From Desulfovibrio sp. Fe33 (GTDB lineage: Bacteria; Desulfobacterota; Desulfovibrionia; Desulfovibrionales; Desulfovibrionaceae): 64,000 bases of DNA. The translations under genes and the position numbers were made by a program. The stretch is from contig NZ_JAQKGU010000002.1 in the NCBI RefSeq assembly GCF_028532725.1, positions 186,001 through 250,000 on the forward strand, written 5' to 3'. Below the pieces are notes generated by a model that made no database searches, was not told the origin of the DNA, and saw only the letters and a program-made list of their open reading frames with translations. Shown piece after piece: positions 1 through 64,000 of the stretch (positions are counted from its first letter, which is position 1; each line of letters opens with the position of its first letter).

Positions 1-2001
1 TGCGGCGAGCCGCTGGTTTCCGCCGTGGCCCGCGACCTGCGCGGGGTGCTCATGGTCCAGTTTATGGAGCCGGATTCCACGGCCTTCGGCAACGAGCTGC
101 TGGTGGGCATCCGCAAAACCCGGGAGTTCGGCATGGTCGTCACCGCCGGGCTGGGCGGGACCGACACCGAGCTGTACGCCGAGCGGTTCCGCAAGGGCCA
201 GGCCCTGACCATCGCCTCCACGGCCCTGACCGACGGGGTGCGCTTCTTCGAACTCTTCCGCCGGACCATTTCCTACCGCAAACTGGCCGGGCTGACGCGG
301 GGGCAGCGGCGTATCGTCACCGACGAGCAGCTCATCGAGTGCTTCTCCTCGTTCATCGACATGGCCAACCACTATTCCCCGGACAACCCGGACGCCCCCT
401 TCCATATCGAGGAACTGGAGATCAACCCGTTCGCCTATGCCGACTATCTCATGGTCCCTCTGGACGGCTTGTGCCGGTTCTCCGAAAAGGGGGCAGTGCG
501 CGCCCCCCGGCCCGTAGGCAAGATAGCCAATCTGCTTAAGCCGTCGTCCATCGGCATTATCGGCGTCTCGGCGTCGCGCATGAATTTCGGAAGGATTATT
601 CTCAAGAACGTGCTCGAAGCCGGGTTCCCGGCCGAGGACGTGCGCCTGGTCAAACCCGGCGAAACGGAGATCGACGGAGTGGCCTGCGTCCCGGACCTGA
701 AGTCCCTGGATCGGCGGCTGGACCTCTTCGTCGTGGCCGTGGGCTCGGAGCAGGTCCCGGCCCTGGTGGATGAGCTGGTCGCCTTGGACTGCGCCGAATC
801 GGTCATGCTCATTCCCGGCGGCCTGGGCGAGACCCGGGAGAGCCGCGAGCGCGCCGCCGAGGTCGTCGCCCGCATCGACGCCGCCCACGCCGGGGGCGGC
901 GGTCCCGTTTTTCTGGGCGGCAACTGCATGGGCGTGGTTTCACGGCCGGGCCGTTACGACACCTGGTTCATCCCCGAGGAAAAACTTCCCGCCTTGGCTC
1001 CGGGCGAACACCATCGAGCTGCCTTCATCTCCCAATCCGGGGCGTTCATGCTGACCCGCATTTCCCAATGCCCTATGCTCAACCCCGCCTACATGGTCTC
1101 CATGGGCAACCAGACCGACCTGACCCTGGGCGACATGGTCTCCCACTTCAGCGAGGCCGACGATGTGGACGTCATCGCCGTGTATGCCGAAGGGTTTAAC
1201 GACATGGATGGCCTCGGATTCTGCCGGGCCGTGCGGCGGGCTGTGCTCAAGGGTAAGGACGTGGTTTTCTACAAGGCGGGCCGGACCCCGGAGGGCAAGT
1301 CCGCCACGAGCGGCCATACCGCCTCCCTTGCGGGCGACTATGCGGTCTGCGAATCCTGCGTGCGCCAGGCCGGGGCCATTGTGGCCCATTCCTTCACCCA
1401 GTTCGAGAATCTCTTCCTGTTGGCCGAGCGGCTGAACGGCAAAACCATCGGCGGCAATCGGCTGGCCGCGGTTTCCGGCGCGGGTTTCGAGGCCGTGGGT
1501 ATGGCCGATTCGATCCAGACCGACGACTATTCCATGACCCTGGCTCCGCTGACTGAGGCCACCCGCCGCGCCCTTGGCGAACTGGTCGCCGCCAACCGGC
1601 TGGACGGCCTTGTTACCGTGACCAACCCCCTGGACATCACCCCGGCCGCGGACGACCGGGTCCACGCCGAAGCCGTCCGGCTGCTGGCGCTCGATCCCAA
1701 CGTGGACGCCGTGGTGGCCGGACTTGACCCCCTGTCGCCGGTCATGCGCACCCTCGCCGACCCGGACGCCCCCCTGACCATGGACAACGAACGGTCCATC
1801 GCCGCCCTCATGGCCGAGCTGCTGCCCACCCTGGACACGCCCGTCATCGGCGTGGTGGACGGCGGCCGCCAGTACGACCCCCTGGTGGACCGGCTCAAGG
1901 AGGCCGGGCTGTGCACCTTCCGCACCTCGGACCAGGCCGTGGCCGCCCTTGCCCAATACATGGACGGACGGCTCAACGCGGCGCGTATTCGTTTGCGATG
2001 A
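1..2001 (+). CDS. acyl-CoA synthetase (ADP/NDP-forming), 5' truncated by window edge
   Basis: The frame is open from base 1, so the true start lies upstream; an internal GTG at 25 is not convincing as a start. What remains (about 666 residues) begins in the C-terminal part of an ATP-grasp domain, ending near the ELEINPF segment. A CoA-binding Rossmann-type domain follows (IGIIGVSAS) and then a succinyl-CoA-ligase-like domain. SGHTASLAG carries the histidine that is phosphorylated in this family. The order ATP-grasp first is the permuted arrangement of archaeal and deltaproteobacterial acetyl/acyl-CoA synthetases, which interconvert acyl-CoA, ADP and phosphate with the acid, ATP and CoA. Substrate cannot be read from sequence. 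It converges on the TRAP operon to its right. Confidence 0.85.
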   Translation, partial: CGEPLVSAVARDLRGVLMVQFMEPDSTAFGNELLVGIRKTREFGMVVTAGLGGTDTELYAERFRKGQALTIASTALTDGVRFFELFRRTISYRKLAGLTRGQRRIVTDEQLIECFSSFIDMANHYSPDNPDAPFHIEELEINPFAYADYLMVPLDGLCRFSEKGAVRAPRPVGKIANLLKPSSIGIIGVSASRMNFGRIILKNVLEAGFPAEDVRLVKPGETEIDGVACVPDLKSLDRRLDLFVVAVGSEQVPALVDELVALDCAESVMLIPGGLGETRESRERAAEVVARIDAAHAGGGGPVFLGGNCMGVVSRPGRYDTWFIPEEKLPALAPGEHHRAAFISQSGAFMLTRISQCPMLNPAYMVSMGNQTDLTLGDMVSHFSEADDVDVIAVYAEGFNDMDGLGFCRAVRRAVLKGKDVVFYKAGRTPEGKSATSGHTASLAGDYAVCESCVRQAGAIVAHSFTQFENLFLLAERLNGKTIGGNRLAAVSGAGFEAVGMADSIQTDDYSMTLAPLTEATRRALGELVAANRLDGLVTVTNPLDITPAADDRVHAEAVRLLALDPNVDAVVAGLDPLSPVMRTLADPDAPLTMDNERSIAALMAELLPTLDTPVIGVVDGGRQYDPLVDRLKEAGLCTFRTSDQAVAALAQYMDGRLNAARIRLR

Positions 2002-2040
2002 GTGGGGGCGTGTAGGGTGTTATGTTGGAAAGGCGGGAGG

Positions 2041-2306
2041 TGAAGCCGCCTGCGGCGGGATGGTCGGGTGATTTTGCCTCCGGCGGCCAAAGGGGCGAGC
2101 CCCCTTTGGAAACCCTTTGCCGCCTTCGGCGGAGTAGTTCGTTGGATGTAAAAAGGACCTGATAAGTAACGGCCCCGTTTTCGTCTCGGGAGCTTGCGGA
2201 GCGGGAACAGCCCGCGCCGAAGGCGCATACAGGGGATGCAAGGGTGCGAGCCCTTGCCCGCCGGAGGCGAAATCATCCGACTATTGCCGCGAAGCGGCTT
2301 TCAACC
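2041..2306. repeat. dispersed palindromic repeat, one full and one partial copy
   Basis: This stretch between two convergent genes has no credible gene. From about 2208 to 2306 it carries, in inverted orientation, the repeat also found near 13848, 14003, 55905 and 62733. It is recognised by a GCCGC/GCGGC hairpin next to TTTCAA, a CGCCTCCGGCGGGC core and a GGCAAGGG-N6-CCCTTGC palindrome. A related, diverged unit in the other orientation lies at about 2041-2130. The copies lie in intergenic sequence beside gene ends and resemble REP/BIME-type elements. Confidence 0.7.
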
Positions 2307-2307
2307 C

Positions 2308-2340
2308 AAAAAAAAAGGCCCGGACATTGCCCGGGCCTTT
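2308..2340 (-). terminator. rho-independent terminator of the TRAP operon
   Basis: Read on the minus strand, a 10-bp perfect stem (AAAGGCCCGG with CCGGGCCTTT, 7-base loop) is followed by a run of T. It lies 22 bases beyond the DctM stop. Confidence 0.9.
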
Positions 2341-2361
2341 CCGTTTGTCGCGCGCCTCCGG

Positions 2362-3675
2362 TCAGTACATCAGGCCGGGTAGGAAGAGGATGATCTGCGG
2401 GAAGAGGAAGAGCAGGGCGATGCCGAGGATGATGGAGGCCATGAACGGCAGGATGCCCTTGAACACGTCTTCCAGGGTGACGTCCGGGGCGATCTTGCGG
2501 CACATGCCGTAGACCACGTAGACGTTGATGCCCACCGGAGGGGTGATGACGCCCATCTCGGTGACGAGCACGATGATGACGCCGAACCAGATGGGGTCGT
2601 AGCCCATGCCCGTGACCACCGGGAAGAATACCGGGATGGTCAGCATGATGAGCGCGAGCGAGTCCATGAAGCAGCCGCCGATGAAGTAGATCAGGATGAT
2701 CGCGCCCATGATGGCGTAGGGCGGCATGTCGAAGGCGGACACCCAGTTGGCGATGTCGAAGGGGATGCGTGTCACGGCCAGGAACTTGCCGAAGACCACT
2801 GCGCCCGCGATGAGCACAAGGACCATGCAGGAGGTGCGCAGAGTTTCGTAGAGCGAATTGACGAAGGCCTGCCAGGTGAGCTGCCTCTTGACGAGCGCCA
2901 GGGCGAGCACGCCGATGACGCCGATGGATGCGGCTTCGGTGGGGGTGAACAGGCCCTTGAACAGGCCGCCGATAACCAGGGCGAAGATGAGCAGGGTGTC
3001 CACGAGGTTGGCCATGGACTTCAGCTTCTCGCCCCAGGTGAAGGTGTCGCCCTTGGGGCCGAGGGCCGGGTTGATCTTGCATTGGAGGTAGATGCCCGCG
3101 ATGAACAGGCCGGTCAGCAGGATGGCCGGGAGGATGCCCGAGACAAACAGTGCGCCGATGGACTGCTCGGTGAGCACGCCGTAGATGATGAGAACCACCG
3201 ACGGCGGCATAATCATGCCGAGCCCGCCGCCCGAGGCCACCGAGGCCGCGGCCAGGGAGTTGGCGTAGCCGTACCGCTTCATTTCCGGAATGCCCACCGT
3301 GGACATGGTCGCGGCCGTGGCCGGGCTGGACCCGCATACCGCGCCGAAGGCTGTGCAGGCCGATACCGTGGCCATGGCCAGGCCGCCCCGCGTGTTGCCC
3401 AGGAAACGGTAGGCGGTGTCGTAGAGCCGCCGCGAAATGCCGCAGTTGAAGGCGATCTGCCCCATGAGGATGAACAGGGGAATGGTGGACAGCTCATAGG
3501 AGGCGAACGCGTCGTAAATGTTGCGGCTCATGAGGTTGAGGCCGCCCTTCCAGGAGGTCAGCAGCGAGAAGCCCACGAAGCCCACGAGCATCATGACGAA
3601 GGCGACGGGCATTCTGGTCATGAACAGGATGACCATGATGCAGATGCCGATGATTCCGGCGGTGGTCGGATCCAT
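2362..3675 (-). CDS. TRAP transporter large permease subunit (DctM family)
   Basis: A 437-residue hydrophobic protein with the repeated membrane segments of the 12-helix TRAP large permease. Examples are the start MDPTTAGIIGICIMVILF and the PLFILMGQ segment. It couples sodium-driven uptake to the periplasmic binding protein. The ATG at 3675 was chosen because the frame upstream of it runs antisense-like through dctQ and has no permease features. It is two bases from the end of dctQ, as in translationally coupled TRAP operons. The imported solute is unknown; TRAP systems usually carry organic acids. Confidence 0.93.
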   Translation of the reverse strand: MDPTTAGIIGICIMVILFMTRMPVAFVMMLVGFVGFSLLTSWKGGLNLMSRNIYDAFASYELSTIPLFILMGQIAFNCGISRRLYDTAYRFLGNTRGGLAMATVSACTAFGAVCGSSPATAATMSTVGIPEMKRYGYANSLAAASVASGGGLGMIMPPSVVLIIYGVLTEQSIGALFVSGILPAILLTGLFIAGIYLQCKINPALGPKGDTFTWGEKLKSMANLVDTLLIFALVIGGLFKGLFTPTEAASIGVIGVLALALVKRQLTWQAFVNSLYETLRTSCMVLVLIAGAVVFGKFLAVTRIPFDIANWVSAFDMPPYAIMGAIILIYFIGGCFMDSLALIMLTIPVFFPVVTGMGYDPIWFGVIIVLVTEMGVITPPVGINVYVVYGMCRKIAPDVTLEDVFKGILPFMASIILGIALLFLFPQIILFLPGLMY

Positions 3676-3677
3676 GG

Positions 3678-4163
3678 TTAGGCCCCCTGTTTCCTGAAAA
3701 ATTTGACGATGTCCGCCAGCAGGCAGAGGGCGTAGACGAAGAAGCCGAAGGAGAGAACGTAGACCACGTAGTATTCGGGCAGCTCCAGGTTCATGGAGAC
3801 TTCGCCCGACTCGGCCAGGGTTCCGGCGTAGAGGAACATGCGCCAGGTGACGACGGCCACGAGGAAGAGGGTCGCCAGGTTGGTGAGGAGTTCGAGGAGG
3901 TCGCGAACCCGCTTGGGCAGGCGGCGGACCAGGATTTCCACGCCGATGTGGCTTTTCTGGTAATGGGCGTAGGGCAGGGCGAAGCCCACGGCGATCACGC
4001 CGAGGATGGCCACGATTTCCTCGCAGCCGAAGATGGGGGTATTGAAGGCTCCGCGCAGGAAAACGTCCATGCCGGTCATGGCCGCCATGCCCACCAGGCT
4101 GGCCGCCGCGATTATGCGCATGGTCTTTTCGGTCAGCGGGAGCAGCCGCTTGTTCTCTTCCAT
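3678..4163 (-). CDS. TRAP transporter small permease subunit (DctQ family)
   Basis: A 161-residue membrane protein with four predicted helices, near residues 15-35, 48-66, 90-110 and 130-152. The SHIGVEIL motif after helix 2 is typical of DctQ. It forms the membrane complex with the following DctM. The gene lies 56 bases after dctP and almost touches dctM, so the three are surely one transcript. Confidence 0.92.
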   Translation of the reverse strand: MEENKRLLPLTEKTMRIIAAASLVGMAAMTGMDVFLRGAFNTPIFGCEEIVAILGVIAVGFALPYAHYQKSHIGVEILVRRLPKRVRDLLELLTNLATLFLVAVVTWRMFLYAGTLAESGEVSMNLELPEYYVVYVLSFGFFVYALCLLADIVKFFRKQGA

Positions 4164-4219
4164 TGTCGTTCCTTGGACGCGGACGGGGCAGGCGTCGGCC
4201 CGCCCCGTCCGGCAACGGG

Positions 4220-5218
4220 TTATTTCAGGGTGGACCGGGTGAATGCCAGGATGGCCTCACCGTCGAGGCCCTTTTCGTTCGCTTCGGCCAGATAGCCGTC
4301 CAGCACGGGCTGCGCCGCCTTGGCCCAGGCCTCGGCCTCCTCGGGGGCCAGTTCGACGATCTCGCCGCCCTGGTCGAGGAAGAAACGCCGCCCTTCGGCG
4401 TCGGCTTCGTCCCATGCCGCGGCGTGTTTGGCCGCCCATTCCTTGTTGATTTTTCGAATGATCTTTTGCGAATCGGGGTCGATCGCGGCCCACTTGCCTT
4501 TGTTCATGACGATGAAGAAGACGGTGGTGTAGGCCACGGAGAAGGAGTCGGTTCCGTACTTGCAGACCTCGCCGAGCTTGAAGGATTTGTTGGACTCGAT
4601 GGGGTGCATACTGCCGTCCACCACGCCCTTTTGCAGAAGCTGGTAGTTCTCGGGCATGGGTTTGGCGACCGGCGTGCCGCCGAGGGCTTCGACCAGCTTG
4701 GCCGAATTGCCGGTCGCGCGGATTTTCACGCCCCGCATGTCGGCCAGAGTCCCAACCGGCTTGTTCACGGTGAACAGCAACCCCGGCCCGTGTCCGTTGA
4801 AATACATGGGCTCCACGTCGGCCAGTTCCTCGGGCCTGAACTTCTCGTACACGGCGTTGGCCGTGGCCGTGGCCTGGGCCGCGCTGGTGTAGCCCAGCGG
4901 CAGGTCCACGGCGGCCATGACCGGAAATCGGCCGCGCGAGTAGGCCAGGCAGGACAGGCCCACGTCGGACAAACCTTCCACCACGCCGTCGTAGCACTGC
5001 TTGGCTTTGGTCAGGGTGCCGCCCGGGTAGTACTCGATCACGACCTTGCCGCCGGTGCGCTTCTCCACCTCCCGGCACCACGCTTCCGCCAGTTGCGATT
5101 GGTGGTTGGTGGGCGGGAAGAAGTTGGAGTAGGTCAGTTTGACCTCGGTCCGTCCTTCGGCGGGAAGGACGAGACAGAAAACGGCGGCGGCCAGGAACGT
5201 CGTCAGAAGTCTTTTCAT
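4220..5218 (-). CDS. TRAP transporter periplasmic binding protein (DctP family), copy 1
   Basis: 332 residues with an N-terminal signal peptide (basic MKR, hydrophobic core, cleavage near residue 22-24). The mature part opens with a beta strand (VKLTYSNFFPP) and contains the conserved RATGNSAKLVEALGG segment, whose arginine usually binds the substrate carboxylate. It is clearly paralogous to the next gene upstream (5462-6469): both have FFPPT, YYPGGTL/FYPGGTL, AKQCYDGVVEG and YSRGRFPVMAAVDLP. A GGAGG ribosome site precedes the ATG at 5218. Confidence 0.93.
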   Translation of the reverse strand: MKRLLTTFLAAAVFCLVLPAEGRTEVKLTYSNFFPPTNHQSQLAEAWCREVEKRTGGKVVIEYYPGGTLTKAKQCYDGVVEGLSDVGLSCLAYSRGRFPVMAAVDLPLGYTSAAQATATANAVYEKFRPEELADVEPMYFNGHGPGLLFTVNKPVGTLADMRGVKIRATGNSAKLVEALGGTPVAKPMPENYQLLQKGVVDGSMHPIESNKSFKLGEVCKYGTDSFSVAYTTVFFIVMNKGKWAAIDPDSQKIIRKINKEWAAKHAAAWDEADAEGRRFFLDQGGEIVELAPEEAEAWAKAAQPVLDGYLAEANEKGLDGEAILAFTRSTLK

Positions 5219-5461
5219 GGGTTTCCTCCGGGGAATGGCTGATAGTCCGAGGAGGAGTCGTCGGCTCCCCCCTTGTATATGAATAGTCCCCGGCGTTGCG
5301 GGCGGGATACGGTCTGTCCCGCCCGGCCCCGATCCCGGCGGTCTTCGCCGCCGGGTGAAAACGGCCTCCGGCGCGGTTCTCTCCGCGCCGCCGATTCGCT
5401 GCCGCCTTTCGCCTCGTCCGGGCTTCGGCCCGGGCGCGCGGCGATCATCGGCCGACCGCGC
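5219..5461. other. GC-rich spacer between the two dctP genes
   Basis: No gene is seen. A GGGCGGGA / TCCCGCCC hairpin sits near 5299-5325 and a CCGGGC/GCCCGG hairpin near 5419-5435. They could attenuate transcription between the two binding-protein genes, but no T-run supports a full terminator. Confidence 0.35.
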
Positions 5462-6469
5462 CTACGGACGTTTCGCCATTTCTTCCTTGATGAAGTCCAC
5501 CACCGCCCGGCCGTTCACCGCCTGGCCCTCGCCGTCGGCATAGCCGTTCAGCACGGGCTGCGCGGCCTTGACCCAGCGTTCGGCTTCGGCGGGTTCGAGC
5601 TCGATGAATTCACCGCCCTTGGATGCCAGGAATTCCTTGCCCTCGGCGTCGGATTCGTCCCATGCCCGGCCGTGCTTGACCGACCATTCCTTGTTGATCT
5701 GCTCGATGATCGCGCGGTTCTCGGGAGATATCTCATTCCATCTGGATTTGTTCATGACCACGAAAAAGGTGGTGGTGTAGCCGACGGGCACGGACATGGT
5801 GCAGTGGCGGACCACCTCGCCGAGTTTCCAGCCTTTGTTGGACTCCATGGGGTGGACCGAGCCGTCCACCACGCCTTTTTGCAGGGACTGGTAGGCGGCG
5901 GGCATGGGCTGGGCCACGGGGGTGCCGCCCAGAGCCTCGATGAGTTTGGCGGAGTTGCCGGTGGAGCGGATTTTGAGCCCCGCCAGGTCGGCCAGGGTGC
6001 GGACCGGCTTTTCGGTGGTGAAGAGCAGACCGGGACCGTGGGCGTGGAAGTACATGGGCTCCACGTCGTCGAACTCGGCGGGCGAGAATTTGCCGTACAC
6101 GGCGTTGGCCACGGCCGTGGCCTGGACGCCGTTCTCGTAACCCATGGGCAGGTCCACGGCGGCCATGACCGGGAAGCGGCCGCGCGAGTACGCGAGCGCG
6201 GACATGCCGATGTCGGAGATGCCCTCGACCACGCCGTCGTAGCATTGCTTGGCCGGGCTCAGGGTGCCGCCGGGATAGAAGTCGACGATAACCGCCTTGT
6301 TGGTGCGGAGCTCAACTTCGCTGCACCACTGCTCGGCCAGTTTGGACTGGACGTGGGTGGGCGGGAAAAAGCTCGAATAGGTCAGGCGCACCGACTCGGC
6401 GCGGGCGGGGGAGGCCAGGCCGGCCGAGATCAGGGCCAGGGCCGTCAGGATCAGGAGGGTCTTACGCAT
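5462..6469 (-). CDS. TRAP transporter periplasmic binding protein (DctP family), copy 2
   Basis: 335 residues with a signal peptide ending near ASPARA (residue 24). It has the same family signatures as its neighbour at 4220, including IRSTGNSAKLIEALGG with the substrate-binding arginine. Only one DctQM pair follows, so the two binding proteins probably share the membrane subunits or one is a spare of altered specificity. It begins 39 bases after the TetR gene and is likely its cotranscribed target. Confidence 0.93.
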   Translation of the reverse strand: MRKTLLILTALALISAGLASPARAESVRLTYSSFFPPTHVQSKLAEQWCSEVELRTNKAVIVDFYPGGTLSPAKQCYDGVVEGISDIGMSALAYSRGRFPVMAAVDLPMGYENGVQATAVANAVYGKFSPAEFDDVEPMYFHAHGPGLLFTTEKPVRTLADLAGLKIRSTGNSAKLIEALGGTPVAQPMPAAYQSLQKGVVDGSVHPMESNKGWKLGEVVRHCTMSVPVGYTTTFFVVMNKSRWNEISPENRAIIEQINKEWSVKHGRAWDESDAEGKEFLASKGGEFIELEPAEAERWVKAAQPVLNGYADGEGQAVNGRAVVDFIKEEMAKRP

Positions 6470-6508
6470 GATGCATCTCGCTTATCGGGTAATATGGTCT
6501 TTGCGGGG

Positions 6509-7102
6509 TCAGTCCCGCCTGGTTCCGTTCTTGACGGCAAGGGCGATGGCCGCTTCTCTGACGTCCTTGAGGGAAAGCACTTCGGAGTTCAGCGCGCGCT
6601 GGATGAGGTAGCCTTCGAACAGGGCCGTGTTGAGCGCGCCTATTTTTTCCGCGGGAAAGTCGCTGGTCACGTGTTTGCGCATCAGTTCCGCGAAGACGTG
6701 GTTGGACAGGCGGTAGTCGGACTTGTTCATGAGTTTGCGCAGCGGTTCGCTCGTGGCGGAATAGACGGTGAACTCCAGGAAGATGGCCGACCAGTTGCGG
6801 TCGGACAGGATGGTCTCCAGGAAATCCCAGATGATGTTCATGGCCTCTTCGAGGTCGGCGGCGCTTTGCACCCGGTCGTGGCGGGTGGCGCGGTACTGCT
6901 TGAATTTCTGTTCGACGATCTGGAGGAAGAGTTCGTCCTTGGAGTTCCAGTGGCGGTAGAAGCTCCCCTTGGCGTACCCCGCATGGTCGGTGATCTCGGC
7001 CACGGAGGTGTTGGCGAACCCTTTGGTGCCGAATAATTCGATGGCCGAAGCCATGAGCTCCTGCATGGTTTGTTGGGATTTTTCCTGCTGCTTGGTCGCC
7101 AT
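6509..7102 (-). CDS. TetR/AcrR-family transcriptional regulator
   Basis: 197 residues. The N-terminal TetR helix-turn-helix spans about residues 12-60, with the characteristic GFANTSVAEITDHAGYAKGSFYRHWNSK region cut by family-conserved G, T, I, G, S, Y and H/F residues. The C-terminal ligand domain (70-197) is variable. It is the first gene of the TRAP operon, directly downstream of three evenly spaced palindromes at 7142-7190. Autoregulation and control of the transporter by its substrate is the natural inference; the ligand is unknown. Confidence 0.9.
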   Translation of the reverse strand: MATKQQEKSQQTMQELMASAIELFGTKGFANTSVAEITDHAGYAKGSFYRHWNSKDELFLQIVEQKFKQYRATRHDRVQSAADLEEAMNIIWDFLETILSDRNWSAIFLEFTVYSATSEPLRKLMNKSDYRLSNHVFAELMRKHVTSDFPAEKIGALNTALFEGYLIQRALNSEVLSLKDVREAAIALAVKNGTRRD

Positions 7103-7141
7103 ATCCGTACCTTGTCCCTGAAAATAATTCGTCTTTTATCG

Positions 7142-7190
7142 TGACCATCAGTCAATTTGTGACTTTCGGTCAAAAAGTGACCGACGGTCA
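7142..7190. promoter_or_regulatory. three-fold operator array, TGAC-N5-GTCA every 18 bp
   Basis: Three copies of a 13-base palindrome TGAC-N5-GTCA lie at 7142-7154, 7160-7172 and 7178-7190, exactly 18 bases apart and just upstream of the TetR start at 7102. Most likely this is the binding array of that TetR protein. Confidence 0.75.
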
Positions 7191-7342
7191 CATTGACGCA
7201 ACCAGAACTAGCAGGGGGCAGGGAAAGAGTCAAGCACGGCCGAGTGATATTCCTTTGAATATAACACTCGGTCCGGGGCTGCGGCGTCGGCCGGTCGAGG
7301 AGCCGGGGAGGCGGCCGTATGCGGAAGGAGTGCGGCCTGGAA

Positions 7343-7377
7343 CGGGAAGGGGCGTCGCCTGAGCTCGCCCCTTCCCG
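7343..7377 (-). terminator. terminator-like hairpin after the AhpF-like gene
   Basis: A 12-bp perfect stem (CGGGAAGGGGCG with CGCCCCTTCCCG, 11-base loop) lies 22 bases beyond the stop at 7399. The following T-run is weak. Confidence 0.6.
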
Positions 7378-7398
7378 ATTCCGGACGCGGGAGGCGTC

Positions 7399-9081
7399 CT
7401 ACTTTTTCCAGTAGGGGTGCGAGATGTCTTCGAAGGCGGACATGGCGGCGATGGAGCCTTCGCCGATGGCGGTGACGATCTGTTGCAGGCCGCCGGTGAG
7501 GTCGCCCGCCGCATAGACGCGGGGGACGTTGGTGCGCATGTCCGGCCCGGTCCTGACAAAGCCGTTCTCGCCGAGGGCCACGCCCATGGCCTGCGCCAGT
7601 TCGGTGGCGGCCTTCTGGCCGATGGCCATGAACACGCCGTCCACGGGCAGTTCGGTTTCGGCGCGGGTTATGACGTTGCGCAGCTTGAGGGAAGAGGCCT
7701 TCCGGCCATCGCCCTTGATTTCCTCGACAACGGTGTTCCAGAGAACCGGGATGTTCTCGCGCTCCACGGATTCGATGAGGGGCTTCTGGGCGCGGAATTC
7801 GTCCCGGCGGTGGATGACGGTCACGTCCACACCGAGGTTCTTGAGGTGCAGCGCATCGGTCAGGGCGGTGTTGCCGCCGCCGATGATGGCCACGGACTTG
7901 CCCTTGTAGAGGTAGCCGTCGCAGGAGGCGCAGTAGTTGACTCCGCGCCCGAAGTAGGCGTGCTCGCCGGGCACCCCGAGTTTGCGGTAGCTCGCGCCCG
8001 TGGCCAGGATGACGGCCTTGGCCGGATATACGCCCCGGGCTGTGGTCACGGTGATGGGTTCGTCTTTGGCCGGGTCGCCCACCCGGATGGACTCGACGGC
8101 CTCGCCTTCGTGCACGGGGACATACTGCCGGGCGTGCTCGCCCATGATGTCCATGAGCTGCTTGCCGGGTACGGCGGTGAAGCCCGGATAGTTCTCGACC
8201 ACCGGGGTCAGGGCCACCTGGCCGCCGACGATGCTCTTTTCGAGGACCACGGTCTTGAGCCCGGCGCGCACGGCGTAGATGCCCGCGGTGAGCCCGGCCG
8301 GGCCCGCGCCGATGATGACCAGGTCCACTTCGCCCGGATCTATAGTCCCGTAGCCCGAAGCCGTTTGCATTCCTTCCATGCCGGGAAGGCTGCCGTCCTT
8401 GAGCAGCTCTTCGGCGGACTTGAGGTGGACCAGCTCGACCACGAAACGTTCCTCGGGCATGAGGCCGAGGGCCTCGTGGCCGCCTTGGTTGAAGATGGTA
8501 TGCGGCACTGATCCGACATTGTATTTTTCGGTCAGGACGGGATTCTCGCTCATTTCCACGCACTCGGCCTTGATTTGGCCGGGTCGGGCGATGGCGCATT
8601 TGATGGCGTGCATGACCTGGCCCGGGCAGTAGGGGCAGGAGGGCGAAACGAAGACTTGGGCCAGGCGCTCGCCGTCCAGCGGCTCAAGGAGGGCCAGGGA
8701 CGCTTCGGACAGGCCGTTCGCGCGCAGGGAGACGAGCATGACGGCGGTGATGAAGGACTTGCCCTCTTCTCCCATCGGCGCGCCCAGGAAGCGGATGTGG
8801 TAGTCGTCGGGGTTGACGCAGAGGGTGGGCGAGGCGGTCACGCCCAGCGCCTTTGCGCGGTCGGAGGCGAGGTCGTGCCTTGCATAGGTTATCCGGCCGT
8901 CGAGCCGCGCCAAGTCGGCGCAGAATTTGCCGGTGTAGTCGGAAAATTCGTCGTTGACGCCGGGCTGGACGAAAAGTTCGAGGGAAACGGTTTCCCTGAG
9001 GGCCTTCAAGGTCTCGGTCAGTTGCTTTCTGACGTCTTCGGGCAGAAACCAGTCGTGATCGTCTTTCTTGATGAGGGCCAT
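7399..9081 (-). CDS. AhpF-like NAD(P)H:disulfide oxidoreductase (Trx-fold pair fused to thioredoxin reductase)
   Basis: 560 residues. An N-terminal thioredoxin-like fold without a CxxC (about 1-115) is followed by a glutaredoxin-type fold with CPYC at 149-152. A thioredoxin-reductase module follows from about 250: the FAD motif GAGPAG (258-263), the redox pair CASC (384-387) and an NAD(P)-binding GGGNTA (401-406). This is the AhpF order, passing electrons from NAD(P)H through FAD and CASC to CPYC and on to a partner. No ahpC or thioredoxin gene is adjacent, so the partner is unknown. The ATG at 9081 has a GGGAGG ribosome site; an upstream in-frame ATG at 9150 lacks one. Confidence 0.88.
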   Translation of the reverse strand: MALIKKDDHDWFLPEDVRKQLTETLKALRETVSLELFVQPGVNDEFSDYTGKFCADLARLDGRITYARHDLASDRAKALGVTASPTLCVNPDDYHIRFLGAPMGEEGKSFITAVMLVSLRANGLSEASLALLEPLDGERLAQVFVSPSCPYCPGQVMHAIKCAIARPGQIKAECVEMSENPVLTEKYNVGSVPHTIFNQGGHEALGLMPEERFVVELVHLKSAEELLKDGSLPGMEGMQTASGYGTIDPGEVDLVIIGAGPAGLTAGIYAVRAGLKTVVLEKSIVGGQVALTPVVENYPGFTAVPGKQLMDIMGEHARQYVPVHEGEAVESIRVGDPAKDEPITVTTARGVYPAKAVILATGASYRKLGVPGEHAYFGRGVNYCASCDGYLYKGKSVAIIGGGNTALTDALHLKNLGVDVTVIHRRDEFRAQKPLIESVERENIPVLWNTVVEEIKGDGRKASSLKLRNVITRAETELPVDGVFMAIGQKAATELAQAMGVALGENGFVRTGPDMRTNVPRVYAAGDLTGGLQQIVTAIGEGSIAAMSAFEDISHPYWKK

Positions 9082-9154
9082 GGCGAAACCTCCCGTTGGT
9101 CGCGGTATTCGTAATTTAAAAAAAGTAGGAAGGCCCCGGCGGGCAGTCAAGGGG

Positions 9155-11497
9155 TCAAAGGATCACTATTCGGTTTCTGCCGGTTCGCTTGGCCTGGTAG
9201 AGGGCTTCGTCCGCCCGTTTGAGCAGCTCCTCGATGGACTCGTCCTCGGGGCGCAGGGCGGTTACGCCGATGCTGATGGTGAAGGTGATGATCTGGCCGT
9301 GGGTATCGACCTTGCATCGCTCCACGCGGCGGCGCAGGCGTTCGGCGGTGTTCTGGCCCGCGCCGATGCGGGTCTGGGTAAGGGCGGCCTGGAACTCCTC
9401 GCCACCCACGCGGCCGAAGAGGTCGGTGGTGCGCAGGGTGGACATGCACAGGCCGACCAGCTCCTTGAGCACGTCGTCCCCCGAGGGGTGGCCGTAGGTG
9501 TCGTTGATGCGCTTGAAATGGTCGATGTCCAGGGAGAGGAGGACCAGCGAAGTGTTGTACCGCTTGCACCGGTCGAATTCCTCGCCCAGCCTGGACATGA
9601 ACTGGCGGCGGTTGCTCGCGCCGGTCAGGGGATCGGTGGAGGCCAGGGTGCGCAGCTCGTCTTCCATGTTGCGCTGTTCGGTGACGTCCATGCTGATGCC
9701 GATGAGCCGGATGGGCATTCCCTTTTCATCGACCTGGACCAGTCCTTCCAGGCGCATGTGCCGGGTCTCGCCGTCCGGGCGGATGATCCGGAATTCCAGG
9801 TAAAGGGGTTCCTTGGTCTCAATGGATCGCGCCATCTGTTGTTCCGTGGCGGCGAGGTCGTCGGGGTGGAGGCAGCTTCGCCAGAAATGGAACAGCTCGG
9901 AGGACGGCATGGGTGGCACCTGGTAGAGGTCGAACATCTTGTGGTCCCAGAGCAGGTCGTCGGTGCGCAGGTCCCATTCCCATATGCCCAGGTGGGCTGC
10001 GTCGGTGGCCAGGTCGAGGCGTTCGGCGATGGCCTTGAGATCTTCCTCGCTTCGCTTGAGGTCGGTCATGTCCCGCGCTTCGAAGGAGACGTATTCCGTG
10101 GAATCGCCTTCGACCCGGACCGGTTGGTAGGTGATGGACATGAACCGCTCGCCCTTGTCCGGGAGGCGGAGCCAGGTGGCCTCGATCAGGGTTTCGCCTT
10201 TCAGGGCCCTGTCGATGGCGGGCCGGAACTGTTGCTCGAAGGCCTCCGCGCCGAAGAGGATGCCGAGAGGCTGGCCCACTATGGCTTCCCGCGGGATTCC
10301 GAAAATTCGGGTGTATGCCTGGTTGACGATGATGTAGCGGTATTTGTTGTCGATGAGGGAAATAAGGTCAGGGGTGGTCTCGATGATCCTCTGGTAGCGC
10401 ATCAGCTCCATGCGGGCGTGTTCGCGCTCCCGGTCCTTTTCCATCAGCTCCAGGTTCAGTCCGGCCAGTTCCCGGTTGACCTGCTGGAGCCTGTCCGTAC
10501 GTCTGCGGACCGTTTCCTCCAGCTCGGCGCGGGCCTCCTTCAGCTCCGCCCGGGACCGCCGCCGCTGGATGATGCGCCAGGTGCCCTTCATTATCAAATC
10601 CAGATGGCGGACGTCGTCCTCGGTGTAGTCCCCGGATTTGTTGCTTACCCCGGCAAGGAAGACGATGTGGTCTTCGTCGAACACGGGAATCCCCAGGTGG
10701 TTCCTGATGGGGACGTGTCCTTCGGGAAGCCCCCGCCTGCACGGGGAGTTCGGGTAGTCGTTGACCAGGATCGCCTTGCGGAGCCGGATGGGTTCGACCC
10801 AAAGCCCCCCGTCCTCGACGTGGCAGGTCTTGGGGGCGGTCGCGACTTCGCATTGCTCCATGGCGTGTCCGGACCAGGCGTGGAGCGTCAGTTCGGTTTC
10901 GGTCTTGTCGAGCAGGTAGATGTAGCCGAAGGCGCTGCCCGTCACTTCGGTGATGGAGTTCAGGGCGAAGTCGAGGATGTCGCTTTCGGAGCGTTGGGTC
11001 ATCTCGGAGAGAGCGTAGAGCTTTTCGAAGCGGATTTCGTCCAGTTCCAGCCGCCGCAGGGCCTCGCGGTGTTCGGTGATGTCGGTGAAGGAAACGAGGT
11101 TGGCCTGTTCCGCGCCGTAGTCGATGGTCCGCGCGGACATGTTGGCCCACATTACTGTGCCGTCGCGGCGGCGCATGGGCACAGGGAAATTGCGGATGTG
11201 CCGGTCCCTCGTCAGGAGAGCCAGGAGCCGTTTGCGGTCATTCACGTCGACATAGAATTTTTCGACGTTGTGCTCCGTGCTGTTCTTGGGCAGGCCGAGA
11301 AAATGTTTGGCCTCGGAGTTGGCCAGGAGGATGCGTCCATCTTCGGTGATGATGGCCATGCCGCCGGGGGCGTTTTCGAAAACCTGGCGGTAGCGGTCTT
11401 CGCAGGTAGCCTCGACGGTTTTCTCAAGGGCTTCTTCGAGTTCCTCGATGCGTTGCCGCGCTTCCTGAAGCTGCTTGCGTAGGGATGCTTCGTCCAT
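9155..11497 (-). CDS. multi-PAS/GAF diguanylate cyclase
   Basis: 780 residues with no membrane segment. A short coiled coil (about 1-35) leads to a PAS domain (36-150), a GAF-like domain (about 165-320), a second coiled coil (325-370), two more PAS domains (375-490 and 500-610, the last with a PAC segment) and a C-terminal GGDEF domain. The active site reads GGEEF, and an RTTD inhibitory-site motif lies five residues before it, so product inhibition by c-di-GMP is expected. DPLTGASNRRQF marks the domain start. It makes c-di-GMP from two GTP in response to unknown cytoplasmic signals. Confidence 0.92.
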   Translation of the reverse strand: MDEASLRKQLQEARQRIEELEEALEKTVEATCEDRYRQVFENAPGGMAIITEDGRILLANSEAKHFLGLPKNSTEHNVEKFYVDVNDRKRLLALLTRDRHIRNFPVPMRRRDGTVMWANMSARTIDYGAEQANLVSFTDITEHREALRRLELDEIRFEKLYALSEMTQRSESDILDFALNSITEVTGSAFGYIYLLDKTETELTLHAWSGHAMEQCEVATAPKTCHVEDGGLWVEPIRLRKAILVNDYPNSPCRRGLPEGHVPIRNHLGIPVFDEDHIVFLAGVSNKSGDYTEDDVRHLDLIMKGTWRIIQRRRSRAELKEARAELEETVRRRTDRLQQVNRELAGLNLELMEKDREREHARMELMRYQRIIETTPDLISLIDNKYRYIIVNQAYTRIFGIPREAIVGQPLGILFGAEAFEQQFRPAIDRALKGETLIEATWLRLPDKGERFMSITYQPVRVEGDSTEYVSFEARDMTDLKRSEEDLKAIAERLDLATDAAHLGIWEWDLRTDDLLWDHKMFDLYQVPPMPSSELFHFWRSCLHPDDLAATEQQMARSIETKEPLYLEFRIIRPDGETRHMRLEGLVQVDEKGMPIRLIGISMDVTEQRNMEDELRTLASTDPLTGASNRRQFMSRLGEEFDRCKRYNTSLVLLSLDIDHFKRINDTYGHPSGDDVLKELVGLCMSTLRTTDLFGRVGGEEFQAALTQTRIGAGQNTAERLRRRVERCKVDTHGQIITFTISIGVTALRPEDESIEELLKRADEALYQAKRTGRNRIVIL

Positions 11498-11624
11498 TCG
11501 GCCCTCCGCTTCGGAGCGTTGCGCTCGGCGGCCGGGCCGTCAAGCTCGTTCGAGTTACTAATATCGCGTTTTTTTTGCGAAAGGTCAATGCGGTACGCGG
11601 CGGAAAGTGAAAGGACAAACCATA

Positions 11625-11648
11625 AAGGGGGGCGTGGACGCCCCCCTT
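11625..11648 (-). terminator. terminator of the octaheme cytochrome unit
   Basis: A perfect 10-bp stem (AAGGGGGGCG with CGCCCCCCTT) and a 4-base loop sit 24 bases after the stop codon at 11673. A short T-rich stretch follows on the minus strand. Confidence 0.75.
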
Positions 11649-11672
11649 CGGTCGATGGATCATGTCGTCCCG

Positions 11673-13055
11673 TTATTGGCCGAATATCTGCGCCGGGCGA
11701 GTGGGATCGCCGGTGGCGTTCGGGAAGTCGGGATACCTGTAAGCCTTGGTGTTGGTGTCGATGAGGTGGCGGGCCTCCTCCATGAACCGGTTGTAGCGGT
11801 GCTTGCACTCGTAGAATCCGTGCCACCATGCGTAGTCCGGGGCCATCATGGCCACGCCCATGCGGGCTCGGCGGCCTTCGTGGTGCCACAGCTCGTAGTA
11901 TTCCACTTCAAGGTGCTCGTCGAAGAACTTGGTCTTGTCGAGCAACCCCTTCTCATAGAGTTCGTCCAAGGTCTTCTTGGCGGGTTTGAAGTAGACCTCG
12001 TTGTACTCCTCCACCGCGGTGTCGAGCTGGGTGTAGAAGTCGTCGATCCAGGACTGTCCATGGCACTGGCTGCAAATGTTCTTCATCTTGTCGCGTTCGA
12101 CCTGCCAGTCGGTGGCTGCCGGAAGCGGCTTGAACTCGGACGGGCGGACCGTCAGCGGGGCCTGGGTTTCCCAGGAAATCCGTTCGGTCACGTCATGGGT
12201 CGTGGCCACGTCGCCGGAGCCGGACATGTGGCAGGCGGCGCAGGTGGGGGCGCGGTAATCCACGCCGGGAGTCCAGGCGCCGGGAGCGGAGTCGAAGTTG
12301 TATTCGTGCTTGAACGCCTGGTAGATGTCGCCGTGCTTGGATTCGTTGAAGATCTCGATCTGCGGGTGGTCGGGACCGAGGTGGCACTGGCCGCAGGTCT
12401 CGGGCTTGCGCGCTTCCATGACCGAGAAGCGGTGGCGGGTGTGGCAGCTCGTGCAGGAACCGAGGGAGCCGTCCATGTTCAGGCGGCCCACGCCCACATT
12501 GGGCCAGGTGTCGGGATCAAGCTTGCCGTCCTTCATCTTGAGCACCGTGCCGTGACAGTAGTAGCAGCCGGTCTTGCGCTCGTTGTCGGAGTTCATGCCG
12601 CCGTTGAGCCACGGGTCGAGCTTCCACATGATCTCGATGGTATTGGCGTGCTTGCTCAGGGAGTATTGCTTGGCCTCGTCCGGGTGGCAGCGGGAACAGT
12701 CCTTGGGCGTCACCGGGGCGGCAATGGGCACGAAGTACTGCTTCTCGCCCATGGGCAGATCGCCCCTGGAGTAGTATTTCTCATGGGCCACGCTGATGTC
12801 CTGCTCGCCGGGCTGGGCCTGGTGGCAGTCCAGGCAGGTGATGCCCGCCGCCGCGTGGCGGCTCATGGCCCAGTCGGCGAAGATGCCGGGGGTCTCCTGT
12901 TTATGGCATTCGATGCAGGCCGTGCCCTGGGGCGGGGTGGCCCGTTCCATGCGCAGTTCGCGGACTTTGGGGAAATTTTGCGCGCCGGCTGCGGTGGCGG
13001 TCAGGGCGATGACGGCCAGCATGGCGGCGAGGGTGAACGTCACTCTGCGATACAT
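11673..13055 (-). CDS. octaheme hydroxylamine-oxidoreductase-like cytochrome c
   Basis: 460 residues with a signal peptide (MYRRVTFTLAAMLAVIALTA, cleavage near residue 25) and eight CxxCH motifs: CIECH, CLDCH, CSRCH, CYYCH, CTSCH, CGQCH, CAACH and CSQCH. Length, heme number and order match the HAO family. Pairing with a NapC/NrfH quinol dehydrogenase next door is the arrangement of the reductive epsilon-type Hao, which takes electrons from quinol to reduce nitrogen oxides or hydroxylamine in the periplasm. Whether the tyrosine that cross-links the catalytic heme in oxidative HAO is absent needs alignment. The ATG at 13055 has a strong AGGAGG site. The substrate is inferred. Confidence 0.85.
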   Translation of the reverse strand: MYRRVTFTLAAMLAVIALTATAAGAQNFPKVRELRMERATPPQGTACIECHKQETPGIFADWAMSRHAAAGITCLDCHQAQPGEQDISVAHEKYYSRGDLPMGEKQYFVPIAAPVTPKDCSRCHPDEAKQYSLSKHANTIEIMWKLDPWLNGGMNSDNERKTGCYYCHGTVLKMKDGKLDPDTWPNVGVGRLNMDGSLGSCTSCHTRHRFSVMEARKPETCGQCHLGPDHPQIEIFNESKHGDIYQAFKHEYNFDSAPGAWTPGVDYRAPTCAACHMSGSGDVATTHDVTERISWETQAPLTVRPSEFKPLPAATDWQVERDKMKNICSQCHGQSWIDDFYTQLDTAVEEYNEVYFKPAKKTLDELYEKGLLDKTKFFDEHLEVEYYELWHHEGRRARMGVAMMAPDYAWWHGFYECKHRYNRFMEEARHLIDTNTKAYRYPDFPNATGDPTRPAQIFGQ

Positions 13056-13066
13056 AAGCAAACCTC

Positions 13067-13639
13067 CTAGATACCCAGATTGGACAGTCCGCTGGCCCGG
13101 TAGGGAGCGCTGAACTGCTTGTACTCGAAGAACTGCCTGTCGTTGTGGACCAGGTCCCGGTGACAGTCCGTGCAGCGGTATTCCACGCCGTTTCCCGCAT
13201 AGAGCACCTTGCGGTGGGCCAGCATGGCCCCGCGCTTGCCCGGCATGTGCAGGATGTTTCGGTGGCACTTCATGCACTGGTCGTTCTTCATGGTGGCCCA
13301 TATCCGCTCGCGCATGACCGCCCTGTCATACGTCTCGGCGCCGCCGGTGAAGTGGGCGAGCACATCCTTGGCGCCGTGCATGGTCTTGGTGAAGAAGAAG
13401 TCAACGGTGTCGTGCGGAGCGGGCAGGTGGCAGTCCATGCAGTCGGCCACGAACCCCTGGGCGTTGTTGACGTGCGTCGAACTCTTCCAAGCCATGACGG
13501 CCGGGCGGATTTCATGGCAGCTTCCGCAGAACTCCGGGGTCGAAGTCCTGACCATGGTGTAATAGGTCATGCTGAAGAGCGGAAAGGCGATCAGGATGCC
13601 GAAAAGAACCAACAGGATCGATTTTGTTTTTCGTTCCAT
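13067..13639 (-). CDS. NapC/NrfH-family tetraheme quinol dehydrogenase
   Basis: 190 residues. One N-terminal transmembrane anchor (about 7-29) is followed by four CxxCH sites (CGSCH at 38-42, then CMDCH, CMKCH and CTDCH). This is the NapC/NirT/NrfH plan: membrane-anchored oxidation of menaquinol and electron delivery to a periplasmic reductase. It is first in the two-gene unit and ends 11 bases before the octaheme cytochrome, its likely partner. No NrfA pentaheme nitrite reductase is nearby, which argues against a plain NrfHA. Confidence 0.88.
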   Translation of the reverse strand: MERKTKSILLVLFGILIAFPLFSMTYYTMVRTSTPEFCGSCHEIRPAVMAWKSSTHVNNAQGFVADCMDCHLPAPHDTVDFFFTKTMHGAKDVLAHFTGGAETYDRAVMRERIWATMKNDQCMKCHRNILHMPGKRGAMLAHRKVLYAGNGVEYRCTDCHRDLVHNDRQFFEYKQFSAPYRASGLSNLGI

Positions 13640-13835
13640 ACCTCCTCCTGGCTGTTCCCCGTTGCCGGACCCTTCGCCCCCGGTCCGGAAAAATAAGGGT
13701 TAGAACCCAATTAGCAGAAATTGGCGGGAAAAGGCAGGGGGGAAGCGTTATTTTTTGGCATTTTTTGCGGCGATTGCGGCGGCTGCGCAGGAAATGGGAC
13801 GAAAAAGGGGAACTGCCCCTTCAACTCTCTGAAGG

Positions 13836-14110
13836 AGAGAGCCAGGCGTTGAAAGCCGCTTCGCGGCAATGGTCGGGTGATTTCGCCTCCGGCGGGCAAG
13901 GGCTCGCACCCTTGCATCCCATGCAAGCGCCTGCGGCGCGGTTTTTCCGTTCAGAGGGGTTTTGCCGTGAAAGTGGGGAGTTGAAGGAAAGAATCAGGCA
14001 TTGAAAGCCGCTTTGCGGCAATGGACGGGTGATTTCGCCTCCGGCGGGCAAGGGCTCGCACCCTTGCATCCCGTGCAAGCGCCTGCGGCGCGGTTTTTTC
14101 GCTACGAGGG
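13836..14110. repeat. two tandem copies of the dispersed palindromic repeat
   Basis: The 560-base gap between 13640 and 14199 holds no gene. Copies at about 13848-13945 and 14003-14100 are nearly identical, same orientation, about 155 bases apart. Each has the GCCGC..GCGGC hairpin, the GGCAAGGG-N6-CCCTTGC palindrome and a GCGCCTGCGGCGC hairpin, followed by T-rich sequence. Spurious reading frames inside the repeat encode a recurring PAGGEITR peptide and should not be annotated. Confidence 0.85.
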
Positions 14111-14148
14111 GTTTTGCCGTGAAAGCGGGGAGTAATTATCCAGGGTTC

Positions 14149-14176
14149 AAAAAAAAGCCGGGAACGGATTCCCGGC
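14149..14176 (-). terminator. rho-independent terminator after the sensor kinase
   Basis: On the minus strand a perfect 8-bp stem GCCGGGAA / TTCCCGGC with a 4-base loop is followed by eight T. It lies 24 bases beyond the kinase stop. Confidence 0.92.
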
Positions 14177-14199
14177 CGAAAGGAAGCCGCGACGGGCCG

Positions 14200-16470
14200 C
14201 TACAGCTCGCATTCCGCCTTGGGAAAGTCGATTTCGAAGCAGGCGCCGCCCTCCTCCCAGGAGGTGGCACGGATGTTCCCGCCGTAGTCGTTGATGATGC
14301 CGTAGGAGATGGACAGGCCCAATCCGGTGCCCTTGCCCACGTTCTTGGTGGTGAAGAACGGTTCGAACAACCGTTCGCGGATGGCCGGAGGGATGCCCGC
14401 GCCGGTGTCGCAGATGCGGAAGATTATGCGTTCGGGCGTGCTGAACGACTGGAGCAGGATGCGCTTGTCGGCGTTGCCCTTCTCGTCCTTCCAGCGGTCC
14501 TCGATGGCGTCTCGGGCGTTGAGCAGGAGGTTGATGACCACCTGTTCCAGGCGGTTGGAGTCGGCCATGATGAGGGGCAGGTTTTCCTCCAGCTCCCAGA
14601 TGACCCGGATGTTGTGCACCTGGAGCTGCTGGCTGAAGAACTCGAAGCCGCGTTCCAGGACTTCGTTGATCTGCACCGGCATGGTCCGCAGGTCGGACTT
14701 GCGCCCGAATTCGCGCATGTGCTCGATGATCTTGGCGGCCCGGTCCACGTGGGTGGAGATGCCTTCGGTTATCTCGCGCATGATTTCGGGGGAAACCTCG
14801 GAACCGCTCGCCGCCTTGCGCGAGAGCAGGTTGGAGATGGCCTGCAGGATGGTCAGGGGCTGGTTCAGCTCGTGGGCCACGCCGGTGGACATTTCGCCCA
14901 GGGTGGTCATCTTGCTGGCCTGGATGAGCTGTTGCTCGGCCTCGATCTTGCGGGTCACATCCGTGCAGGTGACTATGAGCGTTTCATGTCCCTCGAACCG
15001 GGCGGGCGAGATGCTCAGGAAGACGAAGAACGGCTTGCCGGACTTGTCCACGTGGGTGCACAGCTCGATCTCCGCCTGATTGCGCACGGCCTCTTCCCAG
15101 TCTCCGGCCTCGCCTTCGCGGAAGAAGCCCATAAAGCTCCGGCCGCGCATTTCGAGCTGGCTCCAGCCATACATCTCCTGCGAGGATTCGTTGCTGTTGA
15201 GGATGTTCAGCGTCTGCCTGTCGAGGACGAAGACCGCGTTGGGTATGGAGTCGAAAATGGCGTGGTAGCGGTGCTCGGACGCGGCCAGCTTGGATTCGAG
15301 CTCACGGCGGTGGGTGATGTCGATCATCATCTCCATGGCGGCCACGACCTCTCCCGATTCGTTGCGGACCGGCGAGGTGTAGACGATCCAATGGATGGGC
15401 TGCCCGTCCTTGGACATGCCCGACTCCTCGCTCATGTGGGGCATACCGTCGCGGAAGGTGCGGTCCACCGGGCAGGCTTCGCATTTTTCGAGCCGCCCCT
15501 TGTTCACCTGCCAGCATCGCTTGCCCATGGGCAGGCCGAAGTGCCGCTCGTAGGCCGAGTTGTGCTGGATGACCTTGTAGTCGGTGTCAACCACGGAGAC
15601 CAGGCAGGGCACGTTGTCGAACAGGTTCCGGTATTCCTCGCGCTGTTCGAGCAGCTCGCGGTGCTTGTCCGAGACCCGCCTGCCCATCATGTTGAAGGCC
15701 TGGCCCAGGGTGCCGATCTCGTCCACCTGCTCGATGTCTATGTCGGTGTAGTCCTTGTCGCCGCTGATTCCCCTGGTGGCGGCGATGAGCCGCCTGATGG
15801 GCCGGAAGATGAACCTGTAGGTGAAGGCGAACAGGGCCAGGAACGTGGCCGCGAAGACCACCACGGAGATGCCGAGGTTGGCCCGCTCGAACATCACTAT
15901 CATGGAGTTCTTGTCGTCCATGTTCACGGTCACGTCCAGCAGGCCGAGGACCTGCTCCTCCTTGGAGTGGACGTGGCAGGGCCCGGGGGAGCATCCCTCG
16001 GAGTTGGCGATGGGCGTCATGATGGACATGAGCTGCCGTTGGCCGGAATCCACCATCCTGCTGCGCTTGGACAGGGGCAGGGCCGGGGGCGGCGGGTCGT
16101 ACTGGTGGCAGGCGTTGCAGGCTGGGGCTTCCTGTCCGATGACGGTGCCGATTTCCTCGGGGATGTTGGAAAAGACGATCTCCCCCTGCTTGTTGTACAC
16201 GCGGATGGACTCGATCTCTTCCTGCCTGCTGATGTTGTTGATGTTCTCTTTGATGTCCTCTTCACTGTCGAGCATCATCGCGTAGTGCAGGGCGAGCATG
16301 ATCGTGTCGGACACCATCTCGATGTCCGACATGGCGTTGGAGACCACGTTGCTCTTGAAATAATAGACGTTGAACCCGGTCCACAGGAAGATGCACAGGA
16401 TGAGCGTCACGCCTCCCGACAGGATCATCTTCGCGATGAGGCTCTGACGGAATCTCTTGAGCATCTTCAC
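14200..16470 (-). CDS. membrane sensor histidine kinase with periplasmic heme-c motifs
   Basis: 756 residues. Transmembrane helix 1 (about 14-36) leads to a periplasmic domain (37-205) holding CNACH near residue 120 and CSPGPCH (a CX4CH site) near 160. Helix 2 (about 210-232) follows, then HAMP, two PAS domains (about 295-415 and 420-535), HisKA with the phosphoacceptor in GVAHELNQPL, and HATPase_c (NLLLNARDAIED, DTGAGIP, GTGLGLS). The two heme-attachment motifs suggest a covalently bound heme pair sensing redox state or a gas, as in other heme-c sensor kinases. It is the last gene of the hmc-linked regulatory cluster. The first PAS carries a CEACPVDRTF cysteine motif. Confidence 0.88.
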   Translation of the reverse strand: MKMLKRFRQSLIAKMILSGGVTLILCIFLWTGFNVYYFKSNVVSNAMSDIEMVSDTIMLALHYAMMLDSEEDIKENINNISRQEEIESIRVYNKQGEIVFSNIPEEIGTVIGQEAPACNACHQYDPPPPALPLSKRSRMVDSGQRQLMSIMTPIANSEGCSPGPCHVHSKEEQVLGLLDVTVNMDDKNSMIVMFERANLGISVVVFAATFLALFAFTYRFIFRPIRRLIAATRGISGDKDYTDIDIEQVDEIGTLGQAFNMMGRRVSDKHRELLEQREEYRNLFDNVPCLVSVVDTDYKVIQHNSAYERHFGLPMGKRCWQVNKGRLEKCEACPVDRTFRDGMPHMSEESGMSKDGQPIHWIVYTSPVRNESGEVVAAMEMMIDITHRRELESKLAASEHRYHAIFDSIPNAVFVLDRQTLNILNSNESSQEMYGWSQLEMRGRSFMGFFREGEAGDWEEAVRNQAEIELCTHVDKSGKPFFVFLSISPARFEGHETLIVTCTDVTRKIEAEQQLIQASKMTTLGEMSTGVAHELNQPLTILQAISNLLSRKAASGSEVSPEIMREITEGISTHVDRAAKIIEHMREFGRKSDLRTMPVQINEVLERGFEFFSQQLQVHNIRVIWELEENLPLIMADSNRLEQVVINLLLNARDAIEDRWKDEKGNADKRILLQSFSTPERIIFRICDTGAGIPPAIRERLFEPFFTTKNVGKGTGLGLSISYGIINDYGGNIRATSWEEGGACFEIDFPKAECEL

Positions 16471-16500
16471 ACCGTTCTCCTTCGGGATGCGCCTGTCCGG

Positions 16501-16947
16501 CTACTCCCCGTCGCGTTTTGGCGGGTTCATCGGGCAGAGATAGGCGTCCTTCATCAGGTCCGCCAGCGAATAGGAGTCCAGCATCTTGTACATGGCCATG
16601 GAGGCGTCGTCCCAGATGGAACGCTTGAGGCAGACGGCCGCGCGCGGACAGGTGGACGGATCGCCCTCGCAGCCCAGGACCTGCTCCTCGCCGTCCAGGA
16701 TGCGGGCCACCTCGCCGATGGAAATATCTTCGGGTTCGCGAACCAGGACGTTGCCGCCGTTGGGACCGCGCTTGCCCTTCACATAGCCCGCCTGCTTGAG
16801 CATTTTAATGAGCTTTTCAAGGTACTTCAAGGACAGCCCTTCGCGGTCGGCCGTATCCTTGCTCGGCACGGGGCTGCCGTTGTCGGAGTGCAGGGCGATG
16901 TCCAGGAGCAATCGGGTGCCGTATCGGCTGCGTGTAGTCAGTTTCAT
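16501..16947 (-). CDS. rrf2: Rrf2-family transcriptional regulator
   Basis: 148 residues with the Rrf2 winged helix at the N terminus (MKLTTRSRYGTRLLLDIA, LEKLIKMLKQAGYVKGKRGPNGG broken by variable residues). Three cysteines near 90-105 are spaced CX6CX5C, comparable to the Fe-S ligands of IscR and other Rrf2 proteins, so an Fe-S sensing role is plausible. Rrf2 was first named in D. vulgaris as the repressor encoded with hmc; its position here, downstream of hmc, supports the name. Its candidate operators are the palindromes before hmcA. It starts 30 bases before the heme kinase gene. Confidence 0.88.
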   Translation of the reverse strand: MKLTTRSRYGTRLLLDIALHSDNGSPVPSKDTADREGLSLKYLEKLIKMLKQAGYVKGKRGPNGGNVLVREPEDISIGEVARILDGEEQVLGCEGDPSTCPRAAVCLKRSIWDDASMAMYKMLDSYSLADLMKDAYLCPMNPPKRDGE

Positions 16948-17065
16948 TGTCTTCGTCCCTGGCGGTGATATTGGAGGTCGCGCGGCGCGCGTCTTGTAAG
17001 CATAGGGAAAAACACCGCGACAATCAATCAAGCGGCCCCGCAAGCTCCGCGTCTCCCGTCCGTTG

Positions 17066-18976
17066 TTACCGTCCGGTGCGGTCGGGCAGGGTGATGACGA
17101 AAGTCGATCCCTTTTCCGGGGAGGACTCGACGCGAATGGACCCGCCGTGCTGTTCGATGGTCTGGTTGGAGATGAACAGCCCGATGCCGGTGCCGCGTTT
17201 GCCCTTGGACGAGAAGAACAGGGTGAAAATCTTGTCCCTGGTTTCGCGGTCCATGCCCATGCCGTTGTCCGACACGGTGACGACAAGGCCTTTGTCCTCG
17301 CGGCGGGCCGACAGTTTCAGGAGTCCGTTCTTCCGGCCCTCGCAGGCGTCCACGCCGTTTTCCAGGAAATTGACCAGGGCGGCGGACAAGGCCGCGGTGT
17401 CGGCCTGCAACAGTCCGAGGCCGTCCGGGATGTCGCGGGCGAACTCCACGTTGTGGGCGGCCGCCCGGGCCGCGGCGATGTCGGCGGTGTCCCGGAGGAA
17501 CGCCGTGGCGTCCACGGCTTCGGTCTCAAGCTCCCTGGATTTGGCGTAGTAGAGGATGTCCAGGACCATCTTCTTGACGCGGCCGATCATGGCCTTGAGC
17601 GTCCTGGTGGCGGCTTCCACCCGTTCGGTGTCGCCCTTTTTAAGGCCGGATTCCAGCCGGTAGATGCCGCCGTCCAGCGAGGTCAGCATACCCTTTACGC
17701 CGTGCGACATGGAACCGAGCATGATGCCCAGCGAGGTCAGGTGGTCCTGGAGCCTGCGGATTTCGGTGATGTCCGTGGACATCTCCATGGCCTGGAACAC
17801 CCGGCCCGAGGCGTCGTGGAGCGGGGCGGACTGGACGAGCATGTGCTTCTGCTCTCCCGTCAGGGTGGTGACCACGGTCTCCCGCTGCCGGGATTCGCCG
17901 TCCAGCAGGGTCTTGTCCACCAGGCAGCCTTCGCAAGGCTCGTTGCGGTGCTTGTATGCCTCGAAACAGAAATGGTCTTCCACCTCGCCGAAGTCCCGCT
18001 TGAAGAGGCGGTTGGCCTCGACGATCTTCAGGTCCGCATCCTGCACGGTGATGTAGCAGGGCGCTTCGTCGAACAGGCGGCGGTACTTGTACTGCGTGGT
18101 CAGCAGTTCATCCTGCAACCGCTTGAGTTCGGTCATGTCCACGGAGATATCCAGGACGAGCTCGATTTCTCCATCCTTGTTCGGCAGGGGGGCGGTATAG
18201 ACCGTGACCGGAATCTCCTCGCCGTCCTTGCCCAGAAAATTTTCCTTGCTCCGCTGGCCCTTGCCGGTCTGGAAGGTGCGCTGCACCGGGCAGGCGTTGC
18301 CCGGCGAGGTGCGGTCGGAGTAAATGTCGAAGCTGTTGTTGCCTACCTGGTTGCCGAGGCGTTCCTCGAAGAGCCGGTTGTGGGCAACGATTTCGAGATA
18401 GCGGTTGTGGATGGACACCAGACAGGGCAGTTCGTTGAACACGCCGTAGCCGGTCTCCACCTCCTGGGCGGCGTCGGACAGGGCCGAGGACAGTCCCTGG
18501 ACCACCTGGCAGGCGGCGTTCTGCCGCTCCAGTTCCACGATCCTGTTGGTCTTCTCCTCGACGAGCTTTTCCAGGTTTTCGGTGTACTCGCGGAGCTGGA
18601 GCTTCATGCTGTACCGCTCGCGGGCGCGTTCCAGGGAGATTTCCAGAACGTCGTTGTTGATGGGCTTGGTGATGAAGTCCGAGGCGTCGAACTTGAGGGA
18701 TTCGATGGCCAGGTCCATGTCGCCATGGCCGGTTATCATGACGACTTCCGTGTCGGGGGAGCGTTCCTTGATGGCCTTGAGGAGATCGATGCCGTCCATG
18801 ACGGGCATCTTGATGTCGGTGAAGACGATGTGCGGCCGGAAGGAATCGAATATATCGAGGGCATCCCGCCCGTTGGCGGCGGTTTCAACCTCGTAGCCCA
18901 TATCTATCAGAGAGAGGCCGAGGAAACGGCGGACGCCTTCCTCGTCATCCACGAGCAACAGTCGTTTGAAATCCAT
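17066..18976 (-). CDS. response-regulator/PAS/PAS/histidine-kinase hybrid
   Basis: About 636 residues, soluble. An N-terminal receiver (residues 1-120) has the acidic pair, phosphoacceptor D in VFTDIKMPVMDG and the conserved K in ITKP. A coiled coil (125-160) and two PAS domains (about 170-290 and 295-410) follow. A dimerisation segment with MSHGVKGML holds the probable phosphoacceptor His, and the HATPase_c domain has NFLENGVDA, DNGMGM and GTGIGLFIS. Receiver-first kinases often act within phosphorelays. Two adjacent ATGs are possible; the second (18976) is better spaced from GGAGGG. Cysteine motifs ACPVQRTF and CEGCLVDKT occur in the PAS domains. Confidence 0.88.
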   Translation of the reverse strand: MDFKRLLLVDDEEGVRRFLGLSLIDMGYEVETAANGRDALDIFDSFRPHIVFTDIKMPVMDGIDLLKAIKERSPDTEVVMITGHGDMDLAIESLKFDASDFITKPINNDVLEISLERARERYSMKLQLREYTENLEKLVEEKTNRIVELERQNAACQVVQGLSSALSDAAQEVETGYGVFNELPCLVSIHNRYLEIVAHNRLFEERLGNQVGNNSFDIYSDRTSPGNACPVQRTFQTGKGQRSKENFLGKDGEEIPVTVYTAPLPNKDGEIELVLDISVDMTELKRLQDELLTTQYKYRRLFDEAPCYITVQDADLKIVEANRLFKRDFGEVEDHFCFEAYKHRNEPCEGCLVDKTLLDGESRQRETVVTTLTGEQKHMLVQSAPLHDASGRVFQAMEMSTDITEIRRLQDHLTSLGIMLGSMSHGVKGMLTSLDGGIYRLESGLKKGDTERVEAATRTLKAMIGRVKKMVLDILYYAKSRELETEAVDATAFLRDTADIAAARAAAHNVEFARDIPDGLGLLQADTAALSAALVNFLENGVDACEGRKNGLLKLSARREDKGLVVTVSDNGMGMDRETRDKIFTLFFSSKGKRGTGIGLFISNQTIEQHGGSIRVESSPEKGSTFVITLPDRTGR

Positions 18977-19063
18977 CATACCCTCCGGGGGGAGCCTCCC
19001 GCGGGCCGTCGCAACGGCTGTTTCCCCGCGGGCCTCTCTCCAGTCCAGGATTGCCGGGCAGGG

Positions 19064-19420
19064 CTATTCGCCCAGGGCCTCTCGTACGATCTGGATTACA
19101 TCCGCCGGGTCGAAGGGCTTCTTGATGGTCGCCACGGCCCGCCGAATGGCCAGATGGATTCCCGACAGTCCGCTGATGACGATCACCGGAATGTCGGAGA
19201 ATTCCTTCTCACTGGTCAGCCGACGGTAGAAACGGGGCCCCCACTCGTGGGGCATTTCAATATCCAGCGTGATGAGGTCAGGCTTTTCGGCCATGGCGAC
19301 TTCATAGGCTGATATTCCGTCGGATGCGCGGCAGGTATCGTATCCGTGGTCTTCGAATACGCTTACGAGGTAGTCGACGATATCCGGATCGTCATCCACC
19401 ACCATGATTTTTTTTGGCAT
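19064..19420 (-). CDS. stand-alone response regulator receiver (Rrf1-like)
   Basis: 118 residues, a receiver domain only: VVDDDPD acidic pocket, phosphoacceptor D in LITLDIEMP, S/T switch in VIVISG and K in IKKPFDP. With no output domain it probably acts by phosphotransfer or protein contact. It closely resembles the next receiver upstream (19563-19916); both share PDLITLD.EMP and EWGPRFYR. D. vulgaris has one such gene, rrf1, after hmcF; here there are two. Confidence 0.9.
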   Translation of the reverse strand: MPKKIMVVDDDPDIVDYLVSVFEDHGYDTCRASDGISAYEVAMAEKPDLITLDIEMPHEWGPRFYRRLTSEKEFSDIPVIVISGLSGIHLAIRRAVATIKKPFDPADVIQIVREALGE

Positions 19421-19508
19421 GAGCTCAACCTGGTTTCAAGTGGCGGGACCGCCCCGCAACGCCTGCAACGTATACTCAACCTGCGCACTAGTTCAAGTCG
19501 GAAAATGC

Positions 19509-19538
19509 GGCCCGCGAACCTATTGCGGCTCGCGGGCC
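19509..19538 (-). terminator. terminator-like hairpin between the two receivers
   Basis: A perfect 9-bp stem GGCCCGCGA / TCGCGGGCC followed by ATTTTCC on the minus strand, 24 bases after the stop of the upstream receiver. Confidence 0.65.
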
Positions 19539-19562
19539 GACGGGTCTCATCCTGTTTGCCGG

Positions 19563-19916
19563 CTAGCCGATGGCGTCCTTGACGATCTTCAGCAGCTGGG
19601 CAGGCTCAAAAGGTTTCGTGAGGCTTGCGATCGCCTTGGGAATAGCGTATTTGATCGCGTTGAGGCCGCTGATGACCACGACCGGGGTACGCTTGAGCGT
19701 CTCGTCCTGGCTGATCTTGCGGTAAAACCTCGGGCCCCATTCGTTGGGCATTTCCAGGTCCAGCGTAATCAGGTCGGGTTTCTCGGTCTTGGCGATCTCC
19801 ACAGCCTCTGCGCCGTCGTTGGCGGTTACGGTCTCATAACCGTTGTCGCCGAGCAGTTCGGACAGATAAGAGCGGATTTCCTGGTCGTCGTCGACGATGA
19901 GAATCTTCTTGGACAT
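19563..19916 (-). CDS. rrf1: stand-alone response regulator receiver (Rrf1-like)
   Basis: 117 residues starting MSKKILIVDDDQEIRS, chosen over an upstream in-frame ATG because AGGAGG precedes 19916. The receiver fold is complete with phosphoacceptor D in LITLDLEMP, VVVISG and LTKPFEP. It is the first regulatory gene after the hmc/usp unit, the place occupied by rrf1 in D. vulgaris, which is why that symbol is suggested. It is flanked by hairpins on both sides and may be transcribed alone. No DNA-binding domain is present. Confidence 0.85.
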   Translation of the reverse strand: MSKKILIVDDDQEIRSYLSELLGDNGYETVTANDGAEAVEIAKTEKPDLITLDLEMPNEWGPRFYRKISQDETLKRTPVVVISGLNAIKYAIPKAIASLTKPFEPAQLLKIVKDAIG

Positions 19917-19964
19917 AACTTTCCTCCTGGTACTCACGAATCAGTTCGCTTGATTCTTGATTTG

Positions 19965-20037
19965 CCGCAGCCGCTCCCGCCAAGGCCGGCTGCGGCATTA
20001 ATATTTTCAAGGCGCGCCCGGCGCCGGCCGGGCGCGC
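19965..20037 (-). terminator. double hairpin ending the hmc-usp transcript
   Basis: Two strong stems lie back to back: GCGCGCCCGG / CCGGGCGCGC (20012-20037) and GCCGCAGCCG / CGGCTGCGGC (19965-19996), separated by AT-rich sequence. They separate the hmc operon from the receiver genes. Confidence 0.65.
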
Positions 20038-20048
20038 GGATCAACTTC

Positions 20049-20942
20049 CTAAACCTTGTCGGGCTTGCTCACGCTGACCACAGGGCATCCCGCCCGCAGG
20101 ATGACCTGCTCCATGGTGGAGCCGATGGAGGCCAGATCCGGGTCGAGCTCGCGGGAGTGGTGCGCCAGGACGATGAGGTCCGCGGACCGTTCGCGCGCGA
20201 TCTTGACTATTTCCACATAGGGCACGCCTTCCCACACTTCGATGTCGAAGTTCTTGAAGTCGCCCAGAAGCGGGCCGTAGGTCTCACGGATGCGGTTCCG
20301 CGCCGTGATGATTTTGTCCTCGATGGCGTTCTGGTCCATGACCTTGCCGCTGATGTCCAGGGCGTGGAACATGGTCAGGTCGCAGTCGAGCTCCCTGGCG
20401 GCGTTCAGGGCGAATTTGAAGGCGTATTCCGCCTGTTTGGAGAAGTCGGTGGCGAAGACGATGTTCCCGAAGCCGCCCCAGTAGGAGGCGGTTTCGCGGT
20501 GCACGGTCATCACCGGGCAGCGGGCGGCCTTGGCCACGCGTTGCAGGGTGGAGCCGGGGTAGCCCTTGCGGTAGGCGCTCGAATCGCCGGAGCTTGCGCC
20601 CATGACGATGAGGTCGGCGTCCTCGGCCCGCGCGGCCCGCAGGATCTCGCGGCTGGGCACGCCCGTGGTGGTCACGATCTTGGCGTACTCGACCGACTCG
20701 ATCTGCTTCTCGAAGGTGGATTTGAGTTCCTCCTCGACCCAGGCGCGGTATTCGTCGTCCACTTCGATCTCTTCGCCGGTGCGCACGTCGTTGACCACCT
20801 GGGAAAAGGCCTTGGTGGGCACGCCCATGACGTTGAACACCACCACCTCGGCCCCGTAGCGTTTGGCCATGTCGAAGGCCACCCGCGCGGCGCCGAAGGT
20901 GGACGGAGCACCGCTGGTCGCCAGTAGAATCTTCTTGAACAT
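20049..20942 (-). CDS. universal stress protein, two UspA domains
   Basis: 297 residues with tandem Usp folds (about 1-160 and 165-297). Each half ends with a nucleotide-type loop (VMGASSGDSSAYRKG and SIGSTMEQV regions). It starts 35 bases after hmcF, with no terminator between, so it belongs to the hmc transcript. The D. vulgaris hmc operon as I know it has no usp gene here. A paralog of equal length lies at 58992-59879; both share the G.PYVEI segment. Function is unproven: Usp proteins modulate stress and energy states, some by binding ATP. Confidence 0.9.
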   Translation of the reverse strand: MFKKILLATSGAPSTFGAARVAFDMAKRYGAEVVVFNVMGVPTKAFSQVVNDVRTGEEIEVDDEYRAWVEEELKSTFEKQIESVEYAKIVTTTGVPSREILRAARAEDADLIVMGASSGDSSAYRKGYPGSTLQRVAKAARCPVMTVHRETASYWGGFGNIVFATDFSKQAEYAFKFALNAARELDCDLTMFHALDISGKVMDQNAIEDKIITARNRIRETYGPLLGDFKNFDIEVWEGVPYVEIVKIARERSADLIVLAHHSRELDPDLASIGSTMEQVILRAGCPVVSVSKPDKV

Positions 20943-20977
20943 AGATCACCTCGTCCTTTGGTTACACGGTCTCCGGG

Positions 20978-22369
20978 TTATTCCTCGGTGGGGCGCAGGT
21001 GCTCGGGCACGTCGAGCATCTTGATGACCAGCGGCTTGAGGAAGGACCAGCGGATGCCGATCTTGTACTCTTCCTCCAGGTCGCGGATGGCGTCCCAGCA
21101 GTTGTGGCAAGGGGCGATGACCAGCTTGCAGCCGGTGTCGAGAATCTGCTCCATCTTCTTGCGCAGGGCCACGTTGCGCTGTTCGCGGTACAGGCCGATG
21201 CCGTTGAAGCCGCCGCCACCGCCGCAGCAGTAGTTGTGCTCCCGGTTGGGGGCCATTTCGACGAAGTAGCCGGGCTCGACGATGTAGCTGATGATCTCGC
21301 GGGTGACGTCCTTCAACCCCTGGTTGCGCACGTAGTTGCAGGAATCCTGCAGGGTGACCGGTTCCTTGATCCGCTTTGCGGGATCGATCTTGAGCTTGCC
21401 GGTGCGCAGGGCCTCGGCCAGCCATTCCACATAATGGATATACGGCACGGGCGGCTGGCCGTCGGGACGGCCCGCCCAGTACGGCCCTTCGATGACCGTG
21501 GCGCGGTGGGCGTGGCCGCATTCGGTGCCGATGGCCCGCTTGGGCTTGAGGCGCTCGAGGGCGGCGTAGACGTTGAGGACGTTGTCCTTGCAGCATTCCC
21601 AGTCGCCGGCGAACATGGACAGGGAGGTCTGCTCCCAGCCTTCGGAAGGCACGGTCCAGTTCTCGCCCGCCACATGGAAGAGGATGGCCGCTTCGGCGAT
21701 GTCCTCGGGGTAGTGCTTGGGCTCGCGGGCGTTGCAGGTGTACATGATGTCCGCGCCGACCTTGTCCACGGGGATTTCAAGGCCCGGCCAGTCTTCCTCG
21801 TTCTCCTCGGCCATCCATTCGCAGGTCTCGACCCAATCCTCGGTGGTCACGTCCATCTGGGCGCGGTACACGCGGTGCATACCGGAGCCGATCTTCAGCT
21901 CCCACGGGACAAAACCCTGGGAGTAGAGCAGGCCGCGCAGGTAGCTGAACATGACGCCCATGTCGATGCCGTGGGGGCAGTACATGCCGCAGCGGTTGCA
22001 GCAGGTGCACTTGGACCAGGCGGTCTCCATGCACATCTGCATGAACTCGTTGTCCACCTTACCCTTTTTCTTGACCATCACCCCGAGGGTGGACTGGATC
22101 TTGTAGGACGGGACCTGTTCCGGCACCCGGCCGTTGACCTGGTACAGGAAACAGCTCTCGGCGCACAGGCCGCAGTGGGCGCAGATTTCGAGCCAGGTCT
22201 TGGTCCTGGATTTCATGGTCTTCTGGATGGTGGCCCAGAGCTTGTCCGAGTCCACGTCCAGGTGGTTCATTTCTTCGTAGTATTGCTTGCCGCCCTTGTC
22301 GCCGAGAGTGGCCTTGAGCTGCTCGTCGGTATTGATCGGCGTCTTATTGCAGAATTTTCCTTCAGGCAT
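20978..22369 (-). CDS. hmcF: HmcF, heterodisulfide-reductase-like Fe-S subunit of the Hmc complex
   Basis: 463 residues. Two 4Fe-4S binding segments ([11 protein letters not shown] near 73 and [14 protein letters not shown] near 120) precede two cysteine-rich HdrD/CCG-type regions, the second ending CCGGGGGFN with a later CHNCWD. This is the plan of HmcF/DsrK, a cytoplasmic membrane-associated subunit thought to receive electrons from the membrane partners. It is the last hmc gene and starts 33 bases after hmcE. Confidence 0.92.
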
Positions 22370-22402
22370 TTCGATTCTCCGTACTGTGCAGGTAAAGCTC
22401 TG

Positions 22403-23080
22403 TTACCAGGCCATGTCCGTGCCCTTCATGCCGCCGCGCTTGATGCCGTAGTCCATGCCCAACTGCATACGGGACATGAAGAACAGCACAACGTGGCTGA
22501 GCTTGGTGAAGGGCAGGGCCAGGAGCCAGATTTCGCCGCTCAGGATGTGGGCGGCCAGCCAGAAGTTGTAATCTCCCATTTCGTACCTGGCGATCAGGCC
22601 GGTGATGAACGGCATCACGGTGATGACCAGCAGCAGGTAGTCGTAGAAGGTCGTGATGATGCGCACCTCCGGGAAGGCGATCCGCCTGAGGGTCAGGAAC
22701 AGGCCGCCCACCAGGCAGGTCCAGGCCAGCACGTCCGCCACGCCGGTGGGCAGGGTGGGCAGGCTGAACCCGAAGGCGTTCTTCAGCATCACGTTGTGCG
22801 CCTCCAGGAAGATCGGGGTGACGAGCAGCCCGATGTGGAAGGCGAAGAAGATGAGGGTGAAGCCGGGGCGCACGCGCCACAGCCGGGCCCTGAACGGGAT
22901 GATGAAGGCCAGGATGGAGCGCAGGCCGCCCCGGATGCCGTATTTCATTTGAGGACGGTAGGCCACGCGGTCGAGCTGCCAACTGAGGCCTTTGACGTAC
23001 ATCACGCTGCGGACGAGCAGGCCGCCGAAGCTGACGATAAACGTCGCCCAGAGCATGGGCCCGGTCAGGAAATCGTACAT
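22403..23080 (-). CDS. hmcE: HmcE, integral membrane subunit (NarI/DsrM-like)
   Basis: 225 residues with about five membrane helices (FIVSFGGLLVRSVMY, FTLIFFAFHIGLLV, LAWTCLVGGLFLTL and others). It contains histidines positioned like the heme b ligands of NarI/DsrM-type cytochromes. In D. vulgaris HmcE is the membrane subunit between HmcD and HmcF; order, size and spacing agree here. It probably exchanges electrons with menaquinone. Confidence 0.9.
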   Translation of the reverse strand: MYDFLTGPMLWATFIVSFGGLLVRSVMYVKGLSWQLDRVAYRPQMKYGIRGGLRSILAFIIPFRARLWRVRPGFTLIFFAFHIGLLVTPIFLEAHNVMLKNAFGFSLPTLPTGVADVLAWTCLVGGLFLTLRRIAFPEVRIITTFYDYLLLVITVMPFITGLIARYEMGDYNFWLAAHILSGEIWLLALPFTKLSHVVLFFMSRMQLGMDYGIKRGGMKGTDMAW

Positions 23081-23133
23081 TTCCGTTTCTCCTTGATTAT
23101 CGTATCGTTAATCTTGAAACGATGGCCTTGCGG

Positions 23134-23265
23134 CTAGTCGTCCTTTTTGTTGCCGCCCATGAGGAAGCGCCAGTACAGGGTCGCCGCCACGAGGATCCCG
23201 CCCATGAGCAGGTACACAGTCCCCTTGGTGAACGTGTAGTAGTCTTGGAGAGTGAAGAATTCCAT
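23134..23265 (-). CDS. hmcD: HmcD, small membrane subunit
   Basis: A 43-residue gene between hmcC and hmcE. It starts with ATG at 23265 behind GGAGG and ends at TAG (23134-23136). The product begins MEFFTLQDYYTFTKGTVYLL and has one central hydrophobic helix followed by a basic/acidic tail GGNKKDD. D. vulgaris hmcD is a similarly tiny one-helix protein at the same position. Confidence 0.88.
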   Translation of the reverse strand: MEFFTLQDYYTFTKGTVYLLMGGILVAATLYWRFLMGGNKKDD

Positions 23266-23274
23266 GGCAACCTC

Positions 23275-24450
23275 CTAGTGTTCGCCCTTGTAGTCCGGGT
23301 GCTCGTAGAAAATGGGCATCCGAGTGGAGATGAACCGGAAGGCCAGCACGCCGATGGTCACCACGAACAGCGAGATGGTGATCTCGCCCCAGCTCGGGAA
23401 GTACCGCTCGGCGGACGGGAGCTGATAGTTGAAGGCGACCAGGGAGATGTTGAACCGGTTTACGATGATGCCGAGCACGGTCAGGCCCGCTGCCCATCGG
23501 ATGATGGTCAGGTTCTTGTCGCGTGCGCCGATGGCGTACAGGAAGGACGGCAGGGCCACGAAACCGAGCATTTCCACCAGGAACCACGCGCCGTAGCCGG
23601 TGGTCAGGTAGTGCCAGTTGTTGTCGTAGGCCAGGCCGATGACCTTGATGGAGAAGTACCCGAACAGCACGAGGGAAGCGGCCTTTCCGAAACCGAGGAT
23701 CAGGCCGTCGTGGTTGTTCAGGTACTCCTCATCCATCAAGTGGTGCATGGGCTTGTGTGAGAGGGTTCCCTCGAAGATGACCATGGACAGGCCCGCGGCG
23801 ATGCTCGACACGAAGAAGAACACCGGGAGGTATTGCGAGTACCAGAGCGGGTGGAGCTTCGACGGGGCGATGGTGAACAGCGCGCCCAGGGAAGACTGGT
23901 GCAGCGTGGAAAGAACCACGCCGAGGATGGTCAGGGCGAGGGTCATCTTGACCACGATGTTGCGGATCTTCTTCATGCCCAGCCATTCGAACGCGGCCGG
24001 GGTGAATTCGATGAACAGCACGGTCAGGTAGAGCATGACGCACAAACCCACTTCGAAGAGCAGCGAGGTCGTTCCCTGCTGGACGAAGATGGGGTAGGGC
24101 AGCCGCCAGGGACGGCCCACGTCGTAGCCCAGGGCGAAGACCACCAGGGCGTAGCCCAGGAAGGCGGTCAGGATGGCCGGGCGGACGCCTGCGTGATACT
24201 TCTTCAGGCCGAACAGGTAGCAGGCGGCGGAGGTGGTGTAGCCGCCCGCGGCCAGAGCGACGCCGCAGAGCAGATCGAAGCCGATCCAGATGCCCCAGGG
24301 GTTGTTCTGGTCCAGGTTGGTGACGGCCCCCAGGCCGCCGGTGAAACGCATCGCCGTGACCACCAGTCCGGCGACGAGAATGATTCCAGAGATAATATTG
24401 AACGGAGTGAAGATTGATTTCTTCGCTACCGCAGTGGTTTCGACAGACAT
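23275..24450 (-). CDS. hmcC: HmcC, NrfD/PsrC-family membrane subunit
   Basis: 391 residues with about ten membrane helices, of the NrfD/PsrC family that binds quinone beside a four-cluster Fe-S protein. N-terminal FNIISGIILVAGLVVTAMRF and later GYTTSAACYLFGLKKY are typical. It abuts hmcB with no gap (HmcB stop 24451, HmcC start 24450), so the two are translationally coupled. Confidence 0.92.
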   Translation of the reverse strand: MSVETTAVAKKSIFTPFNIISGIILVAGLVVTAMRFTGGLGAVTNLDQNNPWGIWIGFDLLCGVALAAGGYTTSAACYLFGLKKYHAGVRPAILTAFLGYALVVFALGYDVGRPWRLPYPIFVQQGTTSLLFEVGLCVMLYLTVLFIEFTPAAFEWLGMKKIRNIVVKMTLALTILGVVLSTLHQSSLGALFTIAPSKLHPLWYSQYLPVFFFVSSIAAGLSMVIFEGTLSHKPMHHLMDEEYLNNHDGLILGFGKAASLVLFGYFSIKVIGLAYDNNWHYLTTGYGAWFLVEMLGFVALPSFLYAIGARDKNLTIIRWAAGLTVLGIIVNRFNISLVAFNYQLPSAERYFPSWGEITISLFVVTIGVLAFRFISTRMPIFYEHPDYKGEH

Positions 24451-25506
24451 CTAGGACTCCTCCTCTTTGGTTCCGGCGTCCTCTTCCTTCGGGGCGAGCG
24501 CCTCTTCGACGGCCTTCTTTACTTCGACCTCGATGCGGCGCTGGCTGGCCTGCTCGGCCTTGCCCAGCTCCTCGTGAAGCTTCTTCTCGGCCTCTTCGCC
24601 CGCCCGTTTCAGGGCGTCCTTGACCGCCTGGACGCGTTCGGCGTTGGCGATCTTGGCGTTGCGCTGCGTCACGGCGTAGATGCCGCCCAACAGCACGGGC
24701 CACAGGCCGACCACGATGGGCACGGCGGCCAGGGGACCGGCGGTCAGTTCGGGGGCGCTGACGGTGCCCAGGTCTTCGCGCATTCCGATCTCGGAGAAGG
24801 GAACGCCGGAGAGGTACATCCAGCTCGTGCCGCCCATCTCGCGCTCGCCGTAGATGTGGTTCACATAGCGGTCGGGATAGGTCTCGATGCGCTTGCGGGC
24901 GATCTTGATAAGCTCCTCGCGCGGGCCGAAGGTCAGGGCCTCCTTGGGGCATTTCTCCACGCAGCCGGGGAGCTTGCCCTCCTGGAGGCGCGGGTAGCAC
25001 ATGGTGCACTTGCGTACCCGGGGAGTCAGCGGCTCGCTGTATTCGTAGGCCGGGACCGAGAACGGGCAGGCCACCATGCAGTAGCGGCAGCCGACGCACA
25101 CGGAGGCGTCGTAGGTCACTGCGCCGTTGGGCTGCTTCTTGAAGGCCCGCACGAAGCAGGCCGAGGCGCAGGCCGGTTCCAGGCAGTGGTTGCACTGCTG
25201 TTTGCGGAAGACCGGGCCCTTGGCTGTCTGGTACCGGTTGACCACGGTAAAGGTGTTCTCGTCGGTCCGCCGTACGGTATCGAGCACGGACAGATCGTCG
25301 AATTTCTTTTCCGGTTGCGGCAGCTCGTTGACTTCGTTGCACGCCTGCTCGCATTTGCGGCAGCCGATGCAGCGGGTGGCGTCAAAAAGCACGCCGTGGG
25401 TGTCGGGATGCGGGCCGAAGTGCTTGTTTGCGGCCTTGGCCGGAGTGGCCAGCGCTGCGCTCGCGCCTGCGGCACCCAACAATCCGAGGAAGGTTCTGCG
25501 TAACAT
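24451..25506 (-). CDS. hmcB: HmcB, periplasmic-facing four-cluster ferredoxin subunit
   Basis: 351 residues. The N terminus [19 protein letters not shown] is a Tat-type signal with the RRTFLG motif. Four cysteine groups follow ([35 protein letters not shown] and [16 protein letters not shown]), giving four [4Fe-4S] clusters. A C-terminal membrane helix (near 245-265) and a charged coiled-coil tail of about 80 residues rich in E and K finish the protein. It should pass electrons between HmcA and HmcC. It ends directly at the hmcC start. Confidence 0.93.
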
Positions 25507-25521
25507 CGTATGCTCCTTCGG

Positions 25522-27132
25522 CTAGTTGGTTTTCTTCTCGTGGCACGCGACGCAGTTGGTGGCGGCGGGCTTTTCGAGCTTCATTTCCTGGTGACAACTC
25601 ATGCACTGGCCGTGGTATGCGGCTTTCAGTCCGGGCCTGCCTTCGGTCTCGAAGGGCTTGCCGTGGCAGCTCGCGCACTTGGGCGGGGTCAGAGTGGCCG
25701 GGGCGTTGTGGTGGCAACCGGCGCAGACGGCCTCGGGCGAGGCATGGAAGGTGGCGGCAAGCCGGTTGTCCTTCATGCCCTTCAGGAGGCTCAGGACGAT
25801 CTTGCGGTGCGGCATCTTGCTCGGCTGGTATTGGTCGGCCAGAGCGTCGATGTTCACGAACTCGGGGATATCCTTCTCGGCGACCATGGCCTGGGTCTCG
25901 GGACGGGCCGCGATGACCCTGGCGGCCTCGGCTTCCTTCTCTTCCTTGGACATGGCGGCCGGGTTCACGGGCGCGCTGACCAGCAGCCGGAAGCCCGGCT
26001 CGTCGGCAACGCCGACATTGTGGCAGGAGGCGCAGGAGTTCTCGGACAGCGCCTTGGCGGCGGGACGAGCCTCATGGCAGCCCGCGCACTCGGGCTTCTT
26101 CTGTTCCTGGACGTGGCAGCCCACGCAGGTGGACGGGTCGGTGACGTTGTGCAGCGCTTCGAACGAGGCGTTCAGCTTGGCGTTGACGCCGTCCTTGTGG
26201 CAGGTCAGGCAGGAGTCGGTCTTGGCCTCGTGGAGCTTGTGGTCGAAGGCCACGGGGGCCATGCCCGAGGGCTTGTCCCCGGCCTTGGCTTCCTTGTCCT
26301 TGGAGCCGGGGGCCAGGAGCACGGCGTCGGGCTGCTTGCGCGGCAGGCGCGGCAGGACGCCGCCCATGGCCTTCAAGTCCTTGGCCAGCTCGACGTTGCG
26401 CTCGGCTATCTGCTCGGTGCCGTGGCAACCGGCGCACTGCACCGGGCCGGAGCGCTCGGCCTTCTTCTCAATGAGGCTCTGATGGCAGGTCACGCACTGG
26501 CTGTGGAAGACGTCCTTGACCGGTTCGGCCTTGGCTTCGTCGGAGAAACGCCAACTGTCTTCCTCGCCCGCCTTCTTGTGGCACGCGCCGCAGTTGGTCT
26601 CCTTGCCCTGGTCGGCCGGGATGATCTTGGAATCCCAGTGGACGAAGTGGAGCATGTTGTCCATGCCCGCCGGAACCCGGTCGGCGTTTTCGGGCCGCAC
26701 CTGATGGCAACTGCGGCATTCGCCGGTCTTGGGACCGGTCTTGAAGCCCTTCTCCTCGCTCTTGACGTGGCAGGAGATACAGTTGTCGTGGTACATGTCC
26801 TTGAGCTCGGTCGCGGTCAGCTCGGGCTGTCCCTCGCCTTCCAGCCTGCCGAAGGTCAGGGCCATGTCGCCCTTGGCGTCCTTCTGGTGGCAGGATTCGC
26901 AGCTCATGCCCTGATCCTTCAGGGCCTTGGTGTGCGCGTCGTGCTTGAACACGGCCGCAGGTTGTTCGAGTGACTCCAGCCTGGCGATGGTGTCAATCAT
27001 GATCACGTCCGGCCGCCCGGCGGTCTTGTCCGTCGAGCCGAGCATACCCATGGCTTCCAGTTGGAAGCCGAGCACCCCGGCCAGCGTGATCGCGATGGCA
27101 GTCAATCGCAGTATCCGTTTACCGTTTGCCAT
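25522..27132 (-). CDS. hmcA: HmcA, high-molecular-weight multiheme cytochrome c
   Basis: 536 residues with a signal sequence (ILRLTAIAITLAGVLGF) and 14 CxxCH motifs by direct count, from CESCH near residue 78 to CVACH at the C terminus. The best known HmcA (D. vulgaris) is of similar length but carries 16 hemes. The arrangement of repeated heme groups with a heme-poor linker near 380-440 fits class III-type cytochrome modules. It accepts electrons from periplasmic cytochrome c3 and hydrogenases and hands them to HmcB. It is first in the operon, 15 bases before hmcB, behind a palindrome-rich leader. Confidence 0.93.
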   Translation of the reverse strand: MANGKRILRLTAIAITLAGVLGFQLEAMGMLGSTDKTAGRPDVIMIDTIARLESLEQPAAVFKHDAHTKALKDQGMSCESCHQKDAKGDMALTFGRLEGEGQPELTATELKDMYHDNCISCHVKSEEKGFKTGPKTGECRSCHQVRPENADRVPAGMDNMLHFVHWDSKIIPADQGKETNCGACHKKAGEEDSWRFSDEAKAEPVKDVFHSQCVTCHQSLIEKKAERSGPVQCAGCHGTEQIAERNVELAKDLKAMGGVLPRLPRKQPDAVLLAPGSKDKEAKAGDKPSGMAPVAFDHKLHEAKTDSCLTCHKDGVNAKLNASFEALHNVTDPSTCVGCHVQEQKKPECAGCHEARPAAKALSENSCASCHNVGVADEPGFRLLVSAPVNPAAMSKEEKEAEAARVIAARPETQAMVAEKDIPEFVNIDALADQYQPSKMPHRKIVLSLLKGMKDNRLAATFHASPEAVCAGCHHNAPATLTPPKCASCHGKPFETEGRPGLKAAYHGQCMSCHQEMKLEKPAATNCVACHEKKTN

Positions 27133-27274
27133 GTGTCGATCCCTTTCTAAAAAGCGTTGATGGCAATGAACCGGCCTCCTCGGCCCGTTCCCCTGGTTCC
27201 GTTTCCGGACCCTACCGGCCCCCCAGGCGCGGCACCTCCGCCGCGCGAAATTCGGTCTTAAAAGCTCCCGTTTT

Positions 27275-27366
27275 GGTAGGTTAAAATACCTACTCAGTAA
27301 CGAGGTTTTAATACCTACTTGCCCGGTATGTTAAATATGAGCGGTAAGTCAAGTAAATCTTACTTG
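27275..27366. promoter_or_regulatory. hmc operon control region with three palindromes
   Basis: In the AT-rich leader of hmcA, two similar palindromes (TAGGT-N6-ACCTA at 27277-27292 and AGGT-N6-ACCT at 27303-27316) have centres 25 bases apart. A third, different one (CAAGTAA-ATC-TTACTTG, 27350-27366) follows. They are likely operators for Rrf2 or another regulator encoded downstream. The rest of 27133-27631 holds only a 9-bp hairpin (TCCCCTCGA/TCGAGGGGA at 27560-27580) and no gene. Confidence 0.65.
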
Positions 27367-27631
27367 TAGGAACTACTACCAAAATATCGATAACAGTCTG
27401 ATAAAGAAGAGGAACCCAATTAGTGGGTTTTTTGAAAATCGTTTTCAAGAGAGGGGCCTTGCGTAGGGCTGGCACGGTCTCCGCTCGAATGATTACAAGG
27501 CTTGCGGGATGGTGGAAAAAAGTGAATCCGGCCTTTGCGGGCCGGTCATGAGGCTAGAATCCCCTCGATTTTCGAGGGGAGTCGATTGCCTGAGGCGGGG
27601 TAGGGAAAAGGACGAGAGGAAGGGGGGCCGG

Positions 27632-27820
27632 TTAGGGCTTCTTGATTATCTCGTGGACCCAGCGGTTTTCCGAAACGCGTTCGGAGACCACATAGCCCTT
27701 TTCACGCAGATAGCGCATTTTGCGGCCGCCATCGCCAGTCGAGAACAGTCGTTGGCCGACCTGGTGCTGGGAGAGAAACTTCATGGCCGCTTTTTTATAG
27801 TTGGTGAAGAAACTGAACAT
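27632..27820 (-). CDS. small hypothetical basic protein
   Basis: 62 residues starting MFSFFTNYKKAAMKFLSQ. A clear GGAGGT ribosome site precedes the ATG at 27820, which is the main reason to accept it. The product is basic, with no membrane helix beyond a weak N-terminal hydrophobic stretch, and ends with WVHEIIKKP. The middle (MRYLREKGYVVSERVSENRWVHE, interrupted by charged residues) could be a small winged helix or beta hairpin. I do not recognise a family. Confidence 0.6.
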   Translation of the reverse strand: MFSFFTNYKKAAMKFLSQHQVGQRLFSTGDGGRKMRYLREKGYVVSERVSENRWVHEIIKKP

Positions 27821-28230
27821 TGAAAGACCTCCAATCTTGCCGGGGGATGCAACCTAGCACCGACATGCTGTCCAGTCCACCACAACTTGACGCCCCTTTC
27901 AACCCTTTCCAACACGTTTTCATCATTAAAAAATGAGCGGCCGAATCGAGCTTTTGGCCTGTCGTGACGCTGCGGAAGACATCTTGTGTTTTCGCATCGG
28001 GAACGAATTCGCGCTGTTTGGACTGCTTGCGCGGGCGTCGGGAAGGGACGGTCTGTCCCTTGGCGTCGTCACGCAGCCCGTTCCGGTTCCATCAAAACTT
28101 CCGGCGGCTCCCGGAGTCGGGGATCGGTTTTCCGCGTCCAACCGCCGGAAAGGCCGGGGTCTGGCAGCGGCCGTTTCGCCGCGCTTCCGGCGGGGCGGCG
28201 AGGCGATATATTCATTCCCGGCAAAGTATG
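27821..28230. other. intergenic region without recognisable content
   Basis: Several overlapping frames on both strands are open here, but none has a ribosome site or a recognisable product. I see no RNA or repeat. Confidence 0.4.
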
Positions 28231-28291
28231 AATATTGACTCAATCATTCAAATGTAGAATGACGAAAGACAACTATACACAGGAGGTTCGC

Positions 28292-28657
28292 ATGGAAAAG
28301 ATTCTCATCATCGGTTGCCGGAATACCATGGACGACGTCTGCATCGGCTGTTCCCGCTGCCTTGTGGCCTTCAATCGGCGCGAAGGCCAGTTCGAGCGTT
28401 ACAAGGGACAGGAAGCCGAGGTCCTGGGCATTCTCAACTGCGGGGGATGTCCCGGCGCTTCCATCGTTCAGCGTCTGGCCCAGGTCAAGCTCTGGAACGT
28501 GCCCCTCAACGAGCAGCCCACCAAGATTCACATCGGCCCATGCGTGTCCGATCACTGTACCCACGCGGACGACGTGATTACCAAGATCGTCGCCAAGTCC
28601 GGCATCGAGGTGATCGAGGGCACGCATCCGTATATGCCCGAAAAGATCTGGTCTTGA
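28292..28657 (+). CDS. CGGC-domain putative metal-binding protein
   Basis: 121 residues starting MEKILIIGC behind AGGAGG. Eight cysteines are arranged as CIGCSRC near the N terminus, CGGCPG in the middle and PCVSDHC late, the pattern of the CGGC family of small predicted metal-binding proteins found in anaerobes. The role is not established; an Fe-S or other metal site is likely. It is a single-gene unit with its own terminator. Confidence 0.85.
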   Translation: MEKILIIGCRNTMDDVCIGCSRCLVAFNRREGQFERYKGQEAEVLGILNCGGCPGASIVQRLAQVKLWNVPLNEQPTKIHIGPCVSDHCTHADDVITKIVAKSGIEVIEGTHPYMPEKIWS

Positions 28658-28680
28658 ACCCGGAAGCCATCGAACGGAGA

Positions 28681-28713
28681 GGCGGTCCCGGATGAACGTC
28701 CGGGACCGCCTTT
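28681..28713 (+). terminator. rho-independent terminator of the CGGC gene
   Basis: A perfect 12-bp stem (GGCGGTCCCGGA with TCCGGGACCGCC), 6-base loop, then TTT. It may also serve the convergent gene at 28742. Confidence 0.9.
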
Positions 28714-28741
28714 GTCGTTTCGAATGGGGCGCGTCGACCGC

Positions 28742-29854
28742 TTAAGGGGTCACGTCCTCCATGTCCTGGCGCTTTTCCCTGTCCAGGGGGAATCGCCTGA
28801 CCTGCTTGCCGGAGGAGAAGTCCACGCGCTTGAGGTCGATCACCCGCACGCGCCGGTTGTGCTGGGTGTGATAGTAGAGCTTGAGATTCCGCGTGTCCGC
28901 CGCGCAAGTCCAGAGGGTCGAGCTGCGCATTCCAGCGAGTTTCGCCGGGTCCGCCCCCGGACCTTCGGCCGAGCCTGCGGGCAGGGTGAAGTTGTCCAGG
29001 ATGCGGAACACTTCGTACACGGTCTCGTCCCCGTCGGGCGTCTTACGGGCGGTTTGGGAGTATGCCACGGCGCGGATGAAGCGGGACGGGGGCGTGAAGT
29101 CGCCGGGCAGGCCGAGGAAACCGGAGCCGCCGCCGATGGGGGCGAGGGTCAGGTCATCCAGTTTTTTGGCGGGCCAGGCCACGGCGGACAGGTTGACGTA
29201 GTTGCGCAGGTTGGTCATGTGCCAGTCGAAGCTGGGCGAATTGGTCAGAACCCGCAGGGGATTGTCGAATACGCGCAGCTTGCCTTCAAGATATTCGATC
29301 ACGATGGCCTTTCCGCTTGGGTCCATGACCGTCAGGTGGAGCGGGGCGGGCTTGCCCAGGGCCGGTTCGGTGACGGCGCATACGCGAATTTTCTCCAGCC
29401 CGGCGCGCACTTCGTCCACAGTGGCGAACTGCGTGAGCACATAGTTGGGGAACATGGAGGAACTCAGCGTAGAGCTCGCACGGGCCGGGTCGTAAGACTG
29501 GTATTGAGCGAATCCGGGATGGTAGAGCATTCCGACCACCAGCCCCTTCTCGTTCATGCCGTCGGAAAGGAGGTCCTTCTCAAGGGCGTCGAAGGCCGCC
29601 ACGCCGTATTTCGCTTCCCAGCGCACTCCGGGTTTGCCGTCCGGAGTCTCGGACTGGAAAACGTGTCCCCGGGGTACGACGACCAGGCGCGATTTGAGGT
29701 CGAAGGTTCCCCATTCCATGGTTCTTCCGTAGACAAGCGCGCCGTCTTCGGCCATGAGGCCGATGCTTGTGCAGGCCTGCGATGCCGTGTGCAGAAGCAA
29801 CAAGGCAAGTATCGCGGTCAGGCCGCCCATCGTCATCCGTTGCAGAGTGTTCAT
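28742..29854 (-). CDS. choloylglycine-hydrolase-family (Ntn) amidase, exported
   Basis: 370 residues. A signal peptide ends right before cysteine 28 (LHTASQA/CTSIG); in this family that Cys becomes the N-terminal nucleophile after processing. GRTMEWG matches the conserved Arg/near-active-site block, LTNSP the Asn and SRFIRA the second Arg of bile-salt hydrolases and penicillin V acylases. The enzyme should hydrolyse linear amides in the periplasm. The substrate is open: bile salts, acyl-homoserine lactones and penicillin-like amides are all known in the family. Confidence 0.87.
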   Translation of the reverse strand: MNTLQRMTMGGLTAILALLLLHTASQACTSIGLMAEDGALVYGRTMEWGTFDLKSRLVVVPRGHVFQSETPDGKPGVRWEAKYGVAAFDALEKDLLSDGMNEKGLVVGMLYHPGFAQYQSYDPARASSTLSSSMFPNYVLTQFATVDEVRAGLEKIRVCAVTEPALGKPAPLHLTVMDPSGKAIVIEYLEGKLRVFDNPLRVLTNSPSFDWHMTNLRNYVNLSAVAWPAKKLDDLTLAPIGGGSGFLGLPGDFTPPSRFIRAVAYSQTARKTPDGDETVYEVFRILDNFTLPAGSAEGPGADPAKLAGMRSSTLWTCAADTRNLKLYYHTQHNRRVRVIDLKRVDFSSGKQVRRFPLDREKRQDMEDVTP

Positions 29855-30329
29855 GGATATCTCCCGAATTCAGGTTGTCTGGCAAAGGGACTCTGCTCTT
29901 TACCATAAATTGTTATGTGCTTTCACTTATACTATGGCCGAGGTAAAATCCAGACGGATGCCATGGTTGGGACAAGTTCAATGGGTTTATCCCTGGGGCC
30001 GGGTCCCCTGGATTTCGCCCGGTGCGCGCCCCTCCGGGCGACGCCGTGTTCGAGCCTGGACCCGGCCTATTAATTAATATAGGGTGCGCACCGTGCCGCT
30101 GGGCCGCGGCGGTCCGTGCGCCGCAATTCCTCGGCGCGAGGGCAAAGGCGCGGCACCCGCCCGGGGCATCGACCAGGGTACCGGTTGATAATCCGCCATG
30201 AGTTGGGTTATTTTTTTATTCGTTGGCCGCTCTTCGGTTCAGGCCCTTGAACAACAAGGTTGCGACAGCAGCGAAAAAACTTCTCCGAGATTCTATTTGT
30301 CTAGCAATAATCTGAAAAATTTTGACGAG
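29855..30329. other. divergent intergenic region
   Basis: This 475-base stretch separates the Ntn hydrolase from the ABC exporter. It contains an AT island around TTAATTAATATA (30069-30081) followed by a GC-rich imperfect hairpin built on GCCGC/GCGGC (about 30085-30120). No gene is supported. The in-frame extension of the exporter back to 30198 lacks a ribosome site. Confidence 0.4.
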
Positions 30330-32102
30330 ATGCAAAGTCGTCGACTGTTGCAGAGGTGCTTTTCCTACTTTCGGCCGCATCTTTGGAAAGTCGTCTTCGG
30401 CATGTTGTCGGCCATCATCGTCTCGTCCACCAACGCAGCCACCGCCTACCTGGTCAAGCCCGCCATGGACAACGTGTTCGTGCAGAAGGACGAGGTCGCG
30501 CTCGTGCTCGTGCCGCTGGCGTTCATGGGCGTGGTGGTAGTGAAGTCCATTTTCCGGTTCACCCAGGTGTATCTCATGAACATCACGGGCTTCATGGTGC
30601 TCGACAAGCTCCGCCAGGACCTGTTCAAGCGGATACTCCAACTGCCTCTCCGGTTCTTCGAGGAGAGCCAGGTGGGAATGCTCATGTCCCGCGTGCTCGG
30701 AGACGTGGAGGGCATCCGTGAAAGCATCCCCACGCTGGTCATGGCCATCCGGGAAATCATCACCGTCATCAGCCTCATCGGCGTGATCGTGTTTCAGGAT
30801 TGGAAGCTGGCGATAATCGCGCTTCTGGTCCTGCCGCTCTGCGTCATGCCGGTCGTCTGGTTCGGCAGGAGGCTGCGCAAGCTGGGCCGCAGGCTGCAAG
30901 TCCAGGGCGCCGACATCTCTTCCGTGGTGCAGGAAATCTTCAGCGGCATCAGGCTTATCAAGGCGTTCTGCACCGAGAAGCAGGAGTCCCTCAATTTCAA
31001 CAGGGAAAGCGGTAAGATCGTCAATATTTCGAAAAAGCAGACTTTGGTCGGCGAATTGTCGAGCCGGTTCATGGAGCTGGCTGGCGGCGTCGCCATCAGC
31101 GGCGTGCTTTGGTACGGGGGCAGCCAGGTGTTGAGCGGCCATTCCACCCCCGGTACGTTCTTTTCCTTCGTGACCGCCTTGATAATGCTCTACGAACCCA
31201 TCAAGAAGCTCACCGAATCGAACAAGGTGCTGCAACGGTCCCTGGCCAGCGCCGAGCGCGTGTTCGGGCTGCTCGATTCCGAGTACGTCCGGCCCGAGCC
31301 TACCGGCGGACTGGAGCTGCAAAAGCCCATCAGGACCATTGAGCTGAAGGATGCCGTCTTCACCTATCCGACCCTGGACAAGCCGGTCCTGAAGAATCTC
31401 ACGCTGACGATTCGGCAGAACGAGCGGATCGCCCTTGTCGGTCCGAGCGGAGCGGGCAAGACGACCCTGGCCAATCTGTTGCCCCGGTTCTACGACCTGG
31501 ACAGCGGAAGCATAACGATCAACGGCACGGACATCGGCAGCCTGGATCTCAGGTCGCTGCGACTGTCCATCGGCATCGTTTCCCAGGAATCGATCCTTTT
31601 CAACCTGAGCATCCGGGAAAACATCGGGTACGGGACAAAGGACGTTACCGAGGAGCAGATCGTGAACGCCGCGAAGGCCGCGTATGCCCACGAATTCATC
31701 GAGTCGTTGCCGGAAGGGTACGACACCGTTTGCGGCGAGCGCGGAGTGAAGCTGTCGGGAGGCCAGAAACAGAGGATCACCATCGCCCGGGCACTGGTCA
31801 AGGACCCGGCCCTGCTCATCCTAGATGAAGCGACCAGCGCGCTGGACACCCAGGCCGAGCGCGTGGTGCAGAAGGCACTGGACAACCTGATGAAGGACCG
31901 GACGAGCGTCGTCATCGCCCACAGGCTGTCCACGGTCATCAATGCGGACCGCATCGTCGTCATGCAGCAGGGGGAAATCGTCGGAATCGGCAGGCATGAG
32001 GAGTTGCTCGAAACCTGCCCCCTGTACGCCAAGCTGTACTCCATACAGTTCTGCAAGGCCCTTTCCGACGAGGAAGCCAAGGAATTGAGCCTGGAGGCGT
32101 AG
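30330..32102 (+). CDS. MsbA-like lipid/multidrug ABC exporter
   Basis: 590 residues from the ATG at 30330; the 44 residues of open frame before it do not look like MsbA. Six membrane helices (about 15-310) precede an ABC domain with Walker A GPSGAGKTT, signature LSGGQKQR, Walker B LLILDEATSALD and H-loop AHRLST. Length and layout match homodimeric MsbA (about 580), which flips lipid A-core. No LPS genes are adjacent, so a general lipid or drug exporter is equally possible. The ribosome site at 30330 is weak. Confidence 0.88.
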   Translation: MQSRRLLQRCFSYFRPHLWKVVFGMLSAIIVSSTNAATAYLVKPAMDNVFVQKDEVALVLVPLAFMGVVVVKSIFRFTQVYLMNITGFMVLDKLRQDLFKRILQLPLRFFEESQVGMLMSRVLGDVEGIRESIPTLVMAIREIITVISLIGVIVFQDWKLAIIALLVLPLCVMPVVWFGRRLRKLGRRLQVQGADISSVVQEIFSGIRLIKAFCTEKQESLNFNRESGKIVNISKKQTLVGELSSRFMELAGGVAISGVLWYGGSQVLSGHSTPGTFFSFVTALIMLYEPIKKLTESNKVLQRSLASAERVFGLLDSEYVRPEPTGGLELQKPIRTIELKDAVFTYPTLDKPVLKNLTLTIRQNERIALVGPSGAGKTTLANLLPRFYDLDSGSITINGTDIGSLDLRSLRLSIGIVSQESILFNLSIRENIGYGTKDVTEEQIVNAAKAAYAHEFIESLPEGYDTVCGERGVKLSGGQKQRITIARALVKDPALLILDEATSALDTQAERVVQKALDNLMKDRTSVVIAHRLSTVINADRIVVMQQGEIVGIGRHEELLETCPLYAKLYSIQFCKALSDEEAKELSLEA

Positions 32103-32148
32103 ACCGGGTCAAACACGACCGGCGCCGCCTCACTGCGAGCCCATGAAA

Positions 32149-32187
32149 AAATGAAACGCCGAGCAGCAATGCCCGGCGTTTTTTCAT
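32149..32187 (+). terminator. terminator of the ABC exporter
   Basis: ATGAAACGCCG pairs with CGGCGTTTTTTCAT around an 11-base loop; the T-run lies within the 3' arm. Confidence 0.85.
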
Positions 32188-32375
32188 TCGCATCGGCGGG
32201 CACGGGCGCGACCGTGCGTGACGTTTGTGCGACATCTTGCCGCGCGCTCCGTTGCCGCTTTCTTTAGCCTCCCGTTGTGGGTAATAGGGAATTAGAGGTG
32301 GCGGAAAGTCTTTCACGCCTTGGATGTGACGGTTTCCGCAACATGATGCGCACCAGACCCAACAAGGGGATGCTT

Positions 32376-32810
32376 ATGATCAAGCACAAGGTGTTATTTG
32401 TCGGTTCCCGCAACGGCTCCCGCTCCATCATGGCTGAGGCGTTCGTGAACCATTTGGCGTCGGAGCGTTTCGAGGCTCAAAGCGCGGGCTTCGATGCCGG
32501 GGTTCTCGACGCTCTCGCCGTGGCCGTGATGCGCGAAGTCGGTATCGACATCTCTTCGAAGCAGACCAAGACCGTGTTCTCGCTGTACCAGAAAGGCCAT
32601 GTGTTCCAAAGTATCGTGTCCGTATGCGACCGGGAGAACAAGGAACGCCATCCGATCTATCCCGGCCATCGGCATTACATCGACTGGAACATGTGCGACC
32701 CCGAATCATACACGGACCCGGAGGACCGGGAGACGGCCATGAGGGTGGTGCGTGACCGGATCAGGGAGAAGGTGGAGGCGTTCATCGCCGAGGAGCGGGG
32801 CAGGGAATAG
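32376..32810 (+). CDS. arsenate-reductase/LMW-phosphatase-fold protein lacking the catalytic cysteine
   Basis: 144 residues starting MIKHKVLFVG with AAGGGG upstream. The whole length follows the thioredoxin-coupled ArsC/low-molecular-weight tyrosine phosphatase fold: SAGFDAG, MREVGIDIS, SVCDRENKE, HYIDWNMCDPE and a C-terminal helix. However, the P-loop normally CTGNSCRS reads GSRNGSRS: the nucleophilic Cys is Gly and the second Cys is Ser. The later ArsC Cys pair is half kept (CDRENKERH). It therefore cannot use the known mechanism and may bind a phosphate- or arsenate-like ligand or serve a regulatory role. Confidence 0.82.
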   Translation: MIKHKVLFVGSRNGSRSIMAEAFVNHLASERFEAQSAGFDAGVLDALAVAVMREVGIDISSKQTKTVFSLYQKGHVFQSIVSVCDRENKERHPIYPGHRHYIDWNMCDPESYTDPEDRETAMRVVRDRIREKVEAFIAEERGRE

Positions 32811-32995
32811 TCCCCTGGCGAATCCCCTTGCGGGGCGTCGCACCGGAGGCTTGTTCACGGCTTCGGCGAAACCTGCCGCCCATCATGCACGGCGGCCGTA
32901 TGCCTCGGTCGGTCGAAAACGCGCTTTGGCCGGGGGAGCATAAGATAGTCCCCCCCATCGTGCCCAGACAGGGCGCAGGGGGGGGGAGAGGAGGC

Positions 32996-33040
32996 TTTCC
33001 TGCGGACGCCCCGGTGCGGCCGAGGCGTGTCCGCAGGAAA
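32996..33040. terminator. hairpin after the UxaA-type operon
   Basis: TTTCCTGCGGAC pairs perfectly with GTCCGCAGGAAA around a 21-base GC-rich loop, immediately after the stop at 33045. There is no good T-run, so it could be an RNA-stabilising stem instead of a terminator. Confidence 0.5.
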
Positions 33041-33044
33041 TTGT

Positions 33045-34247
33045 TTAGGAGGTACAACCGCAATCGAAGGGCGATTCTTCGATTGCGAAGGTTTTGTAGG
33101 GTAATTCGAATTCGCGGTGCCCCAGGGCTTCCGACTTGGACGGGGTTCCTCCGGCGACCTCGACTACGAGGTCGTAGATTTCCTGTCCCACATCCGGGAG
33201 CGTGCCGCGGCCTTCCAGCACCCGGCCCGCATCGATGTCCATGTCTTCGGTCATGCGTCTGTAGGTCTCGGGGTTGGCGCAGACCTTGATCGTCGGGATG
33301 ACGGCGCTGCCTGCCACCGAGCCCCGGCCGGTGGTGTAGAGCATGAGGTGGCAACCGGAGGCGGCCATTTCGATGATCTCCGTGACGTCGTTGATGTTCG
33401 GGAATCCGAAACGAGGCTCGCCGTCGGGGATCACGTCCATGAGGTAGAGCCCCTTCCCCGAAGGGATCTGTCCGGGCCGGATGACGCCGCTGATGGAGCA
33501 GGAACCGCTCTTGGCGTAGGCTCCCATGGACTTTTCCTCCTGGGTGGTCAGGCCGCCCTCGGCGTTGCCGGGAGCGAAGCTGCCGTGGCCCATGATCGTG
33601 TAGTAGCGGGCGGCCTTGTGGATGGATTCCACGACCTCTTCGCCGATTTCCGGAGTGGCGCTGCGGTGGCGGATGATCTCCTCGCAGCCGATCAGCTCTC
33701 CGGTCTCTTCGAAAATGCCGGTGCCCCCGTCAGCCACGAACTTGTCGAAGAACAGGCCCACGGCAGGGTTGGCGGAAATACCGCTGGTCGCGTCGGACCC
33801 GCCGCAGACCGTGCCGACCACCAGCTCGTCGATGGACATGGGCGCGCGCGGCACGTCGGCCATGGCCTCGTTGATGCGGGACACCGCATCCCTGCCCTTT
33901 TTCACGCTGCTCGCCGTGCCGCCGTCCTCCTGGATGACGACCAGCTCCACGGAGCGGCCCGACTCCCGGACCGCTTCCACCAGTGCGTTTCTGGGGAAGC
34001 TTTCGCAGCCCAGCGCCACGACGACCACGCCGCCCACGTTGGGGTGGGTGCACAGGCGCGTCATGATCCTGTTCGCGTGGTCGTTGGGGTAGCATCCCGT
34101 GAAACCGACCAGTTGGACGTCGTCGCCGAACCCTTCGGCGATTTTCTTGGCGACGTGGGACGCGCATTGGACCATGTAGGCGACCACGACGACGTTTCTG
34201 ATTCCCTTGCGTCCGTCCTTGCGGAGATATCCGTTGGCTATGATCAT
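33045..34247 (-). CDS. UxaA/SuyB-family dehydratase or lyase, large subunit
   Basis: 400 residues of the UxaA (altronate/galactarate dehydratase) C-terminal domain: GYLRKDGRKGIRN at the start, GCYPNDHANR, ALGCESFPRNAL, CGGSDATSGISANPAVG and HLMLYTTGRG. Conserved cysteines in these blocks ligate Fe in the family. It pairs with the small SAF subunit at 34271. Split UxaA enzymes include two-subunit altronate dehydratases and (2R)-sulfolactate sulfo-lyase SuyAB; both eliminate from an alpha-hydroxy acid to give a 2-oxo acid. The operon suggests a sugar-acid-like substrate, but sulfolactate fits a sulfite-respiring host. Last gene of the ten-gene operon. Confidence 0.87.
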   Translation of the reverse strand: MIIANGYLRKDGRKGIRNVVVVAYMVQCASHVAKKIAEGFGDDVQLVGFTGCYPNDHANRIMTRLCTHPNVGGVVVVALGCESFPRNALVEAVRESGRSVELVVIQEDGGTASSVKKGRDAVSRINEAMADVPRAPMSIDELVVGTVCGGSDATSGISANPAVGLFFDKFVADGGTGIFEETGELIGCEEIIRHRSATPEIGEEVVESIHKAARYYTIMGHGSFAPGNAEGGLTTQEEKSMGAYAKSGSCSISGVIRPGQIPSGKGLYLMDVIPDGEPRFGFPNINDVTEIIEMAASGCHLMLYTTGRGSVAGSAVIPTIKVCANPETYRRMTEDMDIDAGRVLEGRGTLPDVGQEIYDLVVEVAGGTPSKSEALGHREFELPYKTFAIEESPFDCGCTS

Positions 34248-34270
34248 TCTGAGAACTCCTCGATGCGGGG

Positions 34271-34552
34271 CTATTCGCCCTTGCGCAGGTAGGTGGGCAG
34301 ATAGGTGCTCCGCATATTGTGCAGATGCACGTGGGAACCGGCCTTTACGTCCTCGGTCGCCTCGCCGATGGAGACGCCGTAGCGCAGCACCGGCTCGCCC
34401 TTGGCGATGTCTCGTGCGGCGACCTTGTGGTAGGACGCCACGTCGTCCATTACGGTAATGTCCCTGCCGGCAGCATTGATGACATCACCCTTTTTCAGCG
34501 GGCTGGTGGCGATGACGATATTGTCGGCCGGATCGATTTGTATGCAGCTCAT
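34271..34552 (-). CDS. UxaA/SuyA-family small subunit (SAF domain)
   Basis: 93 residues of a SAF domain, the N-terminal module of altronate and galactarate dehydratases, here as a separate polypeptide: PLKKGDVINAAG, KVAARDIAKGEPVLRYG and IGEATEDVKAGSHVHLHN, where the HVHLHN histidines are typical. It acts with the large subunit encoded 23 bases downstream. GGGAGC before the ATG at 34552 sets the start. Confidence 0.87.
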   Translation of the reverse strand: MSCIQIDPADNIVIATSPLKKGDVINAAGRDITVMDDVASYHKVAARDIAKGEPVLRYGVSIGEATEDVKAGSHVHLHNMRSTYLPTYLRKGE

Positions 34553-34569
34553 GGTGTGTGCTCCCTGAA

Positions 34570-35229
34570 TCAGAACTTGCCGTACTTGATGTACGCCTGT
34601 TGCGGGTCTTCCCCTTCCAGAATGGCCTTGCGCACAAGGCTTTCGGTCCGAAGGAACTCCTCGGCCCTGGTGGTGATTTCCTCCACCAGGCCGCCCGGTA
34701 TGATGACGATGCCGTCCTCGTCGGCGACCACGAAGTCGCCGGGATTGACGGTCACGCCGCCCATGATGATCGGGGCGTCGAATTTCCTGGGAAGCCAGGT
34801 CCCGACGACGTCCCGGGGAGTCTTGCCCTTGGCGAACACGCGGAACCCGGAACGGACGATGAAGTCCGTGTCCCGGCAGTTCCCGTCGATGATCGCCCCC
34901 CTGACTCCCTTGAGGGACAGGGTTTCGGCGGACAGTTCGCCCATGTAGGCCTGCTCCATGTCGTTGGGCTGGATCATGAGCACTGCGCCGCTCGGGACCT
35001 TGGACAACAGCCCGGTCCATTCCAGCAGGGTCTCGTGGTCGGAGGCGGTTACCCGCTCGCCCTCGACGGCGTAGACGGGTCCGGCCAGCCTGCGTCCCGA
35101 GGCCAGGGGCGCGAACTCCGGGGGCAATACGCAATCGCGGATGCCCTTTTCGCGCAGGGCGTCGTAAACCGCCCCGCTGTAACACTGTTCAAGGCGGTGG
35201 GCGCAGATTCTTTTTTCTTCCGGTGTCAT
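34570..35229 (-). CDS. RraA/HMG-aldolase-family protein
   Basis: 219 residues of the RraA-like fold, which includes 4-hydroxy-4-methyl-2-oxoglutarate/4-carboxy-4-hydroxy-2-oxoadipate aldolases and the RNase E regulator RraA. The G(D/E)LSAE loop and DGNCRDTD, with the RD pair that binds the substrate and metal in the aldolases, favour an enzyme. Its place between a TRAP transporter and a dehydratase supports a retro-aldol or decarboxylation step on a 2-oxo acid. It ends 17 bases before the SAF subunit. Confidence 0.83.
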   Translation of the reverse strand: MTPEEKRICAHRLEQCYSGAVYDALREKGIRDCVLPPEFAPLASGRRLAGPVYAVEGERVTASDHETLLEWTGLLSKVPSGAVLMIQPNDMEQAYMGELSAETLSLKGVRGAIIDGNCRDTDFIVRSGFRVFAKGKTPRDVVGTWLPRKFDAPIIMGGVTVNPGDFVVADEDGIVIIPGGLVEEITTRAEEFLRTESLVRKAILEGEDPQQAYIKYGKF

Positions 35230-35239
35230 TGAATACGTC

Positions 35240-36523
35240 CTATTTCATGAGGTTCGGCAGCAACAAGGTGATCGAGGGGAAGTAGGTGATCAGGAACAGG
35301 GACAGCACGAGCGCGCCGTAGAACGGCAGGGCCGCCTTGACGAAATCCTGAATCTTGGTCCCGCTCAATCCCGTGACCAGCAGCATGACCGTTCCCACGG
35401 GCGGGGAAAGCGTTCCGATGGACAGGTTCAGGATAATCACCAGCCCGAAGTGGACCAGGTCGATTCCCAAGGCCATGACCGTGGGCTTGAGCAGGGGCAC
35501 CAGCACGATGAGGATGGCGTTGCCTTCGAGCACCATGCCCAGGAACAGGAAGAGCACGTTGATGATCAGCAGGAAGAGCTGCGGATTGGTGGTGATCGAG
35601 GTGATCGTGGTGGCCATGCTCTGGGCCACCTGTTCCCAGGAGAATATCCAGGCCAGCGCGGAACAGGCCATGATGATTATCATCACCGAGGCCGTGGATC
35701 TGGTGGTCTCGACCAGGGATTCGAAAATGTGGCGCACCTTCATTTCCCGGTAAACGAACATGCCGATGACGATGACGTAGATGACCGCCACCGCGCCCGC
35801 TTCCGTGGGGGTGAAGACGCCGAACCGGATGCCGCCGATGATGACCATGACCAGGGTTATCGCCGGGATGGCGTTCCGCAGGGCCACGAGGTACTCGCCG
35901 GAGGTCGCCCGTTCCGTGCGCGAGGGGGCGTAGCCCTTCTTCCGGGCCACGAGGTAGATGGTGCCCATGAGGAGCACGGCGCACAGGATGCCGGGAAGGA
36001 TGCCCGCCATGAACATCTTGCCGATGGAGACGTCGGCCAGAAATCCGTAGATGATGAGGGCGATTCCCGGGGGAATGATCGGCGTGATGAGCGATCCGGA
36101 GGCGGTGACGGCCGCCGAGAAGGGTTTGCTGTAGCCGTGCCGCTTCATCTCCGGCATGAGCATCTTGGTGAGCATGGCGCAGTCGGCGAGGTTGGACGCC
36201 GAAAGCCCGCCCATCATGGTGCTCAGCAAGACGTTCGCCTGCGCCAGCCCGCCGTGGAAGCGGCCGACCATCAGTTCGGCGAGCTTGAGGAGCCTTTTGG
36301 TGATGCCCGTATGGTTCATGACCGTGCCGAGCATGATGAAGAACGGGATGGCCAGCAGCGACAGGTTCTGGGACGAGCCCACGAGCCGCTGGACCGCGAT
36401 GGTCGCGGATACGCCGTCATTCATGAAGAAATACAACAAGGTGGCGGCAATAACGGAAAGAAAAATCGGGAGGTTGATGCAGAAGCCGAGCAGCATCACT
36501 CCGCAGATAACGGCGAGGGTCAT
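35240..36523 (-). CDS. TRAP transporter large permease subunit (DctM family)
   Basis: 427 residues, about 12 helices, with the family blocks IPFFIMLGTVMNHTG, SNLADCAMLTKMLMPEM and GSLITPIIPPG. It forms the transporter with the two genes upstream and overlaps dctQ by one base at 36523. It is distinct in sequence from the DctM at 2362. Confidence 0.93.
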   Translation of the reverse strand: MTLAVICGVMLLGFCINLPIFLSVIAATLLYFFMNDGVSATIAVQRLVGSSQNLSLLAIPFFIMLGTVMNHTGITKRLLKLAELMVGRFHGGLAQANVLLSTMMGGLSASNLADCAMLTKMLMPEMKRHGYSKPFSAAVTASGSLITPIIPPGIALIIYGFLADVSIGKMFMAGILPGILCAVLLMGTIYLVARKKGYAPSRTERATSGEYLVALRNAIPAITLVMVIIGGIRFGVFTPTEAGAVAVIYVIVIGMFVYREMKVRHIFESLVETTRSTASVMIIIMACSALAWIFSWEQVAQSMATTITSITTNPQLFLLIINVLFLFLGMVLEGNAILIVLVPLLKPTVMALGIDLVHFGLVIILNLSIGTLSPPVGTVMLLVTGLSGTKIQDFVKAALPFYGALVLSLFLITYFPSITLLLPNLMK

Positions 36524-37008
36524 CAGTTCAACTCCTTGGCGTCGCTGAGGGCGGGGCCCTTGCAGAGGACAACGATGTTGCGGATGGAAAACAGCGCTAT
36601 GCCGATGCCGCCCGCAGGAACGGCGTAGTCTATGTAGCTGTAGGGAATGCCGAGCACGTTGGTGATCTTGAACTGCACCTGGCTGGCGAGAAGATACCCG
36701 TACCAGGACATCAGACCGGCAACGAGCAGGGTGAGCGCCTCAACGACGATGCTCATGATCCATTGCCCCTTGGGCGGCAGCAGCGAGGTGAGGATGTCGA
36801 TGCTCAAATGGCTCCCGGCACCCTTGGCCGCGGCGCTTCCGAGCATGATCGCCCAGAGAAAGAGCAAACCGTTCACTTCCTCCAGCCAGGCGATGGGGGT
36901 GGACATCACGTACCGCTGGAAGACCGCAGCCACGGTCAGCAGCATGATAGTCCCCAGCGCAGCTGCGGGCAGGAAGTCGAATACCTTTACCGGGTCTGGA
37001 AATCGCAT
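36523..37008 (-). CDS. TRAP transporter small permease subunit (DctQ family)
   Basis: 161 residues with four predicted helices, the AWLEEVNGLLFLWAIMLGSA segment typical of DctQ helix 2 and a SHLSIDIL motif. An AGGAGA ribosome site precedes the ATG at 37008. It lies between the binding protein and the large permease, overlapping the latter by one base. Confidence 0.92.
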   Translation of the reverse strand: MRFPDPVKVFDFLPAAALGTIMLLTVAAVFQRYVMSTPIAWLEEVNGLLFLWAIMLGSAAAKGAGSHLSIDILTSLLPPKGQWIMSIVVEALTLLVAGLMSWYGYLLASQVQFKITNVLGIPYSYIDYAVPAGGIGIALFSIRNIVVLCKGPALSDAKELN

Positions 37009-37092
37009 GGAATCTCTCCTAAATTGACCTGAGCGTTTTCCCGCGGGCCGAAGCTGTTTCGGCTCCGGCCCGCGGGCAGCGTTGTAAGCGGA

Positions 37093-38079
37093 CTATTCCG
37101 CCAGCAGCATCTGAACCTTTTCGTACAGACCGGGAGTCCATTCGGGGAACTGGGAGTAGGTGGACTTGGACATCTCACGGAAGGCGGCCGTGTCGACGTC
37201 CACCAGGGTGGAGCCGTCGGCGATCATCTTCTTGATGATCTTTTCGTCTTCCTCAGCCATGACCTTGCGGCTGTAGAGGCCTGCCTCGTCGCCGGTCTCC
37301 TGCAACAGGGTCACGACGTTGGCGGGCAGGGTGTCGAAGTAGGCCTGGCCTCCCACCCACTGGGCGGTCATGGTCAGGTAGCCGATCAGCTCGATGTACT
37401 TGGCCGGCTCGTAGAGCTTCTGGCCGTAAAGCACGCTCAGCGGGTTCTCGGCGCCGTCGATGATGCCCTGCGTCAGCGCGGGGTAGACCTCGCCCAGAGG
37501 CATGGGGGTCGGGGTCGCGCCCATGGCCTTGAGGGCCGCGATCTGGATGCGGTTGTTGGGCACGCGGATCTTCAGGCCCTTCATGTCGGCGGGCGACTTC
37601 ACGGGCTTGGTGGTGACCATGTGGCGGACGCCGTACAGCCAGTTGGAAGTGACGATGTGCAGCCCCTTGGTTTCAAGCTGTTTGGAGAGATCCTTGTACC
37701 AATCGGTCTTGAAGAGCTTGAAAATCTTTTCCGGGCTTTCGGCCAGGTAAGGACCGACCAGGATGCCGAAATCCGGGACGTAGTCGGCCAGGAAGCCCGC
37801 ATCGCAGATGGTGATTACGTTGACGCCCATCTTGGCCATTTCAAGGACGTCCTTCTTGCCGCCGAGCTGCGAGCTCGGGAACAGCAGGAGTTCCACCTCG
37901 CCGTTGCTCCGTTCCTTCACCAGATCGGCCCATTTGTGAGCCACCTGATCCAAGGGTTCGCCGGGGTTGTTTTCATAGGCCAAGCGGATGGTGACTTTCG
38001 CCTGCGCCATCCCGGACATGGCCAAAACCAACACTGCCCCAGCCAGCAGGGCAATCAGAGCGGATTTGACGGATTTCAT
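37093..38079 (-). CDS. TRAP transporter periplasmic binding protein (DctP family)
   Basis: 328 residues with a signal peptide ending at GMAQA (about residue 24). The mature protein has KVTIRLAYENNPGEPLDQ and the IRVPNNRIQIAALKAMGATPTP region, where the arginine normally salt-bridges a substrate carboxylate. The start ATG at 38079 overlaps the stop of the IclR gene (ATGA), coupling regulator and binding protein translation. Its ribosome site GGAGGG lies inside the IclR gene. Confidence 0.93.
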   Translation of the reverse strand: MKSVKSALIALLAGAVLVLAMSGMAQAKVTIRLAYENNPGEPLDQVAHKWADLVKERSNGEVELLLFPSSQLGGKKDVLEMAKMGVNVITICDAGFLADYVPDFGILVGPYLAESPEKIFKLFKTDWYKDLSKQLETKGLHIVTSNWLYGVRHMVTTKPVKSPADMKGLKIRVPNNRIQIAALKAMGATPTPMPLGEVYPALTQGIIDGAENPLSVLYGQKLYEPAKYIELIGYLTMTAQWVGGQAYFDTLPANVVTLLQETGDEAGLYSRKVMAEEDEKIIKKMIADGSTLVDVDTAAFREMSKSTYSQFPEWTPGLYEKVQMLLAE

Positions 38080-38906
38080 TTGCTTCCCTCCATAAGATTG
38101 TTGTTTTCCGTAGATTCCATTTTCCAGCACTGTAAAATTTCCTCGGGAGTCCCTATGCTCCTGGAAATGTTTCTGGCCGCCTCGATGACGGCCTTCACCA
38201 GCTCGGGAATCCTCTCCAGGTTGATGGCGAGCACCGTGCTGGATATGCTGAGCGCATACCTGACGGCCCCGTCCGGCGAAAAAACCGGAGCGCCCACACA
38301 ACGGATTCCCAAAATATCCTCCTCGTCATCTATGGCCCACCCCTGTCGCTTGACGTCGGCGAGGTGATTCCGGAACTCGTCCATATCCACGATGGTCTTG
38401 GGGGTCTTCTTCACGAACGAGGCCGACTTGAGCAGGGCGATCTGTCGCTCGGGCGGCAGCCAGGCAAGGAGCACCTTGCCCATTGCCGAGCGGGTCAGGG
38501 CCACCCTCTTGCCTTCCCAGGAGTTGATGAGAATGCTGTCCTGGGGGTCCACCTTGAGCAGGTATACGGCTTCAGCGCCGTCCAACGCCCCGAGATGACT
38601 GGTGACCTTCTCCTGTTGCACGAGCTCCTGAATGTGCCGCATGGCGTAGTCGCGGATGGACACCTTGTTCACGGAAAGGTTGCCGAGCTCGAACAGGCGG
38701 AACCCGAGAGTGAACTTGTGACCGTCCGCCAGACGGCGCACGTATCCCAGCTCCTCCAGAGTGAGCACCAGGGAGTAGGCGCTGCTCTTGGGTAGTTCCA
38801 GAGAGGTCATGATCTCGTTCAAATCCGCGCTCCTCTTGCCGAGCAGCTCGAGTATCCGAGCCGCCCTCATTAGAGCCGGAACCTGGTATTTGTTTTTGTT
38901 CTGCAT
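38076..38906 (-). CDS. IclR-family transcriptional regulator
   Basis: 276 residues. A winged helix at about 8-70 (RAARILELLGKRSADLNEIMTSLELPKSSAYSLVLTLEELGY region) precedes an IclR effector domain (about 80-250) with the ISVRDYA-type and GKVLLAWLPPE segments. It is in the middle of the operon it presumably controls, between the lyase and the transporter. IclR proteins of this kind commonly sense the substrate or a pathway intermediate. The start has only a weak AGAAG site, consistent with coupling to the dapA-type gene five bases upstream. Confidence 0.9.
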   Translation of the reverse strand: MQNKNKYQVPALMRAARILELLGKRSADLNEIMTSLELPKSSAYSLVLTLEELGYVRRLADGHKFTLGFRLFELGNLSVNKVSIRDYAMRHIQELVQQEKVTSHLGALDGAEAVYLLKVDPQDSILINSWEGKRVALTRSAMGKVLLAWLPPERQIALLKSASFVKKTPKTIVDMDEFRNHLADVKRQGWAIDDEEDILGIRCVGAPVFSPDGAVRYALSISSTVLAINLERIPELVKAVIEAARNISRSIGTPEEILQCWKMESTENNNLMEGSK

Positions 38907-38911
38907 GGCTT

Positions 38912-39841
38912 CTACACGTTGGGTTCGAACAGTTTTTCCCCATAATTTTCAAGGAGAGGACGCATCAGCATCTGGAGCCGGGAGCGGACCACCGAAAGCT
39001 GGTAGGCGTCCCCGTGGGCCAGCGGCATGAGCGGCGGTCCCATATTGAAACCGCGCAGCTCCAAGCCGAGTTTGAACCCGACCGGGAACGGCACCGCGAA
39101 CATGGTGCGGACCAGCACGAGCATGGACTTCTGCAAGGTTCTGGCCTCGTCCATGTCGCCGCGCTTCCAGGCGTCGTAGATGCCGACCATGATTTCCGGG
39201 AATATTCCCGCCATGGCGGTCATGCTGCCTTTCGCGCCCATGACCAGGCAGGGGAGGAGCGTCTCCTCGCGGCCGGTCAGCAGACTGATGTCCTCACCGG
39301 CGATGGCGATCTTGTCCATGAAGTGCAGGAAATCGACCATGCTGCCGCTGGAATCCTTCATGCCGACGACATATTCGTAGCGGCTCAACCGCTTGACCAT
39401 GTCGTAATCCAGGGGCTGGGTGAACAGGGGAATGTTGTAGAGGATGAGCGGCACGTCGCCCTTTTCCACGATGGTTTCGAAAAACCGTTCGACCATGGCC
39501 ACGCCGGGCTTGAAGTAATAGGGCGGCGTACCCACGACGGCGGGGCAGCCCAGGGAACCGGCATGGCGCGCGAGGCGGGCGCTCTCGTCAGGGGTGGAGG
39601 CGACCACGCCCGGGGTCACGGGAATACGTCCGGCGACCTGGTCCATGACGATGTCCATGCATCGGCACTTTTCCTCGAAGCTCATGTGCAGACCTTCGCC
39701 GACGGAACTGACGGGAAAGAGGCCGTCAAGTCCCTTCTGGATGCAGAACTCCACTATGCGGCGCAATTCCGTTTCGTTGATTCGGTGGTCTTCGTCGAAC
39801 GGGGTCAAGAGTGCGGGGTAAATCCCCTCGGGACGGAACAT
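38912..39841 (-). CDS. DapA/NanA-superfamily class I aldolase or lyase
   Basis: 309 residues forming a TIM barrel of the dihydrodipicolinate synthase/N-acetylneuraminate lyase family. The Schiff-base lysine is in VVGMKDSSGS, the catalytic tyrosine in ILYNIPLF and the phosphate/carboxylate loop near GTPPYYF. The host's biosynthetic dapA would not sit in a catabolic operon, so a 2-keto-3-deoxy-acid aldolase or similar pyruvate lyase is more likely. Cleavage would yield pyruvate and an aldehyde, suitable for the AOR encoded next door. Confidence 0.88.
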   Translation of the reverse strand: MFRPEGIYPALLTPFDEDHRINETELRRIVEFCIQKGLDGLFPVSSVGEGLHMSFEEKCRCMDIVMDQVAGRIPVTPGVVASTPDESARLARHAGSLGCPAVVGTPPYYFKPGVAMVERFFETIVEKGDVPLILYNIPLFTQPLDYDMVKRLSRYEYVVGMKDSSGSMVDFLHFMDKIAIAGEDISLLTGREETLLPCLVMGAKGSMTAMAGIFPEIMVGIYDAWKRGDMDEARTLQKSMLVLVRTMFAVPFPVGFKLGLELRGFNMGPPLMPLAHGDAYQLSVVRSRLQMLMRPLLENYGEKLFEPNV

Positions 39842-39862
39842 GATATGTAAATCTCCTTGTCG

Positions 39863-41698
39863 CTATTGTTGCGGAGCGGCGGACCGTTCCGCCAAGCCGA
39901 GCTTGTTGAGCAATTCTTCCGTGGGCCGCCCCTCGGAATCCCATTCGCGCAGGCAGTAATAGGCGCTGACGAGCTGCGCCACGTCGACGGTTTCCCCCTT
40001 GCAGGGGCCGTCGGGCAACGGGTCCGTGCGGAAGCGGTCGGGAATGGTGTCTTGGGCGGCGGTCAGACCTTCGCGTAGGTTGAACAGCCTGACGAGCGTG
40101 TTGATGCGTTCCCCGGCCGCGATCAGCTTGTCCGCGGAATTCAGTCCCGGCAGCCCCGTGGCGTACTCGATGAGCGGGGCGATCTGTTCCATGGTCAGGA
40201 CGAAGGCCGCGAACAGGCAAAGGCCGCTGCTGTTTATCAGGCTGTAGAAATCCTGCTGGCCCTTCACCACTTCGGGCTTGAACTCAAGCGTGTGCTGGCC
40301 CAGCGGGTTCTGCACCATGACCTCTTCGGAGATGGGCCAGGAGCGCAGATGGCAGCCGCCCCGGTCGCTTGTGGCGTAGGCGAGCGCCATGGCCTTGCTG
40401 GCCCTGGGGTCGTAGGCGGGCAGCTCAAGCCCTTTGACGTGGCCGCCCAGTCCGGCGGCTCCGGGAATGATCTCTTCGAGGTGACGCACGCCCATGGACC
40501 AATCCATGCCGGGACCTTCCCGTTTGCCCATGAGATGGACCGCCTCAATCATGGCTTCCACGTTGCCCCATGTGAATTCGAGGCCCGCCGTATCGGCGGC
40601 GGTGATGAGGCCGCGCTCCCAGCAGTCCATGAGGAATCCGATGACGTTTCCGACGGACACGGCGTCCAGGCCGTAGGCGTCGCAGACATGCTCCGCCTCG
40701 ATGATGGTCGGGATGTCCTTGTTGGCGCAGTGCCCGCCGAAGGCCCATACGGTTTCGTATTCCGGGCCTTCGGTGAAGGCTCCCTTGAAGCGGCCTTCCT
40801 TGACGCGGGCGATCTTGCTGCACCGGATGGGGCAGGCGAAACATGCCCTGCTTCTTTCAAAATACTTGCTGACCTGGAGTTCGTTTACCGGCTCGCCTTC
40901 AAGGGTGGACTGCTGGAAGTTCTTGTTGGGATGAATCCCGGTATACTCCATGAGGGACAGGAGCACGTTGGTGCCGAATTCAGGCCGCGCCGAGCCGGTG
41001 TCCGGCGAGTTGGCCAGCTCGTTGGCGGCCTCGCGGATCATCATGTCCAGCTTCTGGGTTTCCGCTGCGCGGAGGCCTCCCGATCCGCAGACCACGACGG
41101 CCTTGAGCTTCTTGCTGCCCATGACCGCGCCGGCTCCGCCCCTGCCGAAGGAACGGTATTCCGTCTGCACGGACGCCAGCGGGGAAAGCAGTTCTCCGGC
41201 CTGGCCGATGCAGGTCACGCGGTGGTCGTTGCTGAAATCGGCCTTGAGCCGTTGGCTGGTTTCCAGAGTGTCCAGGCCCCAATATTCGTTCGCCGCGACC
41301 AGCCGGACGTTTTCGTCCTCGATGACGAGCATGACCGGTTCGGCGGCGGCTCCGGTGACGATCAGCACGTCATAACCGGCGTATTTCAGCTCCGGGCCGA
41401 AACTGCCGCCCGCATTGCAGTCCAGCCAAAGGTTCGTGGCCGGTCCCTTGGTGCACAGCTCCAACCGCCCGGAAGCCGCGACGCTGGTGCCGGTCAGGGG
41501 GCCGGTGGCCAGGACAATGATGTTGTCAGGGGACAAGGGGTCGCATCCTGCGGGCAGCCTGTCGTACAGGATGCGCGCTCCGAATCCCTTGCCGCCCACG
41601 TACAGCTCGGCCATGTTTCTGTCGAGCTCGGTGGTGGTAATGGCACCTGAGGTCAGGTCCACTTCGAGCACTTTTCCGGCATATCCACTCCACTTCAT
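39863..41698 (-). CDS. aor: aldehyde:ferredoxin oxidoreductase (tungsten/molybdenum bis-pterin)
   Basis: 611 residues. The N-terminal AOR domain starts MKWSGYAGKVLEVDL and contains YVGGKGFGARILYD and ATGPLTGT. The Fe-S ligands appear as CFACPIRCSK with a distant Cys near SSGLCLF, matching the CxxCxxxC...C pattern that binds one [4Fe-4S] beside the pterin. It oxidises aldehydes to acids with reduction of ferredoxin. The ferredoxin-like partner is encoded two bases upstream. GAGGAG precedes the ATG at 41698. Substrate and metal are not determined by sequence; the operon suggests the aldehyde product of the aldolase. Confidence 0.92.
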   Translation of the reverse strand: MKWSGYAGKVLEVDLTSGAITTTELDRNMAELYVGGKGFGARILYDRLPAGCDPLSPDNIIVLATGPLTGTSVAASGRLELCTKGPATNLWLDCNAGGSFGPELKYAGYDVLIVTGAAAEPVMLVIEDENVRLVAANEYWGLDTLETSQRLKADFSNDHRVTCIGQAGELLSPLASVQTEYRSFGRGGAGAVMGSKKLKAVVVCGSGGLRAAETQKLDMMIREAANELANSPDTGSARPEFGTNVLLSLMEYTGIHPNKNFQQSTLEGEPVNELQVSKYFERSRACFACPIRCSKIARVKEGRFKGAFTEGPEYETVWAFGGHCANKDIPTIIEAEHVCDAYGLDAVSVGNVIGFLMDCWERGLITAADTAGLEFTWGNVEAMIEAVHLMGKREGPGMDWSMGVRHLEEIIPGAAGLGGHVKGLELPAYDPRASKAMALAYATSDRGGCHLRSWPISEEVMVQNPLGQHTLEFKPEVVKGQQDFYSLINSSGLCLFAAFVLTMEQIAPLIEYATGLPGLNSADKLIAAGERINTLVRLFNLREGLTAAQDTIPDRFRTDPLPDGPCKGETVDVAQLVSAYYCLREWDSEGRPTEELLNKLGLAERSAAPQQ

Positions 41699-41700
41699 GG

Positions 41701-42087
41701 CTATCTCCTCGAAATGGCCCCTGTGGGGCAGGCTTTGATGCAAGAGTAACGACCGTCACAGGTGTCGCACACCATGGGGTATCCGTCCGTGGGATGCCTG
41801 CGGACGCCGCCGAAGGGGCAAGCTTCGAAGCAGGCGCCGCAATCGGTGCACTTGTCCCTGTCGAGAACCACATGTCCGTCCCAGGACAGCGCCTCGCTCG
41901 GGCAGGCCTTGATACAGAATTGTTTGGTGCAGGAGACGCAAACGTGGATGGCCCCGATTTCGGGCCAGGCGTCCTCGATGTGGACGCGCGAAAATTTCGA
42001 GCTGTGAAGGCCGGGTTCATGGGCGGCCGTACATGCCAACATGCAGAGCCGGCAGTTGGTGCATTCCGTTTTTCGTGTCTTGAGCAT
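41701..42087 (-). CDS. four-cluster polyferredoxin, partner of AOR
   Basis: 128 residues with sixteen cysteines in four groups: CTNCRLCMLAC, CVSCTKQFCIKACP, CTDCGACFEACP and CDTCDGRYSCIKACP. This gives four [4Fe-4S] clusters, as in electron-transfer subunits of DMSO reductase-type and AOR enzymes. There is no signal peptide, so it is cytoplasmic. It is the first gene of the operon; AAGGA precedes the ATG at 42087. Confidence 0.92.
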   Translation of the reverse strand: MLKTRKTECTNCRLCMLACTAAHEPGLHSSKFSRVHIEDAWPEIGAIHVCVSCTKQFCIKACPSEALSWDGHVVLDRDKCTDCGACFEACPFGGVRRHPTDGYPMVCDTCDGRYSCIKACPTGAISRR

Positions 42088-42563
42088 GGTTCCTTTTCTC
42101 CGAGTAGCTTGTTCAATATACTGAACTGGAAGTTATATTATCAGATCAAACGCCTTATTCAAGGAGTTGAGTCAAAGTTTATTATATTGAACCAGCCTCG
42201 AATACGGTCGAAAAAAGTATCACATCTTCTTGATTTAATGAGTTTTATTTTGTGGTGAGGAGAGGCGAAAAATTAAGTTTCCAACCGGTATGATGCAAAA
42301 AACGAAAATTCTTTTTGCCCGGATGCAAATGTGCGCCGCCTTCAGAGGCGGGTGAACGGCGAGCGTCCAATACATATTATTATGGTGTGGGCTGCCGTAG
42401 ACCGCCCGCGTATCCGGCTTCGTTTTTCCCCTGCTCCAAGGAATGGAGCAGGGGGGCGGGGTCGGGCAATGCGGCGGCGGGTTGGACCATGCTGCTCAAT
42501 CCTGGATAAAGGGTGCCCATTCGGAGAAGGCGCGCCAGGGAACATTTCGTCTGCTGGGCGAGC
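42088..42563. other. leader of the AOR operon and intergenic sequence
   Basis: The part next to 42087 is AT-rich (about 42105-42320) and should hold the operon promoter, though no clear -35/-10 pair stands out. A perfect 11-bp hairpin CCCCTGCTCCA / TGGAGCAGGGG lies at 42428-42454 without a following T-run on either strand. No gene is supported. Confidence 0.45.
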
Positions 42564-42615
42564 TGCGGCAAAACAAAAAGCCGACCATTGCCGGTCGGCC
42601 TTTTGTTTTGCCGCA
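42564..42615 (-). terminator. long inverted repeat, probable terminator of 42728-43090
   Basis: 23-base arms (TGCGGCAAAACAAAA-GCCGACC type, one mismatch) around a 6-base loop. The AAAACAAAA / TTTTGTTTT part gives an A-run and T-run on both strands, so it could stop transcription both ways. Confidence 0.75.
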
Positions 42616-42727
42616 TCAGGAATGCGCTCTGGGGCTATTCGCGTAACCCGCTTTCGCGGCAGCGGGGCGCGGAGTTGCCTTCCACGGCTGATTCCCTCTT
42701 CGGGGAATTGGAGGGGCGGTTCCTGAT

Positions 42728-43090
42728 TTATCCTCCGAACCAACCGGGCGCGATAACCTCGAGCGCCTTCGTGTAATGTACCCGAAGGTCTTCGAGCTTG
42801 CCGCCGATGACCTTTTCCTGGTCGCCCAGACTGCTGGGGCAGGTGTCTTGCATTTGCTCTGCGATGGCTTGGATTTCCTTTACCGTCGATTTGATCAGGT
42901 TGATCTCATCGGCAAGGTCTCCGCTTTTGTCGGATGCCAGGACATCATAGAGGCGCGCCTTCCACGTGTTGAGTTCCATCTCCAGTCCCTTGCAGTAATG
43001 AGCCACCGCCTCCTGCTTGCCTGCATCGGTAGGGCAGCCGTCAATCCCCATACAACTTGGACACGGTCCGGGATAATCCATATTCGGCAT
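42728..43090 (-). CDS. hypothetical protein with N-terminal cysteine cluster
   Basis: 120 residues starting MPNMDYPGPCPSCMG; GGAGA before 43090 favours this ATG over the one at 43102. The first 25 residues hold CPSCMGIDGCPTD, a potential metal site. The rest is helical and acidic (residues 35-110), without membrane segments, ending VIAPGWFGG. I do not recognise a family. It is followed by a long inverted-repeat terminator and stands alone. Confidence 0.65.
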   Translation of the reverse strand: MPNMDYPGPCPSCMGIDGCPTDAGKQEAVAHYCKGLEMELNTWKARLYDVLASDKSGDLADEINLIKSTVKEIQAIAEQMQDTCPSSLGDQEKVIGGKLEDLRVHYTKALEVIAPGWFGG

Positions 43091-43206
43091 AATGGTCTCC
43101 ATATGGTTGAGGGTTTACGCTGCTCAAAACATATCATAACAAAATTATTTGTTATGTTATAATTTGAATAAAAAAGAGTCCAAAAATCTGGCAACACATA
43201 TTGTTA

Positions 43207-43299
43207 TTGCGGAAACGCACATGAACCGAACCTGCCCGTGATATGCCTCCGCACATGGGTTCTGAAGACCGGAACCAGGCTCCCAGGGAGACCTTTTCC
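43207..43299 (-). pseudogene. tRNA-Sec relic
   Basis: A 93-base stretch aligns with the real tRNA-Sec at 50869-50962 (94 bases). Both have GGAA..TTCC ends, an anticodon loop CTTCA at the same distance (27 bases before the anticodon stem) and the block CACGGGCAGGTTCG. By hand alignment the 3' two thirds agree at roughly three positions in four, whereas the 5' third is mostly different. The acceptor, anticodon and T stems all contain mismatches and the CCA end is CAA, so it should not be functional. Confidence 0.6.
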
Positions 43300-43558
43300 G
43301 GCATGTTTCGAGCCGTGAAATGAAGGACCAGGTTGCCGTTCTTGAATTCCTGAATTTCCTGATCGTCGCTCCGTTTTCGTCCACGAATGGAAACTGCCGT
43401 CTGCTTGTCTAATTGAATCTTCCCCCGAATTTTTTCGCGAACCATAAAGCCGAACGGGTCGGCCTTTTTCCCGGGGCCATGGGAATGTTGAAGGCAGGGG
43501 TTGCTTTTGCGCGTGCCCATGCGCAAACCCCCGGCCCGCAGTCCATCGCCCGAAGGGG

Positions 43559-43575
43559 TATATCCGTTCGATATG
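43559..43575. promoter_or_regulatory. palindrome TATATCCGTTCGATATG before the membrane protein gene
   Basis: A 17-base near-perfect inverted repeat matching the sites at 45882 and 47075 (TATATC-N5-GATAT). It lies about 100 bases upstream of the gene at 43677, so it is a candidate site for the LysR protein encoded at 44865. A half-site TATATCCG recurs near 43622. Confidence 0.6.
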
Positions 43576-43676
43576 GATTCGTGTTGCAAACAGTATTTTC
43601 ATTTGCGGGGCGATTCTGGTCTATATCCGTAAATCTGGACCTGTGCATGTGAACAATATGTAGAATGGGGGTATTG

Positions 43677-44786
43677 ATGGCCGAATCACAAGGAATGAAT
43701 GAAAACATTGCCGCAAAGTCCGTTGCGGGCGGTGGCGAGACAATGCAACTGTTTGCGCAGGGGGCCGGAGCCTTTGCAATAATACTGGGTGTTGCTTTCC
43801 TGATTTTGTACGCTCTCGGACACGAGCTTCTCTCCACATGGGGGGCTTTCCTCTTCATGTGCGCCGTGCCTGTGCAGTTGGTCGTCTCGGTGCTGTGGGG
43901 CTGCGGCTACCCGGCCTCCATTGCGGCCCTGCCGCAACCGGCCAAAGGTGCGGCCCTGACCCTGATGACGGCTGGAGGGGCCATGCTCGCGGCATTGGCC
44001 GTCTTCACCCTGGTGGGGCGGAGCGTTGCCCCGCCCACGCCGATGCTGCTGCATTACTCGATCCTGAGCATTGTCGTGACCTTCTGGATGATCCTGCTCA
44101 TGCGGGGCTGGCCGCTGAACCTGTTCCTCAGACACCCTCTGTGGCTGGGAGTCGGGACCCTGGCGACATGCTACGCCATCGCATACGCATTGTTCCGGCT
44201 CCTGTTCGACTATTCCTTTCTGATCGGCACGCACGTCTATGTGCAATCGCTGGACCCGCAAGGGCTGCTGGACGCCTGGTCCGCCATCTCGTTTTTCGTG
44301 ACATTGGGCGGGGCGATTCTGATTCTGACCCTTTCGGACATGACCCTTGTGACCGGTTTGGTCGGCAGGGGGCAGCCCCATGTGGTGAAGCTCGTCGCGA
44401 CCCTCATGGCCCTGCTCATGTCGCTGGTTTGCTGGGTCGTGTTCGTGAAGGGCCTGGGCATGGACACGGTGGTCTATCTGGTCAAGGTCCCGGTCGGTTT
44501 CACCTTCGGGGTCTTTCTGGTCGACAACCTCATGCAGCACCGGCTGTTCGTCGGGGTGGCCCAGCCTTTGCGGGGGATTCTGCTGACCCTGCTGGCCTCG
44601 GTCTACGCATATCTTATGTATTACGTATTCGCGGCCGCCGGTCCGTATCTGACCGGGATGGCCCTGTCGTCAGGCGCACCCGCCTACACTCTCGAATTGT
44701 GGCTGTCCAGTGCCCTGTTGTCCGTCACGTTCCCGGTGATCGTGACCATGACGGCGTATTTCGGATTCTGGCCGGTCCGGCGCTAG
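43677..44786 (+). CDS. unrecognised polytopic membrane protein
   Basis: 369 residues from ATG 43677 (GGGGGT upstream), alternatively from 43665. About ten hydrophobic helices are visible, the first at 27-47 and the last ending near 360 (VTFPVIVTMTAYFGFW), with short loops and few charges. No transporter or enzyme motif is recognised. The neighbourhood (LysR, MoeA-like, Mop, shared palindrome) suggests a role with the molybdenum hydroxylase, such as substrate movement or quinone contact, but this is inference. Confidence 0.75.
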   Translation: MAESQGMNENIAAKSVAGGGETMQLFAQGAGAFAIILGVAFLILYALGHELLSTWGAFLFMCAVPVQLVVSVLWGCGYPASIAALPQPAKGAALTLMTAGGAMLAALAVFTLVGRSVAPPTPMLLHYSILSIVVTFWMILLMRGWPLNLFLRHPLWLGVGTLATCYAIAYALFRLLFDYSFLIGTHVYVQSLDPQGLLDAWSAISFFVTLGGAILILTLSDMTLVTGLVGRGQPHVVKLVATLMALLMSLVCWVVFVKGLGMDTVVYLVKVPVGFTFGVFLVDNLMQHRLFVGVAQPLRGILLTLLASVYAYLMYYVFAAAGPYLTGMALSSGAPAYTLELWLSSALLSVTFPVIVTMTAYFGFWPVRR

Positions 44787-44814
44787 TTCCTGGGAGTCTT
44801 CCCCGACCTTCTGT

Positions 44815-44850
44815 TGCCCATGTCCGGCCATCGCCGGATGTGGGCATTTT
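44815..44850 (+). terminator. convergent terminator
   Basis: A 14-bp stem with two internal G-T pairs (TGCCCATGTCCGGC with GCCGGATGTGGGCA), 4-base loop, then TTTT. It lies between the stop codons of the membrane protein and LysR genes. Confidence 0.85.
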
Positions 44851-44864
44851 CGTGTCCACGGGGT

Positions 44865-45818
44865 TTAACCGGTACTTTCCGGGGATGCGATTTCCAGTCC
44901 GGGGTCGGTCCGGCTGACGAAGGCGCACAATTCCTTCCAGGCGGTCCTGGAGGCGCGGGGCAGGTAGCGGTTATCGACCCGTGCCAGGCAGGGGTGAACC
45001 TTCGGGAAGAAGTCCGGCAGGTTGCATAGAACAAAGTTTTTGCGGATGTGTTCCGGTATTTCGCTGCCGGGGACCATGGCCATGGCCTCCAGCCCCTGTT
45101 CCAGCATGTCTAGGAGAATGCGCCCGTCCGGGCTGTCCATGATGATGCGCGGTTTGACCTCGTATTCATGGAAGAAGTCCATGGTCTTCATGTAGGTGCC
45201 GCCGCCGTCGAAACGCCGGAAGATGACGAGGGGCTTGTCGTGGAGTTCCCGGATGTCCAGCTGCGCGCCGGGAGCCGAAGCCCTCGTGAACGGTGGTTCG
45301 GCCATGGACGGGGGGACCACGAGCATGGACGGGGTGGGCTTGAGCGGTGCCAAGTGCAGCCGGGTTTCCGTGTACGGCAGGATGGTCACGCAGAAGTCGA
45401 TGGCGTGCTCAAGCAGCTTGTGCTTCAGCACAGTGCTGTCGTCGATGAGCAACCGGGTGCGGATGCGGGGGTGGAGCTTGTTCAGATGGAGGATGAATTC
45501 GGTGAGCAGGGTGATGGACAGGGTGGTGCAGCCGATGGTGACCAGCCCCTCCACGCCCAGCCGCGATGCCTGGATTTCGTCGGGGATGCCGTTGACCAGG
45601 TCCAGGATGTCCAGGGCGCGCTGATACAGGGCCTTGCCCTCGCTGGTGACGGCCCAGTTGGTGCCCGAGCGTTCGATGAGTGTGACGTCCAGTTCCTCTT
45701 CCAGCTCCTTGAGGCGCTGGCTGAGCGGCGGTTGGGACATGTGCAGGACGCGGGCCGCGCGGCTGATCTGTCCCTGTTCAACGATCGTCTTGAAGTACAG
45801 CAGCTTGGTGAAGTTCAT
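44865..45818 (-). CDS. LysR-family transcriptional regulator
   Basis: 317 residues. The LysR helix-turn-helix is at 1-60 (MNFTKLLYFKTIVEQGQISR, then MSQPPLSQRLKELEEELDVTLIER), and the effector-binding domain spans about 90-300. The frame stays open far upstream, but only this part is LysR. It is divergent from the MoeA-like gene; the shared spacer carries TATATCATTTTGATATA. The same palindrome precedes mop and the membrane protein, so this LysR probably controls the four-gene locus, perhaps in response to an aldehyde. Confidence 0.9.
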   Translation of the reverse strand: MNFTKLLYFKTIVEQGQISRAARVLHMSQPPLSQRLKELEEELDVTLIERSGTNWAVTSEGKALYQRALDILDLVNGIPDEIQASRLGVEGLVTIGCTTLSITLLTEFILHLNKLHPRIRTRLLIDDSTVLKHKLLEHAIDFCVTILPYTETRLHLAPLKPTPSMLVVPPSMAEPPFTRASAPGAQLDIRELHDKPLVIFRRFDGGGTYMKTMDFFHEYEVKPRIIMDSPDGRILLDMLEQGLEAMAMVPGSEIPEHIRKNFVLCNLPDFFPKVHPCLARVDNRYLPRASRTAWKELCAFVSRTDPGLEIASPESTG

Positions 45819-45881
45819 CGTCGTTCTTCCGGTGGTGTAGGTTCTGGCGCGCAATCGAATCCGAACGAAAAGAAACCGTAC

Positions 45882-45898
45882 TATATCATTTTGATATA
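45882..45898. promoter_or_regulatory. LysR-type operator TATATCATTTTGATATA
   Basis: A perfect 17-base palindrome with the T-N11-A property of LysR boxes, 64 bases upstream of the lysR start and about 140 upstream of the divergent MoeA-like gene. Confidence 0.75.
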
Positions 45899-46037
45899 AC
45901 CTATACGACAAATGGTATTTTACCCAAGGGATATTTTCTTCGTAGTTTCGGAAGCGGTGGAATGAACCCGGCCGCCGCAGGGCGGGAGAACCGGGCTGTT
46001 CCCGGAATGAAGAATGAAACACCCGGAGAGGGAGTAT

Positions 46038-47054
46038 ATGAAGACCGTACCTGTTCAAGACGCCGTGGGCATGGTCCTGTGCCATGACATGACCCGCATC
46101 GTGCCCGGTGAAACCAAAGGCCCGGCCTTTCGCAAGGGGCATGTGATCACCGAAGCGGATATCCCCGGTATGCTGGAGATCGGCAAGGAGCATGTCTACG
46201 TCCTCGATTTGAAGGAAGGGCAGGTCCACGAGGACGAGGCCGCCCGGCGCATCGCCGAAGCCGCCGCCGGGCCGGGCATCACCCTGTCCGGAGTCAGCGA
46301 GGGGCGCGTCAACTTCGAGGCGGCGCCGGGGCTGCTCAGCGTCAACGTGGAGGCGTTGAATCGGATCAACTCCATTGAGGAGGTCGTCCTGGCCACCATG
46401 CACGACGGTCAGCAGGTGACCGAACCGCGCGCCGTGGCCGGGACCCGCGTGGTGCCGCTGGTGGTTCGGGAAGAAAAGATACTCCGGGTGGAGGCCATTT
46501 GCGCCGAGTACGGCCACGTGGTGTCGGTCCGTCCGTTCCGGTCCCTCAAGGTCGGAGTGGTGACCACCGGAAACGAGGTCTTCAGCGGCAGGATCAAGGA
46601 CCGTTTCGGCCCCGTCATCCGCAAGAAGTTTACCCGGCTCGGCTCTTCGGTCATGGGGCAGCGGCTGACCTCGGACGACCCGGCCATGACCCGCGACGCG
46701 ATCCTGGCCTATGCCGCCGAAGGGGCGGAGATGATCGTGGTCACCGGCGGCATGTCCGTGGACCCCGACGACCAGACTCCGACGGCCATCCGGGCGACCG
46801 GGGCGGAGATAGTCACCTACGGCTCCCCCACCTTTCCGGGCGTGATGTTTCTTCTCGCCTACCTGGACGGCGTTCCCATTCTCGGGTTGCCGGGCTGCGT
46901 CATGTACTACCGCGCCTCGATCTTCGATCTGGTGGTCCCCCGTCTGCTGGCCGGGGAGACCGTCGCCAGGGAGGATATAGTGGCCTTGGGACACGGCGGC
47001 TTCTGCGCGGCCTGCGATGTCTGCCGCTACCCCGTCTGCCCCTTCGGCAAATAG
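46038..47054 (+). CDS. MoeA-like molybdopterin-binding protein
   Basis: 338 residues from the ATG at 46038 (GAGGGAG upstream). The second half is a MoCF/MogA-type molybdopterin-binding domain: VGVVTTGNEVFSG, VTGGMSVDPDDQTP and LGLPGCVMYYR. The N-terminal half resembles the MoeA substrate-presenting region but lacks full MoeA length (about 400). The C terminus CAACDVCRYPVCPFGK has four cysteines that may bind a metal. Stand-alone MoeA-like proteins often accompany xanthine-oxidase-family enzymes, and it lies just upstream of mop. A role in Mo-cofactor insertion is inferred. Confidence 0.85.
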   Translation: MKTVPVQDAVGMVLCHDMTRIVPGETKGPAFRKGHVITEADIPGMLEIGKEHVYVLDLKEGQVHEDEAARRIAEAAAGPGITLSGVSEGRVNFEAAPGLLSVNVEALNRINSIEEVVLATMHDGQQVTEPRAVAGTRVVPLVVREEKILRVEAICAEYGHVVSVRPFRSLKVGVVTTGNEVFSGRIKDRFGPVIRKKFTRLGSSVMGQRLTSDDPAMTRDAILAYAAEGAEMIVVTGGMSVDPDDQTPTAIRATGAEIVTYGSPTFPGVMFLLAYLDGVPILGLPGCVMYYRASIFDLVVPRLLAGETVAREDIVALGHGGFCAACDVCRYPVCPFGK

Positions 47055-47074
47055 GCCGGGAGGGCAGGGCAACG

Positions 47075-47091
47075 TATATCGGTTCGATATA
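47075..47091. promoter_or_regulatory. LysR-type operator TATATCGGTTCGATATA upstream of mop
   Basis: A perfect inverted repeat TATATCG-GTT-CGATATA, 150 bases before the mop start. It matches the sites at 43559 and 45882 in both arms and spacing. Confidence 0.75.
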
Positions 47092-47242
47092 TGCGGGGCC
47101 GCCAAATGATATTTCCGGAAAGTCCCTTTTGTTGCCTACAGTATTCTAATGGTTCCGAGATCATGACCGGTCAAGCCCCGGCGGAAAGTGGTGTTGCGGA
47201 CACTCTGCCGGTTGCATTCAAACATTATGGAGGAATTGGCTG

Positions 47243-50080
47243 ATGTTGAAAAAAATGGTGCTTAACATCAACAACGTTGATCGCATGATCACCTTCGACC
47301 CGGAGGACACCCTGGCCAATACCCTGCGCAAGCTGGGGTTGACGGGTACCAAGGTCGGTTGCGAGGCCGGACAGTGCGGCATCTGTTCCGTGATTCTGAA
47401 CGGCAAGGTGATCCGCTCCTGCGTCAAGAAGATGGACAAGGTGCCGGAGAACAGTCTCGTCACGACCATCGAGGGCGTGGGGACGCCCGGCCATCTGCAT
47501 CCGCTGCAACTTTCCTGGATGGTGCATGGCGGCGCGCAGTGCGGCATCTGCACCCCCGGATTCATCGTTTCCGCCAAGGGATTGCTGGACACCAATCCCG
47601 ATCCCACCCGGGAGGAGGTACGCGACTGGTTCCAGAAGCACCGCAACGCCTGCCGTTGCACGGGGTACAAGCCCCAGGTGGATTCGGTTATGGACGCGGC
47701 CAGGGTGTTGCGCGGTGAAATTTCCATGGACGATCTCGCCTTCAAGCTTCCCGAAGGCCAGACCCTCTACAACACGAAAAGCCCCAAGCCCACGGCTCTG
47801 GCCAAGGTTACCGGCCTGTGCGACTACGGCGCGGACATCAACATGAAGCTGCCCGACGGCGTGCTGCACCTGGGGCTGGCCCACGCCCGGATATCCCACG
47901 CCAACCTGCTCTCCGTGGACACCTCCGAGGCCGAGAAGATGCCGGGCGTGTACCGCGTGCTCACGGCCAGGGATATCGAAGGGACCAATCGGGTCAACGG
48001 GCTGACCTTTTCCCCGACCAACAAGAGCGACGGGCTGGAGCGCGCTCTGCTGGCCGACACCAAGATATGCCAGTACGGCGACGTGTTGGCTATCGTCGCG
48101 GCGGACACCGAGGCTCACGCCCGCGCCGCCGCCGACGCGGTCAAGGCGGAGTACGAACCGCTGTACGCCTACATGAACGGGCTGGAAGCCGTGGCCGAGG
48201 ACGCCGTGGAAATCCATCCCGGCACCCCGAACCTGTATTGCGAGATGCCCTGCATCAAGGGCGGGGAGACCGGCGGGATCATGGAAAAGGCGGCCCATGT
48301 GGTCGAGGGCGGCTTCTACGTGCAGCGCCAGCCCCACCTCGTGCTCGAACCCGACGTCGGGCTGGCCTATCCCGACGCGGACGGCGGCTTCGTGGTCCAG
48401 TGCAAGCATCAGTTCCTTCAGGCCGTGCCGCTGATGGTCGCCGACGCCGTGGGCATCGAGCCGGACCGGATCAGGATGATTCTCAACCCGGCGGGCGGCA
48501 GCTTCGGCTCCAAGATGAGTCCCATCACCGAGGCCCTGCTTCTGGCCGCGGTCAAGGCCACCGGCAAGCCCGTGTGCCTGCACATGGACTACGCCCAGCA
48601 GTCCTTTTTCAGCGGCAAGCGTTCCACCGGCTTCTTCAACTGCCGGTTGGCCGCCGACGAGAAGGGATATCTCCAGGCCATGGAATACGACTTCCTGTTC
48701 GACCACGGAGCGTATCACGACGGCACCTCGGACCCGCTCATAGAAAAGGGCTTCCGCTGGTGCGGCGCGGGGCTGTATATTCCGAATATTCGCGGAGTGG
48801 GCCGCATCTGCGCGTCCAACCACGCCTGGGGTACGGCCTTCCGCGCCTTCGGTTCGCCCCAATCGTACATGGCCAGCGAATCTCTGGCCGACATGTTGGC
48901 CGAGAAGATCGGCATGGACCCCCTTGAGTTCCGTTACATAAACACCTACCGGCCCGGGACGACCATGACTTCCGGCTGCGAGATGGACGTGCACCCCTTC
49001 CCCACGCTCATCGACATGATGCGGCCCAAGTACAAGGCCGCGCTGGAACGGGCCAGGAAGGAGGACACCCCGGAGAAGCGTCGCGGCGTGGGCATTTCGC
49101 TCGGCATGTACGACTGCTCCTTCGCGGCCCACGATACGGCGGAGATCGACGTGGAGCTGAACTCCGACGGGTCCATCACCCACTATAGCGGCTGGCACGA
49201 CATGGGACAGGGAGCCGACGCGGGCGCCATGGCCCTGGCGCACAAGGCGTTCGAGCCGCTGGGTCTCAAGCCGGAAAATATCCGCCTCGTCATGAACGAC
49301 ACGGCGATCACCCCCTTCACCGGGGCGGCGGCGGGCAGCCGGTCGCACTATATGGCGGGCAAGGCGACCATCGACGGCGCGAACAAACTCATGGACGCCA
49401 TGCGCAAGCCCGACGGCACCTACCGTACCTACCAGGAGATGGTGGACGAGAACATCCCGGTGAAATACCGGGGCAATGCCTCCACAGTGGGCTATTCCGA
49501 AGCGTGCGACTACAACACCATGCAGGGCGACCCCAACCCGACCCATACCTACGGGGTGTTCATGTCCGAGGTCGAGGTGGACGCAGCCACGGGCAAGACC
49601 AAGGTGCTCAAGATGACCCTGACCGCCGACTTCGGCGTCATCGGCAACAAGCTGGCCGTGGACGGACAGGTTTACGGCGGCCTCGCCCAGGGTGTGGGGC
49701 TGGCCCTGTCCGAAGACTTCGTCGATCCGTCCCGGGACGTGACCCTCAAGGCCCAGGGCTTCCCCTACATCAAGGACGTCCCGGACGACATCGAGGTGGA
49801 GTATCTGGAAACGCCGCGTCCTTCGGGGCCTTTCGGTTCCGCCGGTTGCGCCGAACTCTCCCTGACTTCGCCGCATGTCTCCATCGTCAACGCCATCTAC
49901 AACGCCACGGGCGTGCGCATTTTCGAGCTGCCCGCCACTCCGGACAAGGTGCTCGACGGCATCAAGGCGCTGGAGAGGGGCGAGAAACTGCCCGTGCATG
50001 AATGGTACTACCTCGGCAGCGAGATGAACGAGAAGCTGGAGGAATTGCGCAGCAACCCCGTCGTGGGTCCGGCGCATTAA
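47243..50080 (+). CDS. mop: molybdenum aldehyde oxidoreductase (Mop), xanthine oxidase family
   Basis: 945 residues in one chain. A plant-type 2Fe-2S domain (CEAGQCGICS near 40) and a helical second 2Fe-2S domain (CGICTPGF near 100, CRCTGYKP near 138) are followed by the Mo-pterin domains from about 180. The C-terminal GPFGSAGCAELSLTSPH contains the catalytic Glu of the D. gigas enzyme (GPFGASGVGELPLTSPH). Long stretches match my memory of D. gigas Mop (907 residues). As there, no FAD domain is fused, so electrons leave through the Fe-S clusters to flavodoxin or cytochrome. It hydroxylates aldehydes to acids. It is slightly longer, with a C-terminal tail after LDGIKAL. Confidence 0.95.
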   Translation: MLKKMVLNINNVDRMITFDPEDTLANTLRKLGLTGTKVGCEAGQCGICSVILNGKVIRSCVKKMDKVPENSLVTTIEGVGTPGHLHPLQLSWMVHGGAQCGICTPGFIVSAKGLLDTNPDPTREEVRDWFQKHRNACRCTGYKPQVDSVMDAARVLRGEISMDDLAFKLPEGQTLYNTKSPKPTALAKVTGLCDYGADINMKLPDGVLHLGLAHARISHANLLSVDTSEAEKMPGVYRVLTARDIEGTNRVNGLTFSPTNKSDGLERALLADTKICQYGDVLAIVAADTEAHARAAADAVKAEYEPLYAYMNGLEAVAEDAVEIHPGTPNLYCEMPCIKGGETGGIMEKAAHVVEGGFYVQRQPHLVLEPDVGLAYPDADGGFVVQCKHQFLQAVPLMVADAVGIEPDRIRMILNPAGGSFGSKMSPITEALLLAAVKATGKPVCLHMDYAQQSFFSGKRSTGFFNCRLAADEKGYLQAMEYDFLFDHGAYHDGTSDPLIEKGFRWCGAGLYIPNIRGVGRICASNHAWGTAFRAFGSPQSYMASESLADMLAEKIGMDPLEFRYINTYRPGTTMTSGCEMDVHPFPTLIDMMRPKYKAALERARKEDTPEKRRGVGISLGMYDCSFAAHDTAEIDVELNSDGSITHYSGWHDMGQGADAGAMALAHKAFEPLGLKPENIRLVMNDTAITPFTGAAAGSRSHYMAGKATIDGANKLMDAMRKPDGTYRTYQEMVDENIPVKYRGNASTVGYSEACDYNTMQGDPNPTHTYGVFMSEVEVDAATGKTKVLKMTLTADFGVIGNKLAVDGQVYGGLAQGVGLALSEDFVDPSRDVTLKAQGFPYIKDVPDDIEVEYLETPRPSGPFGSAGCAELSLTSPHVSIVNAIYNATGVRIFELPATPDKVLDGIKALERGEKLPVHEWYYLGSEMNEKLEELRSNPVVGPAH

Positions 50081-50109
50081 TCTTCCTCCATATTGAAAAC
50101 CCATTGCAG

Positions 50110-50139
50110 GGGGCCGGTCCCCGGACCGGCCCCTTTTTT
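50110..50139 (+). terminator. rho-independent terminator of mop
   Basis: A perfect 11-bp stem GGGGCCGGTCC / GGACCGGCCCC, 2-base loop, then six T. Confidence 0.95.
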
Positions 50140-50234
50140 CTTGCGCGGCTTTCCGGATAGCCTTGACCCGGTTCCGGAAGAGCGGGAATGATGCGGGAGA
50201 TTCACATGTTGAATCCCAACCCGCACTAAATCCG

Positions 50235-50745
50235 TCACACCCTCTTGTGGTTCCAGCCAAAGCCTTTGACGTTGCGCAAATACAAAAAGCATAATCCAAC
50301 TCCCTAATTGCGCTGGTTATGCGTCAAACGTATCAGCCAATCGGCAACAAGTCCGTTTTCAGCCGGGAGCTTCGGCTCGTGGCGATAGCATGTCCGACTG
50401 ATGTCGAATGTCGCGCAACCCATTTGGATATTGACTGTTTTCTCCTGTACGGCTCTTTTGGCGATCGCGGACGGGACGGCCTTATCAATTTTCGGCAAGA
50501 GCCTCAGCGGCGATTCCGGCCTTCATTTTTTCTTCGGCATACATCCGTTTGAGCAGCCTATTACGATCAAGCCCTTTCATGCGAGCCGTCAGCGAGGCGT
50601 GCCACCGTATTGGGGTCGCCACTTGTAAGACGTAGCGCTACTCATGCCGAGCTCTCGGCAAAGTCGGGCGACGGCAATTCCGAACTCGCCTGCTTCAAAC
50701 GATTGAGGATCTGCGCGTCGCGGTGCCTTGACTCTCACCTGTAGA
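50235..50745 (-). mobile_element. IS3-family insertion sequence relic (orfA/orfB fragments)
   Basis: On the minus strand, broken frames read like an IS3-type transposase pair. The OrfA part reads AQILNRLKQA, then after a frameshift VARLCRELGMSSATSYKWR, then after a stop RLLKRMYAEEKMKAGIAAEAL. The OrfB N-terminal part reads TFDISRTCYRHEPKLPAEN, then WLIRLTHNQRN followed by a stop, then GLCFLYLRNVKGFGWNHKRV. Frameshifts and stops show it is dead, and the catalytic DDE part of orfB is missing. The end near 50760-50790 may hold a terminal repeat. The remainder of 50081-50868 carries only terminators. Confidence 0.85.
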
Positions 50746-50829
50746 ATCCCCCTGATCTGGCTAGTGGGAAATCCTACTTTTCAGAACAAGTTGTTTCGGG
50801 GGGATCACCGGCACGCTGCCTGAAATAAG

Positions 50830-50857
50830 AAATGCCGATCATTGCTGATCGGCATTT
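50830..50857 (-). terminator. terminator of tRNA-Sec
   Basis: ATGCCGATCA pairs with TGATCGGCAT around a 4-base loop, 12 bases beyond the tRNA 3' end, then a T-rich stretch on the minus strand. Confidence 0.8.
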
Positions 50858-50868
50858 TTGTTAGCGAT

Positions 50869-50962
50869 TGGCGGAAGCGTACAGGAGTCGAACCTGCCCG
50901 TGACATCACTGCCACACATTGGTTTTGAAGACCAAGCGACACACCGGTGCCGAAACGCTTCC
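50869..50962 (-). tRNA. selC: tRNA-Sec (anticodon TCA)
   Basis: 94 bases including CCA. The features are diagnostic: an 8-bp acceptor stem GGAAGCGT / ACGCTTCC, a long D arm, anticodon stem TTGGT / ACCAA with loop CTTCAAA, a long variable arm and T arm CAGG-TTCGACT-CCTG. It reads UGA as selenocysteine, so the host makes selenoproteins, as many sulfate reducers do. Confidence 0.95.
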
Positions 50963-51038
50963 TCTCTGGAAACAGACCCCTATCAAGTTTGTCCAGGCGG
51001 GACAAGGGGGTTGTGTTTGAGCGTGGTTTTGCACCGGG

Positions 51039-51458
51039 CTAGGGAAAGCTCGGGGGCGGCGGGGGCGGCAGGCGGAAAAAGCTGAACGGTTTCCGACGGT
51101 TTTGCCGGATGAGCGTATCGAGTTCGCTCCGTTGCGAGTCGTTCAGGTGGCTCTTCACCCGGGCTATGCCGTCGTCGATGATGGCTTGCGCCTTGGGGCG
51201 CAACTCGGCGTGAACGGTTTCAAGGCGGTCGAGGGTGACCTCCACTTCGCCACGTACCGCGTCGGCGGTTTCATCCGCCAGATTCAGTTCGCTTCTGAGG
51301 GTCTCCGACACCCGGGCCGTCATTCTCGCCCGAAAGTCCTCGCGATCGCGGGGCGGAGCGAAATGGAGCTTCAGGAACAGGCCGGTTCCGGCCACGCCGG
51401 TCAGGGCTCCGGCCAGAAACACCGCGAGAAAGGCGGTCCAGATCTTCCATTTTCGCAT
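51039..51458 (-). CDS. CpxP/Spy-like periplasmic or membrane-anchored protein
   Basis: 139 residues. An N-terminal helix (about 8-30) acts as signal or anchor. A helical charged domain follows (about 40-120) with LNLADETADAVRGEVE and LNDSQRSELDTLIRQ, reminiscent of the heavy-metal-sensor/CpxP-type repressor fold. The C terminus ends in a run of six prolines. It is the third gene of a sigma-factor unit, which supports an envelope-stress role. Confidence 0.7.
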   Translation of the reverse strand: MRKWKIWTAFLAVFLAGALTGVAGTGLFLKLHFAPPRDREDFRARMTARVSETLRSELNLADETADAVRGEVEVTLDRLETVHAELRPKAQAIIDDGIARVKSHLNDSQRSELDTLIRQNRRKPFSFFRLPPPPPPSFP

Positions 51459-51467
51459 GGCGGCTCC

Positions 51468-51770
51468 TTAAAGGCCCAGGCCGGACGCCCCGAAGTGCAG
51501 GGCCTGGCTGGTCATGACCGAGAGTATTTGGGCGGACAGATCCCTGAGGGACCAGACGGCGGTAAGCAGGCTCACGCCGGATACGGCTGCGGCCGCCAGG
51601 GTGAATCGGGGGGCCAGCCTGTCCAGCTCCCCCGCTAAGGGGAGGCGCAACAGGATCGCCTCGCGGAGGACGGCGTCGCGCCAGTTACGGTCGGGCCGCC
51701 AGTCCGGGCGGGCCGCATGGATCTTGCCTAGCAGCGTGCGAAATGTATCGTCGATGGATTTACGCTTCAT
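51468..51770 (-). CDS. small membrane protein, possible anti-sigma factor
   Basis: 100 residues. A cytoplasmic-type N-terminal half (1-55) contains a WRPDRNWRDAVLRE segment. One or two hydrophobic segments follow (about 56-78 and a weaker one near 85-100). It overlaps the end of the sigma-factor gene by 11 bases. Anti-sigma factors commonly show such overlap and a single membrane helix, but no zinc-binding HxxxCxxC motif is present, so the role is inferred from context only. Confidence 0.65.
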   Translation of the reverse strand: MKRKSIDDTFRTLLGKIHAARPDWRPDRNWRDAVLREAILLRLPLAGELDRLAPRFTLAAAAVSGVSLLTAVWSLRDLSAQILSVMTSQALHFGASGLGL

Positions 51771-52359
51771 GCTCCTCTCCTTGGATGCCGTAGCGTTTGA
51801 GAAAGCCCTTGAGTTTACGTTTGGCCCGGAAGGCGCGCACCTTGACGTTGGGCACGCTGATGCCGAGCATCTCGGCCGTTTCCCTGGTCGGCCGTTCCTC
51901 CAAATAGCTTAAGGTCAGGACCATTCTGTCCAGGGGCGAAAGCATGGCCAGGACCGCTTCCAGGATTTCTCCGAGTTCTCGCCTCCGAGCCAGGGATTCG
52001 AACTCCTCACTGGATTTCGCGGCAAGGGCGGTGTCCAGCCAGCGTTGCCCGTCCTCACTCAATTCGCATACCGGAGCTTCCTTGTTTCGGTACGTTCTGC
52101 GCCAGAAATCCTTGCAGCAGCGCAGGGTCACAATGGTCAGCCAGTTGCGGAACGGCTTTACGGGGCGGTACCTGTGCAGCCCCTTGAAGGCCCGGATAAA
52201 CGCCTCATGGGCAACTTCGGCCGCCTGCTCGGCGGGCACATGCGCGGCCACCAGCCGGGAGACAAGGCTCTCGTGCCGCTTGAGCAGGAGCGCGAAGGCG
52301 TCCCGGTCGCCATCGAGAATCCGCTCGATGACTTCTGTGTCGTCCATGTGTTCGGGCAT
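51760..52359 (-). CDS. ECF-type RNA polymerase sigma factor
   Basis: 199 residues. Sigma region 2 is at about 10-85 (DRDAFALLLKRHE, then AFIRAFKGLHRYRP, FRNWLTIVTLR) and region 4 at about 130-190 (LSPLDRMVLTLSYLEERPTRETAEMLGISVPNVKVRAFRAKRKL split by variable residues), as in RpoE-like ECF factors. It heads a three-gene unit with a small membrane protein and a CpxP-like protein. It is likely released by an envelope or metal signal. Confidence 0.92.
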   Translation of the reverse strand: MPEHMDDTEVIERILDGDRDAFALLLKRHESLVSRLVAAHVPAEQAAEVAHEAFIRAFKGLHRYRPVKPFRNWLTIVTLRCCKDFWRRTYRNKEAPVCELSEDGQRWLDTALAAKSSEEFESLARRRELGEILEAVLAMLSPLDRMVLTLSYLEERPTRETAEMLGISVPNVKVRAFRAKRKLKGFLKRYGIQGEEHEA

Positions 52360-52802
52360 TCGACCCTTTCATCGTTTGCGTGTCGTCAATGTCCGTAACA
52401 TGCCTGATCCAATGCGCCGCCACAAGCGGGAGCGCATTGTCTTTCCCGTTGCGGGGCCGCGCAAGGCGCGGCCCCCGGGAGATCGATCCGCCCGTGCAGA
52501 GGCGGGAGACGGTGCCCTGCGTTTGGGCGATCGAAATACCGGCCATTGGGACGATTGGGGAAAGCGCCGCATTGACGTCGTGCCGTCCTATGGCCCGAGG
52601 ACGGCATCAGGCTGCCCACAACAAGAGTATCGTGCGTTGCGCGGAAACGGTTACATGATTTGCGCTTCGAATAGACCTTCCCCGGCAGTTCGGTGCAGGG
52701 GCGGCAGTCGTCGGGGCGCGTGGTCATTTGCGGGTTGTCGGAAGGGCTGTTTGGACCTGGGCGAACACAGGCACCCGGCGAGGTTGGTCGGCGCTGGGCA
52801 TG
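52360..52802. other. intergenic region upstream of the sigma factor
   Basis: No gene is supported here. A TGCCGTCC / GGACGGCA hairpin lies at 52581-52606. The sigma-unit promoter must lie next to 52360, but no autoregulatory ECF-type motif could be recognised by eye. Confidence 0.4.
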
Positions 52803-52837
52803 AAAAAAGGGAGGCGGTTGTCAGACAACCTCCTCCC
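52803..52837 (-). terminator. terminator of the first tRNA-Glu
   Basis: GGGAGG-c-GGTTGT pairs with ACAACC-t-CCTCCC around a 3-base loop, then six T on the minus strand. Confidence 0.9.
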
Positions 52838-52847
52838 GGTAATTCCT

Positions 52848-52925
52848 TGGCGTCCCCAAGGGGATTTGAACCCCTGTTAACGGCGTGAAAGGCCGTCGTC
52901 CTGGACCAGGCTAGACGATGGGGAC
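52848..52925 (-). tRNA. tRNA-Glu (anticodon TTC)
   Basis: 78 bases with encoded CCA. Acceptor GTCCCCA, anticodon loop CTTTCAC and T arm AGGGG-TTCAAAT-CCCCT. Identical to the copy at 57463. Confidence 0.95.
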
Positions 52926-53316
52926 GCATTTGCGGCGGTCGTTTCGGCCGGGGATGCTCCCCTGAGATCGATTTGAACCACTCGCGGAATGGAGCTTTTT
53001 ACATAAAGCGAGGCTCAGGGCAAGTCTTTTTCGCATGGGATGACCGGTTGCGGAAGCTCCGTGGTCGGCGGCAAGGGGCGCTATATACGGTTTTCACAAA
53101 TGAAAATGTCGATTTTTGGGCGAACCGCAAGGAAGGGTTAAAACATTGTGAAATTTTGGACAATATTAAACTTATGTGACTCAACTAGTTGTAACGTTAG
53201 GAGGGTATGTTACGCTAGAGAGAAGAGGTGTATCAATTGTCCTGAAACATGCCCCTGACACAGGGGGCGACTGTATGCAATTCGAGAGATGATTCATCGT
53301 GGGGAGTAAGGGAAAG
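52926..53316. other. AT-rich leader before the chemoreceptor gene
   Basis: No gene is credible here. Symmetric elements include ATTGT-N10-ACAAT near 53145-53164 and CAACTAGTTG near 53180-53189. Either could be a regulator site for the chemoreceptor gene. Confidence 0.35.
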
Positions 53317-55827
53317 ATGAGTATCAAGTACAAGATTTTGTTGCCTTCGGCAGCTCTGGTGCTGCTGATAGGCTGCATAGGGGTTTATCTGCTGACTGGG
53401 CGGTTCGGTGAGTTGCGGACATCCTTCGCCGAGATGCTTGTGGGTAATGCGGCCAAGACCCTGACGTTAAACACTGAGGATGCGGCGCTTCGGGCTCAGG
53501 AAGAAGCCGCCCTGTTCGGCAGGATGCCTGCCGTGATCCGGGCTTTTTCCTTGGCGCATCAGGGGAATGTCGACGATGAAAGCGACCCGGTCGTGCAGAG
53601 CGCCCGCGAGGCCCTGCGAGCCGAACTCGGGCCTGTGCTCGACGGGTATGAGGCCGCGCTTGGCGAAAAGTTGAGGCTCCACTTCCATTTGCCCAATGGG
53701 CGCAGCCTGGCGCGCATGTGGCGTGACAAGCAGGCCAAGCGCAACGGCAAGTGGGTGGACGTTTCGGATGATATCTCCAGCTTCCGCAAGACGGTTCTGG
53801 ACGTGAACCGGGACGGCAGGCCCCGGCGGGGCATAGAGCCCGGCCGCAGCGGTTTCGCCATCCGCGGATTGGTGGCGGTCAAGGACGAATCGGGCAGGCA
53901 GCTTGGTTCCGTCGAGGTCCTCAAGAGCTACGAGGATGTCTTCAAGCTTTTCGAGGGCGAGGCGGGCAGCTTCTATACATTATATATGGACGCCTCCCTG
54001 CTTTCGACCACCACCAACCTTCAGGATCCGAAAAAATATCCCCTGGTCGGCAAATCCTTTGTCCGCGTGGCGGGCAAGGAAAACGCCGATCTGGACGCCG
54101 GAGTCACGGCGGACCTGTTGCATAAGGCCGCGGGCGGGCGGTTCGTCACCCTCGTGGGGAACTATGCCGTGGTTTACCTGCCGGTGGAGGATTATCAAGG
54201 GCAGCCTATCGGAGTGATTACCCTGGCCCGCGATATTTCCGTGCAGAACGCCATTCTGGACAGTGCAGTGGTCCTGGTCCTGGTTCTTTTCGGCCTGGCC
54301 GTGCTCCTGCCCTTGCTTTCTCTGCTCGGAGTCATGCGCTACGCCGTTTTCCGGCCTTTGGAAAAAATCCGGGCCCTGTCCGAGCGGGTGGCCAGGGGAG
54401 ATCTGAGTCAAGGCGAAGCCGTGACAAGCCGCGACGAGATCGGTTCCATTCATCGCTCCGTCAGCCGAATTCCGGTGACCCTCACCGAGCTTATCGACGA
54501 CTGCGAGGCCGCCGCCCGCGAGGTGGCGCACGGCGTTGTTCGGTCCCGGGGTGACGCCAGCCGTTACGAGGGAGCCTATGCTCAGCTTATTCAGAGCATG
54601 AACCGCGTGGCCGACACTTATACGGCGACCTTTGACTCTTTCCCGTTCCCGATTTTCACTGTTGACCGCGACCATAATCTGCTTTTCGTCAACCGCAACG
54701 CCAGCGAGATCGCGGGGCGGGAGATGAGCGAGCTGTTGGGCAAGCCGTGCAGCGAGGTGTTCAATACCGACATTTGCCGGACAAAGGACTGCGTCTGCAC
54801 CCGGGCCATGCAGGTCATGGAGCGGGTCGTGGGCTCCACCCGGGGCAAACTGACGTCGGGGGAGGTGGATATCAAGGGATACGCCAGCCCTCTTCGCGAC
54901 GGGAACAACAGGGTTGTGGGCGCGCTTGAGGTCATCGTTGACCAGACGGACATTCTCGATTCCCAGCGCAAGATGCAGCGCGTGGCCGATCAGGCCGGCT
55001 TGCTGTCCGAGCGCATGACATCCGCTTCGGAACAGCTTTCCGTGAGCGTGGAGGAATCCCGCGACGGCGCCGAGGAACAGAGCGCCCGCGCCACCGAAAC
55101 CGCGACGGCCATGGAGGAAATGAACGCCACGGTTCTGGAGGTGGCGCGCAACGCCAACGAGGCCGCCTTGAACGCGGAGCAGGCCGAGGGCCAGGCCATG
55201 GCCGGGCACGACGTCGTGACCAAGGTGGTCGCCTCGGTCAACGAGGTCAGCGAGCTGGCTTCCAGGCTCAAGGCCAACATGGGCGAGCTCGGCGGCCAGG
55301 TGGACGATATCGGCCGGGTCATGACCGTCATCAACGACATCGCCGACCAGACGAACCTCCTGGCGCTCAATGCGGCCATCGAGGCGGCCAGGGCGGGCGA
55401 TGCCGGGCGCGGATTCGCCGTGGTTGCCGACGAGGTCAGGAAGCTGGCCGAGAAGACGATGGTGGCCACCACCGAGGTGGGCAGCGCCATCGGAGCGATC
55501 CAGACCATGTCCCAGCGAAACGTCGCCGAAACCGACAAAGTGGCGCAAGTGCTCGATACCTGCACATCCCTGGCCGAGGAGGCCGGTCAGTCCCTGGCCG
55601 AGATCGTCGAATTCTCGCGCGGTTCCGCCCGCCAGGTGCAGGGTATCGCCACGGCTGCGGAAGAGCAGTCGGCCACATCGGAACAGATAACCAGGGCCAC
55701 AGAGGAGATGCATCGCATTTCCGAGAACACCAGCCGGGCCATGACGCAGTCGGCGCAGGCCTGCCATGAATTGAACGCCATCGCCCAGGAGCTCGACGGG
55801 CTCATCGGCGAACTCGGTTCCGCCTAG
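53317..55827 (+). CDS. methyl-accepting chemotaxis protein with dCache and PAS domains
   Basis: 836 residues. Helix 1 (about 8-28) leads to a large periplasmic sensor (30-310) of the double-Cache type, then helix 2 (about 315-340) and HAMP (340-395). A PAS domain (about 425-545) with a cysteine-rich CSEVFNTDICRTKDCVC segment comes next, then the MCP signalling hairpin. The tip NLLALNAAIEAARAGDAGRG and VVADEVRKLAEKT confirm the family. It should signal through CheA/CheW, none of which is nearby. The ligand is unknown. The ATG at 53317 is preceded by GGGA; a GTG at 53299 is less likely. Confidence 0.93.
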   Translation: MSIKYKILLPSAALVLLIGCIGVYLLTGRFGELRTSFAEMLVGNAAKTLTLNTEDAALRAQEEAALFGRMPAVIRAFSLAHQGNVDDESDPVVQSAREALRAELGPVLDGYEAALGEKLRLHFHLPNGRSLARMWRDKQAKRNGKWVDVSDDISSFRKTVLDVNRDGRPRRGIEPGRSGFAIRGLVAVKDESGRQLGSVEVLKSYEDVFKLFEGEAGSFYTLYMDASLLSTTTNLQDPKKYPLVGKSFVRVAGKENADLDAGVTADLLHKAAGGRFVTLVGNYAVVYLPVEDYQGQPIGVITLARDISVQNAILDSAVVLVLVLFGLAVLLPLLSLLGVMRYAVFRPLEKIRALSERVARGDLSQGEAVTSRDEIGSIHRSVSRIPVTLTELIDDCEAAAREVAHGVVRSRGDASRYEGAYAQLIQSMNRVADTYTATFDSFPFPIFTVDRDHNLLFVNRNASEIAGREMSELLGKPCSEVFNTDICRTKDCVCTRAMQVMERVVGSTRGKLTSGEVDIKGYASPLRDGNNRVVGALEVIVDQTDILDSQRKMQRVADQAGLLSERMTSASEQLSVSVEESRDGAEEQSARATETATAMEEMNATVLEVARNANEAALNAEQAEGQAMAGHDVVTKVVASVNEVSELASRLKANMGELGGQVDDIGRVMTVINDIADQTNLLALNAAIEAARAGDAGRGFAVVADEVRKLAEKTMVATTEVGSAIGAIQTMSQRNVAETDKVAQVLDTCTSLAEEAGQSLAEIVEFSRGSARQVQGIATAAEEQSATSEQITRATEEMHRISENTSRAMTQSAQACHELNAIAQELDGLIGELGSA

Positions 55828-55904
55828 CGCTCCGGGGGGCGCTCCCCGCCCAAAAGGAAGGGGGCTATATGTTTAACTCTCTGCTTTCACAGCAGAATGC
55901 TGCG

Positions 55905-55985
55905 GAGCGAAAAAACCGCGCCGGAGGCGAAATCATCCGACTATTGCCGCAAAGCGGCTTTCAACGCCTGATTTTCGTCTCCAGG
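55905..55985. repeat. dispersed palindromic repeat, partial inverted copy
   Basis: The core CGGAGGCGAAATCATCCGAC and the GCCGC/GCGGC hairpin with CTTTCAA match the copy at 2208-2306. The GGCAAGGG palindrome half is missing. Confidence 0.75.
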
Positions 55986-56015
55986 GAGTTGAAGGGATAG
56001 TGCCCATAAGAAAGG

Positions 56016-56063
56016 GGGAAGGAAAAGTCTTTCAAAACGGCTTTTCCTTCCCTTTTCCTTTTG
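56016..56063 (+). terminator. terminator of the chemoreceptor transcript
   Basis: A perfect 12-bp stem GGGAAGGAAAAG / CTTTTCCTTCCC, 13-base loop, followed by TTTTCCTTTT. Confidence 0.8.
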
Positions 56064-56181
56064 TTGTACGCTTTCCCCCTGCATGATTGTGCATACGTAT
56101 CGCGGTCGGCCCTTTGCGCATGTACTCCGGGCGGCCGCTGTGGTACGCATATCCAATGAAAATCATGCAAGGTGGGCCGCC

Positions 56182-57207
56182 ATGGCGTTGCGGGTGATCG
56201 AAGTCGTCACGCCCCGTTCGGACAAGGACGAGGTCAAGAAGTCCCTGGAGGAGCGGCAGCCGGACGAGGGGTACGTATTCTGGGCCTCGCCCCTGGACGA
56301 CGGGGAGTCCCTGTCCTTCCGCGTGGTCCTCGATATGGAGGAGACCGAGGACGTCCTGGACAGGCTGGAACGGCTCTTCGCCTGGACCGCCAAGTATCGC
56401 ATCGTGGTGTATCCGGCCGAAGCGACGTTGCCCAGGCTCGACAAGCTGGCCCTGGAAGAGGGGCGGGAGAAGGACCCATTCGGCGACAACGGTAACCCCC
56501 GCAACGGTCGCATCAGCCGCGAGGAGTTGTATGCCGACGTTCTGGATACGACCCTTCTTTCAAGATATTATGTCCTGCTCGTGCTGCTTTCCACTCTGGT
56601 GGGCGTCATCGGCCTGTTGCGGGACAATGTGGCCATCATCATAGGGGCCATGGTTCTCGCCCCGTTGCTCGGTCCCAATGTGGGGCTGGCCCTGGCCACC
56701 ACCCTCGGCGACGCCCGGCTCAGCCGGGAGTCCCTCAAGACGCTGGCCGTCGGTGTGGTTCTCTGCCTCGCCCTGTCGGCGTCCGCAGGGCTGCTCCTGG
56801 GCGTTCCCGAGCTGACTCCCGAGCTGGCCGCCCGCAGCGAGACCTCTTATTCGGATATCATTCTGGCGATGGTTTCCGGCGCGGCGGGCATCATTTCCGT
56901 CACTCTGGGTGTGCCCACTTCGCTCGTCGGGGTCATGGTCGCCTTGTCTCTGCTTCCTCCGCTCATCGCCTGCGGCCTGTTCCTGGGGGCTGGTTTGTTG
57001 CCCCAAGCGGGCGGAGCAGGGCTGCTCTTCGCGGTCAACGTCATTTGTCTCAACCTGGCCGGAGTCGGCACCTTCCTGGCCCAAGGCATCCGCCCCCTGT
57101 CCTGGTACGAGAAGGAACGCGCCCAAAAGGCCACCCTGCGCGCGGCCCTCATCTGGACCGCGCTCCTGGCCGTGCTCGTTGGGTTGATGTTCCTCAGGGC
57201 GCGATAA
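56182..57207 (+). CDS. DUF389/TIGR00341-family membrane protein
   Basis: 341 residues from MALRVIEVVTP; AAGGTGG upstream favours this ATG over one at 56083. An N-terminal soluble part (1-115) resembles an ACT/PII-like fold. Six or so helices follow with IIGAMVLAPLLGPNVGLALATTLGD, the signature of the family, and GVPTSLVGVMVALSLLPPL. The biochemical function of the family is not established. It is a single-gene unit flanked by hairpins. Confidence 0.87.
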   Translation: MALRVIEVVTPRSDKDEVKKSLEERQPDEGYVFWASPLDDGESLSFRVVLDMEETEDVLDRLERLFAWTAKYRIVVYPAEATLPRLDKLALEEGREKDPFGDNGNPRNGRISREELYADVLDTTLLSRYYVLLVLLSTLVGVIGLLRDNVAIIIGAMVLAPLLGPNVGLALATTLGDARLSRESLKTLAVGVVLCLALSASAGLLLGVPELTPELAARSETSYSDIILAMVSGAAGIISVTLGVPTSLVGVMVALSLLPPLIACGLFLGAGLLPQAGGAGLLFAVNVICLNLAGVGTFLAQGIRPLSWYEKERAQKATLRAALIWTALLAVLVGLMFLRAR

Positions 57208-57360
57208 CGGATAAGCGCGGTTGGGCCGCTTTTCGTCGTATGGGCGTTGGGGTGGTCCGGCAACGAACCTTCAGACACGGTTTAGCTGGAAGGTGTGGCC
57301 ATCTCGTCGGGCCATGTCGGCCTTCATAAGAGGAAGATGGTGGGGTGAACCCGGTGGGGC

Positions 57361-57402
57361 ATGAGGAAGGCCCGGCGGCTATTGCCTCCGGGCCTTCCTC
57401 AT
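57361..57402 (+). terminator. 15-bp inverted repeat after the DUF389 gene
   Basis: ATGAGGAAGGCCCGG pairs perfectly with CCGGGCCTTCCTCAT around a 12-base loop. Confidence 0.7.
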
Positions 57403-57420
57403 ACCCTCCGTCGGGCAATG

Positions 57421-57452
57421 AAAAACGGGCTGCGGTGTACCGCAACCCGTTT
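57421..57452 (-). terminator. terminator of the tRNA-Gln/tRNA-Glu pair
   Basis: AAACGGG-c-TGCGGT pairs with ACCGCA-a-CCCGTTT, with five T on the minus strand. Confidence 0.85.
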
Positions 57453-57462
57453 AACTGTCTCT

Positions 57463-57540
57463 TGGCGTCCCCAAGGGGATTTGAACCCCTGTTAACGGCG
57501 TGAAAGGCCGTCGTCCTGGACCAGGCTAGACGATGGGGAC
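57463..57540 (-). tRNA. tRNA-Glu (anticodon TTC), second copy
   Basis: Identical over its 78 bases to 52848-52925, including encoded CCA. It follows tRNA-Gln in one transcript. Confidence 0.95.
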
Positions 57541-57547
57541 ATATGGT

Positions 57548-57622
57548 TGGCTGGGCTGCAAGGACTCGAACCTTGATTAACGGAGCCAGAACCCGTCGTC
57601 CTGCCAATTGAACGACAGCCCA
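57548..57622 (-). tRNA. tRNA-Gln (anticodon CTG)
   Basis: 75 bases with CCA. Acceptor TGGGCTG / CAGCCCA, anticodon loop TTCTGGC and T arm CAAGG-TTCGAGT-CCTTG. Seven bases upstream of tRNA-Glu. Confidence 0.93.
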
Positions 57623-57682
57623 GCAGCGAGAAGATGATTTAAGGGCAATGCCTCTTTATGTCAACTTCTTTTTTAAAGAAAT

Positions 57683-58033
57683 TTACACAGCCCGGGCGAG
57701 ACGGCGGGTGCGCTTCTTCAGTTTGTTGATTTTGCGGCGCAGACGGTCACGCTGGGCGCGGTCTTCGAGTTCGCCACGCAGCACGCGCATGGCGCGGATC
57801 TGCTTCTTGATCTCGTGGATCTGGCGCTTGTACGGGGAGACCTGCTCCTCGTCGACGATGCCGAAGACTTCCTTGATCTCCTGGACCAACTCGTCCTTTT
57901 CCTTGCCGGAAGCGCCGGTGATCATGGGGAGCTTCTCCATGCACAGGGCACGCAGCTCCTTGGAGGTCATCTTCTCAAGGGGCTTGGTCAGGCCAAGCTC
58001 GTCAAAGGAAATTTCTTTTACTTCTTCACTCAC
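57683..58033 (-). CDS. hypothetical basic coiled-coil protein
   Basis: 116 residues from a GTG at 58033 with AAGGAG upstream. The first 55 residues include a SAP/Rho-N-like helix pair (MTSKELRALCMEKLP.ITGASGKEKDELVQEIKE interrupted at one position). The second half is a highly basic helix (RQIHEIKKQIRAMRVLR, RLRRKINKLKKRTRRLARAV), suggesting nucleic-acid binding. It looks conserved and well translated, but I cannot name it. It lies 38 bases after the DUF721 gene. Confidence 0.8.
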   Translation of the reverse strand: MSEEVKEISFDELGLTKPLEKMTSKELRALCMEKLPMITGASGKEKDELVQEIKEVFGIVDEEQVSPYKRQIHEIKKQIRAMRVLRGELEDRAQRDRLRRKINKLKKRTRRLARAV

Positions 58034-58071
58034 GGTGTACTCCTTAAAAAGGATCCTGAAGCGGATGTGGG

Positions 58072-58557
58072 TTACGAGTCGTCAAACAATCGCTGATAGG
58101 CCCGGTAACATTTGCCAACCGGCGAATCCGGGTCCAGCTTATCATTCAGGCTGCCTAACGTCTCAGGTTTTTTAAGTTTCCTCGGAGGCTCAGGGGCCTC
58201 CGGCCGGACTTCTCCGTCCAAAGGAACTCTGCCGTTTAGCAACTCGAACACCACTTTGTCAAAGACTTCTTTGCCTAAAAATCCATTTACCCGTTCAAGG
58301 ATCATCGGGCCGAGGTAGTGGGCCTCCTGCATGACGATGGGATCGTCGGCCGCCAGGACAAGCCGTCCGCCCCGATGCCCCAGCGGCCGGGCCATCTGGG
58401 CCACGTCGCCGAGGAGTTCGTCCCAGGACCGCCACAGGCGGACCAGGTCGCGCCCGCCGCTCCTGTCCAGTCCGTTCAGGAAGCGGGGCAGGGCGTCGCT
58501 CACGCTCTTGGCCTTGTTCAGCCGTTTGGGCCGGTCGGTAGTACGCCGATATACCAT
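58072..58557 (-). CDS. DUF721/DciA-like protein
   Basis: 161 residues. The N-terminal domain (about 20-110) shows the DUF721 pattern: WDELLGDVAQMARPLGHRGG, LVLAADDPIVMQEAHYL and ILERVNGFLG. DciA, the founding bacterial member, loads the replicative helicase DnaB. The proline-rich linker and C-terminal part (120-161) are lineage-specific. A direct replication role here is inferred. Confidence 0.78.
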   Translation of the reverse strand: MVYRRTTDRPKRLNKAKSVSDALPRFLNGLDRSGGRDLVRLWRSWDELLGDVAQMARPLGHRGGRLVLAADDPIVMQEAHYLGPMILERVNGFLGKEVFDKVVFELLNGRVPLDGEVRPEAPEPPRKLKKPETLGSLNDKLDPDSPVGKCYRAYQRLFDDS

Positions 58558-58560
58558 GGA

Positions 58561-58983
58561 TCAGATTCCCGCGCCCGCAGGCGTCAGTTTGATGGTCACG
58601 ATGGGCGGGTCGAGTTCGTAGGCCTCGCCGCTGCGTTCCTGCTCGTCCACCTCCCGGGCCGTTTCCGAGGCGACGTCCTGAGGGTCCGCGCCCTTGATGA
58701 TTCCGGAGATGACCCCGTCCCGAATGGCCCGGTCCGGTTTGAAACGGCGGCGGATCACGATCTCTTCCTGCTCGTACCCGTCCTTGACGATGGTCAGGAG
58801 GTGGTCGGACTGCTTGTCCAGGCTGACCGAGCAGGGTGTCGATGCGCACGCCTTCCCGCCGTCCGCGTACACGGTTGCGCCCAGCGGATCGGTGGATACG
58901 GCGATTCTTTGCTTGGGAACGCCGCAGGCGGAGACCAGCAACAGGCAGGCGAGGGCGCTCAGGGCGGCGGCCGTTCGAACCAT
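58561..58983 (-). CDS. lipoprotein with PEGA-like domain
   Basis: 140 residues from ATG 58983 (AGGAG upstream). A signal with lipobox LVSAC sets Cys 20 as the lipidated residue. A PEGA-type carbohydrate-fold segment follows (VSTDPLGATVYADGG, then CSVSLDKQ and DGYEQEEIVIRR). The C terminus is extended. A surface or periplasmic structural role is likely. It lies between a Usp gene and the DUF721 gene, within four and nine bases of its neighbours. Confidence 0.85.
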   Translation of the reverse strand: MVRTAAALSALACLLLVSACGVPKQRIAVSTDPLGATVYADGGKACASTPCSVSLDKQSDHLLTIVKDGYEQEEIVIRRRFKPDRAIRDGVISGIIKGADPQDVASETAREVDEQERSGEAYELDPPIVTIKLTPAGAGI

Positions 58984-58991
58984 ATGTTCTC

Positions 58992-59879
58992 CTAAATGCA
59001 TGTGCGCACGCGGTAGTTGACGAGAACGGCCGGGCAGCCCGGGGAAAGCGCCACTTGGATGGTGGTGGACCCCACCGAGGGCTTTGCGTGGTCCTCGCTC
59101 GACGAGTATTGGGCCATAACGACCATGTCCGCATTCTGTTGGCGGGCGTGCTTGAGAATTTCCACGTACGGCAGTCCCTCCCAGCAGTGGAATTCGTGAC
59201 TGATACCGTCCAAGGCCTTGGCGTAGCGGGAACGCATACGGTTCAGGGCCTTGTCGATGAAGACGTCCATGGACTGCATATAGTATTCCGGGTTGGGCTT
59301 GGTCTGTCCAACGTCGAGCACATGGAAGATGTCCAGGTGCGCATTGAAGGAGGCCGCCATGTGGACGGCGTAGCACAGGGCGGAGTCCGAGGGGGTGGAG
59401 AAGTCCGTGGCCATGATGATGCGCTTGATGTCGGCTCCGTCGGGCATGGGATTGGTCACCACCATGACCGGGCAGAACACGTTTGCGCAGACCTTGCGGA
59501 TGGTCGTGTCCACCAGTCCCCACATGCGGTCGCCACGGGGCGCCGGGTTGGTGTGATGACCCATGACGATGAGGTCGACTCTTTCGTCATGGATAATCCG
59601 CAGCATTTGCTCGTGTGCGACGCCCGTCGCCACCCGTATGGAATGCCGGACGCCTTCGAGATCCTTTTCGTAATACGCCGCGATCTTGGCCTTGGTTGAT
59701 GCCAGCAGCTCTTCGCGGATCGCCGGGTCGTCGAAGGAGCACCAGTTGTCGCGGTCCAGGGGCAGCGTATGGAACAGGATCACTTCCGCATTTCGCGACC
59801 GGGCCAGGTCGAAGGCCGCCTTGGGCGCGGTCCGGGTGTCGATCTGGGGAGTCGCCGCCAACAGTATCTTATTGAACAT
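58992..59879 (-). CDS. universal stress protein, two UspA domains
   Basis: 295 residues starting MFNKILLAATPQ. Tandem Usp domains occupy about 1-145 and 150-295. Glycine-rich loops in the UspA ATP-site position are partial (VMGHHTNPAPRGD). It is a paralog of 20049-20942 and the first gene of the run toward 57683. Its promoter region is shared with the divergent ArsR-methyltransferase gene. Confidence 0.9.
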   Translation of the reverse strand: MFNKILLAATPQIDTRTAPKAAFDLARSRNAEVILFHTLPLDRDNWCSFDDPAIREELLASTKAKIAAYYEKDLEGVRHSIRVATGVAHEQMLRIIHDERVDLIVMGHHTNPAPRGDRMWGLVDTTIRKVCANVFCPVMVVTNPMPDGADIKRIIMATDFSTPSDSALCYAVHMAASFNAHLDIFHVLDVGQTKPNPEYYMQSMDVFIDKALNRMRSRYAKALDGISHEFHCWEGLPYVEILKHARQQNADMVVMAQYSSSEDHAKPSVGSTTIQVALSPGCPAVLVNYRVRTCI

Positions 59880-60230
59880 GTCATGCTCCTTGTCAGCCGG
59901 TGGGGTTCGTGCAGTTCCGTCAATCGGCTTGGCGAATGCGCCTAGCATACTATCGCAAAAATCGTCCGGCCTCCGCAAGTATAATCCAAATCGCCCGCAT
60001 TTCGCAAAAGAAGATCAGTCGGCCTTCCGTCAAATCTTGGGGCCTCGGCGGATGCAAGACACGCCGCCTGGATAAAAGTCATGTGGAAACAGCCGGTTCA
60101 CGGGGATTCCCGCATGGCCCTATTTCCCCTGATGCGCGATGCGCGTCCCGCTTGCCGCCCGAATACGTGAAACGCGCGCTAGTCCGGGCTTGACGGGGAC
60201 GGGGCGCATAAGCTAGGTAACGATTGTTCA

Positions 60231-60252
60231 GTATATCAAGATATCCTGATAT
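60231..60252. promoter_or_regulatory. palindrome TATATCA-N8-TGATATA before the ArsR-methyltransferase gene
   Basis: The site ends 12 bases before the ATG at 60265, where bound repressor would block transcription or translation initiation. Autoregulation by the ArsR domain is likely. The rest of 59880-60230 holds no gene. Confidence 0.65.
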
Positions 60253-60264
60253 AGGCGAAAGGCA

Positions 60265-61176
60265 ATGGAAATAATAAAGTATTGCAAAGCGTTGTCGGAT
60301 GAAACCCGTGCGCGGCTGGTCAATGTCCTGATGGAGTGCGAGCTCAACGTAGGTGAGATCGTCCAGGTCATGGAGATGGGGCAGTCGCGGATTTCGCGGC
60401 ATCTCAAGATATTGTCCGAGTCGGGGCTGGTGGACGTGCGCCGGGAAGGGCTTTGGGCCTTTTACCGGGCGAACGAGGACGGCCAGGGCCGGGCGTTTCT
60501 GAACGGCGTGCGCGAGCTCATGTCCGGCGAGCCGGAGCTTGAGCGGGACCGCAACCGCGCTGAAAAGGTAATCCTCGAGCGCACGGCGGCCACCCGGCAG
60601 TTCTTCGACGACATCGCGCCCGAATGGGACCGCATGACCGCCGAGGTCCTGGGCGATCTGGACCTGGGCCGCGAGATTCAGGCCCGGCTGCCCGAATGCG
60701 ACTGCGCCGCGGACATCGGCTGCGGCACCGGCGACATGCTTGAAATTCTGTCCCGCTCGTCGCGTTCCGTCATCGGCGTGGACAACTCGCCCAAGATGCT
60801 GGAGCTGGCCGAGGAGCGCTTCTCGGGCAACGGCAGCATGAGCCTGCGCATCGGCGAGATGACGCACCTGCCCCTTCGCGACTGGGAGGCGGACTGTACG
60901 GTCATGTCCCTGGTGCTGCACCATCTGGCCATGCCGCTGGACGCCATCCGCGAGGCGGGGAGGGTGCTCAAGGTCGGCGGCAGGCTGATTATCGCCGAAT
61001 TCGACCAGCACGAAAACGAGCTCATGCGCACCGAGTACGGCGACCGCAGGCTCGGCATTCCCCGTGAAAGCATGTGCAGCTGGCTTGAGGAAGCCCGCTT
61101 CGACGTCCGCTCCGTTACTGAATTTGAGGTCAACATGGGCCTCGTCGTAGTCCTTTACGAGGCTGAAAAACGATAA
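60265..61176 (+). CDS. ArsR-type HTH fused to SAM-dependent methyltransferase
   Basis: 303 residues. An ArsR winged helix at 1-85 (ALSDETRARLVNVLMECELN, QSRISRHLKILSESGLV) is joined to a class I methyltransferase at about 105-300, with SAM motif I ADIGCGTGDML, GVDNSPKML and the post-motif LHHLAMPLDA. It is encoded 28 bases before ahcY, which removes S-adenosylhomocysteine, so a regulator that senses SAM or SAH is plausible. The fusion resembles other ArsR-methyltransferase proteins of deltaproteobacteria; its methyl acceptor, if any, is unknown. Confidence 0.88.
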   Translation: MEIIKYCKALSDETRARLVNVLMECELNVGEIVQVMEMGQSRISRHLKILSESGLVDVRREGLWAFYRANEDGQGRAFLNGVRELMSGEPELERDRNRAEKVILERTAATRQFFDDIAPEWDRMTAEVLGDLDLGREIQARLPECDCAADIGCGTGDMLEILSRSSRSVIGVDNSPKMLELAEERFSGNGSMSLRIGEMTHLPLRDWEADCTVMSLVLHHLAMPLDAIREAGRVLKVGGRLIIAEFDQHENELMRTEYGDRRLGIPRESMCSWLEEARFDVRSVTEFEVNMGLVVVLYEAEKR

Positions 61177-61204
61177 CAATCCAATCTGTTAGTTGGAGGT
61201 ATTT

Positions 61205-62635
61205 ATGTCCAAGAACGTCATGCCCGTCGATCCCGAATGCGAGATCAAAGTGGCCGACATGTCGCTGGCCGAATGGGGCCGCATGGAAATGCAGCTCTCC
61301 GAGCGCGAGATGCCGGGCCTCATGGCCATCATCGAGAAGTACGGCAAGGAAAAGCCGCTCAAGGGAATGAAAGTCACGGGATCCCTGCACATGACCATCC
61401 AGACCGCCATGCTCATCAAGTGCCTGTATGAGCTGGGCGCGGATATCCGCTGGGCGTCCTGCAACATCTTTTCCACCCAGGATCACGCCGCCGCGGCCAT
61501 CGCGGATTCCGGCATGGCCAAGGTCTTCGCCTGGAAGGGTGAAACCCTTGAAGAATACTGGTGGTGCACCGAGCAGGCCCTGACCTGGCCCGACGGCTCC
61601 GGCCCGGACCTCATCGTGGACGACGGCGGCGACGCCACCCTGTTCATCCACCAGGGCGTCAAGGTCGAGGCCGATCCGTCCCTGGCGGACAAGGAATACG
61701 ACGTCCACGAGTTCCAGATCATCATGGACCGCCTGGCCGCTTCGGTCAAAGCCAACCCCACCAAGTGGACCGAGATCGCCAAGAAGGTGCGCGGCGTTTC
61801 CGAGGAGACCACCACCGGCGTGCATCGTCTCTATGAGATGCAGCGCGCCGGCGAGCTGCTGTTCCCGGCCATCAACGTCAACGACTCCGTGACCAAGTCC
61901 AAGTTCGACAACCTCTACGGCTGCCGCGAGTCCCTGGCTGACGGCATCAAGCGCGCCACCGACGTCATGGTCGCGGGCAAGGTCGTGGTCGTGGTCGGTT
62001 ACGGCGACGTGGGCAAGGGCTGCGCCCAGTCCATGCGCGGCTTCGGCGCCCGCGTTCTCATTACCGAGATCGACCCCATCTGCGCGCTCCAGGCCGCCAT
62101 GGAGGGTTACGAAGTGACCACCATGGACGACGCCGCTTCCCGCGGCGACATCTTCGTCACCTGCACCGGCAACTATCACGTCGTCACCGGCGAGCACATG
62201 GAACGGATGAAGGACGAGGCCATTCTTTGCAACATCGGACACTTCGACTCCGAGATCGAGATGATCTACCTGGAGAAGAATCCGGCCTGCACCAAGAAGA
62301 CCGTCAAGCCGCAGGTGGACAAGTGGACCATGGAGTCCGGCCGTTCCATCATCATCCTGGCCGAAGGCCGACTGGTCAACCTCGGCTGCGCCACCGGCCA
62401 TCCGAGCTTCGTCATGTCCAACTCCTTCACCAACCAGGCCCTGGCCCAGATCGATCTGGCCAAGAACGACTACGAGCCCAAGGTCATGATCCTGCCCAAG
62501 AAGCTCGACGAGGAAGTGGCCCGTCTCCATCTGGCCCGCCTCGGCGTCAAGCTCGAAAAGCTCACCAAGGCGCAGGCGGATTACATCGGCGTGGATGTCG
62601 AGGGCCCCTACAAGCCCGATCATTACCGCTACTAA
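61205..62635 (+). CDS. ahcY: adenosylhomocysteinase
   Basis: 476 residues from [20 protein letters not shown] (GGAGG upstream of 61205). It is well conserved: [19 protein letters not shown], the NAD-binding [25 protein letters not shown] and the C-terminal KPDHYRY. It hydrolyses S-adenosylhomocysteine to adenosine and homocysteine in the methyl cycle. Cotranscribed with the ArsR-methyltransferase gene. Confidence 0.97.
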
Positions 62636-62654
62636 GCCCAACTGCATAAAAATG

Positions 62655-62689
62655 AAGAAGGGGAGTCCAAGGGACTCCCCTTCTTTTTT
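62655..62689 (+). terminator. rho-independent terminator of ahcY
   Basis: A perfect 14-bp stem AAGAAGGGGAGTCC / GGACTCCCCTTCTT, 3-base loop and T-run. Confidence 0.95.
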
Positions 62690-62732
62690 GGGGAACTCTC
62701 CCTTTAACTTTCTGAAGACGAAAATCAGGTGT

Positions 62733-62830
62733 TGAAAGCCGCTTCGCGGTAATAGTCGGGTGATTTCGCCTCCGGCGGGCAAGGGGTCGCACCCTTGCAT
62801 CCCCTGTATGCGCCTTCGGCGCGGGCTGTT
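62733..62830. repeat. dispersed palindromic repeat, full copy
   Basis: The same elements in the same orientation as 13848-13945: GTTGAAAGCCGC, the CGCCTCCGGCGGGCAAGGG core, CCCTTGCATCCC and a GCGCCTTCGGCGC hairpin. It follows the ahcY terminator. Confidence 0.85.
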
Positions 62831-62947
62831 TTTCAGCCTGCGGCGGTTTCACGAGCTGTGTGTTCGGTTGCGGTTTGTCCATCCGTGGGGCGGCGAAGGG
62901 TGGTTTTTCTGCGGGACTGCGGGCGGGCGGGTATGGTATGGGGGCTT

Positions 62948-63913
62948 ATGCCGCGATCCTGCCGACTATTCCTCCCGTCATTCGTTTTGCTTCTGGCCTT
63001 GTTCATGGGGCTTCTTTGGACCTGCCCCGCGTTCGCCCTGAACGTGAACGTGGCCGTATCCAGCTTCAAGGTGGACCTCGGGCTTGCGTATTTGCCCGAA
63101 AGGCTGATGGACGGCGACCCTTCCACGGCTTGGGCCGGAGGAAGCATATCCTCGGGCGAAGGGCAGTGGATGGAGTTCTCTTTCGACATGCCGGTGCGGG
63201 TCACGGGTCTGGGCGTGTACAACGGCAATCAGGGCGAGGGGCAGTTCGAAAAGTTCCGGCGCATCCGTTCGGGGAGAATCGTCTACCCCGACGGCTCGGA
63301 GTTCCCATTTTGGTTGCGCGATGAAAAAGGCGAACAGGTGATCCGTTGCCCGGGCAGGCCGTTCAAGTCCATTCGGATCGTGGTGGATTCCGTGTTCCCC
63401 CAGGGCGTGCCTCTGGCGCGCATGAAGCTGGCCGTGTCCGAGGTCAAGCTGTACCTGACGCTGATGACCGCGCCGGAGAGCGATGCCGCGACGGGGGAAG
63501 CGTTTGTGCCCCAGGTCCCTCCGGCGGACATGTCCAATCCGGTGCCTTCGGAGATGCAGGCGTTGCTCAGGGATTTCTACGTCAAGCAAGCGTCTCTGGA
63601 CGACGACTACCGGTTTTTGTTCGCGCCGCACGTACGCGACAAGTTCGATTTCCAGTTCGAGGTGTTCAAGGAAATCCAACGGCAGCGCGGGACGTTCAGC
63701 ATGTTCAGGGCGGCCAGGGTTGACCCGTCCGGGCTTGGTTTCGAACTGGTCTACATGGACAGGGACGTGGCCGAAATCCGGGTCTTCGGGACCTACCGGG
63801 TTCAGGTTGGCAAGCTCGACACGAACCTGGAAGAGGATTCCGTCTTCGTGCTTATGAAGGGAACGGAAGGCTGGAAGATTTACGAACTGGACGGACAGGA
63901 AGACAGTTTCTAA
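62948..63913 (+). CDS. exported protein with discoidin-like (F5/8 type C) domain
   Basis: 321 residues from the ATG at 62948 (GGGGG upstream). The longer open frame back to 62795 runs through the repeat and is unlikely. A signal peptide (LFLPSFVLLLALFMGLLW, cleavage near TCPAFA) leads to a domain at about 30-165 with the discoidin/NADase-type glycan-binding pattern: LMDGDPSTAWAGG, WMEFSFDMPVRVTGLGVYNG and RIVVDSVFPQG. A second domain (about 200-320) shows no known motif. It probably sits in the envelope and binds carbohydrate. Confidence 0.75.
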   Translation: MPRSCRLFLPSFVLLLALFMGLLWTCPAFALNVNVAVSSFKVDLGLAYLPERLMDGDPSTAWAGGSISSGEGQWMEFSFDMPVRVTGLGVYNGNQGEGQFEKFRRIRSGRIVYPDGSEFPFWLRDEKGEQVIRCPGRPFKSIRIVVDSVFPQGVPLARMKLAVSEVKLYLTLMTAPESDAATGEAFVPQVPPADMSNPVPSEMQALLRDFYVKQASLDDDYRFLFAPHVRDKFDFQFEVFKEIQRQRGTFSMFRAARVDPSGLGFELVYMDRDVAEIRVFGTYRVQVGKLDTNLEEDSVFVLMKGTEGWKIYELDGQEDSF

Positions 63914-63937
63914 TCAAAAGTCAACAACAGCAAGTTG

Positions 63938-64000
63938 TTAGACAATCCATACATCAATCAAATCATCGGCGTAGAGGCCTTCGGACTCGGCCGGGATCGT
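63938..64000 (-). CDS. C-terminal end of a gene cut by the window edge
   Basis: On the minus strand the frame entering from the right reads TIPAESEGLYADDLIDVWIV and stops at 63938. It is acidic and plausible as coding sequence, convergent with the preceding gene at 24 bases. Too short to identify. Confidence 0.45.
   Translation of the reverse strand, partial: TIPAESEGLYADDLIDVWIV

Follow-up and report, generated by a model that had tools for sequence, protein, structure and literature searches.

To our knowledge, the control of electron flow through the Hmc and Hdr complexes of sulfate reducers is poorly understood. The window (the whole stretch of 64,000 nt analyzed here) carries a gene for a sensor kinase with two heme c motifs at the end of its hmc cluster, which raises the question of what this kinase senses and to which complex it reports. 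Starting from what was obtained directly, i.e., motifs, predicted topology, homology, a modelled fold, conservation and gene order, we favor the reading that a two-heme periplasmic Cache kinase acts as a redox ligand-switch sensor of the cytochrome pool and feeds back on Hmc or Hdr complexes; we put its probability at roughly 55%. A conserved two-heme kinase beside hmc or Hdr operons would connect, in a way open to experiment, the redox state of periplasmic cytochromes with transmembrane electron-moving complexes.

Architecture and heme motifs of the kinase

The kinase ORF (14200–16470, minus strand) begins with a GTG start codon and encodes a diheme-type sensor histidine kinase of 756 aa. Its domains follow in the order TM1, periplasmic Cache domain, TM2, HAMP, PAS, PAS, HisKA and HATPase, with HAMP, HisKA and HATPase scoring above the Pfam cut-offs and thereby identifying the protein as a sensor histidine kinase. 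Hydropathy places the membrane helices at approx. residues 9–38 and 190–222, separated by a periplasmic segment of approx. 160 residues. Because these helices are set on either side of the two heme motifs, both motifs should be periplasmic. Motif 1 is a CxxCH (C118-N-A-C121-H122; 16105–16119, minus strand) and motif 2 a CX4CHxH (C160-SPGP-C165-H166, followed by V and H168; 15967–15993, minus strand). When the periplasmic segment was shuffled 200,000 times, a CxxCH and a CX4CH occurred jointly in a fraction of 1.5e-5; 50,000 shuffles covering the entire protein never gave both within residues 38–200. A chance origin of the motifs was rejected based on these statistics and on their conservation in BLAST relatives, and the claim of an earlier note that two heme c motifs lie between the two membrane helices is thus confirmed.

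Conservation was assessed by a BLAST search of 60 related genomes with the whole domain, a query which is not keyed to the motifs. Matches were found in 36 genomes. All 30 loci read from this search (own genome counted) contain CxxCH and CX4CH, and all 29 full-length matches (own genome excluded) have exactly one of each. The 30 loci comprise 19 close orthologs (65–100% identity, own genome counted) and more distant relatives. Both motifs are kept in 19/19 of the close orthologs; conservation of the cysteines, by which the earlier note had wanted its proposal to be judged, was examined in this way and found. A profile search of the phylum detected the domain in 98 of 297 genomes; from its results, 30 loci were taken automatically and 60 further regions were chosen by us with weak matches favored. 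Among the 102 full matches read, 70 have CxxCH plus CX4CH, one has CxxCH plus CX3CH, eight have two CxxCH, 21 have a single CxxCH and two have CX4CH only. In an alignment of 204 deduplicated full-length rows (from 215 matches), motif 1 is kept in 182 rows and absent from 22, and a CX2-4CH of some spacing occupies site 2 in every row. Part of these rows stem from a search with two patterns. CX4CH is an element of one pattern and Met65 of the other, whereas CxxCH occurs in neither. After removal of the 77 pattern-search rows, motif 1 is present in 105 and CX2-4CH at site 2 in all of the remaining 127 rows. The histidine H168 was considered as distal ligand of heme 1 and is disfavored in this role, as it tracks the CX3-4CH spacing at site 2 rather than motif 1: it is present in both rows that have CX4CH without motif 1, and in only one of seven rows that combine motif 1 with CxxCH at site 2.

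The spacing of motif 2 had been called non-canonical in the earlier note, which is incorrect, since Geobacter signal proteins are described with a CX2-4CH heme signature (PMC8396549). Two Geobacter proteins that each have a pair of c-heme motifs are named in the same review; hence, both two-motif sensors and the CX4CH spacing were already known. GSU0591 and GSU0599, together with Adeh_2011 and Adeh_3383, are described as delta-proteobacterial signal proteins with likewise two c-heme motifs (PMC8396549, PMC3831638), and GSU0591 and GSU0599 share, according to their published description, the CX2-4CH signature with the kinase. Beyond the papers cited here, a literature search of open-licence papers yielded none on a two-heme Cache kinase, which does not imply absence in print. 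The own genome encodes CcmF, in line with the favored reading of a two-heme kinase. Cytochrome c maturation is useless as a correlate of the domain, because PF01578 is found nearly everywhere (291/297 genomes); two of the six genomes without PF01578 (G108 and G276, both 82% complete) carry the domain. As a side observation, several genomes have a second, shorter two-motif protein (open frame of approx. 270–360 aa) near a kinase of approx. 530 aa, often on the opposite strand (L205–L209, L211, L212 and similar loci).

Fold and relatives of the sensor domain

The kinase points to a separate branch of c-heme Cache domains, as its periplasmic domain scores below the cut-off of every Pfam and NCBIfam model. 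The segment modelled as sensor domain (15838–16401, minus strand; 188 aa including the ends of the membrane helices) forms a single Cache domain in the AlphaFold model (mean pLDDT 93.9), i.e., the single Cache/PAS-like fold of the Geobacter chemotaxis proteins GSU0935 (3b42) and GSU0582 (3b47). Structural comparison of the model gave Z-scores of 15.2 for WalK (4ywz; rmsd 2.0, 136 residues), 10.4 for CitA (1p0z) and 9.9 for Adeh_3718 (4k08). Foldseek matched it to 3b42_B with an E-value of 6.8e-4 and a poor superposition; crystal chains of the 3b42 type form a swapped dimer (PMC8396549). That 3b42 is not among the matches listed in the VIA structure comparison carries no evidential weight. In the model, motif 1 lies on a short helix (model residues 93–99) and motif 2 in the loop ahead of the last strand.

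Homology to the Geobacter proteins was detected with a profile of 120 sequences, whose top matches in the PDB are 3b42 (1.5e-6) and 3b47 (6.4e-5). The profile alignment brings the CxxCH of both structures onto the CX4CH of the kinase and places the CX2-4CH before the last strand, as in the GSU0935/GSU0582-type domain. Relatives whose only motif is the one at site 2 (alignment A4) match 3b42 at 3.7e-13 and the two-motif family at 3.6e-35; on these alignments, they are a bridge between the two-motif family and GSU0935. In GSU0935 and GSU0582, as in the kinase, two membrane helices flank a periplasmic Cache/PAS-like domain, with the heme site ahead of the last strand and a distal Met. However, the Geobacter proteins have one heme, bound by CxxCH, and an MCP output, whereas the kinase has CX4CHxH at this place, the additional CxxCH of motif 1 and a histidine kinase output.

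The domain was also compared with the sCache_heme family (DUF3365/Tll0287, PF11845), an extracytoplasmic Cache domain with covalent c-heme, as predicted for the kinase, and fused to kinases among others (PMC12889525), but with one heme motif instead of two. PF11845 has no match to the window protein at E-values up to 1. It matches three of the 120 sequences of the alignment at E-values up to 0.1 (best 7.4e-4), and the profile-profile comparison covers only 33 columns around site 2 with a probability of 7%. An ordinary PF11845 membership was therefore rejected; two other places in the same genome do match PF11845. Nevertheless, a distant kinship is possible, because the preprint places GSU0582 and GSU0935 in the sCache_heme family (PMC12889525).

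The predicted distal ligand of heme 2 is Met65 (16276–16278, minus strand), which aligns with Met60 of GSU0935 when the 3b42 chain is numbered via the cysteine positions given in PMC8396549. It is situated on the N-terminal helix, as is the distal Met of the GSU0935/GSU0582 type, and a Met is found at this position in 202 of 204 rows; outside the pattern search, whose patterns include Met65, the count is 125 of 127. Both exceptions are f5 kinases (L025, L030) with a threonine instead. As both are linked to hmc and do without Met65, an essential role of this residue is disfavored. In the crystal dimer of GSU0935, one heme is described as ligated by His144 and Met60, and Met60 as binding the reduced heme, being released on oxidation and being displaced by CO or NO; the midpoint potentials are −251 mV for GSU0935 and −156 mV for GSU0582 (PMC8396549). 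From these characterized relatives we infer heme attachment and ligand switch in the kinase: it likely binds two hemes covalently, and the ligation of heme 2 likely switches with the redox state. The interpretation of the earlier note holds in part, as the covalent-heme sensor that it proposed is well supported by the homology to GSU0935 and GSU0582, by both motifs being strictly kept in orthologs and by the conserved distal Met.

Gene contexts of the kinase family

In the window, the kinase gene is the last one of the hmc cluster, with the hmc and regulatory genes upstream on the same (minus) strand. Read from the kinase outward, these are an Rrf2-family regulator with three clustered cysteines (16501–16947), a REC-PAS-PAS-kinase hybrid protein (17066–18979), two stand-alone receiver domains (19064–19420 and 19563–19937), a universal stress protein with two Usp stretches (20049–20942), HmcF (20978–22369), HmcE (22403–23080), HmcC (23275–24450), HmcB (24451–25506) and HmcA (25522–27132). 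The three cysteines of the Rrf2 regulator may resemble those of cluster-binding IscR/NsrR in their spacing, and rrf1/rrf2 are regulatory genes of hmc in D. vulgaris. HmcA contains 14 CxxCH and no CX4CH, so that the description as 14-heme cytochrome in the earlier note fits the count; the name of the NCBIfam family is hexadecaheme. A choloylglycine-hydrolase-family protein (28742–29854) is encoded upstream of the hmc operon. Desulfococcus multivorans has response regulators, Usp and four histidine kinases beside hmc and thus resembles this locus in its receivers, Usp and kinases, but the excerpt of the paper mentions no heme sensor domain (PMC5109826).

The order hmcABCEF-usp-rec-rec-hybrid kinase-rrf2-heme kinase is the same in the window and in 18/18 orthologous regions (20 regions were fetched for gene order, two of them belonging to another family). 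HmcA and the kinase, each at a threshold of at least 65%, co-occur in the identical 19 of 60 genomes. Genetic linkage to hmc is therefore conserved, and the location in an hmc regulatory cluster, as noted earlier, is real. Taken together, the sequence comparisons support a Cache kinase with two c-heme sites that is a homolog of GSU0935 and a fixed member of the hmc regulatory cluster in this genus. However, since the 19 linked genomes represent one genus, a single arrangement passed on by descent accounts for most of the linkage. In other genera, the kinase is located immediately upstream of hmcA in one genome (G040), and four f5 genomes carry it 18–21 kb away from hmcA, on the same strand; both hmcA and the kinase are missing from the fifth f5 genome examined (G056). 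On a quick tree of 44 rows with several long branches and contexts labelled by us, the hmc and hdr contexts require three changes, which indicates few, though stable, associations.

In five type-B loci examined, no hmc was found within about 16 kb. Hdr genes were detected within 10 kb in at least 47 of 80 pattern-search loci, and two or more hmc-like genes in at least 8 of 80; the locus L098 was counted in each of the two groups, its hmc-like genes being only 36–37% identical. Both counts are lower bounds due to crude ORF picking, as exemplified by L034, which has no hmc in the neighbor count and yet carries hmc on the same contig in the gene-order analysis. Based on the type-B loci without nearby hmc and on the frequency of Hdr genes, we conclude that the kinase family is not specific for hmc.

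A frequent order on one strand is HdrA2-MvhD-FrhB/FdhB-like-HdrA-HdrC-HdrB-kinase (identities taken from representatives). One HdrA checked by Pfam has a Response_reg domain at residues 196–305, and phmmer detected a receiver domain in 39 of 62 HdrA-like neighbors. For neighbors located upstream of the kinase at a distance of no more than 5 kb, the count is 36 of 38 (here, as in the 10-kb counts, distances were taken between gene and domain midpoints); the two lacking a receiver come from short open frames of 850 and 575 aa, and in two of the 36 (L038, L050) the receiver is only partial and at the start of the open frame. One such receiver was displayed and retains the acidic and phospho-acceptor aspartates. 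The HdrA-like proteins with internal receiver upstream of a heme kinase (L051:685-4119 and 35 other pattern-search loci) are an observation in their own right; in a literature search of open-licence papers, none was recognized as treating a receiver-bearing HdrA, which does not imply absence in print. This arrangement suggests that the partner of the kinase may be a receiver inside the enzyme HdrA. A more specific version, which we consider speculative and unlikely in its entirety, is that in the many Desulfobacterota whose kinase gene comes after an HdrA-HdrC-HdrB operon, the kinase phosphorylates the HdrA receiver and so switches a flavin-based electron-bifurcating enzyme according to the periplasmic redox state, with the stand-alone receivers taking this part for Hmc in the genus of the window.

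Proposed signal path and alternative readings

In the favored reading of a redox sensor, heme 2 (CX4CH, proximal His166) would occupy the position of the sole heme in GSU0935 and GSU0582, with Met65 bound in the reduced and released in the oxidized state. Heme 1 (CxxCH) would be the added heme, for which electron entry or relay is the simplest role, and could couple heme 2 to the periplasmic pool of cytochrome c3 and HmcA, whose oxidation state would then set the activity of the kinase. The signal might pass to the receiver proteins of the cluster (the two stand-alone receivers and the hybrid kinase), which, together with the Rrf2 regulator, would carry it to hmc expression. Electron relay, partners and target in this path are inferred only; the kinase probably signals redox conditions on the outer side of the membrane to the Hmc complex.

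The alternative that survives best is that the domain is mainly an NO sensor, in which NO would either take the place of the distal Met at heme 2 or occupy heme 1, with the kinase then eliciting a nitrosative-stress response. GSU0582 and GSU0935 bind NO in both redox states, although the review reads sensors of the GSU0935 type as redox sensors (PMC8396549). Similarly, a signalling-associated c-heme Cache domain of DUF3365/Tll0287 is reported to bind NO tightly and to form no stable O2 complex (preprint, PMC12889525), but this belongs to the PF11845 type to which the kinase has no match. The neighboring Rrf2 regulator scores against NsrR, albeit below the cut-off, and an Rrf2/receiver pair of D. 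desulfuricans 27774, a candidate hmc pair, is described as strongly induced by nitrate (PMC5701242). Further, an NrfH/NapC-like tetraheme cytochrome and a cytochrome with eight CxxCH are encoded downstream of the kinase (11673–13639, same strand, 560 bp off). The best PDB match of the latter is 4qo5 (hypothetical multiheme protein), followed by chains of the hydroxylamine oxidoreductase type; based on these matches and the eight CxxCH, an identity as NrfA was rejected. Judged from sequence, the pair is possibly a nitrite or hydroxylamine reductase, and its location speaks for the NO reading. It is found downstream of the kinase in the window and in 10 of 18 orthologous regions, in two of them about 1.6 kb further off, but was not found in the other eight, whereas hmc is present in all 18. 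In sum, we regard a domain dedicated mainly to NO as rather doubtful.

The distribution of this gene pair also bears on the idea that the kinase controls the downstream cytochrome operon and not hmc. Strand, distance and the ten regions with a downstream pair are in favor of it; however, the eight hmc-bearing regions in which the pair was not found argue against it, as does a terminator-like hairpin with T tract directly 3′ of the kinase stop codon (14156–14177, minus strand; a pattern match only, such sites being no more numerous than by chance with 7 found vs. 7.7 expected in shuffles), and we hold this control to be improbable. It is highly improbable that the cysteines bind no heme and instead ligate a metal or an Fe-S cluster or form disulfides within the Cache domain, as the absence of motif 1 from 22 rows might suggest, because His is kept in both motifs, variation at site 2 is confined to CX2-4CH, the homologs GSU0935 and GSU0582 carry a covalent heme at site 2 (PMC8396549), and Met65 corresponds to their distal ligand.

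Independently of the periplasmic motifs, a cytoplasmic PAS domain of the kinase shows a C-x10-C-x2-CP triad (C319, C330 and C333; 15472–15516), and similar cysteines are seen in the hybrid kinase (17066–18979). The triad may form another metal or redox site, on the cytoplasmic side; it is kept in 18/18 orthologous kinases, in 2/2 f5 kinases and in 77/78 kinases from the pattern search.
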